From Microlunatus flavus (GTDB taxonomy: Bacteria > Actinomycetota > Actinomycetes > Propionibacteriales > Propionibacteriaceae), in the NCBI RefSeq assembly GCF_900110855.1, contig NZ_FOFA01000005.1:248001-312000 (forward strand): DNA of 64,000 bases, given 5' to 3'. The position numbers were made by a program, and so were the translations under genes. How positions within the stretch are numbered: position 1 is the stretch's first letter; each line of letters begins with the position of its first letter. Below, piece by piece: positions 1-64,000 of this stretch. A model generated the notes under the pieces. The model saw only the letters and a program-made list of their open reading frames with translations, was not told where the DNA came from and searched no databases.

Positions 1-1
1 C

Positions 2-529
2 TCGATGGTCGGCCTGGTGCTGTCGACGGGCGTCGGCGCGGGCGCGGTGCTCGACGACCGCCTCTTCGGCGGCGCCACCGGCAACGCCGTCCACCTCGGG
101 CACATCAGCGTGAACGCCTGGGGCGAGCGCTGCGTCTGCGGCGGGCACGGGTGCGTGGAGATGTACGCCCGCGGCCCGGCGATGGTCGCCGCCGCCCAGG
201 CCCGGGGCTGGACCGGTGGGGACGACGCCAAGGCGCTGACCGCCGACGCCCGCGCGGGCGACCCGGTGGCCCTGGCCGTGGTGGACGAGGGCATGCGGGC
301 GCTGGCCGCCGGCATCGCCACCACCGCGACCGAGCTCGACGTGACGACCTTCGTGCTGGGCGGCGGCGTGTCGAAGGCCGGCGACGTCGTCTTCGGGCCG
401 CTGCGCCGCCACCTGCCCGAGTTCGCGGTGCTGCCCTACGTCACAAACCTCGAGGTGCGCCCGGCCGTGCTCGAGAACGCCGGCCTGCTCGGCGCGGCCG
501 CGCTCGCGCTCCGGCTCGACCTGCCCTGA
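2..529 (+). CDS. ROK family sugar kinase, 3' end only
   Basis: This is the C-terminal part of a ROK (repressor/ORF/kinase) protein, probably an ATP-dependent glucokinase or related hexose kinase; the gene starts before the window. The first visible residues form the glycine-rich ROK segment (STGVGAGAV). They are followed by the family's zinc-binding motif CxCGxxGCxE (CVCGGHGCVE) near residues 45-55 of the visible part, and by a second glycine motif (LGGGVSKAG) near residue 118. There is no DNA-binding domain in the visible part, but a ROK repressor cannot be excluded because the N-terminus is missing. Reading is open from base 2, so the ATG at 5 is internal and not a start. Confidence 0.85.
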   Translation, partial: SMVGLVLSTGVGAGAVLDDRLFGGATGNAVHLGHISVNAWGERCVCGGHGCVEMYARGPAMVAAAQARGWTGGDDAKALTADARAGDPVALAVVDEGMRALAAGIATTATELDVTTFVLGGGVSKAGDVVFGPLRRHLPEFAVLPYVTNLEVRPAVLENAGLLGAAALALRLDLP

Positions 530-579
530 CCCACGCCTCCCGCGCCGCGGGCAAGGTTCCCTGAGCCGCCAGCCACGTT

Positions 580-598
580 CCCTGAGCCTGTCGAAGGG
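580..598. repeat. Dispersed CCCTGAGC-n-TCGAAGGG repeat
   Basis: A short palindrome-like element, CCCTGAGCCTGTCGAAGGG, sits between two convergent genes. Near copies occur at 6502-6520 and, inverted, around 6603-6621. Such TCGA-containing intergenic repeats are scattered through many high-GC actinobacterial genomes; their role is unknown. Confidence 0.6.
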
Positions 599-1042
599 TC
601 AGCGCAGCGGGCGGCCGTCCTCCCCGGGTTCGTCGGGCTCGTCGGGCTCCTCGGGCTCCGGCTCGCGGAGCTCCTCGATGCGGACGAAACGTTCCGCCGA
701 CGCATCCCTGCGCAGCGGCCGGTCTCCGACCCAGATCAGCACGAAGGCGGCGAACGACAGTCCCAGCGCGAGCACGGGCCCGAAGACGAGGACGAAGACC
801 AGCGCGAGCGCGAGGACGTCCAGGCCGAGCACGACGAGCGCGCCGCGCGGGGTGATGCGGCTGCGCCGGGCCCGCCAGGTGACGTACGCGACCCACGGGA
901 CCATCGCCACGAGCGTGACCACGAGCGCGAAGCCCGACATCCCCGCCGAAAAGGCTCCGGCGACCAGCCGCAGCATGGCCACGAGCCCGATCGCCCCCGT
1001 CAGGACGCCGAGCGCGGTCCGGACGCCGAGCGTGGTGGTCAT
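599..1042 (-). CDS. Small multi-pass membrane protein with acidic tail
   Basis: Unrecognised 147-residue protein. The sequence shows about four hydrophobic segments (roughly residues 7-28, 35-55, 66-85 and 88-105), with an Arg-rich turn (RARRSR) between the second and third. It ends in a cytoplasmic-looking acidic tail made of repeated Glu/Asp-Pro units (EPEEPDEPDEPGED). The ATG start leaves a short N-terminus directly before the first membrane segment. It lies convergent to the ROK gene and 25 bp downstream of another small gene on the same strand, so the two may be co-transcribed. No function can be assigned. Confidence 0.7.
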   Translation of the reverse strand: MTTTLGVRTALGVLTGAIGLVAMLRLVAGAFSAGMSGFALVVTLVAMVPWVAYVTWRARRSRITPRGALVVLGLDVLALALVFVLVFGPVLALGLSFAAFVLIWVGDRPLRRDASAERFVRIEELREPEPEEPDEPDEPGEDGRPLR

Positions 1043-1067
1043 GGCGCGTCAGCGTACGGCGAGGGGC

Positions 1068-1370
1068 TCAGAGGTAGCCGAGCTGCTCCTGCAGCGCGCG
1101 CACGCGGGCCAGGTCGTCGGCGAAGCCGTCGGCGGAGACGAGGTCGTGCTCGTCGTCGTCGCTCTTGACCACGTACTCGACGGTCGCGACCACGGCGCGC
1201 TGCTGGCGGGCGGTGTACTCGTCCCAGTGCGCGAGGATCCGGGTGAGCCCGGCGTGGGCGGCGAAGGCGCGCTCGATGTCGAGCCGGTCGTTGCCGTGCA
1301 TCGCGCCCAGGAGCATCGACCGGTGGGCCGACAGGGTCTCGCGCAGCACGACGGCCTCGTCCGTGGTCAC
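1068..1370 (-). CDS. Hypothetical small helical protein
   Basis: Unrecognised 100-residue soluble protein, acidic and predicted to be mostly helical, starting at GTG. There are no cysteines, no signal peptide and no membrane segment. It lies just upstream of the small membrane protein on the same strand and may form a two-gene unit with it. Codon use matches the surrounding genes, which supports it being real, but there is no motif to suggest a role. Confidence 0.6.
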   Translation of the reverse strand: MTTDEAVVLRETLSAHRSMLLGAMHGNDRLDIERAFAAHAGLTRILAHWDEYTARQQRAVVATVEYVVKSDDDEHDLVSADGFADDLARVRALQEQLGYL

Positions 1371-1494
1371 GCGTCCAGGCTAGGGGCGCGGGCGCCCGCG
1401 CCGACCCTGGTTCGTCCCGGGTTCGCGGGACCGCCGCCGATCGGTGCGAGAATGACGCGCCCGTCGACGACCACCTGGTCCGCAGCGAGGGCGC

Positions 1495-1568
1495 GGGAGC
1501 ATAGCTCAGCTGGTCAGAGCACCTGCCTTACAAGCAGGGGGTCGGGGGTTCGAGCCCCTCTGCTCCCA
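1495..1568 (+). tRNA. tRNA-Val (anticodon TAC)
   Basis: A 74-nt cloverleaf. The acceptor stem GGGAGCA pairs with TGCTCCC, the D-arm contains AGCTCAGCTGGT, the anticodon stem CCTGC/GCAGG closes the loop CTTACAA, and the T-arm carries GGTTCGAGCCC. The anticodon TAC reads GTA valine codons. The discriminator base is A, followed by CC. No CDS overlaps it and no sign of integration is visible next to it. Confidence 0.95.
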
Positions 1569-1704
1569 CCCGTGGGCCACGACCCTGCCCGAGGACGCGC
1601 TGTTACAGGTGCGTACCGACCGCCGCGCCGGTGCAACGAAGCGGCCGCGCGGACCGATCCTGCTGGTGACCCGCACGCGTGCCGCACAGCAGGGAGCCGA
1701 GCCC

Positions 1705-1935
1705 ATGGCCGTCGTCCACGTCTACCTGATCCCCGGCACCATGACGCGGGTTCCCAGTGGCTGGTGCGACCGGTGCCAGACCCCGTCGGTCTGGACCGGC
1801 CCGGTCTGGCGCCTCGCCCCGGCGGGCGTGGACCTGCACGGTCAGGTCACCGGCTGCCCCGACTGCGCGGCCTGGACCACCGTCCCTGCCCGCGCGGCGG
1901 TGGCGGCGACCGTCGAGGCCGAGCCGGGAGCCTGA
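1705..1935 (+). CDS. Small protein with two CxxC knuckles (zinc ribbon-like)
   Basis: A 76-residue protein. An AGGGAG ribosome-binding site about 8 bases before the ATG at 1705 decides the start over a longer in-frame GTG at 1609. It contains two Cys-x-x-Cys pairs (WCDRC near residue 18 and GCPDC near residue 50), the arrangement of a small zinc-ribbon domain, here separated by a beta-rich stretch. It could bind nucleic acid or a protein partner, but nothing more specific can be said. It stands alone downstream of tRNA-Val. Confidence 0.6.
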   Translation: MAVVHVYLIPGTMTRVPSGWCDRCQTPSVWTGPVWRLAPAGVDLHGQVTGCPDCAAWTTVPARAAVAATVEAEPGA

Positions 1936-1963
1936 CGCCGCAGCGCGCGCCCGGCGGGAGCGG

Positions 1964-2407
1964 TCAGCGCCGCTCGGCGAGCAGCACGGGGATCTCACGG
2001 TCGGTCTTGGTCTGGTACTCCGCGTACGGCGGGTAGGCGGCCACGGCCCGGTCCCACCACTCCTGGCGCTCGGCGCCGGACAGCTCGCGCGCGTGGGCGT
2101 CCCAGCGATCCGCGCCGTCCTGAACCATCAGGGCGTCGGGGTCGGCGGTGAGGTTGTGGTACCAGACCGGGTGCTCCGGCGCGCCGCCCTTGGAGGCGAC
2201 GAGCGCGTACTTCCCGTCGTGCTCCACCTTCATCAGCGCCATCTTGCGGAGCTTGCCCGACCGGCGGCCCCGCGTGGTGAAGATGACGACCGGCATCCCG
2301 GTGTCCCCCAGCGTGTTGGCCTCACGCCCGTCGGTCGCCTCGTAGGTCGCGACCTGGTCGCGCACCCACTGCTCGGGGCTTGGTTCGTACTCACCTTCCA
2401 GCGGCAT
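1964..2407 (-). CDS. Nitroreductase/deazaflavin-dependent oxidoreductase family (Ddn-like)
   Basis: A 147-residue protein of the actinobacterial Ddn-like split-barrel family, whose members use the deazaflavin cofactor F420 or related flavins to reduce diverse substrates. Typical elements are the early segment with [18 protein letters not shown] (the phosphate-contacting RRSGK loop), then [20 protein letters not shown] near residues 80-92, and the ending [15 protein letters not shown]. Its length is normal for the family. The enzyme would act in the cytosol; the substrate is unknown. It is a single gene. Confidence 0.85.
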
Positions 2408-2439
2408 GGAGCCAGCCTAAGCAGGTGTCGCGCCCCGGG

Positions 2440-2907
2440 TCAGCGGGGGCTGAGCGCCGTGCGGACGTGCTCGACGATGTCGCGGGGCTCGCCGATGCCG
2501 TGGAGCACCGACCAGGTCACGGTGCCCGAGCGGTCGACGAGGAACGACCCGCGCAGGGCGCAGCCGGCCTCGTCGTCGAACACGCCGTACTCGCGCGCGA
2601 TCGCGCCGTGCGGCCAGTGGTCGCTCAGCAGGTCGAACGGCAGGTCCTCGGCCTCGGCGAAGGCACGCAGCGTGAACATCGCGTCGCACGACACGGCGAC
2701 CACGCGTACGCCGGCCGCGGCCAGGTCGGCGTGACCGGCGCGCAGCGCCCCCAGCTCGGAGGTGCAGATGCCCGAGAAGGCCCACGGGTAGAAGACCAGC
2801 AGGACGCCGCCCTCAGCAGGACCGAGCAGGTCGTCGAGCGTGACCGTCTCGCCGTGGTGGTTCCGCGCGCGGAAGCCCGGCGCGCGCTCGCCGGTCGAGG
2901 GGGTCAG
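2440..2907 (-). CDS. AhpE-like one-cysteine peroxiredoxin with no standard start codon
   Basis: Thiol peroxidase of the AhpE/Bcp group, reducing hydroperoxides in the cytosol. Read from 2907 it is 155 residues, close to the ~153 of AhpE. It shows the peroxidatic-Cys segment YPWAFSGICTSEL (Cys near residue 48), the partner segment LLSDHWPHGAIAREYGVF and the ending RGSFLVDRSG. The frame has no ATG, GTG or TTG between an upstream in-frame stop and this domain. The first conventional start, GTG at 2703, would delete the catalytic cysteine. The position matching AhpE's start is a CTG at 2905-2907, ten bases after the DUF3052 stop codon, so translation may be coupled or start at CTG. A sequence error is the alternative. 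Confidence 0.7.
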   Translation of the reverse strand: MTPSTGERAPGFRARNHHGETVTLDDLLGPAEGGVLLVFYPWAFSGICTSELGALRAGHADLAAAGVRVVAVSCDAMFTLRAFAEAEDLPFDLLSDHWPHGAIAREYGVFDDEAGCALRGSFLVDRSGTVTWSVLHGIGEPRDIVEHVRTALSPR

Positions 2908-2917
2908 CGTCCGGCCC

Positions 2918-3343
2918 TCAGCGCCGGGTGCCGCGCGGGCGGACGAGCTTGGTCGCGGCCCAGTCGGTGGAGACCGAGACGCTGACCGTCTGAGCGAGGC
3001 CGGCGGTGATGGCCGCCTCGGAGAGGTCGCTCGCGTCGACGTAGCCGTCGCGGCCCACCTTGGGCGTCATCAGCCAGATGTAGCCGGTGTCGGTGAGGTC
3101 GGTCAGCGAGTCGACGAGGCCGTCGACCAGGTCGCCGTCCTCCGCGCGCCACCAGAGCAGCACCACGTCGACGGCCTCCACGGCCTCCTCGACGAGCTCG
3201 CCCTCGACCGTGTCCTCGATCGCGACCCTCAGGTCGTCGTCGACGTCGTCGTCCCACCCCAGCTCCTGGACGACCTGGCCAGCGGTGAGCCCCAGCTTGC
3301 TGGCCACCTGGCTGTCGCCGGAGGCACCTGCCGCCGTGCTCAC
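2918..3343 (-). CDS. DUF3052 family protein
   Basis: A 141-residue acidic protein of the actinobacterial DUF3052 family. It starts with GTG at 3341-3343, preceded by a good GAGGGGAGA ribosome-binding site. The family features seen are the segment KLGLTAGQVVQELGWDDDVD near the N-terminus, the LLWWRAEDGDLVD core and the ending with TGYIWLMTPK. Family members commonly sit beside aceE and a peroxiredoxin in actinobacteria, as here. Their biochemical role is not established. It is divergent from aceE across a 282-bp gap and directly upstream of the peroxiredoxin on the same strand. Confidence 0.85.
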   Translation of the reverse strand: MSTAAGASGDSQVASKLGLTAGQVVQELGWDDDVDDDLRVAIEDTVEGELVEEAVEAVDVVLLWWRAEDGDLVDGLVDSLTDLTDTGYIWLMTPKVGRDGYVDASDLSEAAITAGLAQTVSVSVSTDWAATKLVRPRGTRR

Positions 3344-3625
3344 GCCACTCTCCCCTCGTCGGCCCACCTGCCCGGCCCTCTGCGTCTGGTCGTGCCCCGG
3401 GCATCGCCCGGTCGCACCGTGGGGATCACCCTCCCACAGGCGTGCCCCACCAGGAAGGGGAACAGGCGCAGGAGTCGGCGCGTCGGGCCTGGTCAGGGCG
3501 CCGGAAGGGCCTCCGGTGCCCACGGCCGTGCGACCTGTCGGTGTCCGGTGACAGGATGGGGGGACGCAGAAGATGGGCGCGCGTGGCACCACCCCTCGCC
3601 GCGCGGCCCGGAGTGAGGAGCATCG

Positions 3626-6427
3626 ATGGCGAGCCAGACCGGCCAGACCAGCACCAACGGCGCGATCAGCGGCGGTGGACCCCGGCCGACCCTGACGGCG
3701 GAGGGCCTGGTGCACCAGGTCCCCGACATCGACCCCGAGGAGACGCAGGACTGGTTGGAGTCGCTCGACGACCTGCTCGCCGAGAAGGGCAAGCACCGCG
3801 CCCGCTTCGTCATGCTGCAGCTGCTGGCGCGCGCCCGCGAGCGCCAGGTCGGCCTGCCGGCCCTGCGCAGCAGCGACTACGTCAACACGATCCCGCCGGA
3901 GGCGGAGCCGTGGTTCCCCGGCGACGAGCACATCGAGCGCCGGTTGCGGGCGTACCTGCGCTGGAACGCGGCGATCATGGTCAGCAAGGCCAACCGCAAG
4001 GGCCTCGAGGTCGGCGGCCACATCGCCACCTACCAAAGCGCGGCGAGCCTGTACGAGGTCGGCTTCAACCACTTCTTCCGCGGCAAGGACCACCCCGGCG
4101 GCGGCGACCACATCTTCATCCAGGGCCACGCCTCCCCCGGCATCTACGCGCGCGCCTTCCTGGAGGGCCGCCTCAGCGCCGACCAGCTCGACGGGTTCCG
4201 CCAGGAGGTCTCGCGCGGACCGGGCCGCGGCCTGTCGTCCTACCCGCACCCGCGCCTGATGCCGGAGTTCTGGGAGTTCCCGACGGTCTCCATGGGCCTG
4301 ACGGGCATCAACTCGATCTACCAGGCCCGCTTCAACCGCTACCTGGCCAACCGAGGCATCAAGGACACCGCCGACCAGCACGTCTGGGCGTTCATGGGCG
4401 ACGGCGAGATGGGTGAGCCCGAGTCGCTCGGCGCCATCCGCGTCGCCGCGCGCGAGGGCCTGGACAACCTGACCTACGTCATCAACTGCAACCTGCAGCA
4501 GCTCGACGGCCCGGTCACCGGCAACGGCAAGGTCGTCCAGGAGCTCGAGTCGTACTTCCTCGGCGCCGGCTGGCACGTCATCAAGGTGCTGTGGGGCCGC
4601 GACTGGGACCCGCTGCTGGCCGCGGACGCGTCCGGCGCGCTGGTCAACAAGATGAACACCACGCCGGACGGGCAGTACCAGACCTACCTGGTCGAGGACG
4701 GCGCCTACATCCGGCAGAACTTCTTCGGCGACCCGCGTCTGGCCAAGATGGTGGCGGGCTTCAGCGACGAGGAGATCAAGCGCCTCTCGCGCGGCGGGCA
4801 CGACTACCGCAAGGTGTACGCGGCGTTCAAGGCGGCGTCGGAGCACGTCGGGCAGCCGACGGTGATCCTCGCGCAGACCGTCAAGGGCTGGACGATCGAC
4901 GCCCTCGAGGGCAAGAACGCCACGCACCAGATGAAGAAGCTGACGACGAAGGACCTCAAGGCCTTCCGCGACCGGCTCTACCTCGACATCCCCGACAGCC
5001 AGCTCGAGGACCCGTACAACCCGCCCTACTACCACCCGGGGCAGGACAACGAGGAGATCCAGTACCTGCAGGAGCGTCGTCGCGCGCTCGGCGGCTACAT
5101 CCCCGAGCGCCGGGTCAACCCGACGATCGTCAAGCTGCCCGGCGACGAGGTGTACGCGCCGCTGATGGAGCCGGCGGGCGGGGCGAAGGTCGCCACGACG
5201 CAGGCGTTCGTGCGGCTGCTGCGCGACCTGATGCGCGACAAGGAGATCGGCCAGCGCCTCGTGCCGATCGCGCCGGACGAGTTCCGGACCTTCGGCATGG
5301 ACTCGATGTTCCCGACGGCGAAGATCTACAACCCGCACGGGCAGACGTACGAGTCGGTCGACCGCAAGCTGCTGCTCTCCTACAAAGAGGCCAAGAACGG
5401 GCAGCTGCTGCACGAGGGCATCAGCGAGGCCGGTGCCATGGGGTCGACGATCGCCGCAGGCGCGTCGTACTCGATGCACGGCGAGCCGATGATCCCCGTC
5501 TACATCTTCTACTCGATGTTCGGCTTCCAGCGGACCGGCGACTCGATCTGGGCCATGGCCGACCAGATGTCGCGCGGCTTCCTCATCGGCGCCACCGCGG
5601 GCCGCACCACGCTCACCGGCGAGGGCCTGCAGCACGCCGACGGGCACTCCCCGCTCCTGGCGAGCACCAACCCGGCCGTCGTGCACTACGACCCGGCGTT
5701 CGCCTTCGAGATCGGCCACATCGTCAAGGACGGGCTGCGCCGCATGTACGGCCGCGAGGACCCCGACCACCCGGACGGCGAGAACCTCATCTACTACCTC
5801 ACCGTCTACAACGAGCCGGTCGACCAGCCGGGCGCTCCGGAGGGCCTGGACGTCGAGGCGCTGCTGCGTGGCCTCTACCGCTACAACACCGCGCCGATCG
5901 ACGCCGACGGCAAGCCGCGCGCGCAGCTGCTCGCCTCCGGTGTCGCCATGGCCGCGGCGCTGCGGGCGCAGAAGATGCTGGCCGACGAGTGGGGCGTGGC
6001 CGCCGACATCTGGTCGGTGACCTCGTGGAACGAGCTGCGCCGCGACGCCGTCGAGACGGCCAAGTGGAACCTCGATCACCCGGGCGAGGACAAGCGCTAC
6101 CCGCACGTGACGCAGATGCTGCACGGCGCGCAGGGCTCGGTCGTCGCGGTCAGCGACTACATGCGGGCGGTGCAGGACCAGATCGCGCCGTACGTCTACC
6201 AGCCGTGGACGTCGCTCGGGACGGACGGGTTCGGGTTCGCCGACACCCGCGCGGCCGCCCGACGGTTCTTCGAGGTCGACGCCGAGTCGATCGTGGTGGC
6301 CACGCTGGAGAGCCTGGGGCGTGAGGGTCAGTACGACCCGGCCGCGGCCAAGCGGGCGTACGACCAGTACCGCGTCGGCGACCCGACCGCCGTCGCCGGT
6401 GTGGCGCAGGAGGGTGCGGGCGCCTGA
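3626..6427 (+). CDS. aceE: Pyruvate dehydrogenase E1 component, homodimeric type
   Basis: A 933-residue thiamine-diphosphate enzyme that decarboxylates pyruvate and acetylates the lipoyl groups of E2 in the pyruvate dehydrogenase complex, supplying acetyl-CoA from glycolysis. A GAGTGAGGAG ribosome-binding site precedes the ATG. The diphosphate/Mg motif is seen as [12 protein letters not shown], continuing to [13 protein letters not shown] near residues 255-290. The transketolase-like pyrimidine-binding half follows ([11 protein letters not shown] near residue 595 and [14 protein letters not shown] near 630), with the family's C-terminal domain after that. Full length matches the aceE type. 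It is divergent from DUF3052 and ends in a hairpin terminator. The fatty-acid synthase genes, which use its product, lie 13 kb downstream. Confidence 0.97.
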
Positions 6428-6437
6428 GCTCGTCGAA

Positions 6438-6468
6438 CGCCCCCTGAGCCTCAGGTGGCTCAGGGGCG
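6438..6468 (+). terminator. Hairpin terminator after aceE
   Basis: A stem of about 12 bp (CGCCCCCTGAGCC against GGCTCAGGGGCG, one bulged C) with a six-base loop begins 10 bases after the aceE stop and is followed by a short T-containing tail. The left arm merges with a TGAGCTCGTCGAA repeat that contains the aceE stop codon. Confidence 0.65.
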
Positions 6469-6501
6469 TCGTATCTCCGGCAGCGCCGACGCGGCAACGC
6501 C

Positions 6502-6520
6502 CCCTGAGCTCGTCGAAGGG
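6502..6520. repeat. Dispersed CCCTGAGC-n-TCGAAGGG repeat, second copy
   Basis: CCCTGAGCTCGTCGAAGGG matches the copy at 580-598 at 17 of 19 bases. The reverse-complement version at 6603-6621 begins the tandem array that follows. Confidence 0.6.
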
Positions 6521-6606
6521 CCACGAAGTGGTTGGCGTTGATGCCTGCCGAGTGCGTGGCCCTTCGTGCTGCTCGGGTCCTGGACGCCGACCTCTGACGA
6601 GGCCCT

Positions 6607-6735
6607 TCGACAAGCTCAGGGAGCGTCCTGCTTCAGCGAGCTCACGGAGCGTTGCGCGTCGACAAGCTCAGGGAGCGTCCTGCTTCAGCGAGCTCACGGA
6701 GCGTTCCGCGTCGACATGCTCAGGGAGCGTCCTGG
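6607..6735. repeat. 52-bp tandem repeat, about 2.5 copies
   Basis: Copies at 6607-6658 and 6659-6710 differ at about one base; a third, partial copy runs from 6711 to about 6734. Each unit begins TCGACAAGCTCAGGGAGCG, the dispersed repeat of this genome, followed by CTTCAGCGAGCTCACGGAGC. The second and third copies lie inside the 3' end of the tetR-type gene and encode its last ~20 residues. Confidence 0.85.
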
Positions 6736-7324
6736 AGCGGAGGACGTCGAGCAGGGAGTCGAGGGCGGCCTCGAGGGGCCAGCTGCTGCGTTCGGGCTGG
6801 CTGAGCATCAGCCCGCCCTGGACGGCCGCGAGGATGGCGGCGGCCATGCGGTCGGCGTCGACGCCGGCCTCGAGGTGTCCGGCCTCGCTCATCCGACGGA
6901 TCCCGTCAGCGAGCTTGCCCCGCCACAGGCGCATGGCGTCCGCCACGAACCCGGCGAGCGCGGGATCGGTGGCCGCGGCCTCCCACGCCAGCGAACCGAT
7001 CGGGCAGGCCCAGCGGCCCAGTCGCAGGTAGTAGTCGACGAGCGCGTCGCGCCAGGCGTGCCACGACTCCCAGGTCGACAGGTCGTCCAGCCACGGCAGC
7101 TGCGCGTCCAGCAGCTGCTGCCCCTCCCAGGCCGCGACCTCGCGCACCAGCTCGGTCTTGCCGCCGGGGAAGTAGTGGAACAGCTGGCTCTTGCTCGTCA
7201 GCGTCGCGGCGCGGACGCCGTCAAGCGTCGTGCCGCCGATCCCGCCGGCGAGGATCTGCTGCCCGGTCGCCTCGATGATGCGCTGCCGCGTCTCCCGGCC
7301 CCGCGTCGTGAGGGTTGCTGCCAC
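6668..7324 (-). CDS. TetR family transcriptional regulator
   Basis: A 218-residue TetR-type repressor. The N-terminal helix-turn-helix is typical: RIIEATGQQILAGG, then the recognition helix SKSQLFHYFPGGK near residues 43-56. A ligand-binding C-terminal domain follows (TetR_C-like, with ACPIGSLAWEAA). It is divergent from an SDR gene. Two TGGACC-type palindromes in and beside the short intergenic region are the likely operators, so it probably controls the SDR gene and itself. Oddly, the last ~20 residues are encoded by a 52-bp tandem repeat, so the C-terminus is probably a neutral extension. The inducer is unknown. Confidence 0.92.
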   Translation of the reverse strand: MAATLTTRGRETRQRIIEATGQQILAGGIGGTTLDGVRAATLTSKSQLFHYFPGGKTELVREVAAWEGQQLLDAQLPWLDDLSTWESWHAWRDALVDYYLRLGRWACPIGSLAWEAAATDPALAGFVADAMRLWRGKLADGIRRMSEAGHLEAGVDADRMAAAILAAVQGGLMLSQPERSSWPLEAALDSLLDVLRSRTLPEHVDAERSVSSLKQDAP

Positions 7325-7341
7325 GCGCTCACCTTACGTTG

Positions 7342-7357
7342 TGGACCACAGGGTCCA
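7342..7357. promoter_or_regulatory. Probable TetR operator 1
   Basis: TGGACCACAGGGTCCA is a perfect inverted repeat (six-base arms, four-base centre) between the divergent tetR-type and SDR genes. It has the same outer bases as the second site 31 bp to the right. Confidence 0.65.
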
Positions 7358-7372
7358 GTCTTGTGCTAGAAC

Positions 7373-7388
7373 TGGACCATGCAGTCCA
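7373..7388. promoter_or_regulatory. Probable TetR operator 2, over the SDR start codon
   Basis: TGGACCATGCAGTCCA has five-base perfect arms and matches operator 1 at 12 of 16 positions. The SDR initiation codon is inside it. A TAGAAC element at 7367-7372 could be a -10 box that places the transcript start at the ATG, so the mRNA may be leaderless and binding here would block initiation directly. Confidence 0.6.
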
Positions 7389-8176
7389 ACGCAGAGGTCC
7401 TGTCCACCCTTCCCACCGACGACCGCCTCGCCGGGCGCACGGCCGTCGTCACCGGCTCCAGCGCCGGCATCGGCGAGGCCGTCGCGCGCGTCCTCGCCAG
7501 CTCCGGGGCGACCGTCGTCGTCACCGCCCGCGAGGCCGACCGCGCCTCCGGCGTCGTGCGGAGCATCGAGGCCGCGGGCGGCACGGCGCGCGCCCTGACC
7601 GTCGACCTCGGCGGTTCGTACGCCGACCTGCGCCGCTTCGCGGCCGAGGCGACCGACGTCCTGGGTGGCCGCGTCGACGTCCTCGTGAACAACGCGGGCA
7701 TCTACCCCGTCGGCCCGACCGAGGCCCTGGCCGACGACGACCTGGACGCGCTGCTCGCGGTGAACGTCCGCGCCCCGCACGTGCTCGTCGGCGCGCTGGC
7801 CCCCGCCATGGCCGAGCGGGGCGACGGCGTCGTGGTCAACATCGGCTCCTGGATGGCCCGGGTGGGCGTGCCGGCGATGGCGATGTACCCGGCGACGAAG
7901 GCCGCGATCGAGCAGCTGACCCGCGGCTGGGCGGCCGAGTACGGGCCCCGCGGCGTGCGCGTCGTCGGCGTCGCCCCCGGCGCCACGAGCACCCGCGGCA
8001 ACGCCGACTACCCCGAGGCGATGGACCAGCTCGCCCGCGCGACCGTCGCCGGCACGCCGGTGCGGCCGGTCGACGTCGCGTACGCGGTCCGGTTCCTGGT
8101 CTCCGACGAGGGCCGCTTCGTGCAGGGCAGCTCGGTCGACGTCGACGGCGGCCTCGTCGGCGCCCGCCTCGGCTGA
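7379..8176 (+). CDS. SDR family oxidoreductase
   Basis: A 265-residue classical short-chain dehydrogenase/reductase, acting on an unknown alcohol or ketone with NAD(P)H in the cytosol. It shows the nucleotide-binding TGSSAGIGEAV near residues 22-32, NNAG near residue 103, the catalytic Ser region (NIGSWMARVG), and the YPATK segment in place of YxxxK (Tyr near 171, Lys near 175). The ending has SDEGRFVQGSSVDVDGG. No ribosome-binding site precedes the ATG, which fits a leaderless transcript. The divergent TetR-type gene and two operators suggest repression until a substrate or toxic compound appears. Confidence 0.92.
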   Translation: MQSNAEVLSTLPTDDRLAGRTAVVTGSSAGIGEAVARVLASSGATVVVTAREADRASGVVRSIEAAGGTARALTVDLGGSYADLRRFAAEATDVLGGRVDVLVNNAGIYPVGPTEALADDDLDALLAVNVRAPHVLVGALAPAMAERGDGVVVNIGSWMARVGVPAMAMYPATKAAIEQLTRGWAAEYGPRGVRVVGVAPGATSTRGNADYPEAMDQLARATVAGTPVRPVDVAYAVRFLVSDEGRFVQGSSVDVDGGLVGARLG

Positions 8177-8241
8177 CGAAGCGAACCTGAAGATCGCGCC
8201 GGCTTGAGGTCTTCTTCAGGCTCGCCTCGCACCCTGGAGCC

Positions 8242-8532
8242 ATGACGCACCTCGGACTCGTCGACCTCGTCGCCCTCGTGCTCGTGGGCTCCTCCGTCGT
8301 CGGGGCGCTCGTCGCCCGTCGGGGCCTGCTCCCCGCACTTCTCTCGGGGGCCGGGACGGCCGTCTTCTGCTGGCTGGTCTGCCTCGGGCTGGTCGCGTGG
8401 GCGCCCGGGACCCTCGCCCGGGCCGCCTCGTCGAGCGCGCTGCTCGAGCTCGTCCCGGTTCCCCGGCCCGCGCTCGAGCAGGCGCGGGCGCTGGGCGGCT
8501 GGCTGGCCGGCCAGCTCGGCACCTGGCACTGA
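8242..8532 (+). CDS. Hypothetical small membrane protein
   Basis: Unrecognised 96-residue protein with two hydrophobic helices (about residues 7-27 and 31-53) followed by an Ala/Leu-rich amphipathic tail. It has a plausible ATG start shortly after the SDR gene. There is a weak resemblance to the start of CvpA-like proteins, not enough to name it. It may be co-transcribed with the SDR gene. Confidence 0.55.
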   Translation: MTHLGLVDLVALVLVGSSVVGALVARRGLLPALLSGAGTAVFCWLVCLGLVAWAPGTLARAASSSALLELVPVPRPALEQARALGGWLAGQLGTWH

Positions 8533-8566
8533 GCCGGCGGACCCGGGCGCTCCCGGGCCGGAGAGG

Positions 8567-9226
8567 TCAGCCGAGCCGGCGGGCCACGACGGCGTACAGC
8601 GGGTCGCCGCGGTAGCCGCGGGCCGGGGTGCGCAGCGAGACCTCGGGCTCGCCGAACCCGCCGGCGAGCCGGACGTACGCCGCCGCGATCGCGCAGCGGG
8701 TCGGCTCGTCGGCGTAGAGCCAGCCGGCGACCGCCTTGCTCGGGAAGAGCCGGTTGGAGAAGGTCAGCACCACCGGCGCGCCCGGGCGCAGCACGCGCCC
8801 GGCGTCGCGGAGCACCTCGACCGGACGCACGAGGTAGTCGACCGACACGCAGCACAGCGCCGCGTCGAAGGAGGCGTCGGGGAACGGCAGGACCGGGTCG
8901 GTGTTGAGGTCCTGCACGACCCGCTCGGTCGCCATCGGGTTGGCGCGCAGCTCGGCGGCGTTCATCCCGAGCACGACGAGCTCCGACGGCGGGGTGCGCA
9001 GGTGCGAGACCCACGAGGACATGAGGTCGAGGACCCGGCGCGGCTCCCCCGTCGACCCGTCGACACCGAGCTCGGCGTAGAGGTCCGAGACCGCCGCGAT
9101 CGCGCCGTCGTCGATGTGCGTGACGAGCCGGGGCGGGCCGTAGAACGTCGCGTCCGGCCGCTCGTCCTCGCGCGCGAAGAAGCCGGGCGGGAAGGGGTCG
9201 TCGCCCGTGGGCTCGGACGGGCTCAC
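8567..9226 (-). CDS. Class I SAM-dependent methyltransferase
   Basis: A 219-residue protein with a Rossmann methyltransferase fold. It has the SAM-binding start RRVLDLMSSWVSHL near residues 52-65, LVVLGMNAAEL, then LPFPDASFDAALCCVSVDYL (motif III/IV region) and RVLRPGAPVVLTFSNRLFP. The GTG start overlaps the stop codon of the upstream inositol monophosphatase gene in a GTGA, which decides the start and indicates translational coupling. The substrate is unknown. Confidence 0.85.
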   Translation of the reverse strand: MSPSEPTGDDPFPPGFFAREDERPDATFYGPPRLVTHIDDGAIAAVSDLYAELGVDGSTGEPRRVLDLMSSWVSHLRTPPSELVVLGMNAAELRANPMATERVVQDLNTDPVLPFPDASFDAALCCVSVDYLVRPVEVLRDAGRVLRPGAPVVLTFSNRLFPSKAVAGWLYADEPTRCAIAAAYVRLAGGFGEPEVSLRTPARGYRGDPLYAVVARRLG

Positions 9227-10005
9227 GCCGCGGCCGCAGCCGCCTCGGTCAGCGCCGCGCGGGTGTCGGCCACGGCCTGCCGGTTGCCGGCCACGAGCCA
9301 GCGCTGGGCGCCGATGACGACCTCCTCGGCCACCCCGCCGGCTCCGATCACGAGGGCCGCGCCCGGGAACCAGTCCCACGGGTGCAGGTTCGCCTGCAGG
9401 AACACGCCGATCCGTCCGGTCGCCACCCCGGCCAGGTCGACCGAGGCCGACCCGAACATGCGCGTCGTGGCGGCGGCGCCGGTGGCGGCGTTCCACGAGG
9501 CGGCCTTGACCTTGTCGCGCAGGTGCGACGCGTTGGAGTAGGTGGCGACGGAGACCTCGGCCAGCGGGCGGTCGGCCAGCGTCGGCAGCTCGCGGCCGTT
9601 CAGCGTCGTGGGCCGGCCGCGACCACCCACCCACAGCTCCTCGCGAGCCGGGTAGTAGACGGCGCCCAGCAGCGGGCCCTGGTCGTCGGTGAGGCCGACG
9701 GCCGAGCACCAGTACGGGATGCCGGACAGGAAGTTGTAGGTCCCGTCGACGGGGTCGATGTACCAGGTGCGTCCGCTCCCGCCACCGTCCTCCGTCGTGC
9801 GGGCGCCCTCCTCGCCGACCAGGCCGTCCTCGTGCCGCTCGGCGGCCAGGCGTCCCGCGACCAGCGCCTCTGCGGCGTGGTCGGCCGCGGAGACGACGTC
9901 GGAGATCGAGGTCTTGAAGTGGGTGTCCAGCCCCGAGTCGAGCATCTTGGCAGCCAGGCTGCCCGCCTCTCGTACGAGGTCGGCCGCCAGCGCGTCGTCG
10001 TCCAC
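9223..10005 (-). CDS. Inositol monophosphatase family protein
   Basis: A 260-residue Mg-dependent phosphatase of the IMPase/FIG superfamily, which hydrolyses inositol phosphate, histidinol phosphate or related sugar phosphates. The metal-binding residues are visible: GEEG (Glu 65/66), the signature WYIDPVDGTYNF (Asp 84 and Asp 87) and the C-terminal WDWFPGAALV. Length is normal. Actinobacteria carry several such enzymes, including histidinol phosphatase, and this sequence alone does not separate them. It is the middle gene of a PHP-IMPase-methyltransferase cluster. Confidence 0.9.
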   Translation of the reverse strand: MDDDALAADLVREAGSLAAKMLDSGLDTHFKTSISDVVSAADHAAEALVAGRLAAERHEDGLVGEEGARTTEDGGGSGRTWYIDPVDGTYNFLSGIPYWCSAVGLTDDQGPLLGAVYYPAREELWVGGRGRPTTLNGRELPTLADRPLAEVSVATYSNASHLRDKVKAASWNAATGAAATTRMFGSASVDLAGVATGRIGVFLQANLHPWDWFPGAALVIGAGGVAEEVVIGAQRWLVAGNRQAVADTRAALTEAAAAAA

Positions 10006-10056
10006 GGGTTCGACCCTATGCGGTGGCGGCCCGCGATCCGGGAGGCCGGGACCCGC

Positions 10057-11091
10057 TCAGCCCTTGTCGGCCCAGGCCAGCAGCCGGTCGATGGGCCAGG
10101 TGTTGACGATGCGGTCGGGGTCGAGGCCGAGCGCCTCGGCCCGCTCGCAGCCGTACGCGAGGAACTCCAGCTGACCGGGCGCGTGGGCGTCGGTGTCGAT
10201 GGTGAAGAGGCAGCCGGCCTCGATCGCCTGCTGCAGCAGCCGCGTCGGCGGGTCGCGCCGCTCGGGCCGCGAGTTGATCTCGACCGCCACGTCGAAGGTC
10301 CGGCACGCCTCGAAGACGACCTCGGCGTCGAAGACCGACTCCGGCCGGGTGCCGCGCGAACCCTCGATCAGGCGACCGGTGCAGTGGCCGAGGACGTTCG
10401 TGCGCCGGTTGGCGATGGCGCCGACCATGCGGTGGGTCATGGTCTCGGAGTCCGAGCGCAGCTTGGAGTGCACGCTCGCGACGACGACGTCGAGGCGGGC
10501 CAGCAGCGCGTCGGTCTGGTCGAGGCCGCCGTCCTCGAGGATGTCGACCTCGATCCCCTGCAGCACCCGGAAGGGCGCCATCTCCTCGTTCAGGCGTGCG
10601 GTGAGCGCCATCTGCTCCTGCAGCCGCTCGGGGCTCAGGCCGCGCGCCACGGTGAGGCGCGGCGAGTGGTCGGTGATCACGCAGTACTCGTGCCCGAGCG
10701 CCTGGGCCGTGGCCATCATCTCCTCGACGGGGCTGCCGCCGTCGGACCAGGTGGAGTGGGTGTGCAGGTCCCCGCGCACCTTCGCCCGCAGCTCTGCGCC
10801 GCCGGCGACGAGGGGTTCGCGGTCGTCGCGCAGCTGCTGCAGGTAGTCGGGCACCCGCCCGGCCAGGGCCTGGGTGATCACGGTCGCGGTCTTGGGACCG
10901 ACGCCGGTGGCCTTGGCCCACGAACCGTCGGCCTGCCGCCGCTCGCGCTCCGCCGCCGGCATCGCCGCCACGGCGTCGGCCGCACCCCGGTAGGCCCGTA
11001 CGCGGTAGGTGTCGGCCCGCGAACGTTCGAGCAGGAACCCGATCTCGCGCAGCACCGCGACCGGGTCGAGCGGCTCCCCCGCCTGCGCCAC
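10057..11091 (-). CDS. PHP domain metal-dependent hydrolase with helix-hairpin-helix N-terminus (PolX-like)
   Basis: A 344-residue protein. The N-terminal ~95 residues resemble the helix-hairpin-helix part of PolX enzymes (KATGVGPKTATVI). The rest is a PHP phosphoesterase domain: GDLHTHSTWSDG near residue 110 (first metal-binding His pair), VITDHSPRL, GIEVDIL, ASVHS and DTDAHAPGQL. No nucleotidyltransferase domain is present, so it is a PHP-only relative, probably acting on DNA ends or a phosphorylated metabolite. The GTG at 11091 is chosen because GGGAGGAGG lies about seven bases upstream. It is divergent from the fasR-like gene. Confidence 0.85.
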   Translation of the reverse strand: MAQAGEPLDPVAVLREIGFLLERSRADTYRVRAYRGAADAVAAMPAAERERRQADGSWAKATGVGPKTATVITQALAGRVPDYLQQLRDDREPLVAGGAELRAKVRGDLHTHSTWSDGGSPVEEMMATAQALGHEYCVITDHSPRLTVARGLSPERLQEQMALTARLNEEMAPFRVLQGIEVDILEDGGLDQTDALLARLDVVVASVHSKLRSDSETMTHRMVGAIANRRTNVLGHCTGRLIEGSRGTRPESVFDAEVVFEACRTFDVAVEINSRPERRDPPTRLLQQAIEAGCLFTIDTDAHAPGQLEFLAYGCERAEALGLDPDRIVNTWPIDRLLAWADKG

Positions 11092-11130
11092 CTGCGTCCT
11101 CCTCCCGGTCGAACGTGCGTGGTCGACCCC

Positions 11131-11136
11131 TACGCT
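11131..11136 (+). promoter_or_regulatory. Possible -10 box of a leaderless fasR promoter
   Basis: TACGCT fits the actinobacterial TAnnnT consensus and lies seven bases before the fasR ATG, which has no ribosome-binding site. The transcript could therefore start at or next to the ATG. No clear -35 box is present. Confidence 0.35.
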
Positions 11137-11143
11137 CGACCTT

Positions 11144-12349
11144 ATGGCGGCGAGCACCAGGGGCATCGCGAGGACCCTGCTCCCCCCACCCAAGTCACGC
11201 GCGGCGATGGCCAAGCGCCTCGCCGGCACGACCGCAGCCATGACGACGGCGACGGTGGCGGAGATGGAAGAGCGCCACCCGTGGTTCCGTGAGCTGGACG
11301 CCGAGCACCGCTCCTGGGTGGGCGTCGTGGCCCGGGCCGGCATCGACGGCTTCGTGACGTGGTTCGCCGACCCCGACCCGCAGGCGCCGACGACGACCGA
11401 CATCTTCGGCGCGGCGCCCCGCGCGCTGACGCGCAAGATCTCCCTGTCGCAGACCGTCGAGCTCGTCCGCACCACGATCGACGTGGTCGAGGCGCAGATC
11501 GACGAGGTCGCGCCACGCGGCGACCGGCCCGTCCTGCACGCGGCGATCGTCGGCTACAGCCGCGAGGTGGCCTTCGCCGCCGCCGAGATCTACGCGAAGG
11601 CTGCCGAGCTCCGCGGCGCCTGGGACGCCCGGCTCGAGGCGCTCGTCGTCGACGCCGTGCTGCGCGGCGAGACCGACGAGACCGTGCTCTCGCGGGCGTC
11701 GACCCTCGGCTGGCGCTCCTCGGGCGGCGTCGTCGTCGTGGTGGGCGCGGCTCCGGAGAGCGAGGCCGGACCCGCCGTCGAGTCGGTGCGCCGGACGGCC
11801 TCCGCCGCCGGCCTCGACATGCTCGGCGCCGTGCAGGGTGACCGGCTGGTCGTGGTCCTGGGCGGGGCCGCGCTGGTCGAGCCCGGTGCCGCCACCCAGG
11901 TGGTGTCCCGCTTCGTCGAGTGCTTCGGGGACGGGCCCGTGGTCGTCGGGCCGCCGGTCGAGCACCTGATGGACGCTGCCGCGTCGACACGGGAGGCGTT
12001 CTCCGGGTTCCGGGCCGCGCCCGCGTGGCCCGAGGCGCCGCGACCGGTCGACGCGTCCGACCTGCTGCCCGAACGGGCGCTCTCCGGCGACGGCCACGCC
12101 CGTCGCGCGCTGGCCGGCGACCTGTACGACCCGCTCGTCGCCGCGGGCGGCGGCCTGCTCGACACCCTCGTGACGTTCCTCGACCAGGGCCTGCAGGTGG
12201 AGGCGGCCGCCCGCGCGCTGTTCGTGCACGCCAACACGGTGCGCTACCGCCTACGCCGCATCCACGAGGTGACGGGCTACTCCCCCACCGACCCGCGCGA
12301 CGCGTACGCGCTGCGCCTGGCCCTGACCCTCGGCCGCCTGCGGCGCTGA
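11144..12349 (+). CDS. fasR: PucR/CdaR-type activator of fatty-acid synthesis (FasR-like)
   Basis: A 401-residue regulator. The N-terminal domain contains HPWFRELDAEHRSWVGVVARAGI, matching actinobacterial FasR proteins. A GGDEF-like/CdaR central region follows, and the C-terminal PucR helix-turn-helix is clear: LDTLVTFLDQGLQVEAAA, FVHANTVRYRLRRI near residues 360-375, then DAYALRLALTLGRL. FasR activates fabD-fabH-acpP-fabF in Streptomyces and normally sits directly upstream of fabD. Here a beta-galactoside uptake cassette of about 6.7 kb separates them. The first ATG is used; ATGs at 11207 and 11240 are alternatives. Confidence 0.85.
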   Translation: MAASTRGIARTLLPPPKSRAAMAKRLAGTTAAMTTATVAEMEERHPWFRELDAEHRSWVGVVARAGIDGFVTWFADPDPQAPTTTDIFGAAPRALTRKISLSQTVELVRTTIDVVEAQIDEVAPRGDRPVLHAAIVGYSREVAFAAAEIYAKAAELRGAWDARLEALVVDAVLRGETDETVLSRASTLGWRSSGGVVVVVGAAPESEAGPAVESVRRTASAAGLDMLGAVQGDRLVVVLGGAALVEPGAATQVVSRFVECFGDGPVVVGPPVEHLMDAAASTREAFSGFRAAPAWPEAPRPVDASDLLPERALSGDGHARRALAGDLYDPLVAAGGGLLDTLVTFLDQGLQVEAAARALFVHANTVRYRLRRIHEVTGYSPTDPRDAYALRLALTLGRLRR

Positions 12350-12416
12350 GCGCGCCCTCCTGATCGAGACCCAAGCGTGACCTGAGGAGTCCTTGACGTA
12401 TCGACGGTGCGACCCG

Positions 12417-12432
12417 TTGACTACGCAGTCAA
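12417..12432. promoter_or_regulatory. LacI-type operator upstream of the sugar cassette
   Basis: TTGACTACGCAGTCAA is a near-perfect palindrome (7 of 8 pairs) with the central CG typical of LacI-family operators. It lies 45 bp before the lacI-type start. A TTGACG at 12393-12398 could be the -35 box of the promoter it covers. Confidence 0.6.
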
Positions 12433-12476
12433 GGCAGCCGACGACGACGTCGGCCGCACTGACGGACAGGGTGCGC

Positions 12477-13514
12477 ATGACGGTGCGAGCGGAGGCGAAG
12501 ACCCAGCGCGGTGCGGTCATGGTCGACGTCGCCCGGCTCGCCGGGGTCTCGCAGAAGACGGTGTCGCGCGTCGTGAACGGCGCCCCTCACGTGCGTCCCG
12601 ACGTCGCCGAGCGCGTGCACCGCGCCATCGTCGAGCTCGGCTACCGCCCCAACGGCGCCGCCCAGGCGCTGGCCCGGGCCCGCACCCACACCATCGGCGT
12701 CCTCGCCCTCGGCACCCCGCTCTACGGACCGTCGCGACGGGTCCACGCCCTCGAGCACGAGGCCCGGCGGCTCGGGTGGACGCTCGCCCTGGCCACCGTG
12801 CCCGACCTCTCGGCGCGCGAGGTCTCGCGGGGGATCGAGAGCCTTCTGCAGCGCAACGTCGAGGGACTGGTCGTCGAGGTGCCCAACCACGTCGTCGACA
12901 TCGACCCGCGCATGCTCCACGGCCTGCCCGTCGTGACGAGCGCGGGGCTCATCCCCGGGCTCCCCCGGCAGGCGCTCGTGGACACCGACCAGGCGGAGAT
13001 CTCGGCGCAGCTGACCGCCTTCCTGCTCGACCTGGGGCACACGACGGTCTGGCACGTGGGTGGTCCGCGCGACTGGGACGCGGCCGTCAAGCGTCAGGAC
13101 GGGTGGCGCTCCGCCCTGCTCGAGCGCGGGCGCCGCGTGCCGCCGCCTGCCCACGGGGACTGGACCGCGGCCTCGGGCTACCGCGCCGGGCTGCGGCTCG
13201 CCGCGCAGCCGGAGGTGACCGCGGTCTTCGCGGCCAACGACAGCATGGCCATGGGCCTGCTGCGCGCGTTCCACGAGGCCGGGCGGCGCGTCCCGGCCGA
13301 CGTCTCCGTCGCCGGCTTCGACGACGTGCCCGACGCCGAGTACCAGGTGGTCCCGCTGACCACGGTGGCGATCCGCACCGAGGCCCCGGAGCGACGGATC
13401 CTCGCCGAGCTGCTCCACATGATCGAGGGCGCCCCGGCCCCGTCCGGAGCGATCACCGTCGCCCAGCACCGCATCGTCGTCCGCGCCTCGACCGGACCGG
13501 CACCCACGCCCTGA
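12477..13514 (+). CDS. LacI family transcriptional regulator
   Basis: A 345-residue sugar-responsive repressor. The N-terminal helix-turn-helix and hinge are clear: VDVARLAGVSQKTVSRVVNG near residues 16-35, then GYRPNGAAQALA. A periplasmic-binding-protein-like effector domain follows, ending with FAANDSMAMGLLRAF and VSVAGFDDVPDAEY. The ATG at 12477 is chosen because GGACAGG lies upstream and the helix-turn-helix then begins at the usual place. It heads a binding protein-permease-permease-beta-galactosidase cassette and presumably represses it through the palindrome just upstream. The effector is likely a galactoside. Confidence 0.92.
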   Translation: MTVRAEAKTQRGAVMVDVARLAGVSQKTVSRVVNGAPHVRPDVAERVHRAIVELGYRPNGAAQALARARTHTIGVLALGTPLYGPSRRVHALEHEARRLGWTLALATVPDLSAREVSRGIESLLQRNVEGLVVEVPNHVVDIDPRMLHGLPVVTSAGLIPGLPRQALVDTDQAEISAQLTAFLLDLGHTTVWHVGGPRDWDAAVKRQDGWRSALLERGRRVPPPAHGDWTAASGYRAGLRLAAQPEVTAVFAANDSMAMGLLRAFHEAGRRVPADVSVAGFDDVPDAEYQVVPLTTVAIRTEAPERRILAELLHMIEGAPAPSGAITVAQHRIVVRASTGPAPTP

Positions 13515-13558
13515 CCTCCACCACCGCACCCCTCGCACGACCAACCGGAAGGACACCG

Positions 13559-14941
13559 ATGTCTCCGTCTCCGTTCACCCGCCGCAAGTTCCTGCTCACC
13601 GGCGCGGCCGCCGCCTCCAGCGCCTGGTTCCTGTCGGCGTGCGGGGGCGGTGACGACTCCCCCGGTCAGGGCAGCAGCGGCTCCGCGGCACCCCAGGTGG
13701 CGCAGGCCGACATCGACAAGGCGATGGACACCGCCACCACGCTGACCTTCTGGACCTGGGTGCCGGACATCGGCAACGAGGTCAAGATGTTCATGGCGAA
13801 GTACCCCAAGATCAAGGTCGACGTGGTCAACGTCGGCCAGGGGGCCCCGCACTACCAGAAGCTCCGCACGGCCATCCAGTCCGGCCAGGGCGCGCCCGAC
13901 GTGACCCAGATGGAGTACCAGTACATCCCGTCGTTCACCCTGGGTGACCAGGGCAGCCTGCTCGACCTCACGCCGTACGCGCCCGCCGACCTGCAGAGCC
14001 AGTACCCCGAGTGGGTGTGGGGCCAGGTCAAGATCAACAACGGCCTGTGGGGCATCCCGCAGGACACCGGGCCGATGGGCCTGCTCTACCGCGACGACCT
14101 GTTCACCGAGGCCGGGCTGAAGGCGCCGGCGACGTGGGACGAGTTCGGCGCGGCCGCCGAGAGCTACCACTCCAAGAACCCGAAGAGCTGGCTCTTCAAC
14201 GTCGCGCAGAACCAGCCCGGCCAGCTCGTCGCCTACCTGTGGCAGGCGGGCGTGCGCCCCTTCAGCTTCGACGGGCAGCAGACGGTCAAGATCGACCTGG
14301 CCAGCGACCAGGCCAAGACGGTGGTCAAGTTCTTCGGCGACCTCGTCAACAGCGGGGCCGCGACCAACGACGCGGACTTCAACGACTCCTGGTACCAGGG
14401 TCTGGCCAACGGCAAGTGGGCCTCGCTGCCGATCGCGGCCTGGGGCCCGGTCTTCCTGCAGGGCACGGCCGGCAAGACCTCGGGCAAGTGGCGCGCCAGC
14501 ACGCTGCCGCAGTGGAAGGCGGGCGACAACGTCTCCAGCAACTGGGGCGGCTCGACCGACGCGGTGCTCAAGCTCAGCAAGAACCAGATCGCCGCGTCGC
14601 AGCTGGCGCTGTGGATCAACACGAACAAGGACTCGATGCTCCGCTTCGCCAACGAGCAGTTCCTCTTCCCGCCGCTGAAGTCGGTGCTCAGCGACCCGCA
14701 GTTCACCGGCCAGGAGGCGAAGTTCTACGGCGGGCAGAAGGTCAACGAGAAGTTCGCGCAGATCTCCGACACCGTCAGCACCGAGTTCGGGTGGCTGCCC
14801 TTCATGGACTTCGTCTACTCGAACTTCAACGAGACGCTCGGCAAGGCCTTCGCCGACAAGTCCGACGCCGTCGCGGGCCTGCAGGCCTGGCAGGACGGCT
14901 GCGCCAAGTACGCCAAGGACCAGGGCTTCACGGTCTCCTGA
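13559..14941 (+). CDS. Carbohydrate ABC transporter substrate-binding lipoprotein
   Basis: A 460-residue extracytoplasmic binding protein of the family 1 (maltose/lactose-type) solute-binding group. The signal peptide has a Tat-like twin-arginine start (RRKFLLTG) and a lipobox ending WFLSACGGG (Cys near residue 24), so it is lipid-anchored. The mature part shows the usual order: LTFWTWVPDIGNE, AIQSGQGAPDVTQMEY, LWGIPQDTGPMGLLYRDDL and ASLPIAAWGP. A GGAAGGA ribosome-binding site precedes the ATG. With the two permeases and GH42 enzyme downstream it probably captures a beta-galactoside. No ATPase gene is present, so a shared MsiK-type ATPase elsewhere is expected. Confidence 0.93.
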   Translation: MSPSPFTRRKFLLTGAAAASSAWFLSACGGGDDSPGQGSSGSAAPQVAQADIDKAMDTATTLTFWTWVPDIGNEVKMFMAKYPKIKVDVVNVGQGAPHYQKLRTAIQSGQGAPDVTQMEYQYIPSFTLGDQGSLLDLTPYAPADLQSQYPEWVWGQVKINNGLWGIPQDTGPMGLLYRDDLFTEAGLKAPATWDEFGAAAESYHSKNPKSWLFNVAQNQPGQLVAYLWQAGVRPFSFDGQQTVKIDLASDQAKTVVKFFGDLVNSGAATNDADFNDSWYQGLANGKWASLPIAAWGPVFLQGTAGKTSGKWRASTLPQWKAGDNVSSNWGGSTDAVLKLSKNQIAASQLALWINTNKDSMLRFANEQFLFPPLKSVLSDPQFTGQEAKFYGGQKVNEKFAQISDTVSTEFGWLPFMDFVYSNFNETLGKAFADKSDAVAGLQAWQDGCAKYAKDQGFTVS

Positions 14942-15000
14942 ACCCCCGGCGGACGGCCGGGTCCTCCCGGCCGTCCGCCCCTCACCGGAAAGGGAGAGCG

Positions 15001-15957
15001 ATGACCACCACCGTGCCCACCCGGGCCGTCGCACCGCACGGGGCCTCGTCCGCTCCCCGTGCGCGGCGCGGCCTGTCCGCCTCGCGGCGCCGTCAGATCG
15101 GGGCGGCGTACGCGCTCGTCCTGCCGTTCCTCGTGCTCTTCGTGGCCATGGTCGTCGTGCCGCTGGTCTACGCGGGCTACCTCAGCTTCTACAAGAAGAA
15201 GCTGATCGGCGGCACGTCGTTCGTCGGCGCCGAGAACTACCTGCGCGCCCTGACCGACCCGAGCTTCCTCTCCGGCGTCGGACGGATGGGGCTGTTCCTC
15301 TGCGTGCAGGTCCCGCTGATGCTGGTGCTCTCGCTGTTCACGGCGCTGGCGCTGGACAGCGGGATGATGAAGCTGGCCAAGGTCGCGCGCCTCGGGATCT
15401 TCGTGCCCTACGCCGTGCCGAGCGTGATCGCGACGCTCATGTGGGGCTACATCTACGGCCCGGACTTCGGCCCGATCGCGCAGATGGCCCGGGGTCTCGG
15501 GCTCGGGGTCCCGCCCTTCTTCTCCGGCACCGGGATCTTCTTCTCGATCATCAACATCGTGAACTGGGAGTTCGTCGGCTACAACATGATCATCATGTAC
15601 GCCGCGCTCCGGTCGATCCCGACGGAGCTCTACGAGGCGGCTCGGGTGGACGGGGCGTCGGAGACACGGATCGCCCTGTCGATCAAGATCCCGCTGATCC
15701 GTCCGGCGATCCTGCTGACGGTGATCTTCTCGGTGATCGGGACCTTCCAGCTGTTCAACGAGCCGAACCTGATGCGGACGCTCGCGCCGACCGTGATCGG
15801 CAGCGACTGGACCCCGAACCTCTACGCGTACAACATCGCGTTCGTCAACCAGGACGCCAACTACGCCGCCGCGCTCGCCTTCCTGCTCGGCATCGTCATC
15901 ATGATCATCTCCTACGCCGTGCAGCTGGGCGCCCAGCGGAAGGAGCGGCGCGCATGA
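15001..15957 (+). CDS. Sugar ABC transporter permease 1 (MalF type)
   Basis: A 318-residue inner-membrane permease with six predicted transmembrane segments. The cytoplasmic EAA loop that contacts the ATPase is visible as YEAARVDGASETRIALSIKIPLI near residues 212-234. The N-terminal tail is long and basic. It shares an ATGA overlap with the next permease, so the two are translationally coupled, and it pairs with the binding lipoprotein upstream. Confidence 0.93.
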   Translation: MTTTVPTRAVAPHGASSAPRARRGLSASRRRQIGAAYALVLPFLVLFVAMVVVPLVYAGYLSFYKKKLIGGTSFVGAENYLRALTDPSFLSGVGRMGLFLCVQVPLMLVLSLFTALALDSGMMKLAKVARLGIFVPYAVPSVIATLMWGYIYGPDFGPIAQMARGLGLGVPPFFSGTGIFFSIINIVNWEFVGYNMIIMYAALRSIPTELYEAARVDGASETRIALSIKIPLIRPAILLTVIFSVIGTFQLFNEPNLMRTLAPTVIGSDWTPNLYAYNIAFVNQDANYAAALAFLLGIVIMIISYAVQLGAQRKERRA

Positions 15958-16877
15958 CCGCCCTCGACGAACCGACCCCGCTCACGACCACGGGGACCCG
16001 GACGCCCTCGGTCCACGAGGACGCGGGCGACAAGCCGCGCCGCACGTCCTGGGTGCTGACGATCGTGGTGCTGCTGCTGACCTGCTACTTCCTGTTCCCG
16101 CTCTACTGGCTCGTCGTCGCCTCGACGAAGTCGAACGCCGACCTCTTCTCGAGCTTCGGGCTGTGGTTCGCCGACTTCAGCCTCGTCGACAACGTGCGCA
16201 CGGTGCTGACGTTCCAGGACGGCGTCTACATCCGCTGGTTCCTCAACTCGATCCTCTACGCGGTGGTGAGCGGCGTGGGCGCGGCGTTCCTGGCCACGGC
16301 GGCCGGCTACGCCTTCGCCAAGTACGACTTCCCCGGCGGCAAGGCGCTCTTCTCGATCGTGCTCGGCGCGATCATGGTCCCGACGACTGCGCTGGCGATC
16401 CCGACGTACCTGCTCTTCGCGCGCGCCGAGCTCACCGACACCTACTGGGCGATCATCCTGCCCTCCCTGGTGAGCCCGTTCGGCGTCTTCCTGATGCGGG
16501 TCTACGCCGCCGACGCGGTCGACACGACGTTGATCGAGGCGGCCCGCGTCGACGGCGTCGGCGAGCTGCGGATCTTCTTCACCGTGGCGCTGCGGCTGCT
16601 GATGCCGGGCGCGGTGACCGTGCTGCTCTTCGCCCTGGTCTCCACCTGGAACAACTACTTCCTGCCGCTGCTCATGCTGAACTCCGCCCAGCTCTTCCCG
16701 CTGCCGGTCGGCCTCGCGCAGTGGCAGGCGACGGCCGCCGGCGGATCGGGCGCCCAGGCGCTCTTCTCGACGGTGATCACCGGTTCGCTGCTGTCGATCA
16801 TCCCGCTGGTGGTCGCGTTCCTGTTCCTGCAGCGCTACTGGCAGTCCGGCCTCGCCACCGGCGGGGTCAAGGCCTGA
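15954..16877 (+). CDS. Sugar ABC transporter permease 2 (MalG type)
   Basis: A 307-residue permease. It begins four bases inside the previous gene (ATGA). Six transmembrane segments are predicted. The EAA loop is EAARVDGVGELRIFFTVALRLL near residues 195-216, and the C-terminus ends in LFLQRYWQSGLATGGVKA, the usual MalG-type ending. It forms the channel with permease 1. The GH42 beta-galactosidase gene follows 54 bp later. Confidence 0.93.
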   Translation: MTALDEPTPLTTTGTRTPSVHEDAGDKPRRTSWVLTIVVLLLTCYFLFPLYWLVVASTKSNADLFSSFGLWFADFSLVDNVRTVLTFQDGVYIRWFLNSILYAVVSGVGAAFLATAAGYAFAKYDFPGGKALFSIVLGAIMVPTTALAIPTYLLFARAELTDTYWAIILPSLVSPFGVFLMRVYAADAVDTTLIEAARVDGVGELRIFFTVALRLLMPGAVTVLLFALVSTWNNYFLPLLMLNSAQLFPLPVGLAQWQATAAGGSGAQALFSTVITGSLLSIIPLVVAFLFLQRYWQSGLATGGVKA

Positions 16878-16931
16878 GCCCGTCCGAGCGCCGCCCCGCG
16901 CGCTCCCCGACCTCCACGAAAGGCTTGCCCC

Positions 16932-19058
16932 ATGGTTTCCCGCGAGCAGGTGCTCTTCGGCGCCGCGTACTACCACGAGTACCAACCCAGCCCGCGGCTG
17001 GAAGCCGACCTCGACCTCATGGTCGCGGCCGGCTTCACCGTGATCCGCGTCGGGGAGTCGGTGTGGTCGACCTGGGAGCCGGAGGACGGGCGCTTCGACC
17101 TCGAGTGGCTGGCCCCGGTGCTGGACGGCGCGCACGCCCGTGGCATCTCCGTCGTCCTCGGCACCCCCACGTACGCGGTGCCGCCGTGGCTCGCGCGGCG
17201 CTACCCCGAGATCGCCGGCGAGCCCGCCAGCGGGCGACGGATGCCGTGGGGCGGGCGGCAGGAGGCCGACTACACGCACCCGGCCTTCCGCTTCCACGCC
17301 GAGCGCGTGGTCCGGGCGATCCTGGGCCGCTACGCCGACCACCCGGCGGTGATCGGCTTCCAGGTCGACAACGAGCCCGGGATCATGCTCTTCCACAACC
17401 ACGGCGTCTTCGAGCGGTTCGTCGACGAGCTGCGCCAGCAGTACGGCACGGTCGAGGCGCTCAACGAGGCGTGGGGACTCGTCTACTGGTCGCACAAGCT
17501 CAGCACCTGGGCCGACCTGTGGCGCCCGGACGGCAACTACCAGCCCCAGTACGACCTCGCCTGGCGGACCTTCCAGGCCCGGCTCACCACCGAGTTCATC
17601 GCCTGGCAGGCGCAGATCGCGCGCGAGTACGCCCGCGACGACCAGTTCGTGACGACCTGCATCGCCTACGAGCGCCCCGGCGTGGACGACGTGAACCTCA
17701 CCCGGGCGCTCGACGTCACCGCGGGCAACCCCTACTACGCGATGCAGGACGCGCTCGCGGTGCCGAGCACCGACCAGCACCCCCAGGGCTGGACGACCGC
17801 CGGGGCCTGGACGCTCTTCCTCAGCGCCGACCGCATGTTCGCGAGCAAGCAGGCGCCCTACCTGGTCACCGAGACCAACGCTGGCGCGATCGGCGGGCCG
17901 GCGACGAACTTCCCCGCCTTCGACGGGCAGTGGCGTCAGGCGGCCTGGGCGTTCGTGGCCCGCGGGGCGGAGATGATCGAGTACTGGCACTGGCACACGA
18001 ACCACTTCGGCACCGAGACCTACTGGATCGGGATCCTGCCGCACGACCAGCAGCCGGGGCGGGTCTACGACGAGCTCAGCCGGCTCGGCGCGGACTTCCG
18101 CGCGGCCGGGCAGCACGTGCTGGGCCTGCGGCCGGACGCGCAGGTCGGCCTGCTCTACTCCGCGCGCTCGAAGTGGGGGCTCGCGTTCCAGGCACCGTTC
18201 AGCCACGTCCCGGGGGTGGCGACGAGCCCCGCCGACCACGACGAGCGCTCGTACCACCGCATCTTCGACGCCTTCTACCGCGGCACCTTCGACGCCGGCA
18301 CGCCCGCGCGGCTCCTGCACGACGTGCAGCTGGTCGACGCCGATGGGCGGACGCTGCAGGAGCCGGCGACGGTGGCGGCCGAGCTGCCCGTGCTGGTCGT
18401 GCCCGCCCTCTACGTGGCCGACGACGCGCTGCTCGACTGGCTGCGGGCGTACGCGGCGGCCGGCGGCCACCTCGTGCTCGGCCCGAGGACGGGCTACGGC
18501 GACGACGAGGGTCGCGCCCGCACGGACGTGAAGCCGGGTCGCCTGGCCGACGCCGCCGGGGTGCGCTACCAGGAGTTCTCCAACCTGCACGCGCCGCTGC
18601 CGGTCACCGCCGAGAGCGATGCGTTCGACCTCTCGCCCGGCGCCGCCGGCCGTGACTGGGTGGACGGCCTGATCGGTGAGGGTGCCAAGGTCGTGCTCGG
18701 CTACGAGCACCCGCACTTCGGGCGCTTCCCGGCCGTCGTCACCCACGACCACGCCCAGGGCCGCATCACGACGGTCGGCACGCTGCCGACCCCGGAGCTG
18801 GCCGCCGACCTGGTGCGCTGGCTCGTGCCGTCGCAGCAGCGGCCGTGGGCCGACCGGCCGGCGTCGACCACCGTGCACTCGGCGACCAACGCGATCGGCG
18901 AGCGGGTGCACGTCGTGCACAACTGGAGCTGGGAGCCGGCCACCGTCGCGCTGCCGACGCCGATGCTCGACCTGCTGGTCGAGGGCTCGACGGAGCGGCT
19001 GGAGTCGTTGCGGCTCGGCCCCTGGGACGTCCGCGTCCTGCGCGAGGCTCTGTCCTAG
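16932..19058 (+). CDS. Beta-galactosidase, glycoside hydrolase family 42
   Basis: A 708-residue GH42 enzyme that hydrolyses terminal beta-galactosyl residues. It has no signal peptide, so it acts on imported oligosaccharide in the cytosol. The TIM barrel starts with FGAAYYHEYQP. The acid/base Glu lies in FQVDNEPG (Glu 148) and the nucleophile in YLVTETNAG (Glu 314). The trimerisation domain (LVVPALYVADDALLDWL) and a C-terminal beta domain follow. An AAAGGC site precedes the ATG. It is the last gene of the LacI-controlled cassette. Confidence 0.95.
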   Translation: MVSREQVLFGAAYYHEYQPSPRLEADLDLMVAAGFTVIRVGESVWSTWEPEDGRFDLEWLAPVLDGAHARGISVVLGTPTYAVPPWLARRYPEIAGEPASGRRMPWGGRQEADYTHPAFRFHAERVVRAILGRYADHPAVIGFQVDNEPGIMLFHNHGVFERFVDELRQQYGTVEALNEAWGLVYWSHKLSTWADLWRPDGNYQPQYDLAWRTFQARLTTEFIAWQAQIAREYARDDQFVTTCIAYERPGVDDVNLTRALDVTAGNPYYAMQDALAVPSTDQHPQGWTTAGAWTLFLSADRMFASKQAPYLVTETNAGAIGGPATNFPAFDGQWRQAAWAFVARGAEMIEYWHWHTNHFGTETYWIGILPHDQQPGRVYDELSRLGADFRAAGQHVLGLRPDAQVGLLYSARSKWGLAFQAPFSHVPGVATSPADHDERSYHRIFDAFYRGTFDAGTPARLLHDVQLVDADGRTLQEPATVAAELPVLVVPALYVADDALLDWLRAYAAAGGHLVLGPRTGYGDDEGRARTDVKPGRLADAAGVRYQEFSNLHAPLPVTAESDAFDLSPGAAGRDWVDGLIGEGAKVVLGYEHPHFGRFPAVVTHDHAQGRITTVGTLPTPELAADLVRWLVPSQQRPWADRPASTTVHSATNAIGERVHVVHNWSWEPATVALPTPMLDLLVEGSTERLESLRLGPWDVRVLREALS

Positions 19059-19342
19059 GTCCTCGCTCCGCTCGGACGCAGCCGGCGCTCTGGTCCGACG
19101 CCTTCCTCCCTCCCTCGGACGCCGGAGGTCCTGATGCCTGCCGCATCCACCGCGGCGGCGTCCTCCTCCGGTCGTCCAGGCGCCGGCGCGCCGGCAGGCG
19201 GTGGTCGGGAGGTCGCCCGACAACGCGCCGGGGCGAAACAGAGATGCGCACCACACGTTTGTCAGAACCGAACAATCGGATGTCCGAAGATTCGTGGTGT
19301 CCCTGCGCGACTTCGCGGGCAAGGTCACGAAAGAGTAAAGGG
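19059..19342 (+). promoter_or_regulatory. Intergenic region upstream of the fatty-acid synthase operon
   Basis: This 284-bp non-coding stretch must hold the fabD promoter and the FasR target. The segment 19255-19300 is AT-richer than its surroundings and contains TTGTCA at 19259-19264, a -35 candidate without a convincing -10 partner. No confident operator can be drawn. Confidence 0.4.
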
Positions 19343-20563
19343 GTGCTGGCAGTCGTCGCGCCCGGTCAGGGCGCTCAGTCCCCGGGCTTCCTGGGTCCCT
19401 GGGTCAAAGAGTCCTCCTTCTCCGACCGGCTGACCTGGTTCAGCGCCGTCAGCGGCCTCGACCTCGAGCACTACGGCGTCCACGCCGACGCCGAGACGAT
19501 CCGGGACACCGCGGTCGCGCAGCCGCTGCTCGTCGCCGCGGGGCTGCTGGCGGCCCTCGAGCTCTTCCCGCACCCCGCCGACGCCTACCCCCTGGTCGGC
19601 GTCGCCGCGGGCCACTCGGTCGGCGAGGTCACCGCTGCGGCAGGCGTGGGCGTCTTCTCCGCCGAGTCGGCGATGGTCTTCGTGCGCGAGCGCGGCCGGG
19701 CCATGGCCGCGGCGAGCGCCGCGCGGCCGACGTCGATGACCGCGGTCGTCGGTGGGCAGCCGGAGGAGGTCCTCGCCGCGCTCGAGGCCCAGGGCCTTAC
19801 CGCCGCCAACCACAACGGGACCGGGCAGGTCGTCGCCGCCGGCACCGTCGAGCAGCTCGCGGCGTTCGCCGAGCACCCACCGGCGCGGGCGCGGCTCGTG
19901 CCGCTGAGCGTCGCCGGCGCCTTCCACACGGTGCACATGGAGCCCGCCGTGGAGCGCCTCGGGCAGCTCTCGCGGGCCATCTCCACGCACGACCCCCGCA
20001 CCCGCCTCTTGTCGAACCTCGACGGACAGGTCGTCCACGACGGCCGCGACGTGCTGCGCCGGCTGGTCGGCCAGGTGGCCTCCCCGGTGCGCTGGGACCT
20101 GTGCATGGCGGCCATGGCCGACCTCGGCGTGACGGGCCTGCTCGAGCTGCCGCCGTCGGGCACCCTCACCGGGATCGCCAAGCGCAACCTCAAGGGTGTC
20201 GAGCTCTTCTCGCTGAACACCCCCGACCAGGTCGGCGACGCCATGGAGTTCATCACCAAGCACGGCGGGCAGCCCGCGTCGTCCACCCCGATCACCGCCA
20301 ACCCGACGTGGCGCCTCGTCGTCTCGCCGGGCAAGGGCCTGTTCAGCCGTACGGAGGACGTCGAGGCCGGGACGCTGCTGCCCGCCGACAGCACCGTCGG
20401 CCTCGTCCGGAACCGCCGCGACGAGATCCCCGCGAGCGCCCCGTACGGCGGCATCGTCGTGGAGTGGCTCGTCGAGGACGGCGACCCGGTCTCCCCCGGC
20501 CAGCCCCTGCTCCGCCTGCACCCGACCGTCGAGTCGGCCGACGCCACCGAGGTGACCCGCTGA
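19343..20563 (+). CDS. fabD: Malonyl-CoA:ACP transacylase with lipoyl-like C-terminal extension
   Basis: Transfers malonate from CoA to the acyl carrier protein, the entry step of type II fatty-acid synthesis. It is 406 residues from a GTG start. The N-terminal VAPGQGAQ, the nucleophile motif GHSVGE (Ser 92), the catalytic His in AFHTVHM (His 195) and the LELPPSGTLTGIAKR region form a complete enzyme within the first ~300 residues. The remaining ~95 residues are additional to the usual ~310-residue FabD. They contain APYGGIVVEWLVEDGDPVSPGQPLL, resembling a biotinyl/lipoyl hammerhead but with no modifiable lysine at the turn. The stop codon overlaps fabH by one base. Confidence 0.94.
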   Translation: MLAVVAPGQGAQSPGFLGPWVKESSFSDRLTWFSAVSGLDLEHYGVHADAETIRDTAVAQPLLVAAGLLAALELFPHPADAYPLVGVAAGHSVGEVTAAAGVGVFSAESAMVFVRERGRAMAAASAARPTSMTAVVGGQPEEVLAALEAQGLTAANHNGTGQVVAAGTVEQLAAFAEHPPARARLVPLSVAGAFHTVHMEPAVERLGQLSRAISTHDPRTRLLSNLDGQVVHDGRDVLRRLVGQVASPVRWDLCMAAMADLGVTGLLELPPSGTLTGIAKRNLKGVELFSLNTPDQVGDAMEFITKHGGQPASSTPITANPTWRLVVSPGKGLFSRTEDVEAGTLLPADSTVGLVRNRRDEIPASAPYGGIVVEWLVEDGDPVSPGQPLLRLHPTVESADATEVTR

Positions 20564-21627
20564 TGGCTCTTCGCACCTCCTCCGGAGCGCAGTACGCCCG
20601 CCTGATGGGCGTCGGCGGCTACCGCCCGCGCCGCGTCGTCGACAACGCCGAGATCGTCACCTACATCGACTCCTCCGACGAGTGGATCCGTACGCGCTCG
20701 GGCATCACGGAGCGCCGCTGGGCCTCGCCCGACGAGACGATCCAGATGATGTCGGTGGCCGCCGCCCGCAAGGCGATCGAGCGGGCGGGGATCGAGCCGG
20801 GCCAGGTCGACACCGTCATCGTCTCGACGGTCACCCACCTGATCCAGACGCCGGCGATCGCCACGACGATCGCGACCGAGCTGGGCGCGCAGGGCGCCGC
20901 CGCCTTCGACATCAACGCCGCGTGCGCCGGCTTCTGCTACATGGTCGCCATGGCCGACGCTCTCGTGCGCGCGGGCTCGTCGAAGTACGTGGTCGTCATC
21001 GGCGTCGAGCGGCTGACCGACCTGACCGACATCCACGACCGGTCGACGGCGTTCATCTTCGCCGACGGCGCCGGCGCGGCCGTGATCGGCCCGAGCGACG
21101 TCCCGGCCATCGGCCCGGTCGTCTGGGGCTCCGACGGCGAGCAGGCCGACCTGATCACGCAGACCGAGCCGTGGGACACCGCGATCCCCCGCCACGAGCG
21201 CGGCGGCCCGGACCCGGTGGCGCAGGCGGCCGCGGTCGCCGACGACCCCGAGGGTTCTGCGGCCGCCACCTGGCCTGTCCTGCGGATGAACGGCAACCCC
21301 GTCTTCAAGTGGGCCTCGTACGCGATGGCCAAGACGGCCGCCGAGGCGATGGACGCCGCGGGGATCACGCCCGAGGAGCTCGAGGTCTTCGTGCCCCACC
21401 AGGCGAACAACCGGATCACCGACGCGATGTTCCGCGCGCTCAAGCTGCCCGAGGGCGTCGTCATCGCCCGCGACATCGTCCACCACGGCAACACCTCCGC
21501 CGCCTCGATCCCCCTGGCCATCGAGACCCTGCTCGAGTCCGGCGAGGCGAGGTCCGGCCAGACGGCGCTGACGATCGGCTTCGGCGCCGGCCTCGTCTAC
21601 GCCGGTCAGGTCATCACGCTGCCCTGA
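20563..21627 (+). CDS. fabH: Beta-ketoacyl-ACP synthase III
   Basis: A 354-residue enzyme that condenses acyl-CoA with malonyl-ACP to start each fatty-acid chain. The catalytic triad is visible: Cys 121 in NAACAGFCY, His in VFVPHQANNRI and Asn in HHGNTSAASIP. IRTRSGITERRW near residue 44 is typical. The ATG overlaps the fabD stop (TGATG), so translation is coupled. In actinobacteria FabH often accepts branched short-chain CoA starters, but the sequence alone does not show specificity. Confidence 0.96.
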   Translation: MALRTSSGAQYARLMGVGGYRPRRVVDNAEIVTYIDSSDEWIRTRSGITERRWASPDETIQMMSVAAARKAIERAGIEPGQVDTVIVSTVTHLIQTPAIATTIATELGAQGAAAFDINAACAGFCYMVAMADALVRAGSSKYVVVIGVERLTDLTDIHDRSTAFIFADGAGAAVIGPSDVPAIGPVVWGSDGEQADLITQTEPWDTAIPRHERGGPDPVAQAAAVADDPEGSAAATWPVLRMNGNPVFKWASYAMAKTAAEAMDAAGITPEELEVFVPHQANNRITDAMFRALKLPEGVVIARDIVHHGNTSAASIPLAIETLLESGEARSGQTALTIGFGAGLVYAGQVITLP

Positions 21628-21694
21628 CCTCCCGGTCCGGCGCAGCACCCCCTGGTTCACCCGCACCACCCGACAAGAAGGAGCCCTCAGCCCG

Positions 21695-21940
21695 ATGCCC
21701 ACCACCGAAGAAGTCCGTTCCGACCTGGCCGAGATCGTCAACGAGGTCGCCGGCGTGCCGGTCGACGACGTGCAGCTCGACAAGTCCTTCACCGAGGACC
21801 TGGACGTGGACTCGCTGTCGATGGTCGAGATCATCTACGCCGCCGAGGAGAAGTTCGGCGTCTCGATCCCGGACGAGGAGTCCAAGAACCTCAAGACCGT
21901 GGGCGACGCCGTCGCCTACATCGAGCGCGCGGCTTCCTGA
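21695..21940 (+). CDS. acpP: Acyl carrier protein
   Basis: An 81-residue acidic four-helix carrier. Ser 40 in the DVDSLSMVE motif is the 4'-phosphopantetheine attachment site. The helix II region (MVEIIYAAEEKFGVSIPDEE) and the end of the domain (TVGDAVAYIE) are canonical. An AAGGAG ribosome-binding site lies upstream. It carries growing chains between FabH and FabF, which flank it. Confidence 0.97.
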   Translation: MPTTEEVRSDLAEIVNEVAGVPVDDVQLDKSFTEDLDVDSLSMVEIIYAAEEKFGVSIPDEESKNLKTVGDAVAYIERAAS

Positions 21941-22037
21941 CGCAGCGCCGGCCCGGGACCGCACGGTTCCGGGCCGGCAGCGCACCCCGAGCCGTACGCG
22001 CTCGACCGACCTCCCGCAGACCCGAGGAGCACCTGTC

Positions 22038-23303
22038 ATGTCCCGCACCCGTGTCGTCGTCACCGGCATCGGCGCCACCACCCCGCTCGGCGGCACCGCG
22101 CCCGAGACGTGGGCCGCGCTGCTCGAGGGCCGCTCGGGCGTACGCCCCACCCCGGACTCCTTCCCCGACGACCTCGCGACCAAGATCGCGGCGCCCGTGG
22201 CCGTCGACCCGTCGGAGGTGCTCGAGCGCGTGGAGGCCCGGCGCCTCGACCGCTGCGCCCAGCTCGGGGTCGTCGCGGCGATGGAGGCCTGGGCGGACGC
22301 CGGCTTCGGCCTCAAGGACGACAACCCCGTCGAGCGCGAGCGGCTCGCGGTCGCCGTCGGCACCGGCATCGGCGGCCTGCACACGCTGCTCGGGCAGTGG
22401 GACATCCAGAAGGAGAAAGGCGCCCGGCGGGTCAGCCCGCTCGCGATCCCGATGCTGATGGCGAACGCCACCGCGGCCAACATCGGGCTCCGCCTCGGCG
22501 CCCAGGCACCGGTGAGCACGGCGGTCTCGGCCTGCGCGTCCAGCAACGAGTCGATCGCGCAGGGCCTGGACATCCTCCGGCTCGGGCGCGCCGACGTGGC
22601 GCTCGTCGGCGGCGCCGAGGCGTGCATCCACCCGATGCCGATGGCCTCGTTCTCGCAGATGCAGGCGATGAGCCGGCGCAACGACGAGCCGCAGCGGGCT
22701 TCACGCCCCTGGGACGTCGACCGCGACGGCTTCGTGCTCGGCGAGGGCGCGGCGATGCTGGTCATCGAGACCCTGGAGCACGCACAGGCCCGCGGGGCCC
22801 GCATCTACGGCGAGCTCGCCGGCGCCGGCATCACCGCCGACGCGCACGACATGGTCCAGCCGAACCCGGCCGGCGACACCCAGGCCCGCGCCATCACGTA
22901 CGCGCTGCGCGAGGCCGGGCTGTCCGCCGCCGACGTCGCGCACGTCAACGCCCACGCCACGTCGACCCCGACCGGCGACATGACCGAGATCAGCTCGATC
23001 CACCAGGCGCTCGGCGCCGGCACCGAGGCCATCGTCACCGGCACCAAGTCCATGACCGGCCACCTGCTCGGCGGGGCGGGCGCGCTGGAGACCATGGCGA
23101 CGCTGCTCGCGCTCCACCACCGCCAGGTCCCGCCGACCATCAACCTCGACAACCCCGAGCCCGAGCTCGACGTCGACGTCGCCACCAAGGTCCGCGACCT
23201 GCCCTCGGGCGACCTGGCCGCGATCAACAACTCCTTCGGGTTCGGTGGCCACAACGTGGCGGTCGCCCTCACCAACGCGTACGCCAACCGCCAGGAGGTC
23301 TGA
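22038..23303 (+). CDS. fabF: Beta-ketoacyl-ACP synthase II
   Basis: A 421-residue elongating condensing enzyme. Cys 166 (STAVSACASSNES) is the nucleophile, with the two catalytic histidines in VNAHATSTPTGD and GTKSMTGHLLGGAG and the C-terminal NNSFGFGGHN loop. GAGGAG precedes the ATG. The last codons overlap the next gene (TGATG), tying chain elongation to the carboxylase subunit that makes the malonyl-CoA substrate. Confidence 0.96.
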   Translation: MSRTRVVVTGIGATTPLGGTAPETWAALLEGRSGVRPTPDSFPDDLATKIAAPVAVDPSEVLERVEARRLDRCAQLGVVAAMEAWADAGFGLKDDNPVERERLAVAVGTGIGGLHTLLGQWDIQKEKGARRVSPLAIPMLMANATAANIGLRLGAQAPVSTAVSACASSNESIAQGLDILRLGRADVALVGGAEACIHPMPMASFSQMQAMSRRNDEPQRASRPWDVDRDGFVLGEGAAMLVIETLEHAQARGARIYGELAGAGITADAHDMVQPNPAGDTQARAITYALREAGLSAADVAHVNAHATSTPTGDMTEISSIHQALGAGTEAIVTGTKSMTGHLLGGAGALETMATLLALHHRQVPPTINLDNPEPELDVDVATKVRDLPSGDLAAINNSFGFGGHNVAVALTNAYANRQEV

Positions 23304-24748
23304 TGACCACCACCGCCCCGCCGCCCGCCGCTGCTCCCGCCGCGCCGAAGAAGGAGAAGCTCCCCCGCGAGCTCGACCCCCGCAACCCGAACCACCGGCT
23401 GGCCGCGCTGCTGGACGAGGGGTCGGTGGAGCTGATCACGCCCGACGACGACTCGGGCATGCTCGCCGCCGTCGGCACCGTCAACGGCTCGCGCGTGGTC
23501 GCCTTCTGCTCCGACGCCACCGTCATGGGCGGCGCCATGGGCATGCAGGGCTGCGACGTGGTCGTGCAGGCGTACGAGCGGGCGATGCGCGACCGCGTGC
23601 CGATCATGGGCATCTGGCACTCCGGCGGTGCGCGCCTGGCCGAGGGCGTGCTGTCGCTGCACGCGGTCGGGCGCATCTTCCACGCGATGACACAGGCCTC
23701 CGGCAAGATCCCGCAGATCTCGATCGTGCTCGGCTTCGCCGCCGGCGGTGCCGCGTACGGGCCCGCCCTCACCGACCTCGTGATCCTCGCCCCCGAGGGC
23801 CGCATCTTCGTGACCGGGCCGGACGTCGTGCGTTCGGTGACCGGCGAGGACGTCGACATGCTCCGCCTCGGCGGGCCGGACACGCACGGGCGCCGTTCCG
23901 GCGTCGTGCACCTGGTCGCCGAGGACGAGGCGGACGCGCTGGCCCAGGGCCGTGCGCTCACCACGCTGCTGGCCGACCAGGGCACCACCGCCGCGGAGGT
24001 CGTCGACACCGACCTCGCCGCGCTGCTGCCCGAGTCGCCCAAGCGCGCCTACGACGTCCACCCGCTCATCAACGGCGTGCTCGACGAGGGTTCGAGCGTC
24101 GAGCTGCACGCCCGCTGGGCCCCGAACGTCACCATCGCGCTCGGCCGCCTCGGCGGCCGCACCGTCGGCGTCGTCGCCAACAACCCGCTGCGCCTCGGCG
24201 GCTGCCTCGACTCGCTCAGCGCGGAGAAGGCGGCGCGGTTCGTGCGGATGTGCGACACCTTCGGGGTGCCGCTGGTCGTGCTCGTCGACGTCCCCGGCTA
24301 CCTCCCCGGCGTCGGCCAGGAGTGGGACGGCGTCGTGCGCCGCGGCGCCAAGCTGCTGCACGCGTTCGCCGAGGCGACGGTTCCGCGCGTCACGCTCGTC
24401 ACCCGCAAGGCGTACGGCGGCGCCTACATCGCCATGAACGCCCGCTCGCTCGGCGCCACCAAGGTGTTCGCCTGGCCGGGCGCCGAGGTCGCCGTCATGG
24501 GCCCGGTCGCCGCCGTGCGCATCCTGCACCGGCGCAAGCTCGCCGCCGTGGCCGACGACGTCCGCCCGCAGCTCGAGGCCGAGCTGGCCGCCGAGCACGA
24601 GCGCATCGCCGGCGGGGTCGAGAAGGCCGTGGAGATCGGCGTGGTCGACGAGATCGTCACGCCGCAGGTCACCCGCTCCGCGCTCGCCACCGCCATCCGC
24701 GACGCCGACACGGGTACGCGGGGGGACCACACGAACATCCCGCTCTAG
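23303..24748 (+). CDS. Biotin-dependent acyl-CoA carboxylase beta subunit (carboxyltransferase)
   Basis: A 481-residue carboxyltransferase of the AccD/PccB type, which moves carboxybiotin CO2 to acetyl- or propionyl-CoA. The two oxyanion regions are seen: HSGGARLAEG with GFAAGGAAYGPALTD in the N-terminal half (residues ~110-160), and VDVPGYLPGVGQE with RKAYGGAYIAMN in the C-terminal half (~330-380). The N-terminal ~15 residues are Ala/Pro-rich. It is the last gene of the fatty-acid synthase operon, translationally coupled to fabF and followed by a strong terminator. This suggests it supplies malonyl-CoA, but acyl preference cannot be read from sequence alone. Confidence 0.93.
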   Translation: MTTTAPPPAAAPAAPKKEKLPRELDPRNPNHRLAALLDEGSVELITPDDDSGMLAAVGTVNGSRVVAFCSDATVMGGAMGMQGCDVVVQAYERAMRDRVPIMGIWHSGGARLAEGVLSLHAVGRIFHAMTQASGKIPQISIVLGFAAGGAAYGPALTDLVILAPEGRIFVTGPDVVRSVTGEDVDMLRLGGPDTHGRRSGVVHLVAEDEADALAQGRALTTLLADQGTTAAEVVDTDLAALLPESPKRAYDVHPLINGVLDEGSSVELHARWAPNVTIALGRLGGRTVGVVANNPLRLGGCLDSLSAEKAARFVRMCDTFGVPLVVLVDVPGYLPGVGQEWDGVVRRGAKLLHAFAEATVPRVTLVTRKAYGGAYIAMNARSLGATKVFAWPGAEVAVMGPVAAVRILHRRKLAAVADDVRPQLEAELAAEHERIAGGVEKAVEIGVVDEIVTPQVTRSALATAIRDADTGTRGDHTNIPL

Positions 24749-24760
24749 CGCGGAACGGAA

Positions 24761-24789
24761 CGCCCCCTGAGCCTCTCAGGGGGCGTTTC
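24761..24789 (+). terminator. Rho-independent terminator of the fatty-acid synthase operon
   Basis: A perfect 11-bp stem (CGCCCCCTGAG/CTCAGGGGGCG) with a CCT loop and a following TTT lies 12 bases after the stop codon. The next gene is convergent, so it may stop transcription from both sides. Confidence 0.85.
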
Positions 24790-24795
24790 GCGCGT

Positions 24796-25713
24796 TCAGC
24801 CCTCGATCCGCTCCTGGGCGTGCGCCGGGAGGGCCGCCTGGTCCACCGGCTCGCAGGCCGGGAGGTCGGCGCCCGGCCAGCCCGGGGCCTGCTCGGCACC
24901 GACGGTGCGCAGCAGGTCGAACCGCGAGGCGTCGGCGCTGCCGGGGACGGCGGTGTACGCGACGATGCGCAGGTCGGTCCCGGCCGCGGTGAACACGTCG
25001 CAGTCGAGGGTGATCGGACCGACCACGGGGTGCACGAACGTCTTCGGCTCCGAGCGGTGCTCGACGATCCGCGCCTCCGCCCACAGCGAGGCGAAGACCG
25101 GGCTCACCCGGTGCAGCTCCTCGACCAGCCCGGTCACGCCCGGGTCGTCGGGGTAGCGGATCGCGGCGCGCCTCAGGTCGGACACCAGCGCGCACTCGAA
25201 ACGCCGTTCGTCGGCCTCGCCGCGCAGCACCCGCACCCCGCTGCGCGTGAACTGCAGCAGGACGAGGTTGCGGCCCGGGTCGATGGGTCCGAGGAGCGCC
25301 GACCAGGCGTCGTTCGCGGTGAGCAGCGTCCACGTGGCCGTGTAGACGCCGATCGCGACGTCGGGCAGCCGCGCGAGGAGGCGCTGGACGCTGCCGGGGA
25401 TGTGGGTCGGCACGAGCCCGGCCGACGGCGCGGCGAGCCCGGCCGCCGCGTACAGCTGGTCGCGCTCGGGGTCGGAGAGCTGCAGCACGCGGGCCAGCGA
25501 GGCGACGACCTGGGCCGACGGACGCTCCGCGCGGCCCTGCTCCAGGCGGACGAGGTAGTCGACCGACAGCCCGGCGAGCAGCGCCACCTCCTCGCGCCGG
25601 AGGCCGGGCGTACGCCGCTGGCCCACGGGGAAGCCGACCGCAGCCGGCGCGAGCCGGTCGCGCCACGCGCGGATCAGGCCGGCGAGGTCGCCGCGGTCGG
25701 GAGGCGTCGTCAC
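24796..25713 (-). CDS. XRE/MmyB-type transcriptional regulator
   Basis: A 305-residue regulator of the actinobacterial MmyB type: an N-terminal helix-turn-helix of the Xre class (RRTPGLRREEVALLAGLSVDYL near residues 33-54, then LEQGRAERPSAQVV) plus an MmyB-like ligand-binding domain (TATWTLLTANDAWSALLG, then FVHPVVGPITLDCDVF). It starts at GTG and is divergent from an SDR gene across 100 bp. MmyB regulators usually control such a neighbouring oxidoreductase gene. No operator is evident. Confidence 0.92.
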   Translation of the reverse strand: MTTPPDRGDLAGLIRAWRDRLAPAAVGFPVGQRRTPGLRREEVALLAGLSVDYLVRLEQGRAERPSAQVVASLARVLQLSDPERDQLYAAAGLAAPSAGLVPTHIPGSVQRLLARLPDVAIGVYTATWTLLTANDAWSALLGPIDPGRNLVLLQFTRSGVRVLRGEADERRFECALVSDLRRAAIRYPDDPGVTGLVEELHRVSPVFASLWAEARIVEHRSEPKTFVHPVVGPITLDCDVFTAAGTDLRIVAYTAVPGSADASRFDLLRTVGAEQAPGWPGADLPACEPVDQAALPAHAQERIEG

Positions 25714-25813
25714 CCCTCCAGTGTGCGGCGCGGGTGGCGGACCGGGTGGTACTGCCGTTCCCAGGGAAGACGCTCCTACCCGGACCCGTCGTTCCGCTGG
25801 CACCGTCGAGGAC

Positions 25814-26539
25814 ATGACCGAGAACGCCACCACCGACACCACCACCACGACCACCCTGATCACCGGCGGCAACAAGGGCCTGGGCTTCGAGGCGGCCCGT
25901 CGCCTGAAGGAGCACGGCCACCGGGTCGTCATCGGCGCCCGCGACGCGGAGCGGGGACGGCAGGCGGCCGAGACCCTCGGCGTCGACTGGGTCGAGCTCG
26001 ACGTCTCCTCCGACGCCTCTGTCGCGGCAGCCGCCGCGGAGGTCGAGGAGCGCTTCGGCGGCCTCGACGTCCTCGTCAACAACGCGGGCATCTCCGGCCC
26101 GTTCGTCGGGGTCGAGGAGGTCGACGCCGCGATCATGACCTCGGTCCTCGACACGAACACCGTGGCCCCCGTACGGATGATCCACGCCTTCCTGCCGCTG
26201 CTGCGCCGCTCGGCCCACCCCGTGGTCGTGAACGTCAGCTCGGGCCTCGGCTCGTTCGCGGTCCGCAGCGACACCGACCGCATCGAGAGCACCCTGCCGA
26301 CGCTCGCGTACTCCGCCAGCAAGGCCGCGCTCGACATGGTGACGACGGTCTACGCGCAGTTCCTGCCCGAGCTCCGCGTGAACGTCGTCGACCCCGGCTA
26401 CACGGCCACCGAGTTCAACGGCCACTCCGGCCCGCAGACGGTCACCGAGGGCACGGACGCCGTCGTGGCCATGGCGACCATCGGCCCGGACGGCCCGACC
26501 GGGACGTTCAGCGACCGGCACGGCGTCGTCGGCTGGTGA
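25814..26539 (+). CDS. SDR family NAD(P)-dependent oxidoreductase
   Basis: A 241-residue short-chain dehydrogenase. TGGNKGLGFEAARRL (residues ~17-31) binds the cofactor; NNAG lies near residue 91, VNVSSGLGS holds the catalytic Ser and YSASKAALD the Tyr/Lys pair. The Thr-rich N-terminus (TTDTTTTTT) is unusual but short. It most resembles carbonyl-reductase-like SDRs. It is the likely target of the divergent MmyB regulator. Confidence 0.92.
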   Translation: MTENATTDTTTTTTLITGGNKGLGFEAARRLKEHGHRVVIGARDAERGRQAAETLGVDWVELDVSSDASVAAAAAEVEERFGGLDVLVNNAGISGPFVGVEEVDAAIMTSVLDTNTVAPVRMIHAFLPLLRRSAHPVVVNVSSGLGSFAVRSDTDRIESTLPTLAYSASKAALDMVTTVYAQFLPELRVNVVDPGYTATEFNGHSGPQTVTEGTDAVVAMATIGPDGPTGTFSDRHGVVGW

Positions 26540-26549
26540 CGCTCGGCTG

Positions 26550-26612
26550 ATCGCCCGCCTCCCCGCCTCCCCATCTTCCCGCCTCCCCACCTTCCCGCCT
26601 CCCCACCTTCCC
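26550..26612. repeat. C/T-rich short tandem repeats
   Basis: Four to five imperfect copies of a CCCGCCTCCCCACCTT-type unit follow the SDR stop codon. They are strongly pyrimidine-rich on the + strand and non-coding. Confidence 0.7.
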
Positions 26613-26615
26613 GCC

Positions 26616-26670
26616 GAGCGGTAGGTTGCGGCGCCGATTGCGGCCCTGAAGGCGCGGCAACCTACCGCTC
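26616..26670. repeat. 14-bp inverted repeat, 27-base loop
   Basis: The perfect arms GAGCGGTAGGTTGC and GCAACCTACCGCTC lie between two convergent genes. The stem could end transcription from both sides, but there is no T-tract. A second element of the same design lies at 33881-33933. Confidence 0.75.
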
Positions 26671-26684
26671 GACGGATGGGGAGG

Positions 26685-26765
26685 GCGGCTGGGCGAGGGG
26701 GCGGGGCGAGGGGGCGGGGCGAGGGCGGCTGGGCGAGGGGGCTGGGCGAGGGGGCTGGGCGGAGA
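26685..26765. repeat. G-rich repeats with G-quadruplex potential
   Basis: Repeated GGGCGAGGGGGCGGG- and GGCTGGGCGAGGGG-type units, with many GGG runs on the + strand, fill the space before the end of the minus-strand gene. The composition would permit G-quadruplex formation on the + strand, the template for the minus-strand gene. Confidence 0.6.
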
Positions 26766-26786
26766 GAGGGCTGAGCGAGGCGGCGC

Positions 26787-28169
26787 CTACGCGGGCGGGG
26801 TCATCCGGTAGATCGCCCCGGCGGCGTCGTCGCTGACGTAGACGTCGCCGTCCGGGCCCTGGACCGCGGCGACCGGGCGTCCCCAGCGGTCGCCGTCCGC
26901 GCTCTGGAACCCGGTGAGGATCGTCTGCTGGTCGCCCATCCGGCCGTTCGCGTAGGAGAAGAACGACACCTCCGGCGCCCGCGGCGGGGTCCGGTTCCAG
27001 GAACCGTGGACGCCGACGAGGGCGCCCGCGCCGTACGGGGCGGGCAGGCCGGCGCCGCTGGTGAAGCTGAGGCCGAGCGGCGCGGAGTGCGCCCCCATCC
27101 CCTGCTCGACGGGCGCGAGCGTCGAGCAGTCGAGCTTCGAGCCGTCGGCGTTGGTCTCCACGTCGCGGACGAACGGGCGGTCGGAGTAGTCGAGCGCCGT
27201 CCCCGGCACGCCGGGCTCGACGTCGGGGTCGGGGTTGCAGTAGGGCCAGCCGAGGTCGCGACCCTGGGTGAGGTGCGCGAACGGCTCGAGCGGGTGGTCG
27301 CCCACGTAGGCCGGGAGGAGGTCGCCCTGGTCCGACCGCCCGTCGCCGTCGAAGTCGCGGTCGTACGGGTACTCGATGTTGTCGCGGTTGTTGACCGCGG
27401 TCCAGACCTCGCCGTCGGGCGCGACGGCCAGGCCGGTGCCGTTGCGCACCCCGCGCGCGAAGACCTCGGCCTTCCCGCCGCCCGGCGGCACCCGCAGGAT
27501 CGTCGCGCGCTGCGGGTCGGCGTCGCGGTCCTCGGCCGAGATGTTGCCGGTCGAGCCGACCGAGACGTAGACGGCGCCGTCCTCGCCCACGGCCACGCTC
27601 TTGAGGGCGTGCGCGTACGCCCCGCGCAGGTCGGGGCTCTTCGCGTCGGGCAGGCCCGTCACCACCGGCTGCGGGTCGCTCGCACGCCCGTCGGCGTACG
27701 TGTAGGCGTCGACCCGGTCGCTCTGCGCGACGTAGAGCCGGCCGTCGTGGAAGGCCAGCCCGTGCGGCTGGTCCAGCCCGCTCAACAGCGTCTCGGCGAC
27801 GGGCGAGGCCTGCGGGTCGCTGGCGGCGGGCGAGATCACGTCGACCTCGCCCGCCTTGGGTCGGGACACCAGCAACCGTCCGTCCGGCGTCCAGGCCAGC
27901 AGCCGGGCGGCGTCGACGCGCGCGAACACGCTCACCGTCCAGCCCTTCGGGGCCTGCACGGTCCGCGGCTCGTCGAGAGGCGCGCCGGTCAGGTCGGCCG
28001 GGACGACCAGGTCGACCGTCGCCAGCGGGGACGACGCGGACGCGGCGCTCGTCGCCGCGGTCGACGGGGCGCTCGAGGGCCCAGCCGCCGGCGACGTGCT
28101 GCAGCCGGTCACCCCGACCAGCAGCAGGCTCGCGGCGGCCAGGGTGAGTCGGGCTCGACGGGTCGGCAC
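26787..28169 (-). CDS. PQQ-dependent sugar dehydrogenase-like lipoprotein (glucose/sorbosone dehydrogenase family), copy 1
   Basis: A 460-residue six-bladed beta-propeller of the GSDH family, whose characterised members oxidise sugars with PQQ. The signal peptide ends in a lipobox (LLLVGVTGC), so this copy is lipid-anchored outside the membrane. A GGAGAGG ribosome-binding site upstream of the GTG at 28169 sets the start. Family blocks in order: GLDQPHGLAFHDGRLYVA, GVRNGTGLAVAPDG, NNRDNIEYPYDRDF, GRDLGWPYCNPDP, SAPLGLSFTSG and VGVHGSWNRTPP near residue 390. PQQ use is not certain. The next two minus-strand genes are paralogues in the same orientation. Confidence 0.88.
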   Translation of the reverse strand: MPTRRARLTLAAASLLLVGVTGCSTSPAAGPSSAPSTAATSAASASSPLATVDLVVPADLTGAPLDEPRTVQAPKGWTVSVFARVDAARLLAWTPDGRLLVSRPKAGEVDVISPAASDPQASPVAETLLSGLDQPHGLAFHDGRLYVAQSDRVDAYTYADGRASDPQPVVTGLPDAKSPDLRGAYAHALKSVAVGEDGAVYVSVGSTGNISAEDRDADPQRATILRVPPGGGKAEVFARGVRNGTGLAVAPDGEVWTAVNNRDNIEYPYDRDFDGDGRSDQGDLLPAYVGDHPLEPFAHLTQGRDLGWPYCNPDPDVEPGVPGTALDYSDRPFVRDVETNADGSKLDCSTLAPVEQGMGAHSAPLGLSFTSGAGLPAPYGAGALVGVHGSWNRTPPRAPEVSFFSYANGRMGDQQTILTGFQSADGDRWGRPVAAVQGPDGDVYVSDDAAGAIYRMTPPA

Positions 28170-28229
28170 GGCGACGTCCTCTCCTGCGGGCGGCTGGGCG
28201 TCCAGCCTGCCGACCACCCCCAAACGGCC

Positions 28230-29573
28230 TCAGGCGGGCGGCACGAGCCGGTAGATCGCGTCGGCGATGTCGTCGCTGACGTAGAGCGCGCCGTCCGGCC
28301 CCTGCACCGCGGCCACCGGCCGCCCCCACCGCGAACCGTCGCCCGCCTGGAACCCACCCATGAGCGTCTGCTGCCCGCCCATCCGGCCGTCCGCGTACGC
28401 GAAGAAGGCGACCTCGGGCGCCCGCGGCGGGGTGCGGTTCCAGGAACCGTGCACGCCGACGAGCGCACCGGCGCCGAGGCCCGGCAGGTCGTCGTGGGTG
28501 AAGCTCAGCCCGAGCGGCGCCGAGTGCGCCGGCAGCCCCTGCTCGACGGGCGGCAGGGTGGAGCAGTCCATCTTCGTCGAGGCCGGGTTGAGCTGGACGT
28601 CGCGCACGAAGCCGCGCTCCTCGTAGCGCAGCGCCGTGCGGGCGACGCCGCGCCGCTCGTCCGGGTCGGGGTTGCAGTAGGGCCAGCCGAGGTCGCGGTC
28701 GGGCGTCAGCTTCGCCAGCGGCTCCAGCGGGTGGTCGTTGACGTAGTCGGTGATGAGGTCGCCGAGGTCCTCGGTGCCGTCGCCGTCGTAGTCGCGGGCG
28801 TAGGCGTAGCGGACGTTGTCGCGGTTGTTCACGGCGGTCCACAGCGCGCCGTCGGGGGCGACGGCGAGGCCGGTGCCGTTGCGGATGCCGTGCGCGTAGG
28901 TCGTGTACTTCCCGGTCGCGGGGTCGACGCGCAGGACCGCCGCCCGCTCCGGGCTCTCGTCCCGGTCCTCCGCGGAGGTGTTGGTCGTCGAGCCGATGGA
29001 CACGAAGAGCCGGTGGTCGGGGGCGAGCGCCACGTTCTTGAGCGCGTGCGCGTACGCCCCGTGCAGGTCGGGGCTTTCGGTGTCGGGCAGGCCGTCCAGG
29101 ACCGTGGTGCGCGGGCCGACGGCGCCGTCAGCGTAGGCGTAGCGGTCGATCCGGTTGCTCTCGGCGACGTAGAGCGTCGAGCCGTCGAAGGCGAGGCCGT
29201 GGGGCTTGCGCAGGCCGGTGAGCAGCGGCGTCGACGTGGGACGGCTCCCCGCCTGCGGGGTCAGGAGCGTCACGACCCCGTCCGCCGGCCGCGACACCAG
29301 GAGCCGGCCGTCCGGGGTCCAGGCCTCGAGCCGTGCCTTGGTCGGGCGCGCCCAGACGCTCGCGGTCCAGCCGAGCGGCAGCGTGACGGAGCGCGGCTGG
29401 TCGAACGGCGCCCAGGACAGGTCCGTGGGCACGGCGAGCACCACGGCGCCGGCCCCGGTCTCGGGCGGCCGGACGGGGGCGGCCGACGCGGGAGCACCGG
29501 CGGCGGGCAGGAGCCCGGCGGCGAGCAGGGCGGCGGTCGCGGCGGCGAGCAGCGGGCGGGAGGGACGAGGCAC
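28230..29573 (-). CDS. Secreted glucose/sorbosone dehydrogenase-like protein, copy 2
   Basis: A 447-residue paralogue of its neighbours. It starts with GTG and has an Ala-rich signal peptide (about residues 10-32) without a lipobox cysteine, so it is secreted and not lipid-anchored. The same propeller blocks are present: GLRKPHGLAFDGSTLYVAES, GIRNGTGLAVAPDG, NNRDNVRYAYARD, DRDLGWPYCNPDP, SAPLGLSF and VGVHGSWNRTPP. The ending SDDIADAIYRLVPPA is shared by all three copies. Sixty bases separate it from copy 1. Confidence 0.87.
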   Translation of the reverse strand: MPRPSRPLLAAATAALLAAGLLPAAGAPASAAPVRPPETGAGAVVLAVPTDLSWAPFDQPRSVTLPLGWTASVWARPTKARLEAWTPDGRLLVSRPADGVVTLLTPQAGSRPTSTPLLTGLRKPHGLAFDGSTLYVAESNRIDRYAYADGAVGPRTTVLDGLPDTESPDLHGAYAHALKNVALAPDHRLFVSIGSTTNTSAEDRDESPERAAVLRVDPATGKYTTYAHGIRNGTGLAVAPDGALWTAVNNRDNVRYAYARDYDGDGTEDLGDLITDYVNDHPLEPLAKLTPDRDLGWPYCNPDPDERRGVARTALRYEERGFVRDVQLNPASTKMDCSTLPPVEQGLPAHSAPLGLSFTHDDLPGLGAGALVGVHGSWNRTPPRAPEVAFFAYADGRMGGQQTLMGGFQAGDGSRWGRPVAAVQGPDGALYVSDDIADAIYRLVPPA

Positions 29574-29615
29574 GGGGGGCTCCTCGGGATCAGGCGTGCG
29601 GGGGGGACAGAGGGT

Positions 29616-30995
29616 TCAGCGCGGTGGCGCGACCCGGTACACGGCGCCGGCCACGTCGTCGCTCACGTAGACCGCGCCGTCCGGGCCCTCGACCGCGGCG
29701 ACCGCACGGCCCCAGCGCTTGCCCGACGACGACTGCCAGCCGGTCACCAGCGTCTGCTGGTCGCCGAGCCCACCGTCGTCGTACGGGAAGAAGGCCACCT
29801 CGGGCGCCCGCGGCGGCTGACGGTTCCACGAGCCGTGCGCGCCGACGAGCGCCCCCGCGCCCAGGTCGGCGAGACCGGCGGTGAAGCTGAGGCCGAGCGG
29901 GGCGGAGTGGGCTCCCAGCCCCTGCTCGACCTTCGGCAGCCGCGAGCAGTCGAGCCGGGAACCGTCCGCGTTGGTCTGGACGTCACGCACGAAGCCACGG
30001 TCGGAGAAGTCGAAGGCGGTGCCCCGGACACCGCGCTGCACGTCGGGGTCCGGGTTGCAGTAGGGCCAGCCGAGGTCGCGGCCGGCGGTGAGCCTCGCCA
30101 GGGGCTCCATGGGGTGGTCGTTCACGTAGGCCCGCAGGACCTTCTTGTAGTCGTCGCTGCCGTCGGTGCCGTAGTCACGGTGGTACGGGTAGGCGACGTC
30201 GTCGCGGTTGTTGACCGCGGTCCACAGCGCCCCGTCCGGGGCGACGGCGAGCCCCGTGCCGTTGCGGACGCCGCGGGCGAACACCGTGTGCGCGCCCGTC
30301 CTCGGGTCGACCCGCAGCACGCTCGCACGCTGCAGCCGGGCGGTGCGGTCGTCCGGTGACACGTTGGCGCGCGAGCCGATCGAGACGTAGAGGGCGTGGT
30401 CGCGGCCCACCGCGACGCTCTTGAGGGCGTGCGCGTACGCGCCCCCGAGGTCCTTGCTCTTGGCGTCAGGCAGGCCGCCCAGCACCGTGCGGCGCCCGGT
30501 GGCCCTGCCGTCGGCGTAGCGGTAGGCGTCGATGCGGTTGCTCTCGGCGACGTAGAGGGTGCTGCCGTCGAAGGCCATCCCGTGCGGCTGCCGCAGGCCC
30601 TTGAGCAGCGTGCTGGAGGTGGGCCGGCCCCGCTTGTTCGGCGTGAGGCGCGTGATGGTGCCCGAGGCCGGGCGCGAGACGAGGATCCGGCCGTCGGGGG
30701 TGGGCGTGAGCAGGCGGGCCTTCTTCGGGCGGGCCCACACGCTGACCGTCCAGCCCTCGGGAACCTTCAGCGTGCGCTTCCGGTCGAGCGGCTTGGCGTC
30801 GATCGCGGACGGCACGGCGACGGTCACCGAGACCAGCCTCGGCTGCTTCGGAGCGGCGGCCGGGGCGAGCGCGGGGGCGAGGGTCGGAGGGCCGAGCGCG
30901 GTCGCGGTCGTGCTCGGGACCGCGCAGAGGGCCACCGCGGCCAGACCGGCCAGCCCGGTCAGCGCCACGACGGGCAGGGATCGACGTGGAGACAT
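29616..30995 (-). CDS. Secreted glucose/sorbosone dehydrogenase-like protein, copy 3
   Basis: A 459-residue third paralogue. The ATG at 30993-30995 is chosen because GGAGGA lies about eight bases upstream; a longer frame begins 24 bases earlier. The signal peptide (residues ~5-40) lacks a lipobox. The propeller blocks match copies 1 and 2 (GLRQPHGMAFDGSTLYVAES, GVRNGTGLAVAPDG, GRDLGWPYCNPDP and GAHGSWNRQPP). A lysine-rich stretch (RPKKARL and PNKRGRP) sets it apart. It is the first gene in transcription order, so the three may form one operon. Confidence 0.87.
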   Translation of the reverse strand: MSPRRSLPVVALTGLAGLAAVALCAVPSTTATALGPPTLAPALAPAAAPKQPRLVSVTVAVPSAIDAKPLDRKRTLKVPEGWTVSVWARPKKARLLTPTPDGRILVSRPASGTITRLTPNKRGRPTSSTLLKGLRQPHGMAFDGSTLYVAESNRIDAYRYADGRATGRRTVLGGLPDAKSKDLGGAYAHALKSVAVGRDHALYVSIGSRANVSPDDRTARLQRASVLRVDPRTGAHTVFARGVRNGTGLAVAPDGALWTAVNNRDDVAYPYHRDYGTDGSDDYKKVLRAYVNDHPMEPLARLTAGRDLGWPYCNPDPDVQRGVRGTAFDFSDRGFVRDVQTNADGSRLDCSRLPKVEQGLGAHSAPLGLSFTAGLADLGAGALVGAHGSWNRQPPRAPEVAFFPYDDGGLGDQQTLVTGWQSSSGKRWGRAVAAVEGPDGAVYVSDDVAGAVYRVAPPR

Positions 30996-31145
30996 CGGCG
31001 GCTCCTCCGCTCGGGCCACCGCGGGGGGACGGGGCCTCTGCGGGGATCGTACGTCGCCGGCAGCGTCCCGGCGAGCACCCGCGCGCAGCTCGTCCGCGGC
31101 CGGCGCGCCCGGTTCGGCGCCGGAGAGCCGGCAGGCGGGAGCGGG

Positions 31146-31643
31146 TCAGACGACCTCGTGGAGCCAGCGCACGGGGGCCCCGTCGCCGGCGTGGCGGAAC
31201 GGTTCGAGCTCGTCGTCCCAGGCCCGGCCCAGCAGCTCGTCGAGGGAGTCGGCCAGGCCGCGGCCGCCGGCGGAGGCGCCGAGCATCGCGGCGCGGATCC
31301 GGTCCTCCGGGATCATGATGTCGCCGTGCAGCCCGGTGATGGCGTGGAAGACGCCGAGGCTGGGCGTGTAGGAGTAGCGCTCGGCCTCGGAGCCCGAGCG
31401 GGCCTCCTCGGTCACCTCGAAGCGCAGCCGCTGCCAGCCGCGCAGCGCGCTGGCCAGCCGGGCGGCCGTGCCCACCGCGCCGACCCACGAGTACTCGGCG
31501 CGGTACGCGGCACGCTCGGCCGGCTGCGGTGTCCAGTCGAGCCGTACGGGCATGCCGAAGAGACCGCCGACCGCCCACTCCACGTGCGGGCACAGCGCCG
31601 ACGGCGACGAGTGGACGTACAGGACTCCACGGGTCGTGCTCAT
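31146..31643 (-). CDS. DUF3145 family protein
   Basis: A 165-residue actinobacterial protein of the DUF3145 family; a GGAGG site before the ATG at 31643 sets the start. Conserved-looking stretches are RGVLYVHSSPSALCPHVEWAVGG at the N-terminus, then LRFEVTEEARSGSEAERYSYTP, and DELLGRAWDDELEPFRHAGDGAPVRWL at the C-terminus. The family is widespread in actinobacteria, often near the fatty-acid synthase genes; its function is not established. It is soluble with no signal peptide. Confidence 0.85.
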   Translation of the reverse strand: MSTTRGVLYVHSSPSALCPHVEWAVGGLFGMPVRLDWTPQPAERAAYRAEYSWVGAVGTAARLASALRGWQRLRFEVTEEARSGSEAERYSYTPSLGVFHAITGLHGDIMIPEDRIRAAMLGASAGGRGLADSLDELLGRAWDDELEPFRHAGDGAPVRWLHEVV

Positions 31644-31855
31644 ACTGATCCTCCACGGGTGGGACCTCGGCAGCGTGAGGGCTGCCTTCCCCGACATCCT
31701 TCGCACCGGGTCCCGCGTGGCGTCATGATCAGCGTCTTCGGTTGTGCCGTTTATTCTGCCTCATGAGTCCCAGACGCACCAGGCGTCCGCTCACCTCGAG
31801 CGGACCAGCGGGGCGTGGGCCCCGGCCGCCGGGCGCCCCTTCGTAGGGTGGGCGG

Positions 31856-33838
31856 ATGCCATCGCAGACCTCTCCCACCGTCGCCCCGTACGGTTCCTGG
31901 CGCTCACCGGTCGGCGTCGACGACCTGACGGCCGGGACGGTGCGGCTCGACGCGGTGCGCGTCGACGGTCCCGACCTCTACTGGCTCGAGTCGCGACCCG
32001 ACCAGGGCGGTCGGACGAGCCTGTGGACGCGGCCCCTCGCCGGCGGCGAGCCGGTCGAGCTGACCCCGTCGCCGGTGAACGTGCGCACGCGGGTCAACGA
32101 GTACGGCGGCGGCGAGTACGGCGTCCGCGACGGCGTCGTCGTCTACTCCGACCTGGCCGACAGCCGGCTCTGGCGCCGGGACCGCGACGGTTCGCTGACG
32201 GCGCTGACCGCGGCCGGCGACGTCTGGTTCGGCGACCCTGACGTGCACCCGGATCGCGGGGTCGTCGTCGCCGTGCGCGAGGACCGGCGTGAGGACGTCG
32301 TCGCCGCGGACGGACAGGCCCGCACCACGCTGGTCGCCGTCCCGCTCGACGGTTCCGCGGCGCACGACCTCGACGCCGTGACGGTGCTGGCCGAGGGCGC
32401 GGACTTCTACTCGACCCCGCAGCTGTCCGCCGAGGGCCGCCTCGCCTGGGTGCAGTGGGACCACCCGGCCATGCCCTGGGACGCGACCGCGCTCCGGGTC
32501 GCGCGCCTCGGTCCGGAGGGGCTGAGCGGGCACGGCACCGTGGCCGGCGGCCCCGAGGAGTCGGCCGTCCAGCCGCGCTGGCGCGGCGAGGACCTGCTGT
32601 TCGTCTCCGACCGCACCGGCTGGTGGAACCTCTACCTCTACGCCGCCGCCTCCCAGGCCCAGTCCGTGCGGGCCGTGCACGAGGAGGAGGCCGAGTTCGC
32701 CGAGCCGCAGTGGGTCCTGGGCATGACCCCGTACGCGCTGCTCGGCCCCACCGATCCCCGGAGCCGGCTGCTCTGCCAGCGGATCACCGAGGGCGAGGCG
32801 AGCCTCGTGGTCGTCGACGTCGAGACCGGCGAGGTGACCCCGGTGGCCGAGCCCGGCGTCGGGGCGAACGCCCTCGCCGCCGGCAGCGGCGGCGCCGCAG
32901 CGGTGCTGACCAGCCCGGACGCCCCGACCTCGCTGGCCGTGCTCGGCGCGGACGGTTCCTGGTCGACCGTGCGGACGGCCACCCAGCAGACGCTGGCCGG
33001 GGACCTCGTCTCGATCCCGCGCGACGTCACCTGGCCGGGCACAGAAGGCGTGGTGCACGGCTGGTACTACCCGCCCACGAACGCCGCGTTCGTCGCGCCG
33101 GAGGGCGAGGCGCCGCCGCTCATCACGCTGTCGCACGGCGGGCCGACCTCGCAGTCCCCCGCCGTGTTCACGCTGTCGATCCAGTACTGGACCACCCGCG
33201 GCTTCGCCGTCCTCGACGTCAACTACGGCGGCAGCACCGGCTACGGCCGGCCCTACCGCGAGCGCCTCAAGCCGCGCTGGGGCGTCGTCGACGTCGAGGA
33301 CTGCGCGAACGGTGCGCTCGCCATGGTCGAGCAGGGCCTGGCCGACCGCCGCCGGCTCGCGGTCAAGGGCGGCAGCGCCGGCGGCTACACGACGCTGCGC
33401 GCGCTCACGGCGACCGAGGTCTTCACCGCGGGCATCAGCTCGTACGGCATCGGCGACCTCGAGGTCCTCGCCCGCGACACGCACAAGTTCGAGTCGCGCT
33501 ACCTCGACGGGCTGGTCGGGCCCTACCCGGAGGCCCGCGACGTCTACGTCGAACGTTCGCCCATCCACCACGTCGACCGGCTGTCCTCGCCGATCCTGCT
33601 GCTGCAGGGCCTGGAGGACAAGGTCGTCCCGCCCAACCAGGCCGAGGCCATGGCCGACGCCGCCCGGGCCAAGGGGCTGCCGGTGGCGCTGATCCTCTTC
33701 GAGGGCGAGGGCCACGGGTTCCGGCGCTCCGAGACGATCGTGGCCTCGTACGAGGCGCAGACCAGCTTCCTCGCCCAGGTCTTCGGCTTCACCCCGGCCG
33801 ACGACATCCCGGTCCTGGCGGTCGAGAACCTCTCCTGA
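31856..33838 (+). CDS. Prolyl oligopeptidase family S9 peptidase
   Basis: A 660-residue serine peptidase with an N-terminal beta-propeller and a C-terminal alpha/beta-hydrolase domain (from about residue 420). The triad is Ser 507 in VKGGSAGGYT, Asp 588 in GLEDKVVPPNQ and His 620 in GEGHGFR. LSHGGPTSQS supplies the oxyanion loop and DVNYGGSTGYGR is typical of the S9C acylaminoacyl-peptidase-like branch. It has no signal peptide and acts on small peptides in the cytosol. It is a single gene, followed by a small tandem repeat and a stem-loop. Confidence 0.93.
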   Translation: MPSQTSPTVAPYGSWRSPVGVDDLTAGTVRLDAVRVDGPDLYWLESRPDQGGRTSLWTRPLAGGEPVELTPSPVNVRTRVNEYGGGEYGVRDGVVVYSDLADSRLWRRDRDGSLTALTAAGDVWFGDPDVHPDRGVVVAVREDRREDVVAADGQARTTLVAVPLDGSAAHDLDAVTVLAEGADFYSTPQLSAEGRLAWVQWDHPAMPWDATALRVARLGPEGLSGHGTVAGGPEESAVQPRWRGEDLLFVSDRTGWWNLYLYAAASQAQSVRAVHEEEAEFAEPQWVLGMTPYALLGPTDPRSRLLCQRITEGEASLVVVDVETGEVTPVAEPGVGANALAAGSGGAAAVLTSPDAPTSLAVLGADGSWSTVRTATQQTLAGDLVSIPRDVTWPGTEGVVHGWYYPPTNAAFVAPEGEAPPLITLSHGGPTSQSPAVFTLSIQYWTTRGFAVLDVNYGGSTGYGRPYRERLKPRWGVVDVEDCANGALAMVEQGLADRRRLAVKGGSAGGYTTLRALTATEVFTAGISSYGIGDLEVLARDTHKFESRYLDGLVGPYPEARDVYVERSPIHHVDRLSSPILLLQGLEDKVVPPNQAEAMADAARAKGLPVALILFEGEGHGFRRSETIVASYEAQTSFLAQVFGFTPADDIPVLAVENLS

Positions 33839-33860
33839 GGCCTGAGGCCTGAGGCCTGAG
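33836..33860. repeat. CTGAGGC heptamer tandem repeat
   Basis: About 3.5 perfect copies of the seven-base unit CTGAGGC start at the S9 peptidase stop codon. A 7-bp unit in non-coding DNA is a likely slippage site. Confidence 0.75.
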
Positions 33861-33880
33861 CCCCCTCACCTCTTCCCGCG

Positions 33881-33933
33881 AGTGGTCGCTCCGGCCCGGT
33901 TCTGTGGCCCGCAACCGCCCCGGAGCGACCACT
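33881..33933. repeat. 14-bp inverted repeat, 25-base loop
   Basis: The perfect arms AGTGGTCGCTCCGG and CCGGAGCGACCACT lie between convergent genes (S9 peptidase and YggS). The right arm is followed by TTT, so it may act as a terminator for the S9 gene. Its arm and loop lengths match those of the element at 26616-26670, although the sequence differs. Confidence 0.75.
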
Positions 33934-33955
33934 TTCCGGGGAGGGTGGGTCCCGC

Positions 33956-34657
33956 TCAGCGCGTCTCGCGCGCCCCGAAGACCGCCTGCCCGACACGGAC
34001 GGTCGTGGCCCCGTGGGCGATCGCGAGGGCGAGGTCGCCGGACATGCCCATGGAGAGCTCGCGGCCGCACAGGTGCTCCGGGAGCGACTCGCGCAGCTCG
34101 ACCATCCGCTCGAAGCAGGCGGCGACCTCGCGCTCGCCGGCGCCGTCGACCCCCTGCTGCACGGCCACGGTCATGAGCCCCCGGACGCGCAACGTGGGCA
34201 GCTCAGCCAGACCGGCCACGACGTCGGCGACTTCGCCCGGCGCCAGGCCGGACTTCTGAGCCTCGCCGGAGGAGTTCACCTGCACGAACACGTCGAGCGA
34301 CCGGTCGAGGTCGTGCAGCCCCTTGTGCAGCGCGCGGGCGATCTTCAGCGAGTCCAGCGCGTGGAACTCGTCGGCGAAGGCGGCGACCTGGCGCGCCTTG
34401 TTCGTCTGCAGGTGGCCGATCATCGCCCAGCGCAGGTCGGGTCGGTCGGCGAAGTGGTCGGCCTTCTCGGCCGCCTCCTGGACCCGGTTCTCCCCCAGGA
34501 GCCGCACGCCCGCGTCGTACGCCGCCTGCAGCAGCTCGGGCGGGTGCGTCTTGCTCACGGGCAGCAGCCGCACCTCGCCCGGGTCCCGCCCGGCCGCCGC
34601 GCAGGCCTCGTCGACCTGCCGGCGGACGCGGGCGAGGTTCGCGGCGACGTCGATCAC
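33956..34657 (-). CDS. YggS family pyridoxal phosphate-binding protein
   Basis: A 233-residue protein of the YggS/PROSC family that handles PLP homeostasis. PLP would bind Lys 36 in LLPVSKTHPP. GENRVQEAAEKAD, MIGHLQTNKAR, VFVQVNSSGEAQKSG and LSMGMSGDLALAIAHGATTVRVG are all canonical, and length is normal. It is usually near the cell-division genes in actinobacteria; here it follows a PRISE-type reductase gene on the same strand with a nine-base gap. Confidence 0.95.
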   Translation of the reverse strand: MIDVAANLARVRRQVDEACAAAGRDPGEVRLLPVSKTHPPELLQAAYDAGVRLLGENRVQEAAEKADHFADRPDLRWAMIGHLQTNKARQVAAFADEFHALDSLKIARALHKGLHDLDRSLDVFVQVNSSGEAQKSGLAPGEVADVVAGLAELPTLRVRGLMTVAVQQGVDGAGEREVAACFERMVELRESLPEHLCGRELSMGMSGDLALAIAHGATTVRVGQAVFGARETR

Positions 34658-34666
34658 GCCACCAAC

Positions 34667-35785
34667 CTAGGCGGCGCGCACGGGCGCGGGAGGCACGAGC
34701 CGCTCCGCGCGGTAGCGGTCGAAGAGGTCGGTGAACGCCCGCTCCGTACGCCGGTAGGACAGGAAGCCCGCCTCGCGGCTCTTGCTCATGTCGGTGACGA
34801 CCTCCATGGGGCGGCCGAGGTCGGCGTCGGTGTGCCACCAGGAGGCCAGCCGGGTGATGTCGGCCTCGACGAGGCCGTGACGCTCGGCGATGTCGGCCCA
34901 CGCCCCCTCGTAGCGCGTCAGCTGCTCCTCGAACGGCTGCGGCTCACCCTCGGGCCCCTGGACGCGCGCCGCGTCGACGCCCAGGTGGGCAGCGAGGCGC
35001 GGCCACATCCAGCGCCAGCGGAAGACGTCCCCGTTGACGATGTTGAACGGCTCGTCCGCGCCGGCGGGGTCGGTCGAAGCCCAGACCATCTGCTCGGCGA
35101 GCAGGCCGGCGTCGGTCATGTCGGTCAGGCCGTTCCACTGCGCCTCGCTGCCCGGGAACACGAAGGGCAGGTCGAGCTCGTTCGTGAGCGTGGCGGCGAC
35201 GGCGATGGTCAGGCCCATGTTCATGGCGTTGCCGACCGCGTAGCCGATGACCGTGTGCGAGCGGTGCACCGACCACGTGAAGCCCTGCCGCTCGGCGGCG
35301 GCGAAGAGCTCGTCCTCCTGCGCGTAGTAGAAGTTCGGGGTCTCCAGGCGGGGCTCGTCCTCGTGGAACGGCGTGTCGGGGACCTTGCCCTGCGCGTACG
35401 CCTCGAACGGGCCGAGGTAGTGCTTGAGCCCGGTCACGAGGGCCACGTGCTGCAGCGGTGCGTGGGCCAGCGCGGCGAGCAGGTCGCGGACCATGCCGCC
35501 GTTGACCGTGATGTTCTCCGCCTCGGTGTCCTGGCGCTGCCAGGCGGTGAAGAAGACGTGCGTCGGGCGGTGCTCCGCGAGCGCCGTGCGCAGGCTCTCG
35601 ACCTCGCGCAGGTTCGCCGCGACACCGGTGACGCCGGTCCGCGCGGAGCCACCCCGCGACAGCGCCAGGACCTCCCAGCCCTCGTCGAGCAGCTGGTCGA
35701 CCAGGGCGGTGCCGGTGATGCCGCTAGCCCCGACGACCAAGGCGGTGCGGGGCTCGGCGGGGGCGGTCTGCTGGAGTTCGCTCAC
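34667..35785 (-). CDS. SDR family oxidoreductase of the PRISE type (progesterone 5-beta-reductase/iridoid synthase-like)
   Basis: A 372-residue extended SDR that reduces enones in characterised relatives. It shows the cofactor loop VVGASGITGTAL, the catalytic Lys in VTGLKHYLGPFEAY and Tyr in NFYYAQEDEL, with FNIVNGDVFRWRWMWP near residue 245 (all PRISE hallmarks). The GTG at 35785 gives the usual N-terminus; an upstream in-frame start would add 12 residues. The natural substrate is unknown. It is immediately upstream of yggS and divergent from the GAF-ANTAR gene. Confidence 0.88.
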   Translation of the reverse strand: MSELQQTAPAEPRTALVVGASGITGTALVDQLLDEGWEVLALSRGGSARTGVTGVAANLREVESLRTALAEHRPTHVFFTAWQRQDTEAENITVNGGMVRDLLAALAHAPLQHVALVTGLKHYLGPFEAYAQGKVPDTPFHEDEPRLETPNFYYAQEDELFAAAERQGFTWSVHRSHTVIGYAVGNAMNMGLTIAVAATLTNELDLPFVFPGSEAQWNGLTDMTDAGLLAEQMVWASTDPAGADEPFNIVNGDVFRWRWMWPRLAAHLGVDAARVQGPEGEPQPFEEQLTRYEGAWADIAERHGLVEADITRLASWWHTDADLGRPMEVVTDMSKSREAGFLSYRRTERAFTDLFDRYRAERLVPPAPVRAA

Positions 35786-35907
35786 CCCTGCCCAACCGGC
35801 GCCCGGCACGCGGCATTCCACGCCGGCCGCGGTTAAGGTGCTCGCAACCCGGCGCGGAACCGTCCGTGCGGGCCCGACGACGCGCTCGACGAAGGAGCAC
35901 CGCGGCC

Positions 35908-36621
35908 TTGTCCGACCTGCGCACGCTGCACGAGGAGCTCGTGGCCGTCGTCCTCGTGGGACGCGACCTCGACCAGGTCCTCGCCGAGATCGTCGGGGTC
36001 GCCCGGCGCGGGATGCCCGGCGCCGAAGCGGTGTCGATCACGCTGATCCGGGGCGACGAGCCGTACACCGCCGCCCACGACGGCCAGATGGCGCTCGACG
36101 CCGACGAGCTGCAGTACGAGCGCGGCTACGGCCCCTGCATGGACGCGGGCCGGTCGGGCCAGGTGTTCCTCGTCGAGGACATGGCCGCCGAAGACCGCTG
36201 GCCGGACTACAGCCGCCACGCCGCCGAGCACGGCGTCGGGAGCTCGCTGTCGGTCCCGCTGCCCTTCCAGGGCACCCGGATCGGCGGCCTCAACACCTAC
36301 TCGTCGCGACCGCACGCCTTCGGCGAGGAGGACGTGGAGGTCGCCGAGGAGATCGCGCTGTGGACGGCGTACGCGATCGGCACGGCCGCGGCCGCTGCGG
36401 TGTCGGTCGACGACGCCGCTCAGATGCGCTCCGCGATGCTGCACCGCTCCGTCATCGAGCAGGCCAAAGGCATCCTCATGGAGCGGTACAAGATCACCGC
36501 CGACCCGGCCTTCACCCTGCTGTCGCGCTCGTCCCAGCGCACCGGGACCAAGCTCCGCGCGGTGGCCGACGCCCTCGTCCGCACCGGCACCCTGCCCGGG
36601 ACCGAGGACCAGCCCCGCTAG
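35908..36621 (+). CDS. GAF and ANTAR domain transcription antitermination regulator
   Basis: A 237-residue cytosolic regulator. The N-terminal GAF sensor covers about residues 15-165. The C-terminal ANTAR domain contains MLHRSVIEQAKGILMERYKITADPAF, the RNA-binding three-helix signature that prevents termination at two-hexanucleotide hairpins. The TTG at 35908 is chosen because GAAGGAG lies ten bases upstream. Its four-base convergent overlap with the VWA gene is unusual and means the two transcripts are complementary at their ends. Confidence 0.88.
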   Translation: MSDLRTLHEELVAVVLVGRDLDQVLAEIVGVARRGMPGAEAVSITLIRGDEPYTAAHDGQMALDADELQYERGYGPCMDAGRSGQVFLVEDMAAEDRWPDYSRHAAEHGVGSSLSVPLPFQGTRIGGLNTYSSRPHAFGEEDVEVAEEIALWTAYAIGTAAAAAVSVDDAAQMRSAMLHRSVIEQAKGILMERYKITADPAFTLLSRSSQRTGTKLRAVADALVRTGTLPGTEDQPR

Positions 36622-37613
36622 GGCCAGCGGGCCCCGAGCGACACCATCCCGAGCGCCGCGAGGATCGCGAACGCGAGGCCCAGGCCGGCGTAGCGCGAGG
36701 TGACCTCCTTGTCGATCTTCTCCGTGCCGACCGAGCTGCCGATGTCGCGGTAGACGTCCTTGAGCTGGCCGGCGGACGTCGCCGTGTACGCGGTGCCGCC
36801 CGAGATCCGCGACACCCGGGCCAGCTCGGCCCGGTCGACCGGGACGGGCTCGCGCCGGCCGCCGATGTCGATGTAGCCGTCGGGGGTGCCGTACGCGATC
36901 GTGTAGATCGGCACGCTCTGGGCCTTGGCCTGCTGGGCGGCCTCGTCGGACGGGCGGCCGATCTGGGTCTTGCCGTCGCTCAGCAGCACGATGCGGGCCG
37001 GGGCGACCGAGTTGGGGTCTCCCGGGTCCGGCGGGACCTGGGCCAGCGCGGCCAGCGAGGTGTAGATGCCCTCGCCGATCGCGGTCGACGCCTTGGGCTG
37101 CAGGCTCTGGATCGCCGCGGTCGCCGCGCCCCGGTCCTGCGTCGGCGGCACGAGGGTGGTCGCGGTGCCCGCGAAGGACACGACCGACACGTTGAACTTC
37201 GGCGGCAGCGAGTTGACGAAGCCCTCCGCCGCCGACTTGGCCGCGTCGAGCCGGTTCGGCTGGACGTCGGTCGCCTCCATCGACAGCGAGACGTCGATCG
37301 TGACGACGATCGTCGCGCGCTCGCGCGGCACCGACACCTCGCCCTTCGGCTTCGCGTACGCGATCGTCAGCGTGAGCAGGCTCAGGATCGACAGGCCCAC
37401 GGCGACGTGGCGCAGCCAGGTGCGGTCGCGCGGGATCACCAGGTCGAACATCGTGCGCGCGATCCGGGCGTTGCGCTTGCGCTTGCGGTTGACCAGGAAC
37501 AGGTAGAGCCCCACCAGCGCCGGGATGAGCAGCAGCCACCAGAGCCGGACCGGCTCCAGGAAGGAGAGCAGGGGGGTCAGCAGCGGGGTCAGGGCGAGCG
37601 GTTGGAGGATCAC
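36618..37613 (-). CDS. VWA domain membrane protein, copy 2 (BatA/BatB-like)
   Basis: A 331-residue protein with two N-terminal membrane segments (LLLIPALVGLYLFLV and VAVGLSILSLLTLTIAY), then a von Willebrand A domain with a complete metal site (TIDVSLSMEATD; TAIGEG; LLSDGKTQIG) and a C-terminal membrane helix. GTG overlaps the stop codon of copy 1 (GTGA). It is the last gene of a MoxR-DUF58-VWA-VWA operon, a module thought to assemble or inspect envelope or metal-centre proteins. The partner is unknown. Confidence 0.9.
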   Translation of the reverse strand: MILQPLALTPLLTPLLSFLEPVRLWWLLLIPALVGLYLFLVNRKRKRNARIARTMFDLVIPRDRTWLRHVAVGLSILSLLTLTIAYAKPKGEVSVPRERATIVVTIDVSLSMEATDVQPNRLDAAKSAAEGFVNSLPPKFNVSVVSFAGTATTLVPPTQDRGAATAAIQSLQPKASTAIGEGIYTSLAALAQVPPDPGDPNSVAPARIVLLSDGKTQIGRPSDEAAQQAKAQSVPIYTIAYGTPDGYIDIGGRREPVPVDRAELARVSRISGGTAYTATSAGQLKDVYRDIGSSVGTEKIDKEVTSRYAGLGLAFAILAALGMVSLGARWP

Positions 37614-38626
37614 GGCCACTTCGCCCCCAGCGAGATCGCGCCGAGCGCGGCGAGGACGGCGAAGGCGAGGCCGAAGCCGGCGAACTGCGCGGTCACCTCG
37701 CGGTCGGCCTTCTCGTAGCCGACCTCGGAGGAGATGTTCTCGTAGACGGTGCGCAGCTGGTCGGGCGTCGCCGCGGTGAAGTACTGCCCGCCGCTGATCT
37801 GCGCGATCTGCTGCATCTGCTCCTTGTCGACCGGCACCGGGTTGCGCTGGCCGTCGAGGTCGACGTAGCCGTTCTCCGTGCCGTACGCGATCGTGTAGAC
37901 CGGCACGCCGGCCTTCTTGGCGTCGGCCGCGGCCTGCTGCGGGGCGCGCCCCTGCTGGTTGGTGCCGTCGCTGAGCAGCACGATCGCGCCGGGCGCGGGC
38001 TCGTCGGGGTGGTCGGGGTCCTTCGGCGCCTGCTGCAGGGCGGCCATCGCGGTGTCGATGCCCGCGCCGATGGCCGTCGAGTCCTGCAGCTTGATGCTGT
38101 TGATCGCGTTGGCGACCGTGCTGTGCTGCAGCGTCGGCGGCACGAGGATCGACGTCGCCCCGGCCATCGAGACGACCGAGACGTTGTACTTCTCGGGCAG
38201 CTCGTTCACGAAGCCCACCGCGGCCTGCTTGGCCGCGTCGAGCCGGTTCGGCGGCACGTCGGTCGCCTGCATCGACAGCGACGCGTCGATGACGAGCACG
38301 ACGGTCGCGCGCTCGCGCGGCACGTTGACCTGGGTCGTCGGTTGCGCGAACGCGGTGGTCAGCGTGATGAGGCTGAGCAGCGACAGCGCAACCGCCAGGT
38401 GGCGGCGCCACTGCGACTGCCGCGGGATGACCACGTCCAGCATCGACGTGTTCGTGAAGCGCATGCCGCGACGGTTCTTGCGCCGGGTCGCCAGCACGTA
38501 CGCCGCGACCAGCACCGGGATGGCCGCCAGCCAGGCCAGCCGCCGCGGCACCTCGAAGTCGATCTTGCTGAAGAAGGTCCAGACGTCGGTGAAGACGTTC
38601 AGGCCGACGAGCTCGAGCGGCGTCAC
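37610..38626 (-). CDS. VWA domain membrane protein, copy 1 (BatA-like)
   Basis: A 338-residue paralogue of the next gene, with the same layout: membrane segments near residues 22-40 and 64-82, a VWA domain with VIDASLSMQATD, STAIGAG and LLSDGTNQQG, and a closing membrane helix (LAFAVLAALGAISLGAKWP). Its GTG overlaps the DUF58 stop codon. The MIDAS motif is intact in both copies, so both could bind Mg and a ligand. Confidence 0.9.
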   Translation of the reverse strand: MTPLELVGLNVFTDVWTFFSKIDFEVPRRLAWLAAIPVLVAAYVLATRRKNRRGMRFTNTSMLDVVIPRQSQWRRHLAVALSLLSLITLTTAFAQPTTQVNVPRERATVVLVIDASLSMQATDVPPNRLDAAKQAAVGFVNELPEKYNVSVVSMAGATSILVPPTLQHSTVANAINSIKLQDSTAIGAGIDTAMAALQQAPKDPDHPDEPAPGAIVLLSDGTNQQGRAPQQAAADAKKAGVPVYTIAYGTENGYVDLDGQRNPVPVDKEQMQQIAQISGGQYFTAATPDQLRTVYENISSEVGYEKADREVTAQFAGFGLAFAVLAALGAISLGAKWP

Positions 38627-39702
38627 TTCGTCACCCCCGTGGGCGGCGCGTGCAGCATGCTCGCCACGCGGCGGTAGGCCAGCACGAAGCGGGCGATGTC
38701 GGCGACCCAGTCGCGGTCGGTGCGCAGCTGGATGTGGCCCACGCCGGCACGGCGCAGGGAGATGCGGATGCGCTCCCGCTGCGCGGAGCTGGCGGCGTCC
38801 ATGCGGGCGCGGGCGTCCGGGTCGGCGGTGTTCACGTAGCGCTCGAAGTCGGTCTCGGGGTCGCGGATGAGCATGTCGCCGACGTTGGGGAACTCGATCT
38901 CGCGGCGGTCGACGACCTCGATGGCCAGCACCTGGTTGCGCACGGCGAGGCGACGCATCGACCGCTCCCACTCCGGCGGCTCGTTCGGGTCGAGCTCGTG
39001 GTCGCCGGGGGTCAGGAAGTCGGAGACGACGACCCGGAGACCGCGCCGGCGCTGGGCGCGCGACATCTGCTCGACGGCGTTGGCCAGCGTCATCGGGCCG
39101 GTCGCGTGGTCGGGCACGAAGGGCTCGGTGAGCATCGTCCGCAGCAGCCCGTACAGGGCGGAGCGGCCCGAGCGCGCGGGCAGCCGGCGCAGCTTGTCGG
39201 GCTTCATGACGTAACCGCCGAAGCGGTCGCCCATCTTCTGCGACAGGAAGCCGATGGTGGCGATCGCGGCGATGCCGAGGTCGCGCTTGGTGACGCCCTC
39301 GGTGCCCCAGTTCATCGACGGGGTGACGTCGAGCAGCGCCCAGACCTCGAGCTCGCGGTCGGAGACGGTGTCGCGCACGTACGGCACGGTCGTGCGGGCC
39401 GTCACGGCCCAGTCGATCTTGCGGACGTCGTCCTCACCGGCGATGTAGAGGCGTGCGTCGTTGGCCTCCGAGCCGGGCCCGGGCAGCAGCCCGAGGTGGT
39501 CGCCGTGCAGGTAGCCCTCGAGCCGGCGCACGATCGTCAGCTCGAGACGGCGCAGCGCCGCCTCGGGGGCGAGCTTGTTGAGCGGGATGGTGGCGCGGGT
39601 GGGCGTGCCGAGCACCGAGGAGACCGCGCCGGCGTCGCGCGGGGGCACGCCGGACCGCACGGGCGGCGGGCCCGCGGGTGGTCCGAAGGAGGGAGCGGCC
39701 AT
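38623..39702 (-). CDS. DUF58 domain protein
   Basis: A 359-residue DUF58/BatD-adjacent protein. The defining pair is GEDDVRKIDWAVTARTTVPYVR and the VWA-like core WALLDVTPSMNWG, then VVVSDFLTPG. A Pro-rich N-terminus of about 40 residues precedes the domain. It starts with ATG 14 bases after the moxR stop codon and overlaps the first VWA gene at its end, so it belongs to the same operon and is assumed to work with the MoxR ATPase. Confidence 0.92.
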   Translation of the reverse strand: MAAPSFGPPAGPPPVRSGVPPRDAGAVSSVLGTPTRATIPLNKLAPEAALRRLELTIVRRLEGYLHGDHLGLLPGPGSEANDARLYIAGEDDVRKIDWAVTARTTVPYVRDTVSDRELEVWALLDVTPSMNWGTEGVTKRDLGIAAIATIGFLSQKMGDRFGGYVMKPDKLRRLPARSGRSALYGLLRTMLTEPFVPDHATGPMTLANAVEQMSRAQRRRGLRVVVSDFLTPGDHELDPNEPPEWERSMRRLAVRNQVLAIEVVDRREIEFPNVGDMLIRDPETDFERYVNTADPDARARMDAASSAQRERIRISLRRAGVGHIQLRTDRDWVADIARFVLAYRRVASMLHAPPTGVTK

Positions 39703-39716
39703 GGGGAGGCTGCGGC

Positions 39717-40955
39717 TCAGCCGAAGTCCCGCGACGGCGGGTACGGCGCGACGGGACGACCGGACGGCGGCGGGAAGGCGCCGTTGGCCGGGCCGCCGTT
39801 CTGCGGCGCGCGGCCCTGCGGGACGCCCTGGCCGCTGCCGTTCGCCTGGGGCTGCGGCTGTCCCGGCTGACCCTGGGGAGCCTGCTGGCCCTGCCAGACC
39901 GGCGTGGGCGGCGGGACCATGGCGACGATCCGCTCGATCACCTGCGCGGGCGAGATGTTGTCGGCGATGGCGTCGAAGCCGAGCGTCAGGCGGTGCGCCA
40001 TGACGTCCTTGGCCACGGCCTGCACGTCGGTGGGCAGCACGTAGTCGCGCCCGTGGATCAGGGCGAGCGCGCGGGCCGCGGCGACCAGGCCGAGCGTGGC
40101 GCGGGGGCTGCAGCCGATCTGGATGACCGACGTGAGGTCGGGCAGGTTGAACTCGGCCGGCGTCCGCGTCGCCAGCACGAGGCGCACGACGTACTCGGCG
40201 ACGAGGTTGTGCACGAACACCTCGCTCGCCTGGCGCTGCAGCGTGCGGACCAGGTCGGGGTCGAGGACCGGGCGCGCCTCGGGCGGGTCGACGCTCATCC
40301 GGCGGAGGATCTCGAACTCCTCGTTGCCGCGCGGGTAGGGCACGTCGACCTTGAGCAGGAAGCGGTCGCGCTGCGCCTCGGGCAGCGGGTAGACGCCCTC
40401 GGACTCCACCGGGTTCTGCGTCGCCAGCACGATGAACGGCTGCGGCACCGGGTAGGTCGTGCCGCCGATGGAGACCTGCTTCTCGGCCATCAGCTCGAGC
40501 ATCGCGGCCTGCACCTTGGCCGGCGCGCGGTTGATCTCGTCGGCCAGGACGAAGTTGACGAAGACCGGGCCGAGCTCGACGTCGAACGTCTCCTGGCTGG
40601 CCTTGTAGATCCGGGTGCCGACGATGTCGGAGGGCACGAGGTCCGGGGTGAACTGGATGCGGGAGAAGGAGCCGCCGACGACCGTGGCGAAGCTGCGCAC
40701 CGCCAGCGTCTTCGCGACGCCGGGCACGCCCTCCAGGAGGATGTGGCCCTTGGCCAGCAGCCCGACCATCAGCTGCTCGACCATGTGCTCCTGGCCGACG
40801 ATGACGCGCTGCACCTGGCTGATCGCCTCGCCGAGGAGCCGCGACGCCTCGGCGGGCTCCAGGCCGTGCCGGCTCGCCGTGGCCGTGCCGCCGGGGCCCG
40901 CGCTCGGGCTGGCGGCGGACGAGCCGTTCGGCGCGCCGTAGCTGGGGCTGCTCAC
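39717..40955 (-). CDS. MoxR family AAA+ ATPase
   Basis: A 412-residue AAA+ chaperone-like ATPase. The Walker A loop is EGVPGVAKT near residue 75, Walker B FVLADEINRAP near residue 135, and sensor I is LATQNP (residues ~178-183), followed by ESEGVYPLPEAQRDRF. A Gln/Pro/Gly-rich tail of about 70 residues ends the protein. Start codons GTG overlap each other at 40953-40961; the third is used here. It is the first gene of the four-gene operon and remodels unknown client proteins with the DUF58 and VWA partners. Confidence 0.94.
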   Translation of the reverse strand: MSSPSYGAPNGSSAASPSAGPGGTATASRHGLEPAEASRLLGEAISQVQRVIVGQEHMVEQLMVGLLAKGHILLEGVPGVAKTLAVRSFATVVGGSFSRIQFTPDLVPSDIVGTRIYKASQETFDVELGPVFVNFVLADEINRAPAKVQAAMLELMAEKQVSIGGTTYPVPQPFIVLATQNPVESEGVYPLPEAQRDRFLLKVDVPYPRGNEEFEILRRMSVDPPEARPVLDPDLVRTLQRQASEVFVHNLVAEYVVRLVLATRTPAEFNLPDLTSVIQIGCSPRATLGLVAAARALALIHGRDYVLPTDVQAVAKDVMAHRLTLGFDAIADNISPAQVIERIVAMVPPPTPVWQGQQAPQGQPGQPQPQANGSGQGVPQGRAPQNGGPANGAFPPPSGRPVAPYPPSRDFG

Positions 40956-41294
40956 TCACTCACTCCTCAGGACACGAGAGCCGGGGACTGGACGGGTTAG
41001 GGACGCGAGCCCCGGACGGACGAGCTCGACAGCACGCAGAGCACGTCGTCCCCCGCCGGCAGGCCCGCACAGTCTCGCAGACCAGTGGTTCCAGCGTAGG
41101 CGGCGCGATCCGGCAGACCAGGAGTTCACAGGTGCTCCATAGCCACGGCCGGGAGCGCGGCCAGACGTCCAGCGCACGCTCGAGCGGCAGGGGCCGGACC
41201 TGCGCGCCTCCTAGACTGTCTGCGCCTGCGGTTCCTCGCGGGCGGTGCGCCCCGAGGTCCACCCGTCCGTCGCTCGCCCCGCCGAGGAGGTGCC
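40956..41294. other. Divergent intergenic region between moxR and the Ser/Pro-tailed membrane protein gene
   Basis: This 339-bp stretch has no convincing gene. It must contain promoters for both directions. Possible -10 boxes are TAGACT at 41212-41217 (rightward) and the complement of AGCGTA at 41093-41098 (leftward, TACGCT). Neither has a clear -35 box. Confidence 0.4.
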
Positions 41295-42305
41295 GTGTCG
41301 TCCCCCTACTACGGTCCCTGGGACGCGGGCGACCCCGGGCAGCGACCTCCGGGCCAGCCCGGCAGCGCGCCGGCGGCGCCGCCCAACGTCGAGGCGATGC
41401 GCGCGTACGAGTCCGTGGACCCGTCCACCCTCGACGACGTCGTCGGCGTCAGCCCGCTGCTGCCCGACGACCCGCCCAAGGTCGGCGGCTACTGGCTCGA
41501 CGCCCGGCTGCACGCCAGCTCCGCCGGCACCGCCTTCACCGCGCACTCCTCCGAGGAGACCGGCAGCGTCCCGGCGATGGTGCTGCTGCTCTCCGAGGGC
41601 GCCGCGGCCGACGCCGCCGCCCGCGACCGGCTGGCCGGCGAGGTCAACGAGATGCACATCGACACCGTGCTCGCGCGCGGTGGCCAGGGGCAGGACACCG
41701 GCCGGCTCGGACGCCGCTTCGTCGCCCCCGACACGCCCGTCGCACCCGACGGCAAGCAGGACGCGCCCTGGGTGGCCCTGGCGTACGACGGTTCGCCGGC
41801 GGCCGCGGCCGAGGCCCAGCGGGTGCTCGACGCCGTCGAGCTCGCCGCGCTCGAGCCGCTCGGCCTGCCGAAGGGGCCCGACTACGAGCTGCCCTGGATC
41901 AACCGCGTCCGCCCCGGGCTGGCGCGGCTGTGGCCGCTGCCCTGGCCCGGCCGCTACGACCGCGCGGGCTGGCGGACGATCCTCGTGTCCTGGCTGCTGA
42001 TGCTGCTGCTGGCCGCGCTGGCCGTCCTCATCGCCATCCTCATCTTCCGCAACCAGCCGCCGCAGAGCCCGCCGCCGCCGGCCGACGGCACCGGCAGCCC
42101 GCCGCCGGCGTCCGCGAGCCCGCAGTCGGGCTCGCCGCAGCCCTCCCAGAGCGGCTCGCCGTCGCCGTCGCAGTCCGGGTCCCAGTCCGGCTCGCCGTCG
42201 GGGTCGCCCTCGCCGTCGGGCTCGCAGTCCGGCTCGCCCAGCGGGGGCCCCAGCCCGGGTGAGAGCGGCGAACCCGGCAGCCCGACCCCGCCCTCGCGAC
42301 TCTGA
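41295..42305 (+). CDS. Membrane-anchored protein with Ser/Pro/Gly-rich external tail
   Basis: Unrecognised 336-residue protein. The first ~225 residues are a soluble, acidic cytoplasmic-looking domain (PLLPDDPPKVGGYWLDARL). Next comes one strong membrane helix (WLLMLLLAALAVLIAILIF, about residues 232-250). The last ~85 residues are a low-complexity tail built from GSPSPSQSGSQ-type units, likely crossing the cell wall. The GTG start is preceded by GAGGAGG. The architecture resembles actinobacterial regulators that link the cytoplasm and envelope, but the domain is not a recognised one. Confidence 0.8.
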   Translation: MSSPYYGPWDAGDPGQRPPGQPGSAPAAPPNVEAMRAYESVDPSTLDDVVGVSPLLPDDPPKVGGYWLDARLHASSAGTAFTAHSSEETGSVPAMVLLLSEGAAADAAARDRLAGEVNEMHIDTVLARGGQGQDTGRLGRRFVAPDTPVAPDGKQDAPWVALAYDGSPAAAAEAQRVLDAVELAALEPLGLPKGPDYELPWINRVRPGLARLWPLPWPGRYDRAGWRTILVSWLLMLLLAALAVLIAILIFRNQPPQSPPPPADGTGSPPPASASPQSGSPQPSQSGSPSPSQSGSQSGSPSGSPSPSGSQSGSPSGGPSPGESGEPGSPTPPSRL

Positions 42306-42360
42306 GACGGCCCTGACGACAGTGACCACGATGACGACGACGACGGTGACGACGAGGACC

Positions 42361-43245
42361 ATGACGATCCACGAGCACGCCACCGCGGTCCCCGCCCTGG
42401 TCGCCTGCGACCTCGACGGCACGTTCCTCTCCCCCGACGGCACGGTGAGCGAGACCAACGCGCGCGCCGTCCGTGCGGCGCAGGAGGCCGGCATCCCGGT
42501 CGTCTTCGCCACCGGCCGTCCGGTCCGCTGGCTCGACGTCATCGCCGACCTGCCCGGGGCCCACCCCACCGTCATCGCGAGCAACGGAGCGGTCCTCTAC
42601 GACCTCGGCTCGCGCCGGACGCTCGACCGCCTCTGCCTCGACCCGGACGTGGCGCTCGGCGCCGTCGCCTGCATCCGCGAGCACGTGCCGGACGCCGCCT
42701 TCGCCTTCGAGTCGGGCACGCACTTCGGCTACGAGCCGGCGTACCGCACCTGGGTGCCCGACACCGGGCAGGACCCGGACCTGCGCCACGGCAGCGTCGA
42801 GGAGCTCGCCCACGAGATCTCGGCGGTCAAGATGCTCGTCCAGAGCCAGGCGCTCGACGACGACGCGCTGCGCACGCAGGTCTCCGCGTGCGTCGGCGGG
42901 ACCCTCACCGCCACGAGCTCCACGGGCCGGGGCTACGGCCTCGTCGAGGTGAGCGCCCATGGCGTCGACAAGGCGAGCATGCTCGCGCGCACCTGCGCGC
43001 GCCTCGGCGTACCGGCCCGTCGCGTTGCCGCCTTCGGCGACATGCCGAATGATGTGAGCATGCTCAGCTGGGTCGGCATGCCGCGCGTCGTCGCGAACGC
43101 CCACCCCGCGCTGCTCGCCCTCGGCTTCCCCGTCGTCGGGGCCAACCACGAGTCCGGCGTCGGCACCACGATCCTCGACTGGGTGGCGTCGTGCCCCTCG
43201 CTCGACACGTCGCTGGAGCACGCCGGAGCCGTCGCACCCGCATGA
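42361..43245 (+). CDS. HAD family hydrolase (Cof-type sugar phosphatase)
   Basis: A 294-residue HAD phosphatase of the Cof/IIB subfamily. The nucleophile motif is VACDLDGTFLS (Asp 17, Asp 19), motif II is FATGRPVR, and motif IV is AFGDMPNDVSML near residue 228. Characterised members dephosphorylate sugar or cofactor phosphates in the cytosol. The ATG at 42361 follows a GAGGA site; a Thr-rich upstream frame (from 42331) seems to be non-coding. Its end overlaps the GT87 gene by four bases. Confidence 0.88.
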   Translation: MTIHEHATAVPALVACDLDGTFLSPDGTVSETNARAVRAAQEAGIPVVFATGRPVRWLDVIADLPGAHPTVIASNGAVLYDLGSRRTLDRLCLDPDVALGAVACIREHVPDAAFAFESGTHFGYEPAYRTWVPDTGQDPDLRHGSVEELAHEISAVKMLVQSQALDDDALRTQVSACVGGTLTATSSTGRGYGLVEVSAHGVDKASMLARTCARLGVPARRVAAFGDMPNDVSMLSWVGMPRVVANAHPALLALGFPVVGANHESGVGTTILDWVASCPSLDTSLEHAGAVAPA

Positions 43246-44501
43246 CGCGGGCGGTCCGGGCCGCCGCGGTCTGCCTCCTGCCCGTCATCACCGGGCTCTG
43301 GGTGGCGGGGACCGAGTTCGGCGGACGGCTCGTGCCGTGGCGCCCGGCGATGGTCGACCTCGGCGTCTACCTCGAGGCCGCGCGCGTCCTGCTCGCCGGC
43401 GGCGACTTCTACGCCCTGGCCGGGCGGCTGCAGTTCCTCTACCCGCCGCTGGCCGCCGTCCTGTCGGTCCCGCTGACCCTGCTGCCCACCGCCGCCGTCG
43501 AGATCGGCTGGACGGTCGCCGGCGTCCTCGCGCTGCTCGCCGTCCTCCACCGGGTCGGGCTGCGGGGCTGGGTGCTCAGCCTGGCGACGACGGCGTCGCT
43601 GTTCGTCGAGCTGGTGCGCCAGACCCTCGGCTTCGGCCAGGTCGGCATCTTCCTCGTCGCGCTGGTCGTGCTCGACCTCGTACCCGGGCCCCGTGTCCTC
43701 GCCCGGCGGGTGCTGCCCGAGGGCTTCTGGACCGCGCTCGCGGCGTGCATCAAGCTCACCCCCGCCTTCTTCCTCGTCTACCTGCTGCTCGTGCGCCGTC
43801 GGCGCGCGTTCGTCACCGCCGTCGTCTCCGCGGTCGCCCTGACCCTGCTCGCGGCCGTGGTCGCGCCGCGGCAGTCGTACGGGTTCTGGACCCGGCTCGC
43901 CCACGGCGACACCGGCCTGGGCGGCAGCATCGTCTACTTCACCAACCAGTCGGTGCTGGCCGACGTCATCCGCGTCCTCGGTTTCAGCACCGGCGCAACC
44001 CTGCTGGGGCTCGCGCTCAGCGCGGCCGTCGCCGCCCTCGGCGTCTGGGCGGCCGTGCTCTGGCACCGGCGCGGCGAGGTCGCGCTCGCCGTGATGCTGG
44101 GCGGCGTGGCCACCCTGCTGGCCTCCCCCGTTTCCTGGCTGCACCACTTCGTGTGGGTCGTGCCGCTCGCCGTCGTGCTCGTCCTCGACCTGCTGCCGCT
44201 GCCCGGCCCGGCCCGGCTGCCGCAGTGGTTCAGCGTGCTCGGGCTGCTCTTCTGCGGCTGGGTCGCGGTCGAGCCGTTCAAGAACCTGCCGAACAGCGGC
44301 GACGTCGAGCTCACCTGGAACGCCGGGCAGAACCTGCTCGCCTCCGGCACCCTCCTGATCGGGGTCGTCTTCCTGGGCGCCGCCGTCGTCGTGGCCCGGC
44401 GCCGGACGCCGCTGGAGCTCCCCACGCCGCAGGCCGGCACGACCGTCGAGTCGAGCGCCCCACGCACGCCCGCCCCCACCCTCCGAGAGGCCCGCCCGTG
44501 A
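43242..44501 (+). CDS. Glycosyltransferase family 87 membrane mannosyltransferase-like protein
   Basis: A 419-residue polytopic membrane protein with about 10-11 hydrophobic segments, typical of the DUF2029/GT87 group that transfers mannose from polyprenyl-phosphate to lipoglycans in actinobacteria. The early acidic motif MVDLGVYLEAARVLLAGG near residue 37 and the extracytoplasmic YFTNQSVLADV loop match the family. ATG and stop codons overlap with both neighbours (ATGA and GTGA), showing a tight HAD-GT87-PrsW operon. Confidence 0.87.
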   Translation: MTRAVRAAAVCLLPVITGLWVAGTEFGGRLVPWRPAMVDLGVYLEAARVLLAGGDFYALAGRLQFLYPPLAAVLSVPLTLLPTAAVEIGWTVAGVLALLAVLHRVGLRGWVLSLATTASLFVELVRQTLGFGQVGIFLVALVVLDLVPGPRVLARRVLPEGFWTALAACIKLTPAFFLVYLLLVRRRRAFVTAVVSAVALTLLAAVVAPRQSYGFWTRLAHGDTGLGGSIVYFTNQSVLADVIRVLGFSTGATLLGLALSAAVAALGVWAAVLWHRRGEVALAVMLGGVATLLASPVSWLHHFVWVVPLAVVLVLDLLPLPGPARLPQWFSVLGLLFCGWVAVEPFKNLPNSGDVELTWNAGQNLLASGTLLIGVVFLGAAVVVARRRTPLELPTPQAGTTVESSAPRTPAPTLREARP

Positions 44502-45352
44502 CCGCGTACGACCAGACCCCCGGCGCCCTCCCGGAACGCGGGCGCCTGCGGCGGCTCAGCTGGATCGCCGTGCTCGTCCTCGGCGTCGCGGCGTACCTGC
44601 TCGTCCTGCGCACCCTCGTCGGCACCGAGAACCTCAACTTCGTGCCGTCGCTGCTCCTGCTGGGGTCGGTGGTCGTGCCCGCGACCGTCCTCACCTTCGC
44701 CGCGACCGGCGGGCGCCGGGTCGTCGTCGGCGCCGGCCTGCTCGCGCTCGTCGCGATCATCGGCGGCATCATCGGCACCGTCGCCGCCGGCACCCTCGAG
44801 TACGACACGCTGCGCCGCCTCGGCGCCCTGCCGATGTTCTTCGTCGGCCTCATCGAGGAGAGCGCCAAGCTCGTCGTCCCACTGATCGTCGTGCTCCTCG
44901 TGCGCCGCTACCGCAACCCGGCCGCCGGCGTCGTCGTCGGCGTCGCCAGCGGCATGGGCTTCGCCACGCTCGAGACGATGGGCTACGGCTTCAACGCGCT
45001 CATCCAGAGCCGCAGCCTCGCCGCCCTCGACTCCACGCTGCTGCTGCGCGCGCTGCTCTCCCCCGCGGGCCACGTCGCCTGGACCGGCGTCACTGCGGCG
45101 GCGCTGTTCGCTATCCCCGCCTCCGCCCACACGGGGAAGGCGGTCCTGCGGTTCGTGGGGACGTTCGTCGGCGCCGTCCTCCTGCACACGGCCTGGGACG
45201 GTTCCAACAACCTGATCGTCCACGTCCTCGTCGCCGTGGTCAGCGTCGGCGGCCTCCTGGTCGTCATCCACCGCACCCGCCGCACGCTCCCGACCGCCGA
45301 GCACCCCTACGGCCAGCCCGTCTCGGTAGCATCAGCGCCGCAGGGGCGATAG
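44498..45352 (+). CDS. PrsW family intramembrane metalloprotease
   Basis: A 284-residue membrane protease of the PrsW/abortive-infection (CPBP-like) clan, with about eight hydrophobic segments. The catalytic motifs are LIEESAK (Glu 120, Glu 121), FATLETMGYG, SPAGHVAWTG and LLHTAWDG. In Bacillus PrsW starts cleavage of anti-sigma factor RsiW; the actinobacterial target is unknown. GTG overlaps the GT87 stop. Its own stop codon TAG at 45350-45352 lies inside the following tRNA gene, so its last three codons and its stop are tRNA bases. Confidence 0.92.
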   Translation: MTAYDQTPGALPERGRLRRLSWIAVLVLGVAAYLLVLRTLVGTENLNFVPSLLLLGSVVVPATVLTFAATGGRRVVVGAGLLALVAIIGGIIGTVAAGTLEYDTLRRLGALPMFFVGLIEESAKLVVPLIVVLLVRRYRNPAAGVVVGVASGMGFATLETMGYGFNALIQSRSLAALDSTLLLRALLSPAGHVAWTGVTAAALFAIPASAHTGKAVLRFVGTFVGAVLLHTAWDGSNNLIVHVLVAVVSVGGLLVVIHRTRRTLPTAEHPYGQPVSVASAPQGR

Positions 45353-45416
45353 CTCAGCCGGTCAGAGCAAGGGACTCATAATCCTTCGGTCGTGGGTTCA
45401 AGCCCCACTCGCCCCA
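45343..45416 (+). tRNA. tRNA with anticodon CAT (probably tRNA-Ile2, otherwise elongator tRNA-Met)
   Basis: A 74-nt cloverleaf. The acceptor GGGGCGA pairs with TCGCCCC, the D-arm has AGCTCAGCCGGT, and the anticodon loop CTCATAA sits on an AGGGA/TCCTT stem; the T-arm carries GGTTCAAGCCC. The variable-loop pattern AATCCTTCGGTCG recalls bacterial Ile2 tRNAs, in which C34 is modified to lysidine by TilS. Met elongator identity cannot be excluded by eye. Its first ten bases are shared with the 3' end of prsW. Foreign-looking DNA starts directly after it, so it may be an integration site. Confidence 0.92.
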
Positions 45417-45942
45417 CACACTCACCCTGCATCTCCCCTCGTCAGGAGCAAGTTTACGCATCAGACGGGACCAAACGATGCTGATCGGTGCTGTGCAAAC
45501 CCTTGTGCGAAAGCAGGGTGGAAGGCCTGCGTGTGCGAACGGACGTGCGAGACGGCGGCTTGCTGCCCGTGCGTGCTGCGGGACGGCCGACTTCGCTACC
45601 AGGCACCGACTCCACTGGCGCCCGACGGCAAGGCACAACTACTTGCACCCCGGCACAGGGGCGGGCTCGTACTGTGCTGTGTGCAGTTGCGTCCATTTGG
45701 CAGGGACAGTTGCAGCCTGCCAACAGTTTCTTCCGTGCCAAGTGTTTCGTGATGACGCCAGTTGCAGCATGCCAAAGGTTGCGCGGGTGCCAAGGCCGTG
45801 GGGCCTCCCGGAACTGCCTCAGCCGCACCGGTGTCTGTCCCTGCTCTCCTCAGGGCCGGGGACCGCACGTCCACCTCTAGCTCGGCAGCAGCGACCACAC
45901 CTTCCGAGCCGCACCTGGGCAAGGTGTGCTCGACTGCTTCTC
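45417..45942. other. Non-coding boundary region after the tRNA
   Basis: No convincing gene lies in this 526-bp stretch. Every frame gives Cys/Arg-rich peptides without coding character. Base composition drops and becomes uneven compared with the DNA left of the tRNA. Direct repeats of 17 bp lie at 45707 and 45759. I read it as the left edge of an inserted element, perhaps holding regulatory sites. Confidence 0.5.
45707..45775. repeat. Two 17-bp direct repeats, 52-bp period
   Basis: CAGTTGCAGCCTGCCAA at 45707-45723 and CAGTTGCAGCATGCCAA at 45759-45775 differ at one base. They lie upstream of the small nuclease-like gene and could be regulator-binding sites or remnants of duplicated DNA. Confidence 0.6.
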
Positions 45943-46554
45943 ATGGTTGGAGAGGTTGCCTGGGACGACGTGTGGCGAGCGACCGCCAAGCAGCTCGACC
46001 AGTACCGCGGCGCCGGGTTGGAGAACCTGCTCACCGAGGATGTCGTCAGATTTGCCACGATCCAGCAACTGGTGGCCGCGGGGGTCGCCCCCACGAGGCT
46101 GGAGGCCGAGTGGCGCCGACCCGGCGTACCGGACGCTGTCGACCTCGTCGTCTCTGGTCCTGACTTCGCGGCCGTCGAGTTCAAGTACCCGCGCGAGCCG
46201 CGCGAGACGAACGCGGCCTGGACACAGCACTTGGGCGAGGCGCTGAAGGACTTCTACCGCCTCGCCCACATGCCCAAGCAGTTCACGTCGCTGTGGTGCG
46301 TTCAGCTCCTCTCCGAGCGGATGCGGCGCTACCTCGACGGGGTGGCCGACCGCCACGGCGTCCGCTTTGGGCTGGCACCCGGTGAGGAGACGGTGCTCGA
46401 TCCAGCCCGCGTACAAGCGCTACCAGCGACGGCCCACAGAGGCCTCGCCCGCTGGCAGGCGAGCCTGCCGACGGTCGAGGCCCGCTGCTCGGCAGCGCAC
46501 CAGATCGGCAAGGACCTTCTGCTCGTCGTCCACTCAGTGACCCCCCATCCCTGA
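45943..46554 (+). CDS. Small PD-(D/E)xK nuclease-like protein
   Basis: A 203-residue protein of no named family. It shows a probable PD-(D/E)xK core: an N-terminal Glu region (LENLLTED), then GVPDAVDLVV (Asp 67) and the AAVEFKYPRE turn (Glu 79, Lys 81), the E-x-K of restriction-type nucleases. The rest is helical (FYRLAHMPKQF and LLSERMRRYLDG). The ATG at 45943 is the most likely start; no strong ribosome-binding site is present. It converges on the helicase gene with 63 bp between stop codons. This suggests a defence role, but it is not shown that they act together. Confidence 0.6.
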   Translation: MVGEVAWDDVWRATAKQLDQYRGAGLENLLTEDVVRFATIQQLVAAGVAPTRLEAEWRRPGVPDAVDLVVSGPDFAAVEFKYPREPRETNAAWTQHLGEALKDFYRLAHMPKQFTSLWCVQLLSERMRRYLDGVADRHGVRFGLAPGEETVLDPARVQALPATAHRGLARWQASLPTVEARCSAAHQIGKDLLLVVHSVTPHP

Positions 46555-46617
46555 GCCGCAGCCTGGTCGAGCCGCGACGCGACCCAACCAGTAGCCGCAG
46601 GCACACGAGAGCCGGCG

Positions 46618-49600
46618 TCAGAGAATGTCCTCCCAGGGTTCGTCGGGCTCGGTCTCCGCGAGCGCGTCCTCCTCAGCCTTCGCTTCCTGCTCGGCAGCGA
46701 TGCGAGCCTCCACGACGTCGGCGAGAGCCCAGAAGAAGCCTCGGGGCTGAGCCTCGTCCAGGCACTCCCTTGCGATACGCGCTACCTGGGTCCGGTCGGC
46801 GCCATCTCGAACGAGCGGACAGAGCTCGGCGTCGAATACGCCGTAGCGAAGCCTGCTCGGGGCGAGCCTGCTGTGGGCCGACTCGCGGAGCCCCAGGTCG
46901 CTGCCAAGCGCGGCGATGACCTCGAACGATCCGGTGAGCGACCACACGAGCAGGGTCTCGAGGTGCTGCGTCTTCACGGCTGCCCACGCCTCGGGGTAGG
47001 CCTGGTCGATGTCGGCCTCGCTCGTGCCGGCGACCCACGACGTCAGAGCAGCCTGAAGTGCGGCCGGCTCGACCTCCCGGAGGTCCTCCAGCTCCTGGAG
47101 GTTGGCCACGCACGCCGAGATGAGCCAGAACAGGAGGCGGTCGTGGTCGGCCGGGTCAGGCTGCTCGGCTTGAAGGACGGGAACGATGGCGTCCAGGTTG
47201 GCAGCGATGGCGTCGCGGAGCCGCAGGCAGCCCTCCAGCTTCAAGCCGGACCGGTACACGGCGGCGCGTAGCGCAGGGTCAGGCACTCTGTGAGCGACCT
47301 GCTGGACGTAGCCAGCTCCGTTGGTCAAGGTGGTCTGCTGTAGCTGCGGAGCGGAGGTCGCGGACCAGTAGCTCCGCTGCAGCGCCTCTTCCAGCGCCCG
47401 TCTGAGGTCTCCATCGACCGCTGCCGACTCGGCGAGCGCCTCGATCGTGAGGGCGTCGATGATGTCCTTCTCGGCGGGAAGCATCTGCTGTGGCGCTTGG
47501 TGCCTCAGAACCATCAGCGCTTCGGTGAGGGCGGTCCGCGTTGGCGGAAGGTCCTGCCGCATCGCTCGCCGCCACTTGCGGGCCTGGACGTGATCCGAGG
47601 TCATGACGACGAGACGGCCGCTGACGAAACGGCCTGCCCTACCCGCGCGCCCTTCGAGGTTGCGCAGCCGGGCGATGTCAGGTCGCTGTTCCGGGGTCCT
47701 TGGCGGGTACGCGGCGATGACGGTGCGGGCCGGGAAGTCCACGCCCTCCAGCAACGTGGAGGTGCAGACGATGCACCTGAGAAGGCCTCGCCGGGCAGCG
47801 GACTCGATTGCTCGACGGACGTCGCGGTGCACGTCGGCGTGGTGGAGGCCGAAGCCGTTTCGGAGCGCAGCGGCCTCTGCGGGGTGCAGCACCTCGATCG
47901 AGGCTGCGAGCTCCGTCAGCGTGGGGTGCGGAGTGCTCAGCGGGGCCGCGCTTGCTGAGATCGTGTTGAAGAGGCCCAGCGCGCGGGACTTGAGGTCGGT
48001 GAAGACGACTACTAGCCCCTCTGACGTCCACTTCTCGACGAGCCCAGCAGCCTCGTGCTTCCTGTCGCGGATCCAACCGTCGCCCTTCGACTTGTCGCTC
48101 GGCTTGAGCGTGAAGACCTCGACGGGGTCCGACCCTTCGGGCCAGAGGTATGCGGTAAGGGCGCGAGTCGGGCTGGTGCCCGGGAGGCCGCGGATGTAGA
48201 CGTGACGCTCTAGCCAGGCGGGGTGCCAGTCGGACTCCAGAGCGTCGCCGTTGATCCAGTTCGCGATGGCCTCGACGTCGGAGAACTGGCTGGCCAGGAG
48301 GACCACGCGGATGTCGCGCCGCAAGGCCTTGGCGATGAGGAGCTCGAGGGTGGCGCCGCGGGGTCCGTTGTCCACGTGCTGCGCCTCGTCGACGACGAGC
48401 AGCTTGATGTTCTGAAGATCGATGCCGCCGTCGTCGGTCATCGCCCGTCGCCAGTCGAGGTCGAGTCGCTCGGGAGTCACGACGGCGACCCCCGGGCCGT
48501 CCAGGACGCCTCCAGCGGAGGGGAGGTCGGTGTCGTAGTCCAGGCCGCCTTGGGAGGACCGGACGCTGACGTCGTCGGGCAGTCCGTCTCGTAGGTCGCG
48601 GAACAGCTGGCCGACGAGGGCGCGTGTGGGGGCGACGACCGCGACGACCCCGTCAGGGTGGCGGTCGATGGTGTCTGCGGCGACGAGCTGCATGAGGGTG
48701 GTCTTGCCAGCGCTCGTGGGCATCTTGATGGCCAGAGACCTCTGCGTCGGGTCGAGGAGGCCGCCACGGAGGGCTTCGGCCTGGGATGGCCAGAAGGCAT
48801 GGCGGCCGTATCGGCGCATGTAGCTGACCACGTGCTGTACGGCGACGCCGGTGGCGCCCTTCGCCTCGGTCATGGTCTGCGGATGCCGCTCCAGTCGGTG
48901 CAGGAGTGCGGCTGCAACGTGCCGAGCCGCCTCCATCAGGGCCCCGTCAGCGGTCGTTGTGTCGAGAACTTCGCGCAGCTTGCCGGGGGGCGCGCTGAGG
49001 TTCAGGACGTTGCGAGCGGCGTCGGCGAAGCCCGCGAGGGAGCGACCCTTCAGGGTTGTCCGGGCACCTGAGAGTGCGCCGGTCAGGAGCTGGGCGAGGC
49101 CACGGACGTCAGGATCCGGGTCTGTGGCAGCCGCCCCAGCGCGAGCGAGTGCGATGCCGTCTTCGTTGGCCAAGTACCACAGGCTCGACTCGAGGACGGT
49201 GTGCAGAGGCGTAGGTACGGCGGTGCTCGCCAGCTGAGCCGGCATATCGCGGCTGAGCAGGCCGGAGATGCCGGCCTTGGCGCCTGGCCGAACCAGAGTC
49301 GAGGCCCCGCCAGTCAAGTCTGCGTAGGTGAGGCGCGCCGCCGCGTCGAAGATGCGGTCGCGAGTGTCATCGAGATTTGGGACCAGGACGACGTGCAGCT
49401 CTGTGATGGGTGGGGTGCCGGTCCAGTGCTCGTCGATCTTGAACGCAGGTAGCCGGTCCTCTCCGACCACGGCGACCGCGTGACGTAGGTGCGGCGCCAG
49501 GGGTGCGTCGGGGTCGATGAGTCGGCCCAGGTGCTGAGCCGCCGACAGCGCGAAGTTCCGTGCGTGGTCAGGGTGGGCGCGCATGAGCCGCACACCGGCG

Positions 49601-50091
49601 GCCCAAGCCTGGGCCAGGTACTCGTCTGTGACGACCTGGGCACTGTCGTCGAGAGCGGTGAGCACATTCGAGGGCCAGCCGATGGAGCGGCACTTCGCCT
49701 CGACCACGACGGGCTTCGGCTTCTCGCCGTGGCTGAGGGTGAGGCCCATCGTGTCGGGGCCCTGAATGGTCGCGTTGGCGACAGGCTTTCCCTGCAGCTT
49801 GCTGTAGGGCACTGTGCGACCCATCCGGGTGCTGTAGATGCCTGCCGCGATCATCTCGCCGAAGTCACCCTTGCGAACGCTGTCGTAGGTCGGGACCGTG
49901 GGGCCCACGCTGGCGTTGGGGTAGGCAAGGCGCTCGTCGTCCGGGAGGTAGGCGCGTCCGACGGCGACAGCGAGGGTGGCGATGTCGCGCGGGGTCACGT
50001 CGAGCGTCCATCTGAAGACGGTCAGTTGCCCGTCGCACGTCAGCTCGGGCCGTGCGGTTGCGCGGAGCTTGGCGCCGAACGCCGTTGTCAC
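46618..50091 (-). CDS. Single-chain Hachiman-like defence protein: HamA-like (DUF1837) nuclease plus HamB-like DEAD/DEAH helicase
   Basis: About 1,157 residues from the GTG at 50091. The N-terminal ~300 residues match the DUF1837/HamA pattern: KGDFGEMIAAGIY (Glu 79), SKLQGKPV, IQGPDTMGL (Asp 113) and VVVEAKCRS (Glu 131, Lys 133), a PD-(D/E)xK site, followed by LHVVLVPNLDD. The superfamily 2 helicase part shows MPTSAGKTT (residues ~458-464), VVDEAQHVD (568-571), CTSTLLEGVDFPAR and NLEGRAGRAGR near residue 818. Hachiman normally uses separate HamA and HamB proteins; here both are in one chain. A longer frame begins at TTG 50316 but its first 75 codons look non-coding. Confidence 0.75.
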   Translation of the reverse strand: MTTAFGAKLRATARPELTCDGQLTVFRWTLDVTPRDIATLAVAVGRAYLPDDERLAYPNASVGPTVPTYDSVRKGDFGEMIAAGIYSTRMGRTVPYSKLQGKPVANATIQGPDTMGLTLSHGEKPKPVVVEAKCRSIGWPSNVLTALDDSAQVVTDEYLAQAWAAGVRLMRAHPDHARNFALSAAQHLGRLIDPDAPLAPHLRHAVAVVGEDRLPAFKIDEHWTGTPPITELHVVLVPNLDDTRDRIFDAAARLTYADLTGGASTLVRPGAKAGISGLLSRDMPAQLASTAVPTPLHTVLESSLWYLANEDGIALARAGAAATDPDPDVRGLAQLLTGALSGARTTLKGRSLAGFADAARNVLNLSAPPGKLREVLDTTTADGALMEAARHVAAALLHRLERHPQTMTEAKGATGVAVQHVVSYMRRYGRHAFWPSQAEALRGGLLDPTQRSLAIKMPTSAGKTTLMQLVAADTIDRHPDGVVAVVAPTRALVGQLFRDLRDGLPDDVSVRSSQGGLDYDTDLPSAGGVLDGPGVAVVTPERLDLDWRRAMTDDGGIDLQNIKLLVVDEAQHVDNGPRGATLELLIAKALRRDIRVVLLASQFSDVEAIANWINGDALESDWHPAWLERHVYIRGLPGTSPTRALTAYLWPEGSDPVEVFTLKPSDKSKGDGWIRDRKHEAAGLVEKWTSEGLVVVFTDLKSRALGLFNTISASAAPLSTPHPTLTELAASIEVLHPAEAAALRNGFGLHHADVHRDVRRAIESAARRGLLRCIVCTSTLLEGVDFPARTVIAAYPPRTPEQRPDIARLRNLEGRAGRAGRFVSGRLVVMTSDHVQARKWRRAMRQDLPPTRTALTEALMVLRHQAPQQMLPAEKDIIDALTIEALAESAAVDGDLRRALEEALQRSYWSATSAPQLQQTTLTNGAGYVQQVAHRVPDPALRAAVYRSGLKLEGCLRLRDAIAANLDAIVPVLQAEQPDPADHDRLLFWLISACVANLQELEDLREVEPAALQAALTSWVAGTSEADIDQAYPEAWAAVKTQHLETLLVWSLTGSFEVIAALGSDLGLRESAHSRLAPSRLRYGVFDAELCPLVRDGADRTQVARIARECLDEAQPRGFFWALADVVEARIAAEQEAKAEEDALAETEPDEPWEDIL

Positions 50092-50490
50092 GGGTGCCGG
50101 GGGGTCCGACGACGAGCCGTCGAACTTGGTGTCGCGGGCATAGCTCTCCTGGTCGGATGGTCTCCAAGACGGTGCTTCGGCAGGTCTGCTGCGCACAGGG
50201 CCCGGAGTCCCCGAAGGTACGGGACGCCACCACACCTCGAGCTGCCGTGAGGGAGTGTCGGGCGGACGGACCACCCACGCCCCACCATGACCTCTTCCGG
50301 TGCGGGCCGAGTTCAAGATCAGACCGTCGATAAGAAGGCTATTGGGGTCCTGCCGGCATCAAAACTGACCCGTGACCGTCGTGGCCTCCGGGTCCGTGCA
50401 CGGCGCACCCGGAGCGCTTCCTCGTCCAGCGCGGTGGCTGACGGCAGGTGTCGGTGCCGGAGGCGACACTGACGTGGAGAAGGAGGCCCC
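50092..50490. other. Divergent region between the helicase and HEPN genes
   Basis: This holds no convincing gene. The minus-strand frame of the helicase stays open to 50316 but encodes Pro/Arg/Ser-rich sequence without domain character. The last ten bases carry GGAGAAGGAGG, the ribosome-binding site of the HEPN gene. Promoters for both defence genes should lie here. Confidence 0.4.
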
Positions 50491-51315
50491 GTGCCCGAAC
50501 CGTCCAAACCGCCCATGCCCGTCTTCGACGTGCAGCTCACTGAGGCGGTCAGCAACATCCTCGCCGCAACCGACCGCCCTGGCCTGACCAAGGGCGAGTT
50601 GATCTCGGCGCTGCGTCCGGCACGGCTCGAGTGGGAGGACGGCGAGAACAAGCGCGCCGCGCTGCTGCGCCTGCTCCACAACGCGCAGGTGCGCCGCGGC
50701 CGCGGGGACACGCTCGTCGTGTTCGTCAACGCCGCGCTGAACCCCTCGCGTTACGTCAACGACCACGCCCGCTTCGACCGCCTCCGCGGACAGCTGAACG
50801 AGCTGCTCAGCCTCTACGGGTTCAAGATCACCGAGCAGGGCAAGTTCGCTCGAGGGCAGCAGGCGGCCACCCTGAGCGAAGCCGCCCGTCTCTCCGGCGA
50901 GCTGGTCAGCGAGCTCCGGCGCCGCGGGTGCCACCAGCTCCTGCTCACCTACTGCGGCGAAGAGCTCGTCCGCAAGTCGCTGTTCCACGCCATCAGCGAG
51001 GCGTCGAAGAGCATCCCCGACCGCATCCGGCGGCACACCGGTCTCGGTGAGGACGGCGAGGACCTGTACGGACGTGTCTTCGGCACCAAGACCGTCGCAC
51101 CCCTCATCACCGTTACCGCCATGAGCAACGACTCCGAGACCAGCGAGCACCGCGGCTTCAAGAACCTGCTGACCGGTATCCATGGGCACTACCGCAACCC
51201 TCGGGCCCACGCCACGCGGCTCGGTTCGAGCGAGGAGCACAACGACTTCTTCGACGCGTTCGCTCTCTTCTCCTACGTCCACAGGCGGCTGGACCAAGCA
51301 GGCGTGCGGCCCTGA
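50491..51315 (+). CDS. TIGR02391 (Ymh-like) family HEPN protein
   Basis: A 274-residue cytosolic protein. An N-terminal helical region of ~115 residues is followed by the Ymh-type domain, with LVRKSLFHAISEASKSIPDRIR, then SEHRGFKNLLTGIHGHYRNPRAHA. The latter holds Arg 235 and His 240, an R-x4-H motif of HEPN ribonucleases found in abortive-infection and toxin systems. A strong AAGGAGG site precedes the GTG. It is divergent from the helicase and separated from the CBASS genes by a hairpin. It may be a stand-alone defence effector; cleavage activity is inferred only from the motif. Confidence 0.78.
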   Translation: MPEPSKPPMPVFDVQLTEAVSNILAATDRPGLTKGELISALRPARLEWEDGENKRAALLRLLHNAQVRRGRGDTLVVFVNAALNPSRYVNDHARFDRLRGQLNELLSLYGFKITEQGKFARGQQAATLSEAARLSGELVSELRRRGCHQLLLTYCGEELVRKSLFHAISEASKSIPDRIRRHTGLGEDGEDLYGRVFGTKTVAPLITVTAMSNDSETSEHRGFKNLLTGIHGHYRNPRAHATRLGSSEEHNDFFDAFALFSYVHRRLDQAGVRP

Positions 51316-51391
51316 GCCCCACCTGGCCGGGACCTGCGACGCACGCCCTGTTGGCTCGCGCAAGCACTGAGCAAGCCGGCCCACTCTGCAG

Positions 51392-51422
51392 CCTGCTCGC
51401 GCACACCTGGCGCGCGAGCAGG
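51392..51422 (+). terminator. Hairpin between the HEPN gene and CBASS
   Basis: The perfect 11-bp arms CCTGCTCGCGC and GCGCGAGCAGG with a nine-base loop lie 77 bases after the HEPN stop. There is no T-tract, so termination efficiency is uncertain, but it would keep CBASS transcription separate. Confidence 0.6.
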
Positions 51423-51450
51423 TGGACCTGTCAGTGGGCCTCGGTACGGT
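51422..51450 (+). promoter_or_regulatory. Candidate promoter of the CBASS operon
   Basis: GTGGAC (51422-51427) and TACGGT (51445-51450) are 17 bp apart and about 40 bp before the effector start. The boxes are weak matches, chosen by spacing and position. Confidence 0.35.
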
Positions 51451-51490
51451 CCGAAGGGACTCGGACGACGCGGCAGGAAGGAGCTAGACC

Positions 51491-52651
51491 ATGCCCAGCA
51501 AGCGACGCAAGGCGATCCCACACCTAGAGCGCTTGAAGGTCTGGGTCCGCTCCGGAGGGCGGTGCGCCATCTGCGGGCGCTACCTGCTGGAGGGCGCGCT
51601 GGCTCATCTCGAGGTCACGCTCGGCGAGCTCGCCCACATCGTTGGCCAGCAGACGACCGAAGGGTCCCCCCGCGGGGAGCACGAGCTGCCCGAGGGGGAG
51701 CGTGACAAGGCCGAGAACCTCATGCTCCTGTGCGCCGGGGAGCACGACGAAGTCGACCGGGCCGGCTCGGTCGACGTCCTCACCGTCGAGCGGCTGCGGA
51801 AGATCAAGAACGAGCACGAGGCGTGGATCTTCCGGATGACCGGCCTGGAGCGGAACCGTGGCACGGCCGTCCTGCGCATGATCGGGATGGTCCGCGGGAA
51901 CGCCGTCGAACTGTCGCGCCCGGCAGCCTCCGACGCAGTCCTCCGCTCCGACGACCGCTTCCCGGACTTCCCGCTCAGCTACGAGCAGTACGGCTTCGAG
52001 ATCGACCTGCGTCACGTCGCGCAGGAAGGCACCGACGCGTACTGGTCCGGGGCGCGAGCCATCATCGACGAGACCATCGAGCACAAGCTCAAGGAGGCGG
52101 TCCGTCGAGACTCGATTCGCCACCTAAGCGTCTTCGGGTTCGCCCGGCTCCCGCTGCTGGTCTACCTGGGCAGCCGGCTCGACGACACCTACGAGGTCGC
52201 CGTCTACCAGCGCCACCGGTCGACAAACAGCTGGGCGTGGCCCGACGACGCAGACCCCGTCGAGCTCGACGTGGAGACCTACCCCGCCAGCGATTGCAGC
52301 TCCAGCGACGCCGTGCTCGTGCTCAACGTCGCGGGCACCATCCAGCCGGAGGAACTCCCCCACGAGGTGTCGACGTACCGACGTCTGGTGCTGTCACCCG
52401 TAGGGAAGACGCCCGCCGTTGACCTGATCTCCTCACCGACAGCCCTCGAGAGCTTCTCCAGGCGCGTCCGAGAGCTGCTCTCCGAGCTGGAGGTGACCGA
52501 CAAGCAGATGCCGGCACTTCACGTCTTCGCGGCACTGCCGCTGTCCGCCGCTGTCGCCCTCGGCCGGGCCCGTGACCCGCACGTCCACCCCCCGTTCGTC
52601 GTGTACGACCGCGCCGACGGCTCCTACCGACCCGCGCTGGAGATCTCGTGA
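51491..52651 (+). CDS. cap5: CBASS effector: HNH endonuclease with SAVED domain (Cap5-like)
   Basis: A 386-residue effector nuclease. The N-terminal HNH domain contains CAICGRYLL (Cys 25, Cys 28), GELAHIVGQ (His 49), ENLMLLC (Asn 76, Cys 81) and EHDEVD (His 85). A SAVED sensor domain follows from about residue 150 (LRHVAQEG, HLSVFGFARLPLLVYLGSRLDD and HVFAALPLSAAVALGR). The family binds a cyclic oligonucleotide through SAVED and then degrades DNA, killing the infected cell. An AAGGAG site precedes the ATG. The CD-NTase gene overlaps its last four bases (GTGA), so both are made together. Confidence 0.93.
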   Translation: MPSKRRKAIPHLERLKVWVRSGGRCAICGRYLLEGALAHLEVTLGELAHIVGQQTTEGSPRGEHELPEGERDKAENLMLLCAGEHDEVDRAGSVDVLTVERLRKIKNEHEAWIFRMTGLERNRGTAVLRMIGMVRGNAVELSRPAASDAVLRSDDRFPDFPLSYEQYGFEIDLRHVAQEGTDAYWSGARAIIDETIEHKLKEAVRRDSIRHLSVFGFARLPLLVYLGSRLDDTYEVAVYQRHRSTNSWAWPDDADPVELDVETYPASDCSSSDAVLVLNVAGTIQPEELPHEVSTYRRLVLSPVGKTPAVDLISSPTALESFSRRVRELLSELEVTDKQMPALHVFAALPLSAAVALGRARDPHVHPPFVVYDRADGSYRPALEIS

Positions 52652-53976
52652 ATCTGACCGGCTACTTCAAGGCGTTCCTCGACAACACCGTCGACCTGAA
52701 CCAGACCCGGCTCGACCAGCTCGACAGTCGGGTGGCCTCGATCGTCAACGTGCTCGAGAACGACAGCGAGCTCGGCGAACACGTGCGCGAGCACATCCGC
52801 CAGGGCTCGTGGGCGCACCGGACCATCATCAAGCCGCTGAACAACCACGAGTTCGACGCCGACATCCTCCTGCGCCTCGACGAGGAGCAGGAGTGGGACG
52901 AGCAGCAGTACCTCGACGAGGTCTGGGCCGCCCTGCGTCGCTCGTCGATGTACCGCCATATGGTGAAGAAGAAGAACCGGTGCGTCCGCGTCGTGTACGC
53001 CGGCGACTGTCACGTCGACGTCGTGCCCCACGTCCACCTCGCCGACGGTCGCCAGGTCATCGTGAACTACGAGGAGGCGGTGTTCGAGGAGACCAACCCA
53101 GAGGGCTTCACGGCCTGGATGAAGGAGCGCGACACCCTCGCGCACCGCAACCTCCGCAAGGTCCTGCGCCTGCTGAAGTACCTGCGCGACTACAAGCAGA
53201 CGTTCAGCGTGCCGTCGATCATCCTCACCCTGCTCGTCGCCGAGCGTGTCACCGCCTGGGACGCCGACGAGCGCTACAAGGACGTTCCCACGGCGCTGAA
53301 GAACCTGCTCGACGACCTCGACACGTGGCTCCAGATGTACCCGACGATGCCCACGCTCGAGGACCCCAGTTGCCCGGGCACGACCTTCAACCACCGCTGG
53401 GACCAGGCGCAATACGAGAACTTCCGCACCAAGATCGCGAGGTACTCCGGCTGGGTCACCGAGGCCTACGACGAGACCGACAAGCAGAAGAGCATCACCG
53501 CCTGGAAGCGCGTGTTCGGTGACGCCTTCAAGGCCCCCGCAGCTCTCAGCGCCGCGTTGAGCTCAGCACGTACGGACGAGGCGCCCGTCCTGCTTCCTCG
53601 TGCTCCCAAGGAGCAGTACATCGAAGAGCGCGGGTACGAGATGGTGCTCAGCCACAAGGCTCAGATCACGGCCATGGTGCTCAAGAAGGACGGGTTCCGG
53701 TCAGGGCCCCTGCGCCGGCTTGGATCAGTCGGCAAGCACCGGAGGGTGCGCTTCAGCGTCACGACAGATGTTCCCGGCCCCGTCGACGTGTTCTGGAAGG
53801 TCCGCAACGTCGGACCGGAGGCGGCCCACCAGCTTCGAGGCGAGATCAGCAAGGACGACGGCAGTCTGAGCCGCACCGAGCCGACCATGTACCGCGGACG
53901 CCACTACGTCGAGGTCTACATCGTCAAGAACGACCGGGTACTGGCGATGGACCGGCACGACGTCCCCATCTCCTAG
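52648..53976 (+). CDS. CBASS cyclic-oligonucleotide synthase (CD-NTase) with AGS-C-like C-terminus
   Basis: A 442-residue nucleotidyltransferase that makes the second messenger on phage infection. The SMODS active site is complete: GSWAHRTI (Gly 53, Ser 54), then FDADILLRL (Asp 70, Asp 72) and HVDVVPHV (Asp 124). Helices of the NTase core run to about residue 320. The final ~110 residues (HKAQITAMVLKK, RRVRFSVTTDVPGPVDVFWKVRNVGPEA and YRGRHYVEVYIVKN) resemble the AGS-C sensor domain linked to such enzymes. No Cap2/Cap3, HORMA or TRIP13 gene is present, so it is a minimal two-gene system. The clade and product are not assignable by eye. Confidence 0.9.
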   Translation: MNLTGYFKAFLDNTVDLNQTRLDQLDSRVASIVNVLENDSELGEHVREHIRQGSWAHRTIIKPLNNHEFDADILLRLDEEQEWDEQQYLDEVWAALRRSSMYRHMVKKKNRCVRVVYAGDCHVDVVPHVHLADGRQVIVNYEEAVFEETNPEGFTAWMKERDTLAHRNLRKVLRLLKYLRDYKQTFSVPSIILTLLVAERVTAWDADERYKDVPTALKNLLDDLDTWLQMYPTMPTLEDPSCPGTTFNHRWDQAQYENFRTKIARYSGWVTEAYDETDKQKSITAWKRVFGDAFKAPAALSAALSSARTDEAPVLLPRAPKEQYIEERGYEMVLSHKAQITAMVLKKDGFRSGPLRRLGSVGKHRRVRFSVTTDVPGPVDVFWKVRNVGPEAAHQLRGEISKDDGSLSRTEPTMYRGRHYVEVYIVKNDRVLAMDRHDVPIS

Positions 53977-54026
53977 TCCTTCGACGTCAGCGGCTCCGCA
54001 TCCGAGCGAAGGTGGTGCCAAGCCTC

Positions 54027-54063
54027 CGGCGCCCTGGGCTCCTGTGCACAGGGCCGGGCGCCG
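54027..54063. terminator. Bidirectional hairpin between CBASS and the unknown operon
   Basis: CGGCGCCC and GGGCGCCG pair across a 21-base interval that itself contains a second pairing (CCCTG/CAGGG). It lies between converging stop codons at 53976 and 54065. There is no T-tract. Confidence 0.5.
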
Positions 54064-54064
54064 C

Positions 54065-54565
54065 TCACACCTCGAGGCTCGTCTCCACGGGCAGCGACGC
54101 GTACGCACTGCTGCTGGTTCCCACTAGCGAGGCGAGTTGCGAGCCGACGTCATCTGCGGTCAGGTCGACGCCGTCCGTCCGCACGATGACGACCAGACAA
54201 CTGCCCTGTCGGTCGTCGACCGCTGCCCACCAGCCGTCTGGCGCCCAGGGGGTCAGGTCGTCGAGGAGGGCCTGTCCGTCAACGACCAGGCGGAGCCGGT
54301 CCGAGCCGATGACGAGGTGGCCGTCTGACTTGGATGGCAGCGGCTCTCCGAACCGCACCCAGCCCCGCTGGAGGAGCTGGGGAACGAGGACATCGGCCTC
54401 GTCGGTGGTCGCCATCAGCGCCGGAATCGGGTGCTGCCCCGGGACCAGCGTCTTGGCGTACACGAGGTCACGATAGGGGCCCAGCTCGGAGGCCTTGAGA
54501 GGCTTCGGCAGCGCTCTCGATTCAGGGCACGACGGCCGTCGGCTCCTCGGCCAGCGTCTCCTCAT
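54065..54565 (-). CDS. Unknown protein, last gene of the 54-56 kb operon
   Basis: Unrecognised soluble protein, about 166 residues from the ATG at 54565; the Arg-rich first ~15 residues are doubtful and a start further in is possible. Well-formed segments are LVYAKTLVPGQHPIPALMA, LVPQLLQRGWVRFGEPLPS and GWWAAVDDRQGSCLVVIVRTDGVDLT. No cysteine motif, membrane helix or known catalytic pattern is seen. It is 34 bases after the preceding gene, so probably co-transcribed. It is not assignable to a family by eye. Confidence 0.55.
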   Translation of the reverse strand: MRRRWPRSRRPSCPESRALPKPLKASELGPYRDLVYAKTLVPGQHPIPALMATTDEADVLVPQLLQRGWVRFGEPLPSKSDGHLVIGSDRLRLVVDGQALLDDLTPWAPDGWWAAVDDRQGSCLVVIVRTDGVDLTADDVGSQLASLVGTSSSAYASLPVETSLEV

Positions 54566-54599
54566 TGTGGTTCGCGACCGGCGGCGTGGAGGCGGCTGA

Positions 54600-55088
54600 T
54601 TAGTCCCACCAGAGGCTGATGACGGTCGCCTGGTCGACACCATTGCGCGCTTCGAGCCCGGTGCCCGTCCACTGCGGTTCGGTGGAGTCCCAGCCGGACC
54701 AGGCTTCTGCGACGGCCGCCTCGGCCTGGCCCGGCCACGCCTGCGACAGTTGCTCGACCACGGCGGCGGCAGCCGGGGCGGGTATGCAAATGGCATCAAC
54801 GCGCAGCGCGCTGTAGGAGGCGTTGACGGACCCGCAGAGGCGGCCGCCGTACTTCTTTCCGATGTCGACCAGCCAAGCCGCAGGCGGCTGGTCGTTCGGG
54901 CGCTTCTCGGCAGCCGAGGGGACCTCCGAGAGCGCGGCGCGCAGCACCGCAGGCGGTGCGTCGGAGAACCGGAAGTACCGCGTGGCGCCTGTCGGTCCCT
55001 GCTGCGCTGGCACCGCGGCGTCGGCGTGAGGCAGGAGCAGCTCGGTCAGCCGCCGCCCCACCGACGCATCTGCTGTGCTGGTCGTCAC
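54600..55088 (-). CDS. Unknown protein of the 54-56 kb operon
   Basis: Unrecognised protein of 162 residues from a GTG at 55088. It has distinctive, foldable-looking stretches (GATRYFRFSDAPPAVLRAAL, WLVDIGKKYGGRLCGSVNASYSALRVDAICIPAPAAAAVV and NGVDQATVISLWWD) and no membrane segment. The Trp-rich C-terminus and mixed helical/strand pattern suggest a compact alpha/beta domain. It lies 67 bases downstream of the previous gene of the operon. No role can be proposed beyond its place in a defence-gene neighbourhood. Confidence 0.6.
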   Translation of the reverse strand: MTTSTADASVGRRLTELLLPHADAAVPAQQGPTGATRYFRFSDAPPAVLRAALSEVPSAAEKRPNDQPPAAWLVDIGKKYGGRLCGSVNASYSALRVDAICIPAPAAAAVVEQLSQAWPGQAEAAVAEAWSGWDSTEPQWTGTGLEARNGVDQATVISLWWD

Positions 55089-55155
55089 CCCGAGAAGTCT
55101 CCGCGTGTGGACCAGGCCGGGCAACCAGGTTCGCCCGCTCGTTGACCGCGCACGG

Positions 55156-55446
55156 TCATCCCCGTGGCACCGGGAGCTCGGGCGGCTGGCAGATGGCCTC
55201 GACGGTCGCGACCGCTTCCTCGAGACGCAGCGGTTCGTGGCCGAAGCAGCAGAGCTCGACGACCAAGTAAGCGGCGGGCAGTCCCAGCCGCTCGGCACGG
55301 TCACACAGCTCGATCGACCACTCGGCGTACTCGCGGGTCCACCTGAAATGCTCGAACTGGTCGGCGCCAGACCGGATGCCCCCGAAGAAGGCGGCGACCA
55401 GGCGGGTGCGAAGGTCGCCTTCCGGCTCCTCGGCTGACGTCGTCAC
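55156..55446 (-). CDS. Unknown small protein of the 54-56 kb operon
   Basis: Unrecognised 96-residue acidic, mostly helical protein. Its GTG start overlaps the previous stop codon (GTGA), giving a firm start and translational coupling. Segments include LVAAFFGGIRSGADQFEHFRW and WSIELCDRAERLGLPAAYLVVELCCFGHEPLRLEEAV, with adjacent Cys residues. It has no signal peptide. Its small size and tight coupling suggest it works with the upstream paralogue-pair protein. Confidence 0.6.
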   Translation of the reverse strand: MTTSAEEPEGDLRTRLVAAFFGGIRSGADQFEHFRWTREYAEWSIELCDRAERLGLPAAYLVVELCCFGHEPLRLEEAVATVEAICQPPELPVPRG

Positions 55447-56174
55447 CGCGCCATCTTCAGCGGAGGGTCGGCCACCGCCGCGATCGCGGAGGAGGCGGAC
55501 GTCGCCCGCTCGCCCGGCACGTCGACTGAGGCGATCGCCTCCGCGGCGATCAGAAGCTCGACGGGGTCTCCCGTCCAGGTGGGCACGAGCTTGAGCGCGA
55601 TGTCGCGCACGGCGCGCGTGATCTGCCCGCTTCGCTCGGCAGCGCGTACCTCGTGACGCAGCGAGATGTCGATGAACCGTCGGCGGTACTCGGGCAGCTC
55701 GTCGTCGATGTAATCGGCGGCCTCGCGGCTCGTACCGGCACATTCCCGGTGGTAGCGAGCCGTCGCCAGTCTTTTCACGGCCGTGCTGAGCAGCCACTCG
55801 TCGCTGGACCTCCAGCCTGCTTCGCGCATGGCCGCCATCACCCGTTCAAGGTCGCTGTTCACCGGCTCGTGTCTCCCACGGCGAGGACGGCGCGAGCGGT
55901 CATCAGCAATTCGGCACTGCCGGTGCCGGCCCAAGTTGGGGAGCAGCGCGTCGAGCACCCGGGCCTCGTCGACGCCGTTCTCACCGCGGAGCGATGCGCC
56001 GTACAGCTCCCGCGCGATCGCGCTGCGAGTCCTCTGCCGCGCCGCGTTGACGTTGCCTCGCGTTGCCTGGAGCTGTGCCAGCTCGCGTCGATCGCGCGCC
56101 CGGCGCAGCACGTTGTCGGCCCACTCATCCCCGGTGAAACCGACCTTCTGCCACGCTCCCGCTCGTTCACGCAA
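55443..56174 (-). CDS. Unknown tandem-paralogue protein, or two genes joined by a frameshift
   Basis: As sequenced this is one frame of 243 residues (TTG start after AGGAG). It appears to be two related genes. Part A runs from 56174 to about residue 80; removing one base from the G-run at 55938-55941 would let it end PTWAGTGSAELLMTARAVLAVGD-TSR at a stop at 55859. Part B starts at GTG 55862, overlapping that stop in the same GTGA style used by the next gene, and ends with VPTWTGDPVELLIAAEAIASVD. The two matching C-terminal segments show A and B are paralogues. The linker read without the shift is Arg-rich and looks non-coding. Function unknown. Confidence 0.55.
   Translation of the reverse strand: MRERAGAWQKVGFTGDEWADNVLRRARDRRELAQLQATRGNVNAARQRTRSAIARELYGASLRGENGVDEARVLDALLPNLGRHRQCRIADDRSRRPRRGRHEPVNSDLERVMAAMREAGWRSSDEWLLSTAVKRLATARYHRECAGTSREAADYIDDELPEYRRRFIDISLRHEVRAAERSGQITRAVRDIALKLVPTWTGDPVELLIAAEAIASVDVPGERATSASSAIAAVADPPLKMAR
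55938..55941. other. G-run at an apparent +1 frameshift
   Basis: Four Gs (CCCC on the coding strand) occur where the reading of part A leaves its paralogue-like frame. A run of three would give a normal end and the usual GTGA overlap. It is an assembly error, a real mutation, or a programmed shift. Confidence 0.55.
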
Positions 56175-56771
56175 GCTCTCCTGCTAGTCGGGCGGGCCAG
56201 GTGAGCTTGGCCCGATTCGGTCGGTTCACGCCGACGCCGGTCCTGCAGTCGTGAATTACCGATGCGACAGTGCGGGTCGTCCACGATGCCCGCGCCCTCC
56301 TGAGAAAGCCGCGCGACCTGCACATGCCGCCGATGATGTCGCGCAGAGCGGACAGCGATCACGGACGAAGTGGTCGACGGGTCCGGTTCAGCTCAGCCGA
56401 GGTGGACTGCTTGTCACCGCTCGTGGACAGCCGGTCTCGAGAGCTCGGTAGCGCCCGATGGTCCTGGCATCGCGACGGTGTCCACCGGACCGTCTGCGGC
56501 ATGACGACTCCCCGCACGACTTTCCGCCAGCGGCTCGACCAATTGCGCGCCCTGTCGCGTCCTAACCTCGGACAGACGTTCGACAGGCCTGGTGAGCAGA
56601 TGCTCCTGCCTCTTGGCTCCAGCGATCTGGCCGTGACCAGGTCCAACGATGACAACGCGGTAACCGGCGCAACTCCGACATCGGGTGCTCGGTCTCGGAG
56701 TTGAAACCAAGCTCATTGCCTTGATTGAAGTGGTCGGCACGGTGCGGGTTCCCAGCGACAAGGAGCCCACC
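56175..56771. other. Divergent intergenic region before the recombinase gene
   Basis: A 597-bp gap between the unknown operon and the recombinase. Apart from one possible small gene (56501-56704) no coding signal is seen. It must contain both promoters and is a candidate location for the recombinase's own recognition site. Confidence 0.4.
56501..56704 (+). CDS. Possible small protein upstream of the recombinase
   Basis: A 67-residue frame from ATG with moderately biased codons. It begins MTTPRTTFRQRLDQLRALSRPN and ends before the recombinase start. There is no recognised motif and only a weak ribosome-binding site. It may be a small regulator or not a gene. Confidence 0.3.
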   Translation: MTTPRTTFRQRLDQLRALSRPNLGQTFDRPGEQMLLPLGSSDLAVTRSNDDNAVTGATPTSGARSRS

Positions 56772-59700
56772 ATGAACGACCTCCTGGCCAGCTACCACCC
56801 CGACATCGTGCCCCTGGTGCACATGTGCCGACGCTTGCTTAAGGCATCGGTTTCCGCACCAGCGGCCTTCAGCAAGATCTGTCTTCCGCGCTGGACGATC
56901 GTCCTGGCCCGGGTGTCCGACGAGTCTCGCAAGAAGTTCCAGGACAACCTCGACGAAGACCTGGACTGGCTCTGTGGCAACCCGGCGGCCGCCTGGGTGA
57001 AGGCAAACGTCACCGACGTAGAGGCCTTCCGAGCGACTGCGGCCGGCGAGCGCGCACGCGCCAAGGTCGGCATGGAGCCCCTCTACGCCCCAGGCACCAA
57101 GAGGCTCATCGGTGGAGTTCTCGCCCGCGACGGTTGGCTGTTCGTCTTCCTCCTCTCGTCGGCGGCCAAGGCCGACCTGCCGCAGGGGCGCAACGCCGCC
57201 ACGGAGGCGATCCTGGCCTGCCTCCTGGCGGCTGCGCACCACGACCCGCACGACCGCGACGGCCGTCCGTTGCTATACGCGCACTCCCTCGACCGGATCC
57301 TCCGGGCCGAGGAGTACGCCTGGGCCGTCCACTTTACACTCACCCGCACCTATGCCCTCGTCAACGCCGCAGGAACCGAGTTCGACGCCCTCGGCGCCAA
57401 TGCCAAGGACGCGTGGACCCTGATCACCTTCGGCGCCTCCCGTGGACGCGACGACACAGCACGCCGCTTCCTCATCGCCAGGCTCAACAAGGCCCGCGCC
57501 GGCAACTGGCCCGGCAACGCGGTCGGCCTTCCCCGAGGATTCGGGCCGACGACCGACCTCGGCTCCGACGGTCAACCCCTCCCGAACCCGAGCGACGAGC
57601 AGCGCAGCGTGCGACGACCTGTCCCCGACCGTCGCCAGCAGTGGGAGGTCCAGACCATCGTCACAGCCGCACTGAACCCTGAGGTCACCACTTGGGCCGC
57701 GCTGGCCCGCGCCTGCGGCGCTGCCGGCGTCACCTCGCGAGGCGCTGACGAGACCGGCACTCCCCTGTCCGAGCTGCGGGACCTGACCTACGCCGGCCGG
57801 CTCTTGCTCACTCCCGACAAGATCCGCGCCTACTGCACCGGCCTGCTGCGCCACACCGAGACCGGAGTGACACCAGGGCAGTTCAACCCCGGCGACGGCC
57901 ATCGCCTCGTACCACGGTTCCCCGGGGACGCCTTCGGCTCGGTCACCTACGACGTGCGGGTGGGCCGGCCTGAAGATCACGGATGGACCTGGGGCATCAG
58001 CCCAGAGCAGTGGCGCGATGTCCTGATCAAGTTCTGGCTTCCACGAGCTTTCAGCCCTCGGGACTGGAGCTGGAAGGACACGCCTGCTGAGTGGGGTTGG
58101 AACGAGATCCTCGAGGCCGCGCGTCAGGGTCAGCCACAAGACGTCGGCCGAGCCGCCTCCGACACCGAGATGCGACCGTTCTCAGGGCTCATCAAGTGGA
58201 ATGACGCCACGCATCGCCACCTGCTGCGTTGCAGCAGCTCCGAACGCGGGAGAGAGGACCGCTACGAGTGGCGGCGGCAGGCTCACGCCGAGGCCCGCGG
58301 CTCCACCTCGGGGGCCAGCTACACCATGAGCAGCAACGACGGCGAGTCTGTCTCCAGCTGGCCCGTCAAGGAGTTCCATGCAGCCTGGGCGAACCTGGCC
58401 GAGGAGCTCGTCGTCGGACTCATCGCAGACGACCCACACGTCCTCCCCTCGGTCCTGCCCGCCTGTCCTGGGCCGGACGCAGCGGAGCTACGACCAAACC
58501 TCGACAGCCCTGCACGGGCAGCCCGGGCGCGCGAGGAAGCGGCTCTACGAGACGTTGTCCGGACCCATGCGAAGGACGTGGACGCTCTGTCGCTTTCCGC
58601 CGCCCAGAAGCGGGCGGTTGGGGCTGAACAGGCGGCCGCGCGGTACGAGCGCCTCGTCGACACCACCGCGAGCGCGCATGAGCAGGCTGAGCGGAAGCTG
58701 CAGGCCCTGCTTGCAAGCCCGTTGCCTACTCCTGCCGACGACCGTGCTCCGCTCGCCGACTTCGGACCGCCCGCGGCGATCCTTGCTGCCCTGACCGGCC
58801 CGTTCGCCACGGGACGCGCCCCCAAGACCCTTCGCGAAGCCCTCCGAGCCTTTGGTGGAGGTAACACCCGGCTTCACGAGGTGGACGCCACGACCGTGCG
58901 ACTCGACGTCACCGTCGCCGTTCGCCGAACGGACGGAACCCTCAAGACCGCGTCCGGCTCCACCCTCCTCAGACGAAGCCGTCCCAATCTCGAGACCAGG
59001 GAAGCCCGAGCACGGCGCGAACAGGCCAAGGTCGAGCTCGCTCGCAAGTGGTTCTACGACGGCATCAGCCTCGACACCCTCGCTCGACTCGCCGGCACCA
59101 CACCGACTCACGCACAGCGAATCGTGCGCGAACAGCTCGCGACAGGAGACGTCCGAAGCGCCGGTCAGGCTCTGCTCGATGAGCTCGCCGCATCGAGGAT
59201 CCCGCAGCGTGGGCTCCGCGCCGCCATCGCAGCACATCCGATACCCGAAGCGCGGGCATGCGTCTGGAGCGACTTCCACCCGACCGACGCGGTGCCGCAG
59301 CACCTCCACCCCGACTTCCCGGCCGTGGTCCGCGCCACCTACCGCCAATCAACTCATGGCTGGGACCCGCGGACACCGCTGCTAGACGCACGCTCCGACC
59401 ACCGCATCGACGCGATCACGGTCCTCCGCCACCTGCCCGATCCGAGCAGAACGGTTCGCTCTGACCACCTCGCCGCCCTTCTTGGTGTCCCCGTCCGCCA
59501 CATCAACACGATCAGCGGTGGCAGCACGCGCACACAGACCCCCCTGCCTGCAAGCCTTCGGAGAGGCACAGGGTGGAACCGCACCACGGCGGGCGTCGGT
59601 CAGAACGCTCACCGATCGGTGGGCCTCATCCGCTGCCCGTGGACGGACTGCCCCTCCCCGACCGCCGACGTGGTGCTGCTGCTCCCCGAAGTCGTGATCG

Positions 59701-60071
59701 GAACGGACTCCAGCGTGATCTGCCGCAACTGCCGGCGGCCGCCGACCCGCAACGTCAGCTTTCCCCGGAGCTACATGACTGTCGCCGCGAGCGTCGAGAC
59801 CCGCGCAGGCACCTGGATTCGCTGCTGGTCCCCCGAGTGCACCACCGACCTTGGAGCGGGTCCAGCAGTGATGTGGCGCTGGAACGACGCGCCTGCCAGC
59901 GCCGTCGACGCCCACCCGGCATGCGCGGACGCGGGCAGCCACGGGGCAACTAACAAGGCCATCCGGTTGTGGGCGAGCGGCCACGGTCACGCTGTCGCAG
60001 ACCGAGGCAGGATTCCTGCCCAGGTCCGTGCCGCCTACGAGGCCCACCAAAAGGCCGAGCTCACCTCCTAG
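56772..60071 (+). CDS. Very large serine-recombinase-like protein with HTH and C-terminal Cys pairs
   Basis: A 1,099-residue protein; AAGGAG seven bases before the ATG at 56772 decides the start over an upstream frame. The N-terminal part resembles a serine recombinase catalytic domain: TIVLARVSDESRKKFQDNLDEDLDWL (putative nucleophile Ser 49, Arg 47), then SLDRILRAEEYAW (Asp 174, Arg 175) and AGTEFDALG followed by a recombinase-type region (WAALARACGAAGVTSRG). A coiled-coil-like stretch, a helix-turn-helix (ISLDTLARLAGTTPTHAQRI) and C-terminal Cys pairs (CPWTDC, CRNC and CWSPEC) follow. At nearly twice the usual length it is a divergent member. It probably moves the element. Confidence 0.65.
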   Translation: MNDLLASYHPDIVPLVHMCRRLLKASVSAPAAFSKICLPRWTIVLARVSDESRKKFQDNLDEDLDWLCGNPAAAWVKANVTDVEAFRATAAGERARAKVGMEPLYAPGTKRLIGGVLARDGWLFVFLLSSAAKADLPQGRNAATEAILACLLAAAHHDPHDRDGRPLLYAHSLDRILRAEEYAWAVHFTLTRTYALVNAAGTEFDALGANAKDAWTLITFGASRGRDDTARRFLIARLNKARAGNWPGNAVGLPRGFGPTTDLGSDGQPLPNPSDEQRSVRRPVPDRRQQWEVQTIVTAALNPEVTTWAALARACGAAGVTSRGADETGTPLSELRDLTYAGRLLLTPDKIRAYCTGLLRHTETGVTPGQFNPGDGHRLVPRFPGDAFGSVTYDVRVGRPEDHGWTWGISPEQWRDVLIKFWLPRAFSPRDWSWKDTPAEWGWNEILEAARQGQPQDVGRAASDTEMRPFSGLIKWNDATHRHLLRCSSSERGREDRYEWRRQAHAEARGSTSGASYTMSSNDGESVSSWPVKEFHAAWANLAEELVVGLIADDPHVLPSVLPACPGPDAAELRPNLDSPARAARAREEAALRDVVRTHAKDVDALSLSAAQKRAVGAEQAAARYERLVDTTASAHEQAERKLQALLASPLPTPADDRAPLADFGPPAAILAALTGPFATGRAPKTLREALRAFGGGNTRLHEVDATTVRLDVTVAVRRTDGTLKTASGSTLLRRSRPNLETREARARREQAKVELARKWFYDGISLDTLARLAGTTPTHAQRIVREQLATGDVRSAGQALLDELAASRIPQRGLRAAIAAHPIPEARACVWSDFHPTDAVPQHLHPDFPAVVRATYRQSTHGWDPRTPLLDARSDHRIDAITVLRHLPDPSRTVRSDHLAALLGVPVRHINTISGGSTRTQTPLPASLRRGTGWNRTTAGVGQNAHRSVGLIRCPWTDCPSPTADVVLLLPEVVIGTDSSVICRNCRRPPTRNVSFPRSYMTVAASVETRAGTWIRCWSPECTTDLGAGPAVMWRWNDAPASAVDAHPACADAGSHGATNKAIRLWASGHGHAVADRGRIPAQVRAAYEAHQKAELTS

Positions 60072-60167
60072 GGCAGCCCGCCTGTCGGCTGGGCAACGCG
60101 AACGACGAACGCGGGCTGAATCGACGGTCCTCCTGACTCGATTGACGTCCGGGCCGAGCCCCGGACG

Positions 60168-62198
60168 GTGCGGGCCGTGGACAGCGGACTCGGTTGGGAC
60201 TCACTCGCGCGGGCGATGTCAGCGCGCCCCGATGTACTGCGTCTGGCGGGCGCTCAGCCAGGCGCAGAACACGACTACCGCTCCGCACCCTGGCCGGCCG
60301 AGGAACCCGATCGTCCCTTCGCGGTGTACCTGGCGGAAAACCTCCGCTACTTCACGCTGGCCCTCGACCTCGACGCGGACGGAGCATCGGGTCGCAAGCA
60401 GCGATCCGCTCTTCGACGATTCCTCACCAAGGCCGGCGTGTCGTTCGTGGAGGCGGTCTCGGGGCCTGCCGGACACTGCCACCTCATCTCGACCTGGCCG
60501 CACGGCATCTCCGCCGACGACGCAGCCGAGCTTGGACGAGTTCTACGTGCCACAGCTGCACCGGACCTGGACATCTCAGGCCTGTCGAACCCGAGGACCG
60601 GTTGCATCCGTCCGCCGGGCGCCCCGCACCGTGGGGGTGGCCGCAGCGAGATCGTCGGCGAAGCCGCCACCGCCCTGCAGGTGCTGCGCCAGGGCAACCC
60701 GAGCGCCGCCTTCCTCAGGCTTCGCCAGCTGACAGGCGCCGGTCCTCGAGCAGACCGCCGCACCCGGCTTGAGGACGAGGCGGTGCTGTTGGCGCTTCCC
60801 GTCGTGGGCGGGGAACGCCAGCTCCCCCGACCGCGGCGCGATCTGTCGCTCTCCCAGCAGCAGCGGCTCCGAGACGGCGACCCCAACGCGACTTCGAGGT
60901 CGGTCACCGCAGCATCTCTTGCAGCTTCCATGGCCTGCGCCGGGTGGTCCTTCGCTGAGTTCCTCCAGGCCGTACTCGACCACGACAACATGGGGCTCGA
61001 GCACCTGCGCAGCCGACGCGCCGTCGGCACGTTGCGAGCTCGACGCGACGTCAAACAAGCCGCCCAACGCATGTGGAGGGGCCGCCTCGCGTGGTTGTTG
61101 GCCAATCCGCGCGAGTGCGATACCCGCGCCCTGCCGCCCGTCGTGGACGACGTCGCCAACGCAGCAGGGGCAGACCCCGCACGCTGGGCAGGGCAAGGGG
61201 GCCCGTCAGAGCGTGCAGTGCTGGAATTCCTGCTCGCCCTGGCACGCAGGTGCGGGACAGCCGCCGTCGCATGTGACGTACGCACGCTTGGGTTGGAAAC
61301 GGGGGTTAGTACGAGCGCGGCACACCGAGCGATCGATCGGCTTCGCCGGGCCGGCTGGCTCGAGCAACTCGCTCCCGGACGAGGACGCCTAGCAGCGACG
61401 TACGCGCTGCAGGTCCCCAGGGACTTCAAGGTCGATCTCGTAGGCCTGACCTCAGGTGGGACACTAGACCGGCGCCCCAGCCCCCGCGGGACACCCGCCA
61501 GTCTGCCGCGTCCCCGTCCGACCTTCGAGGTAGGCCTCGCCGCGCGCGCGCACGATGCGATGACGTCCTCAGGGCTCGGCCGCTACGCCGGAGTGCTCCT
61601 GGACCTGCTCCACCGCGACACATCCTCCGTCACCGATCTCGTCCTGCGCTCCGGCCTCAGGGCGCGCACGGTGCGTCATCACCTCGCACGCCTCCATTCG
61701 GCAGGACTGGCCACGCTCGACCACGACGCCCGTTGGCACGTCGACCTCGCATTCCTGCCCCAGGCCGCCCGTCACCTTGGCACCACCGGCGCTGTCGTAG
61801 CACGCCGCGAGCAGATCGCCCAAGACCGGACCACCTGGGCGTGGTGGCTCGCCGATCATGCGGCAGAGCACGGGTTCGCCACTCGGCGTGGCCTTCGCAG
61901 CCTCGGCTGGTCAACCACGCGAGCTGGCGTCCCCTGTCCTCGACGCCCCTTCCCCGTGAGCGAGGACGGAAGGCGTGTATGGACTGCCGGGGCCGGCCTT
62001 GTGGGTGCCGGGATGGGACCCATGCCCGAAGAACTCGGGCTCTTCACCAGCACTGACCCGGTCCTGAACCCTCTGCACCAGAGCAAGGGACCAGCGACGT
62101 GGGTTCTCCACCGACGAAACAGCAACGTGTCCCGTGAAGGCCGAGGGCGCACGGCTCTGTGTCCAAGAGCTGCCAATGACGAGACTTCGATGGCCTAG
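60168..62198 (+). CDS. Prim-pol (AEP) type replication protein with winged-helix domains
   Basis: A 676-residue protein. The N-terminal ~170 residues show the archaeo-eukaryotic primase pattern: YFTLALDLDADG (Asp 67, Asp 69), then SGPAGHCHLIS (His 103/105), LDIS and RTGCIRPPGAPH. Two winged-helix segments follow (GLETGVSTSAAHRAIDRLRRAGWLEQ and LVLRSGLRARTVRHHLARLHSAGL). Such proteins start replication of plasmids and integrative elements. It starts at GTG with no strong ribosome-binding site. It follows the recombinase by 96 bases on the same strand. Confidence 0.75.
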   Translation: MRAVDSGLGWDSLARAMSARPDVLRLAGAQPGAEHDYRSAPWPAEEPDRPFAVYLAENLRYFTLALDLDADGASGRKQRSALRRFLTKAGVSFVEAVSGPAGHCHLISTWPHGISADDAAELGRVLRATAAPDLDISGLSNPRTGCIRPPGAPHRGGGRSEIVGEAATALQVLRQGNPSAAFLRLRQLTGAGPRADRRTRLEDEAVLLALPVVGGERQLPRPRRDLSLSQQQRLRDGDPNATSRSVTAASLAASMACAGWSFAEFLQAVLDHDNMGLEHLRSRRAVGTLRARRDVKQAAQRMWRGRLAWLLANPRECDTRALPPVVDDVANAAGADPARWAGQGGPSERAVLEFLLALARRCGTAAVACDVRTLGLETGVSTSAAHRAIDRLRRAGWLEQLAPGRGRLAATYALQVPRDFKVDLVGLTSGGTLDRRPSPRGTPASLPRPRPTFEVGLAARAHDAMTSSGLGRYAGVLLDLLHRDTSSVTDLVLRSGLRARTVRHHLARLHSAGLATLDHDARWHVDLAFLPQAARHLGTTGAVVARREQIAQDRTTWAWWLADHAAEHGFATRRGLRSLGWSTTRAGVPCPRRPFPVSEDGRRVWTAGAGLVGAGMGPMPEELGLFTSTDPVLNPLHQSKGPATWVLHRRNSNVSREGRGRTALCPRAANDETSMA

Positions 62199-62466
62199 GC
62201 CGGTGCGGAAAGCAGCCTGATGCCGTCAGCAACGTGCGACCATCCCGACCCGCTTCGGGAGTGCATCCCCGGCCGACGCACGAGCCGGTGCCCGCACCAC
62301 CAGAACCGCGGCCCTCCGGAGCTGCTTCGGTCGCCATCCGTTCAGACTGCTCGATCGCGCAGGCGTTCTGGGCCGAAACCACGGCGGAAAACACCGCAAG
62401 CGCAAATTCGATCACCGTGCTGTCCGACCAGTCTCGTTGCATTGCAACAAACCGGAAGGACACATC

Positions 62467-63321
62467 TTGGCCCAAACGCTCGCAGCCGCGCAGAACCACA
62501 TCGAACAGCTGCCCCCAGTGCCAACCCTCACGCTAGGCCTGGCTCCAGGCATCGACCTCGAGTTCGTAAGCGACGTCCCCGACAGCGCCGCCGACCGCCG
62601 CCTCGCCGTGCGGAACTCAACCCTTTACGCCATCATCGGTCACCGGACTGATACCCAGCTCCCCTTCCTCGGCGGCTACGTGGGGATGTCCCAAGCGCTG
62701 CACTCGACAAGAGCGGGCATCTCCTGGACACACTGGGTCGTCGCTCAAAGGGCGATCCGCCCGACGGGCATGGCCCTGCTGCACTGCCGTGTCCCGCCAA
62801 GGAGTGACCAGCTCCTCGTTCTCGAGAGCCGCGTCATCCAGCGGCTGAGCACCGACCTCGGGACGCTCGCCCTTACCAACACGCACACGGCCGCAGAGAC
62901 CGCCGCCGGGCGCCTCGCCAAGCGTCCGAGGGCGCTTCAGGCAACGCTGTACCTGGCCGACACGGTCGCCGAACACCTCCATCAGGCGGCACTCGGAGGC
63001 CGCCACAACCCCTGGCCCGCGCCGGCCCCGAATGCCCGCGAGGCCGCCGTGCGCATCGTCCTCCGAGCGAGCCAGCTGGAAGGAAGAGCACTCGACACCA
63101 CCGAGGTCGTCGAGCGGCTCGCGGAGTCCGGCTACACGACCAACGGCAGCACTCGCTGGCGCTCGGTTCGCCGCGACCTAACCCGCAGAGAGCAAGACAC
63201 GCACTCCCCTCGCATCCGTGCCGTCAATCACCGAGCACGGGTCGTGTACCACGCCCCCGCACTGGGCCTCACTGAGGCGCTCCGCGAATACGACCGTGTT
63301 CACCCCCGGCACGGGGGGTAG
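62467..63321 (+). CDS. GIY-YIG-like nuclease domain protein
   Basis: A 284-residue protein. TTG at 62467 is preceded by GGAAGGA and gives a compact N-terminus; another TTG lies 30 bases upstream. Residues ~52-125 fit a GIY-YIG fold: TLYAIIG, GGYVGMSQAL, Arg 82 (STRAGISWTHW) and LVLESRVIQRL (Glu 120). The C-terminal half is helical and may bind DNA (RWRSVRRDLTRREQD). GIY-YIG proteins cut or nick DNA in repair and mobile elements. It is the third gene of the recombinase/prim-pol module. Confidence 0.7.
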   Translation: MAQTLAAAQNHIEQLPPVPTLTLGLAPGIDLEFVSDVPDSAADRRLAVRNSTLYAIIGHRTDTQLPFLGGYVGMSQALHSTRAGISWTHWVVAQRAIRPTGMALLHCRVPPRSDQLLVLESRVIQRLSTDLGTLALTNTHTAAETAAGRLAKRPRALQATLYLADTVAEHLHQAALGGRHNPWPAPAPNAREAAVRIVLRASQLEGRALDTTEVVERLAESGYTTNGSTRWRSVRRDLTRREQDTHSPRIRAVNHRARVVYHAPALGLTEALREYDRVHPRHGG

Positions 63322-63432
63322 CAGCAACCCTCACCTGCAACGTGCAGCACGACGAGGGATCCCCGAACAGCTCACTCGCGCTTCCACTCGCGCCGTCACT
63401 ACCGGGAGCAGAAGGGCAGCTTCCAGGTGACT

Positions 63433-63690
63433 TCAAGCATCCAACAGCCGCGCCCGCAATGGCCTCCGACCTGGGAGCAGCGAAACATGAGCTGCTTCGC
63501 CACCGCTCAGTTCGAGCGTTCTACCGCACCCGGCACACCGCACCTGACGGATGTTGATGGGCAGCCCGGTGGCTTCCTCGGCCATTCCGCGGCCACCGAA
63601 CTCGACGAAGTCCATGTCGAGGCATCGCCGAAGCGCGAGCTCAAGAGCCTGCTGGTTGTCGCGCCACATCCGGACCGCGTCATCCCACAT
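63433..63690 (-). CDS. Possible small cysteine-containing protein
   Basis: An 85-residue minus-strand frame starting at ATG, with balanced composition (MWDDAVRMWRDNQQALELALRRC) and a CxGCG turn (VRCAGCGRTLEL) like a half zinc ribbon. Third-position GC is high, supporting coding. Overlapping plus-strand frames are less protein-like. There is no clear ribosome-binding site. Confidence 0.4.
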   Translation of the reverse strand: MWDDAVRMWRDNQQALELALRRCLDMDFVEFGGRGMAEEATGLPINIRQVRCAGCGRTLELSGGEAAHVSLLPGRRPLRARLLDA

Positions 63691-63936
63691 GTCTTCGGAC
63701 CGACTGACAACCCATCATCACCTCGCGTGCTGCCGGACTTCAATCTTCGTGAGGGCATGTAGAAGACAGTGGCCAGGCCCAACTTCCCGCCTCGGTCTCT
63801 TCCCCGCCACGATGCTCCAGACCGCCTCGTCCAGCTCGCGGGCGCAGAGCCGTCCGCTTCTCGTGGTTCTATCTCATCGCGTCAAAGAGGTGGCAGATGC
63901 CTGGGCAAAGGTCATAGAAGGCGGCGGGTGGCATTC

Positions 63937-64000
63937 ATGAACCGGCCGCGTCTTGTCGGTGTCGTCGTTTACCGTGACGGCAACCCCGAGGAGGTCGAAG
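63937..64000 (+). CDS. Start of a gene cut by the window end
   Basis: A frame opens with ATG (MNRPRLVGVVVYRDGNPEEVE) and runs off the window. The GTG three codons earlier is an alternative start. The first residues form a likely beta strand. Too little is visible to name it. The rest of 63691-63936 holds no convincing gene. Confidence 0.35.
   Translation, partial: MNRPRLVGVVVYRDGNPEEVE

Follow-up and report, generated by a model that had tools for sequence, protein, structure and literature searches.

Nuclease and helicase in one chain: a probable single-chain variant of Hachiman in Microlunatus flavus and its relatives

In the Hachiman system of ECOR31 (HamAB; PDB 8vx9) the HamA nuclease and the HamB helicase are two polypeptides, and Tuck et al. 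2024 propose that ATP-driven motion of the helicase shifts the domain on which HamA docks and that HamA ‘may’ thereby be set free (PMC12278908). What, then, is to be made of a gene that seems to encode both partners in one chain? Such a gene lies in the 64,000-nucleotide stretch of Microlunatus flavus DNA analysed here (contig NZ_FOFA01000005.1, positions 248,001 to 312,000; the window). A preliminary description had read it as a HamA-like nuclease joined to a HamB-like helicase, and the frame bears this out: 1157 codons and a stop run without interruption (Table 1). In the alignment L082 and L001–L006 also have a GTG where residue 1 lies, and L007 does not; a TTG at 50316 would lengthen the frame.

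Table 1. Features of the fused gene and the island edge (window positions)
Feature	Position	Strand	Remarks
tRNA-Met, island edge	45343..45417	+	last 49 bp (45369-45417) repeated 35.8 kb away
Single-chain HamA-HamB gene	46618..50091	-	one uninterrupted frame, GTG start, 1157 aa
HamA (DUF1837, PD-(D/E)xK-type) nuclease domain, residues 1-256	49324..50091	-	hhalign, PDB, PADLOC
E79	49855..49857	-	equivalent to ECOR31 HamA E84 (numbered from alignment)
D113	49753..49755	-	equivalent to ECOR31 HamA D119 (numbered from alignment)
E131-A-K133	49693..49701	-	equivalent to ECOR31 HamA E138-A-K140
Linker, residues 257-300	49192..49323	-	sequence weakly conserved, length near-constant
Short helical region, residues 301-431	48799..49191	-	possibly trimmed NAH; hhalign
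RecA1/RecA2 helicase core, residues 432-860	47512..48798	-	PADLOC HamB, family profile
P-loop MPTSAGKT, residues 457-464	48700..48723	-	M457, P458, T459, S460, G462 and K463 invariant in A1
Motif II DEAQ, residues 568-571	48379..48390	-	D568, E569 and A570 invariant in A1
C-terminal region, HamB type, residues 861-1157	46618..47511	-	hhalign to HamB C-termini

By profile comparison the N-terminal half, whose homology had so far been inferred from motifs, is homologous to HamA. Fused N-termini aligned with 19 stand-alone HamAs over 204 columns (hhalign probability 99.2, E 3.2e-19), and the reciprocal search with the stand-alone profile recovered the window's own protein (L081) at 1.1e-13. Among solved structures the only credible matches for this part were HamA (8vx9, 8vxy), with 8vx9_A at E 7.1e-6; the whole-family profile matched the same chain at E 4.2e-7 (profile positions 59-146), and PADLOC assigned the N-terminal 410 residues alone to HamA1 at 6.8e-6. 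The structure match required the family profile: with the single sequence of the first 300 residues, the best 60 of 78 PDB matches included no HamA and only HSP90 at residues 230-278 (E ≥ 0.006). Pfam HamA version.16 stayed below its cut-off on the window N-terminus (10.8 bits against 25; E 0.44), version.17 is listed (precomputed) for P0003, a record identical to the window protein, and a Pfam HamA search of the protein's own genome returned no match, controls and the fused gene itself included, and so carries no information.

We found at least 120 relatives of the window protein (the 7993 candidates sharing most words were scored) and aligned it with 60 of the 120 matches, chosen by length and spread (alignment A1; 1082-1221 aa, P0102 beginning at residue 62). 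The catalytic residues named beforehand (E79, D113, E131 and K133) are correctly placed and intact in all 61 of these fused proteins, and E79 and D113 recur in 53 of 54 and 54 of 54 ungapped stand-alone HamAs, respectively. The structural match places E131 and K133 on E138 and K140 of ECOR31 HamA, both required for defence according to reported mutation data (PMC12278908). The window protein shares the E/D/E-x-K site of the two-gene system.

The second half was rightly called a complete superfamily 2 helicase: it has a Ski2-like core with intact ATPase motifs (RAGRAGR at residues 815-821 among them) and matches Pfam DEAD (6.8e-18) and Helicase_C (5.6e-6). Motif II ends in Q571 here, whereas the A1 consensus is DEAH. 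PADLOC ranked HamB first of 41 families (1.5e-46), and the family profile matched 8vx9_B, the HamB chain, at E 2.9e-41 (profile positions 435-1061), so that one and the same profile finds the two chains of the HamAB structure. HamB is not the top structural match, however: 8vx9_B stood 13th among the PDB matches listed, behind 12 chains (Slh1, ASCC3, Brr2, archaeal Ski2-type helicase), and with the single sequence Hel308-type and other Ski2 chains outscored HamB. What ties this half to HamB is its PADLOC match, its C-terminal region and its HamA partner. Residues 861-1157 aligned with the C-termini of six HamB groups (hhalign E 5.2e-17 to 0.012), the best match ending 150 columns short of that group's end; the C-terminal region is shorter than in ECOR31 HamB and probably lacks its OB-like tail.

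Is the joint natural? At least 60 near-full-length fused relatives, 40-86% identical, share the same junction, and an independent congeneric genome carries a fused gene 89% identical to the window's. Compared with that gene, dN/dS was 0.18 for residues 1-255, 0.20 for 256-430, 0.09 for 431-860 and 0.29 for 861-1157, showing purifying selection along the whole chain, junction included. Since overlap of the hamA and hamB frames is common at canonical loci, one indel could fuse two genes, and a sequencing or assembly error, the refutation envisaged in the preliminary description, is conceivable for a lone Streptomyces fusion (L068) whose nearest relative, L008, is two-gene. For the window's clade we rejected it: the shared junction, the congeneric gene and the selection across residues 256-430 leave such an error next to no probability.

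The window fusion is also not unique: on sequence comparison the actinobacterial clade holds at least 61 proteins, a separate group is cyanobacterial, and the Streptomyces fusion makes one more. In the cyanobacterial fusions (L009, L017, L043; WP_273770243.1) HamA and HamB likewise share one chain, of ~1410 aa, and the catalytic quartet is present in L009, L017 and L043; the two that were scanned have a near-complete HamB (PADLOC positions 4-1068 of 1104 in L043 and 56-1066 in L009). These fusions have a place of their own on the tree, which included 12 fused and 8 helicase-only proteins picked from the relatives and omitted L007 (frame broken in the helicase) and L006 and L013 (likely frameshifted fusions). 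On this tree three changes account for the fused state (actinobacterial clade, cyanobacteria, one Streptomyces), most simply read as three fusions. We saw no HamA-HamB fusion described in the papers searched, one of which (PMC12799240) mentions ‘other types of HamA fusions’.

Genome searches scored up to six first-look candidates per genome (up to 12 in the congeneric-genome search). At 42 two-gene loci (44 rows minus L006 and L013) the fused-HamA profile (E < 0.05) picked an ORF adjoining the helicase ORF, that is, ending within 500 nt upstream of it or overlapping it. The stand-alone profile added an upstream HamA for 12 of the 27 helicases previously without a detected one and gave none for the other 15, some of which lie at contig ends. 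None of 21 pattern matches on viral contigs was a relative, and none of 12 plasmid records at E 1e-20 reached 80% coverage. The fusion WP_273770243.1, on Nostoc plasmid pn3, is annotated as HamA only; detection rules that require two genes may overlook such fusions.

Between the two halves, the span of residues 256-300 measures 41-49 aa in 61 of 61 fused proteins. Its sequence is weakly conserved after residue 256, as might be expected if the cell in fact held two proteins, through linker cleavage or extra HamB-only translation, and HamA were released as in canonical Hachiman. Records without the N-terminus exist (P0108, P0109, P0110 and the Microlunatus antarcticus record P0104, which covers residues 425-1157 only), but these may reflect contig ends or start-site choice; and isolated candidate start codons, each with a short Shine-Dalgarno-like stretch, occur between residues 225 and 320 in L001, L006 and L007, but not in the window gene, L082 or L002-L005. 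No protease was found among the five neighbours scanned. We regard a two-protein state as quite improbable.

The stretch that follows the linker, residues 301-431, is possibly a trimmed version of NAH, the helical domain of HamB on which HamA docks. For the docking and C-terminal comparisons we first removed by hand the HamA portions of the cyanobacterial fusions and of L068, together with 150 residues of L028. Residues 301-431 aligned with the HamB NAH region at E 6e-8 when the helicase anchor was included and, against pooled HamB groups without it, at E 0.0065 (probability 5.8), controls giving 0.22-0.96; when HamB groups were taken singly, alignment was confined to the helicase anchor or to stretches of low probability. 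About 45 residues precede the canonical NAH motif in the fused clade versus 100-200 otherwise, because of which docking may differ, and the actinobacterial clade, unlike the two cyanobacterial fusions scanned, appears to lack the beginning of the docking region. The equivalent of docking-loop residue R106 is arginine in 27 of 56 stand-alone HamAs (ORFs <600 aa matching the stand-alone profile at 1e-5, possibly including an L013 fragment) and is not arginine in at least 59 of 61 fused proteins. Relative to ECOR31 HamAB, the putative docking region of the window protein appears both shortened and diverged.

An apparently trimmed docking region and a permanent tether of such constant length would suit a processive, cis-only helicase-nuclease resembling Cas3 or RecB, in which an always-on nuclease follows the helicase and invading DNA is degraded while the cell survives; Tuck et al. 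2024 also suggest a possible link between separate subunits and the abortive phenotype (PMC12278908). Yet a nuclease that is never switched off would be toxic when coupled to a broad sensor, mild toxicity being reported even for canonical HamAB (PMC12278908), and 13 HamA-domain residues outside the catalytic quartet do not vary in A1, which fits a kept, regulated fold, though it is no proof. We judge this alternative unlikely.

We favour, at a probability of roughly 65%, a single-chain Hachiman in which a linker of ~45 residues connects HamA with a Ski2 helicase of HamB type and HamA undocks on its tether. At rest the nuclease would be docked on the helicase and silent. The helicase would load on a free 3' single-stranded end left by DNA damage, recombination or the replication of a phage, ATP-driven RecA2 motion would displace the short helical region, and the nuclease would undock and stay tethered instead of being released, cutting helicase-bound DNA and DNA within reach. 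The damage would feed further activation, and infected cells would lose their DNA. The preliminary description put it too strongly in stating that fusion removes dissociation and implies a different activation mechanism. A nuclease on a tether is still able to undock, so complete dissociation is ruled out only for a chain that is never cut; we did not adopt the view that fusion alone forces a new activation route. The way in which the cut DNA is reached may differ, but the trigger could be the same. For the canonical system Tuck et al. 2024 leave undecided whether cleavage is in cis or in trans and whether HamB hands HamA over to the loaded DNA or sets it free (PMC12278908), and natural fusions are ready-made tests of whether HamA release is needed: should a fused system prove to rid the cell of all its DNA, release would be unnecessary. 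It is possible, if doubtful, that the actinobacterial clade forms a distinct Hachiman class in which the tether replaced release, the docking domain was trimmed, the linker came to set a fixed reach and cleavage became cis-only; if true, a whole-genome suicide system would have turned into one that destroys DNA locally, and the cell might survive.

With Hachiman HamAB the protein shares the Ski2-like HamB core, the C-terminal region and the order of nuclease before helicase; because it is one frame without separate hamA and hamB genes, we filed it as a Hachiman variant, not a canonical member. AbpAB also combines a HamA-type domain with a Ski2-like helicase and responds to DNA damage, but is described as having two genes, an inactive HamA-like domain and an added Cap4-type nuclease (PMC10732053, PMC12278908); in the window protein, if it begins at the GTG, a further N-terminal domain would not fit, and its HamA site is intact. 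HamMAB is reported to carry a protease on the HamA N-terminus, to keep HamB separate and to have lost the HamA catalytic motif in virtually all cases (PMC12799240), whereas all 61 aligned proteins of the window clade keep the quartet. Hna (PMC13381803) and Nhi (PMC12904381) also unite helicase and nuclease in one chain and are anti-phage proteins that act on DNA; Nhi is described as a single-gene nuclease-helicase (PMC12904381, PMC10732053), and neither is presented as HamA-HamB in the descriptions consulted (PMC13381803, PMC12904381). Hna, an SF2 helicase with a PD-(D/E)XK nuclease, is reportedly regulated as an autoinhibited homodimer, and the window protein might be too, ATP-bound dimers hiding the nuclease until phage SSB or DNA ends break them (PMC13381803). 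This we hold to be very unlikely: Hna has its helicase N-terminal and its nuclease C-terminal (PMC13381803), the reverse of the order here, and its relatives HamA and HamB are described as forming a 1:1 heterodimer at rest (PMC12278908).

The Ymh-type gene next door (50491-51315) was considered as a conserved companion and rejected, as it was found beside the Micropruina-type gene (L004, L005) alone; it was not found at the remaining loci searched at E 1e-4 and for that reason is not taken as part of the system. The fused gene sits on an island with CBASS, and the 49-bp tRNA repeat is present at both island ends. This context, CBASS neighbours on a tRNA-flanked island, fits a putative defence role for the fused protein.

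By profile comparison, the N-terminal half of the fused protein is HamA, as the preliminary description had proposed. When the first 410 residues were searched alone, PADLOC matched them to HamA1 (6.8e-6) and Pfam HamA version.16 gave E 0.44, under its cut-off; the precomputed Pfam HamA domain (version.17) was counted by eye in 46 of 120 relatives of the protein collection, the window's own P0003 included. A profile of nine fused N-termini, run against solved structures, matched HamA 8vx9_A (7.1e-6) and HamA 8vxy_A (1e-4), with everything else above 0.2, and hhalign aligned the fused N-termini over 204 columns with 19 stand-alone HamAs drawn from two-gene loci (E 3.2e-19, probability 99.2). 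The four invariant residues of these 19 are the same four (E79, D113 and E131-x-K133) that the preliminary description had named and placed correctly; on the joint alignment they occur in all 61 fused proteins and in 53/54, 54/54, 54/54 and 53/54 stand-alone rows (56 rows, of which two were gapped). E131/K133 align with E138/K140 of ECOR31 HamA, whose double mutation abolished defence (PMC12278908).

The C-terminal half had likewise been called HamB-like, and PADLOC (top model for the fused protein HamB, 1.5e-46), the C-terminal region and the HamA partner point to the same assignment. Pfam gave DEAD (6.8e-18) and Helicase_C (5.6e-6). The family profile aligned with solved HamB in one continuous match (profile positions 435-1061, E 2.9e-41); with this profile, other Ski2-type helicases (Slh1, ASCC3, Brr2 and one archaeal) had 12 chains scoring above HamB, and Hel308-type and other Ski2 chains outscored it when the single sequence was the query. 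The C-terminal region matched five HamB groups (E 1.5e-12, 5.2e-17, 2e-9, 3.9e-6 and 7.2e-6), and insignificantly the sixth, that of the cyanobacterial fusions (E 0.012). The match to the best group stops near residue 1115 while that group continues for 150 columns more, and three other groups continue 41-50 columns past the end of the match; given this early end, an OB-like tail is probably missing from the fused protein.

The continuous frame is genuine. A sequencing error merging two genes, the objection foreseen in the preliminary description, is ruled out by a congeneric gene (in one of the 19 other genomes of the genus, by genome searches) that is 89% identical across all 1157 residues, by dN/dS between the two genes of 0.18 (residues 1-255), 0.20 (256-430), 0.09 (431-860) and 0.29 (861-1157), and by the N-terminal part being present in 106 of 122 proteins (the window protein plus collection relatives, P0001 and P0002 included). 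Four of the 16 proteins without this part (P0104, P0108, P0109 and P0110; 42-90% identical) are pieces of fused-clade relatives. P0104, a Microlunatus antarcticus record of 734 aa, corresponds at 89.8% identity to the window protein from residue 425 to 1157; its N-terminus may be absent, split or merely unannotated. A longer reading of the window frame begins at TTG 50316. GTG at the position aligned with the window start occurs in the congeneric locus L082 and in related loci L001 to L006, and is absent from L007; we grade it a likely, not certain, start, because a Shine-Dalgarno-like stretch precedes it in L006 only and L001 has a further candidate ~53 codons upstream.

The fused type is rare: in a phylum sample of 396 genomes, fused-type HamA was found at 1e-6 in one, the window's own, and at 1e-5 the stand-alone HamA profile found three (frames of 1246 aa, the window's own, 277 and 273 aa). 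In the genome searches that turned up the congeneric gene, the other 55 of the 57 genomes matched from residue 429 onward only. Hosts of the relatives are, as far as we recognise them, Actinomycetota, plus one partial Limnocylindria protein.

When one genome per species was scanned, 294 relatives emerged, and the best 80 were kept. Among the 83 loci with a strong helicase, HamA lay inside the helicase frame in 12, a HamA-like ORF adjoined the helicase on its upstream side in 44, and HamA was absent by the fused-HamA profile in 27; two of the 44 (L006 and L013) resemble frameshifted fusions, and the stand-alone profile revealed an upstream HamA in 12 of the 27. The fused state requires three changes on a maximum-likelihood tree of 100 helicase cores, built quickly with SH-aLRT support only and rooted at the midpoint; the number is unchanged if strongly supported branches alone are counted. 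The changes fall in an actinobacterial clade (19 rows, support 100, long stem of 1.81), in three cyanobacteria and in Streptomyces V4I2, which has the two-gene L008 as its sister. Three separate fusions explain this most simply; a single gain followed by two losses is formally admissible in their place. The Streptomyces fusion could be a sequence error, because it comes from a single genome, and two long-branched, helicase-only proteins (P0112 and P0116) fall beside the actinobacterial fused clade in what may be a tree artefact. The two cyanobacterial fusions scanned (L043 and L009) carry a near-complete HamB behind HamA (PADLOC HamB positions 4-1068 and 56-1066 of 1104). A 1409-aa protein of Nostoc sp. 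UHCC 0926 (L098 3357-7586; plasmid pn3, typed conjugative) has a helicase part matching the window protein and is annotated as Hachiman HamA only.

All 61 fused proteins have 41-49 residues between HamA and a conserved motif, E-x-x-L-W-x-L-A (residues 301-308); in 44 other helicases the matching motif comes after 100-200 residues, measured stop to stop once the HamA part had been removed by hand from four fusions. The distance from motif to helicase core is 130-145 residues in the fused clade, near the 127-133 of the proteobacterial-type group. Against single HamB groups this region matched over short stretches only, which in three groups lay at the helicase anchor (probabilities 62-82), or with probabilities of 18-36. 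Against pooled groups the comparison gave E 6e-8 (probability 94.7) when it took in the first helicase motif and E 0.0065 (probability 5.8), in unchanged register, when that motif was left out; controls for the pooled comparison gave 0.22 (reversed) and 0.6-0.96 (eight column shuffles). Set against these controls, the pooled scores make it likely, not proven, that the fused clade carries a trimmed NAH, the HamA-docking helical domain of HamB. In the HamA docking loop (ECOR31 102-117; PMC12278908), the K98 and K102 positions are basic in all 61 fused proteins and the R106-equivalent is other than R in at least 59.

In canonical Hachiman, according to PMC12278908, the NAH holds HamA, HamB loads a 3' end, and RecA2 motion reaches the NAH and disturbs the HamA interface; HamA release is offered there as a proposal, and cis versus trans cleavage is left open. 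The fused protein would share this trigger, its nuclease undocking on a ~45-residue tether instead of being released. Since the tether would hold the nuclease near the loaded DNA, cis cleavage seems likely; the nuclease might also cut neighbouring DNA in trans, or a second molecule might do so. Full HamA dissociation would be excluded only if the predicted single chain stays whole. HamA and HamB in one chain are not described in the consulted portions of PMC12278908, PMC12799240, PMC8565338, PMC10732053, PMC10952713, PMC12904381, PMC12948488 and PMC13381803, a scope outside which lies the supplementary figure of PMC12799240, said in its text to hold 'other types of HamA fusions'. Because single-chain helicase-nucleases are already known in Hna and Nhi, which share the one-chain design, what is new is the HamA-HamB fusion as a variant of Hachiman and not a new type; its recurrence makes an open Hachiman question testable.

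The fused gene sits on an island, 1.2 kb in from its edge: the final 49 bp of tRNA-Met (45369-45417) are found again 35.8 kb away. Also on the island are a CBASS pair, whose cyclase and HNH-SAVED effector genes overlap by 4 bp, and a Ymh-type protein; the part outside the window encodes a 2087-aa double helicase. Because no integrase was recognised on the island (a 478-aa ORF at the far repeat, L096 15326-16762, has no Pfam or PADLOC match), it is the repeat by itself that suggests mobility.

Features of the island and related loci
Feature	Coordinates	Strand	Remarks
Fused HamA-HamB gene	window 46618-50091	(-)	single frame, 1157 codons, GTG to stop
35.8-kb island between 49-bp repeats of tRNA-Met 3' end	G000:C12 293369-329256, from window 45369		
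CBASS pair: HNH-SAVED effector and SMODS/AGS_C cyclase	window 51491-53976	(+)	PADLOC endonuclease effector 1.1e-149, cyclase 1.1e-165
Hypoth_Ymh / PD-Lambda-3_B-like protein	window 50491-51315	(+)	adjoins fused gene
Hypoth_Ymh / PD-Lambda-3_B-like relatives	L005 13590-14411, L004 5501-6322	(-), (-)	adjoin fused genes, 35% identical
203-aa ORF	window 45943-46554	(+)	tail to tail with fused gene; no Pfam or PADLOC match
2087-aa protein	L096 3-6266		DinG-like and DpdF-like helicase halves in one chain; PADLOC DpdF 1.4e-56, typeIV_DinG 9.1e-55
1128-aa protein	window 56685-60071	(+)	C-terminal Lsr2 DNA-binding domain; no further Pfam or PADLOC family
243-aa ORF	window 55443-56174	(-)	relative at L094 3659-4281

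The Ymh-type protein had no match in the remaining loci searched. Two ORFs follow the gene for the 2087-aa protein, one of 1067 aa that overlaps it and one of 2103 aa, both without a PADLOC match. By eye, a V-D-L-V-V ... V-E-F-K pattern in the 203-aa ORF recalls PD-(D/E)xK nucleases. The 40 kb compared around the congeneric fused gene is unrelated to the window flanks, bar stretches of 118 and 614 bp; despite this, the 243-aa ORF has a relative there, 47-61% identical and in two pieces overlapping by a few bases, ~1.7 kb from the fused gene.
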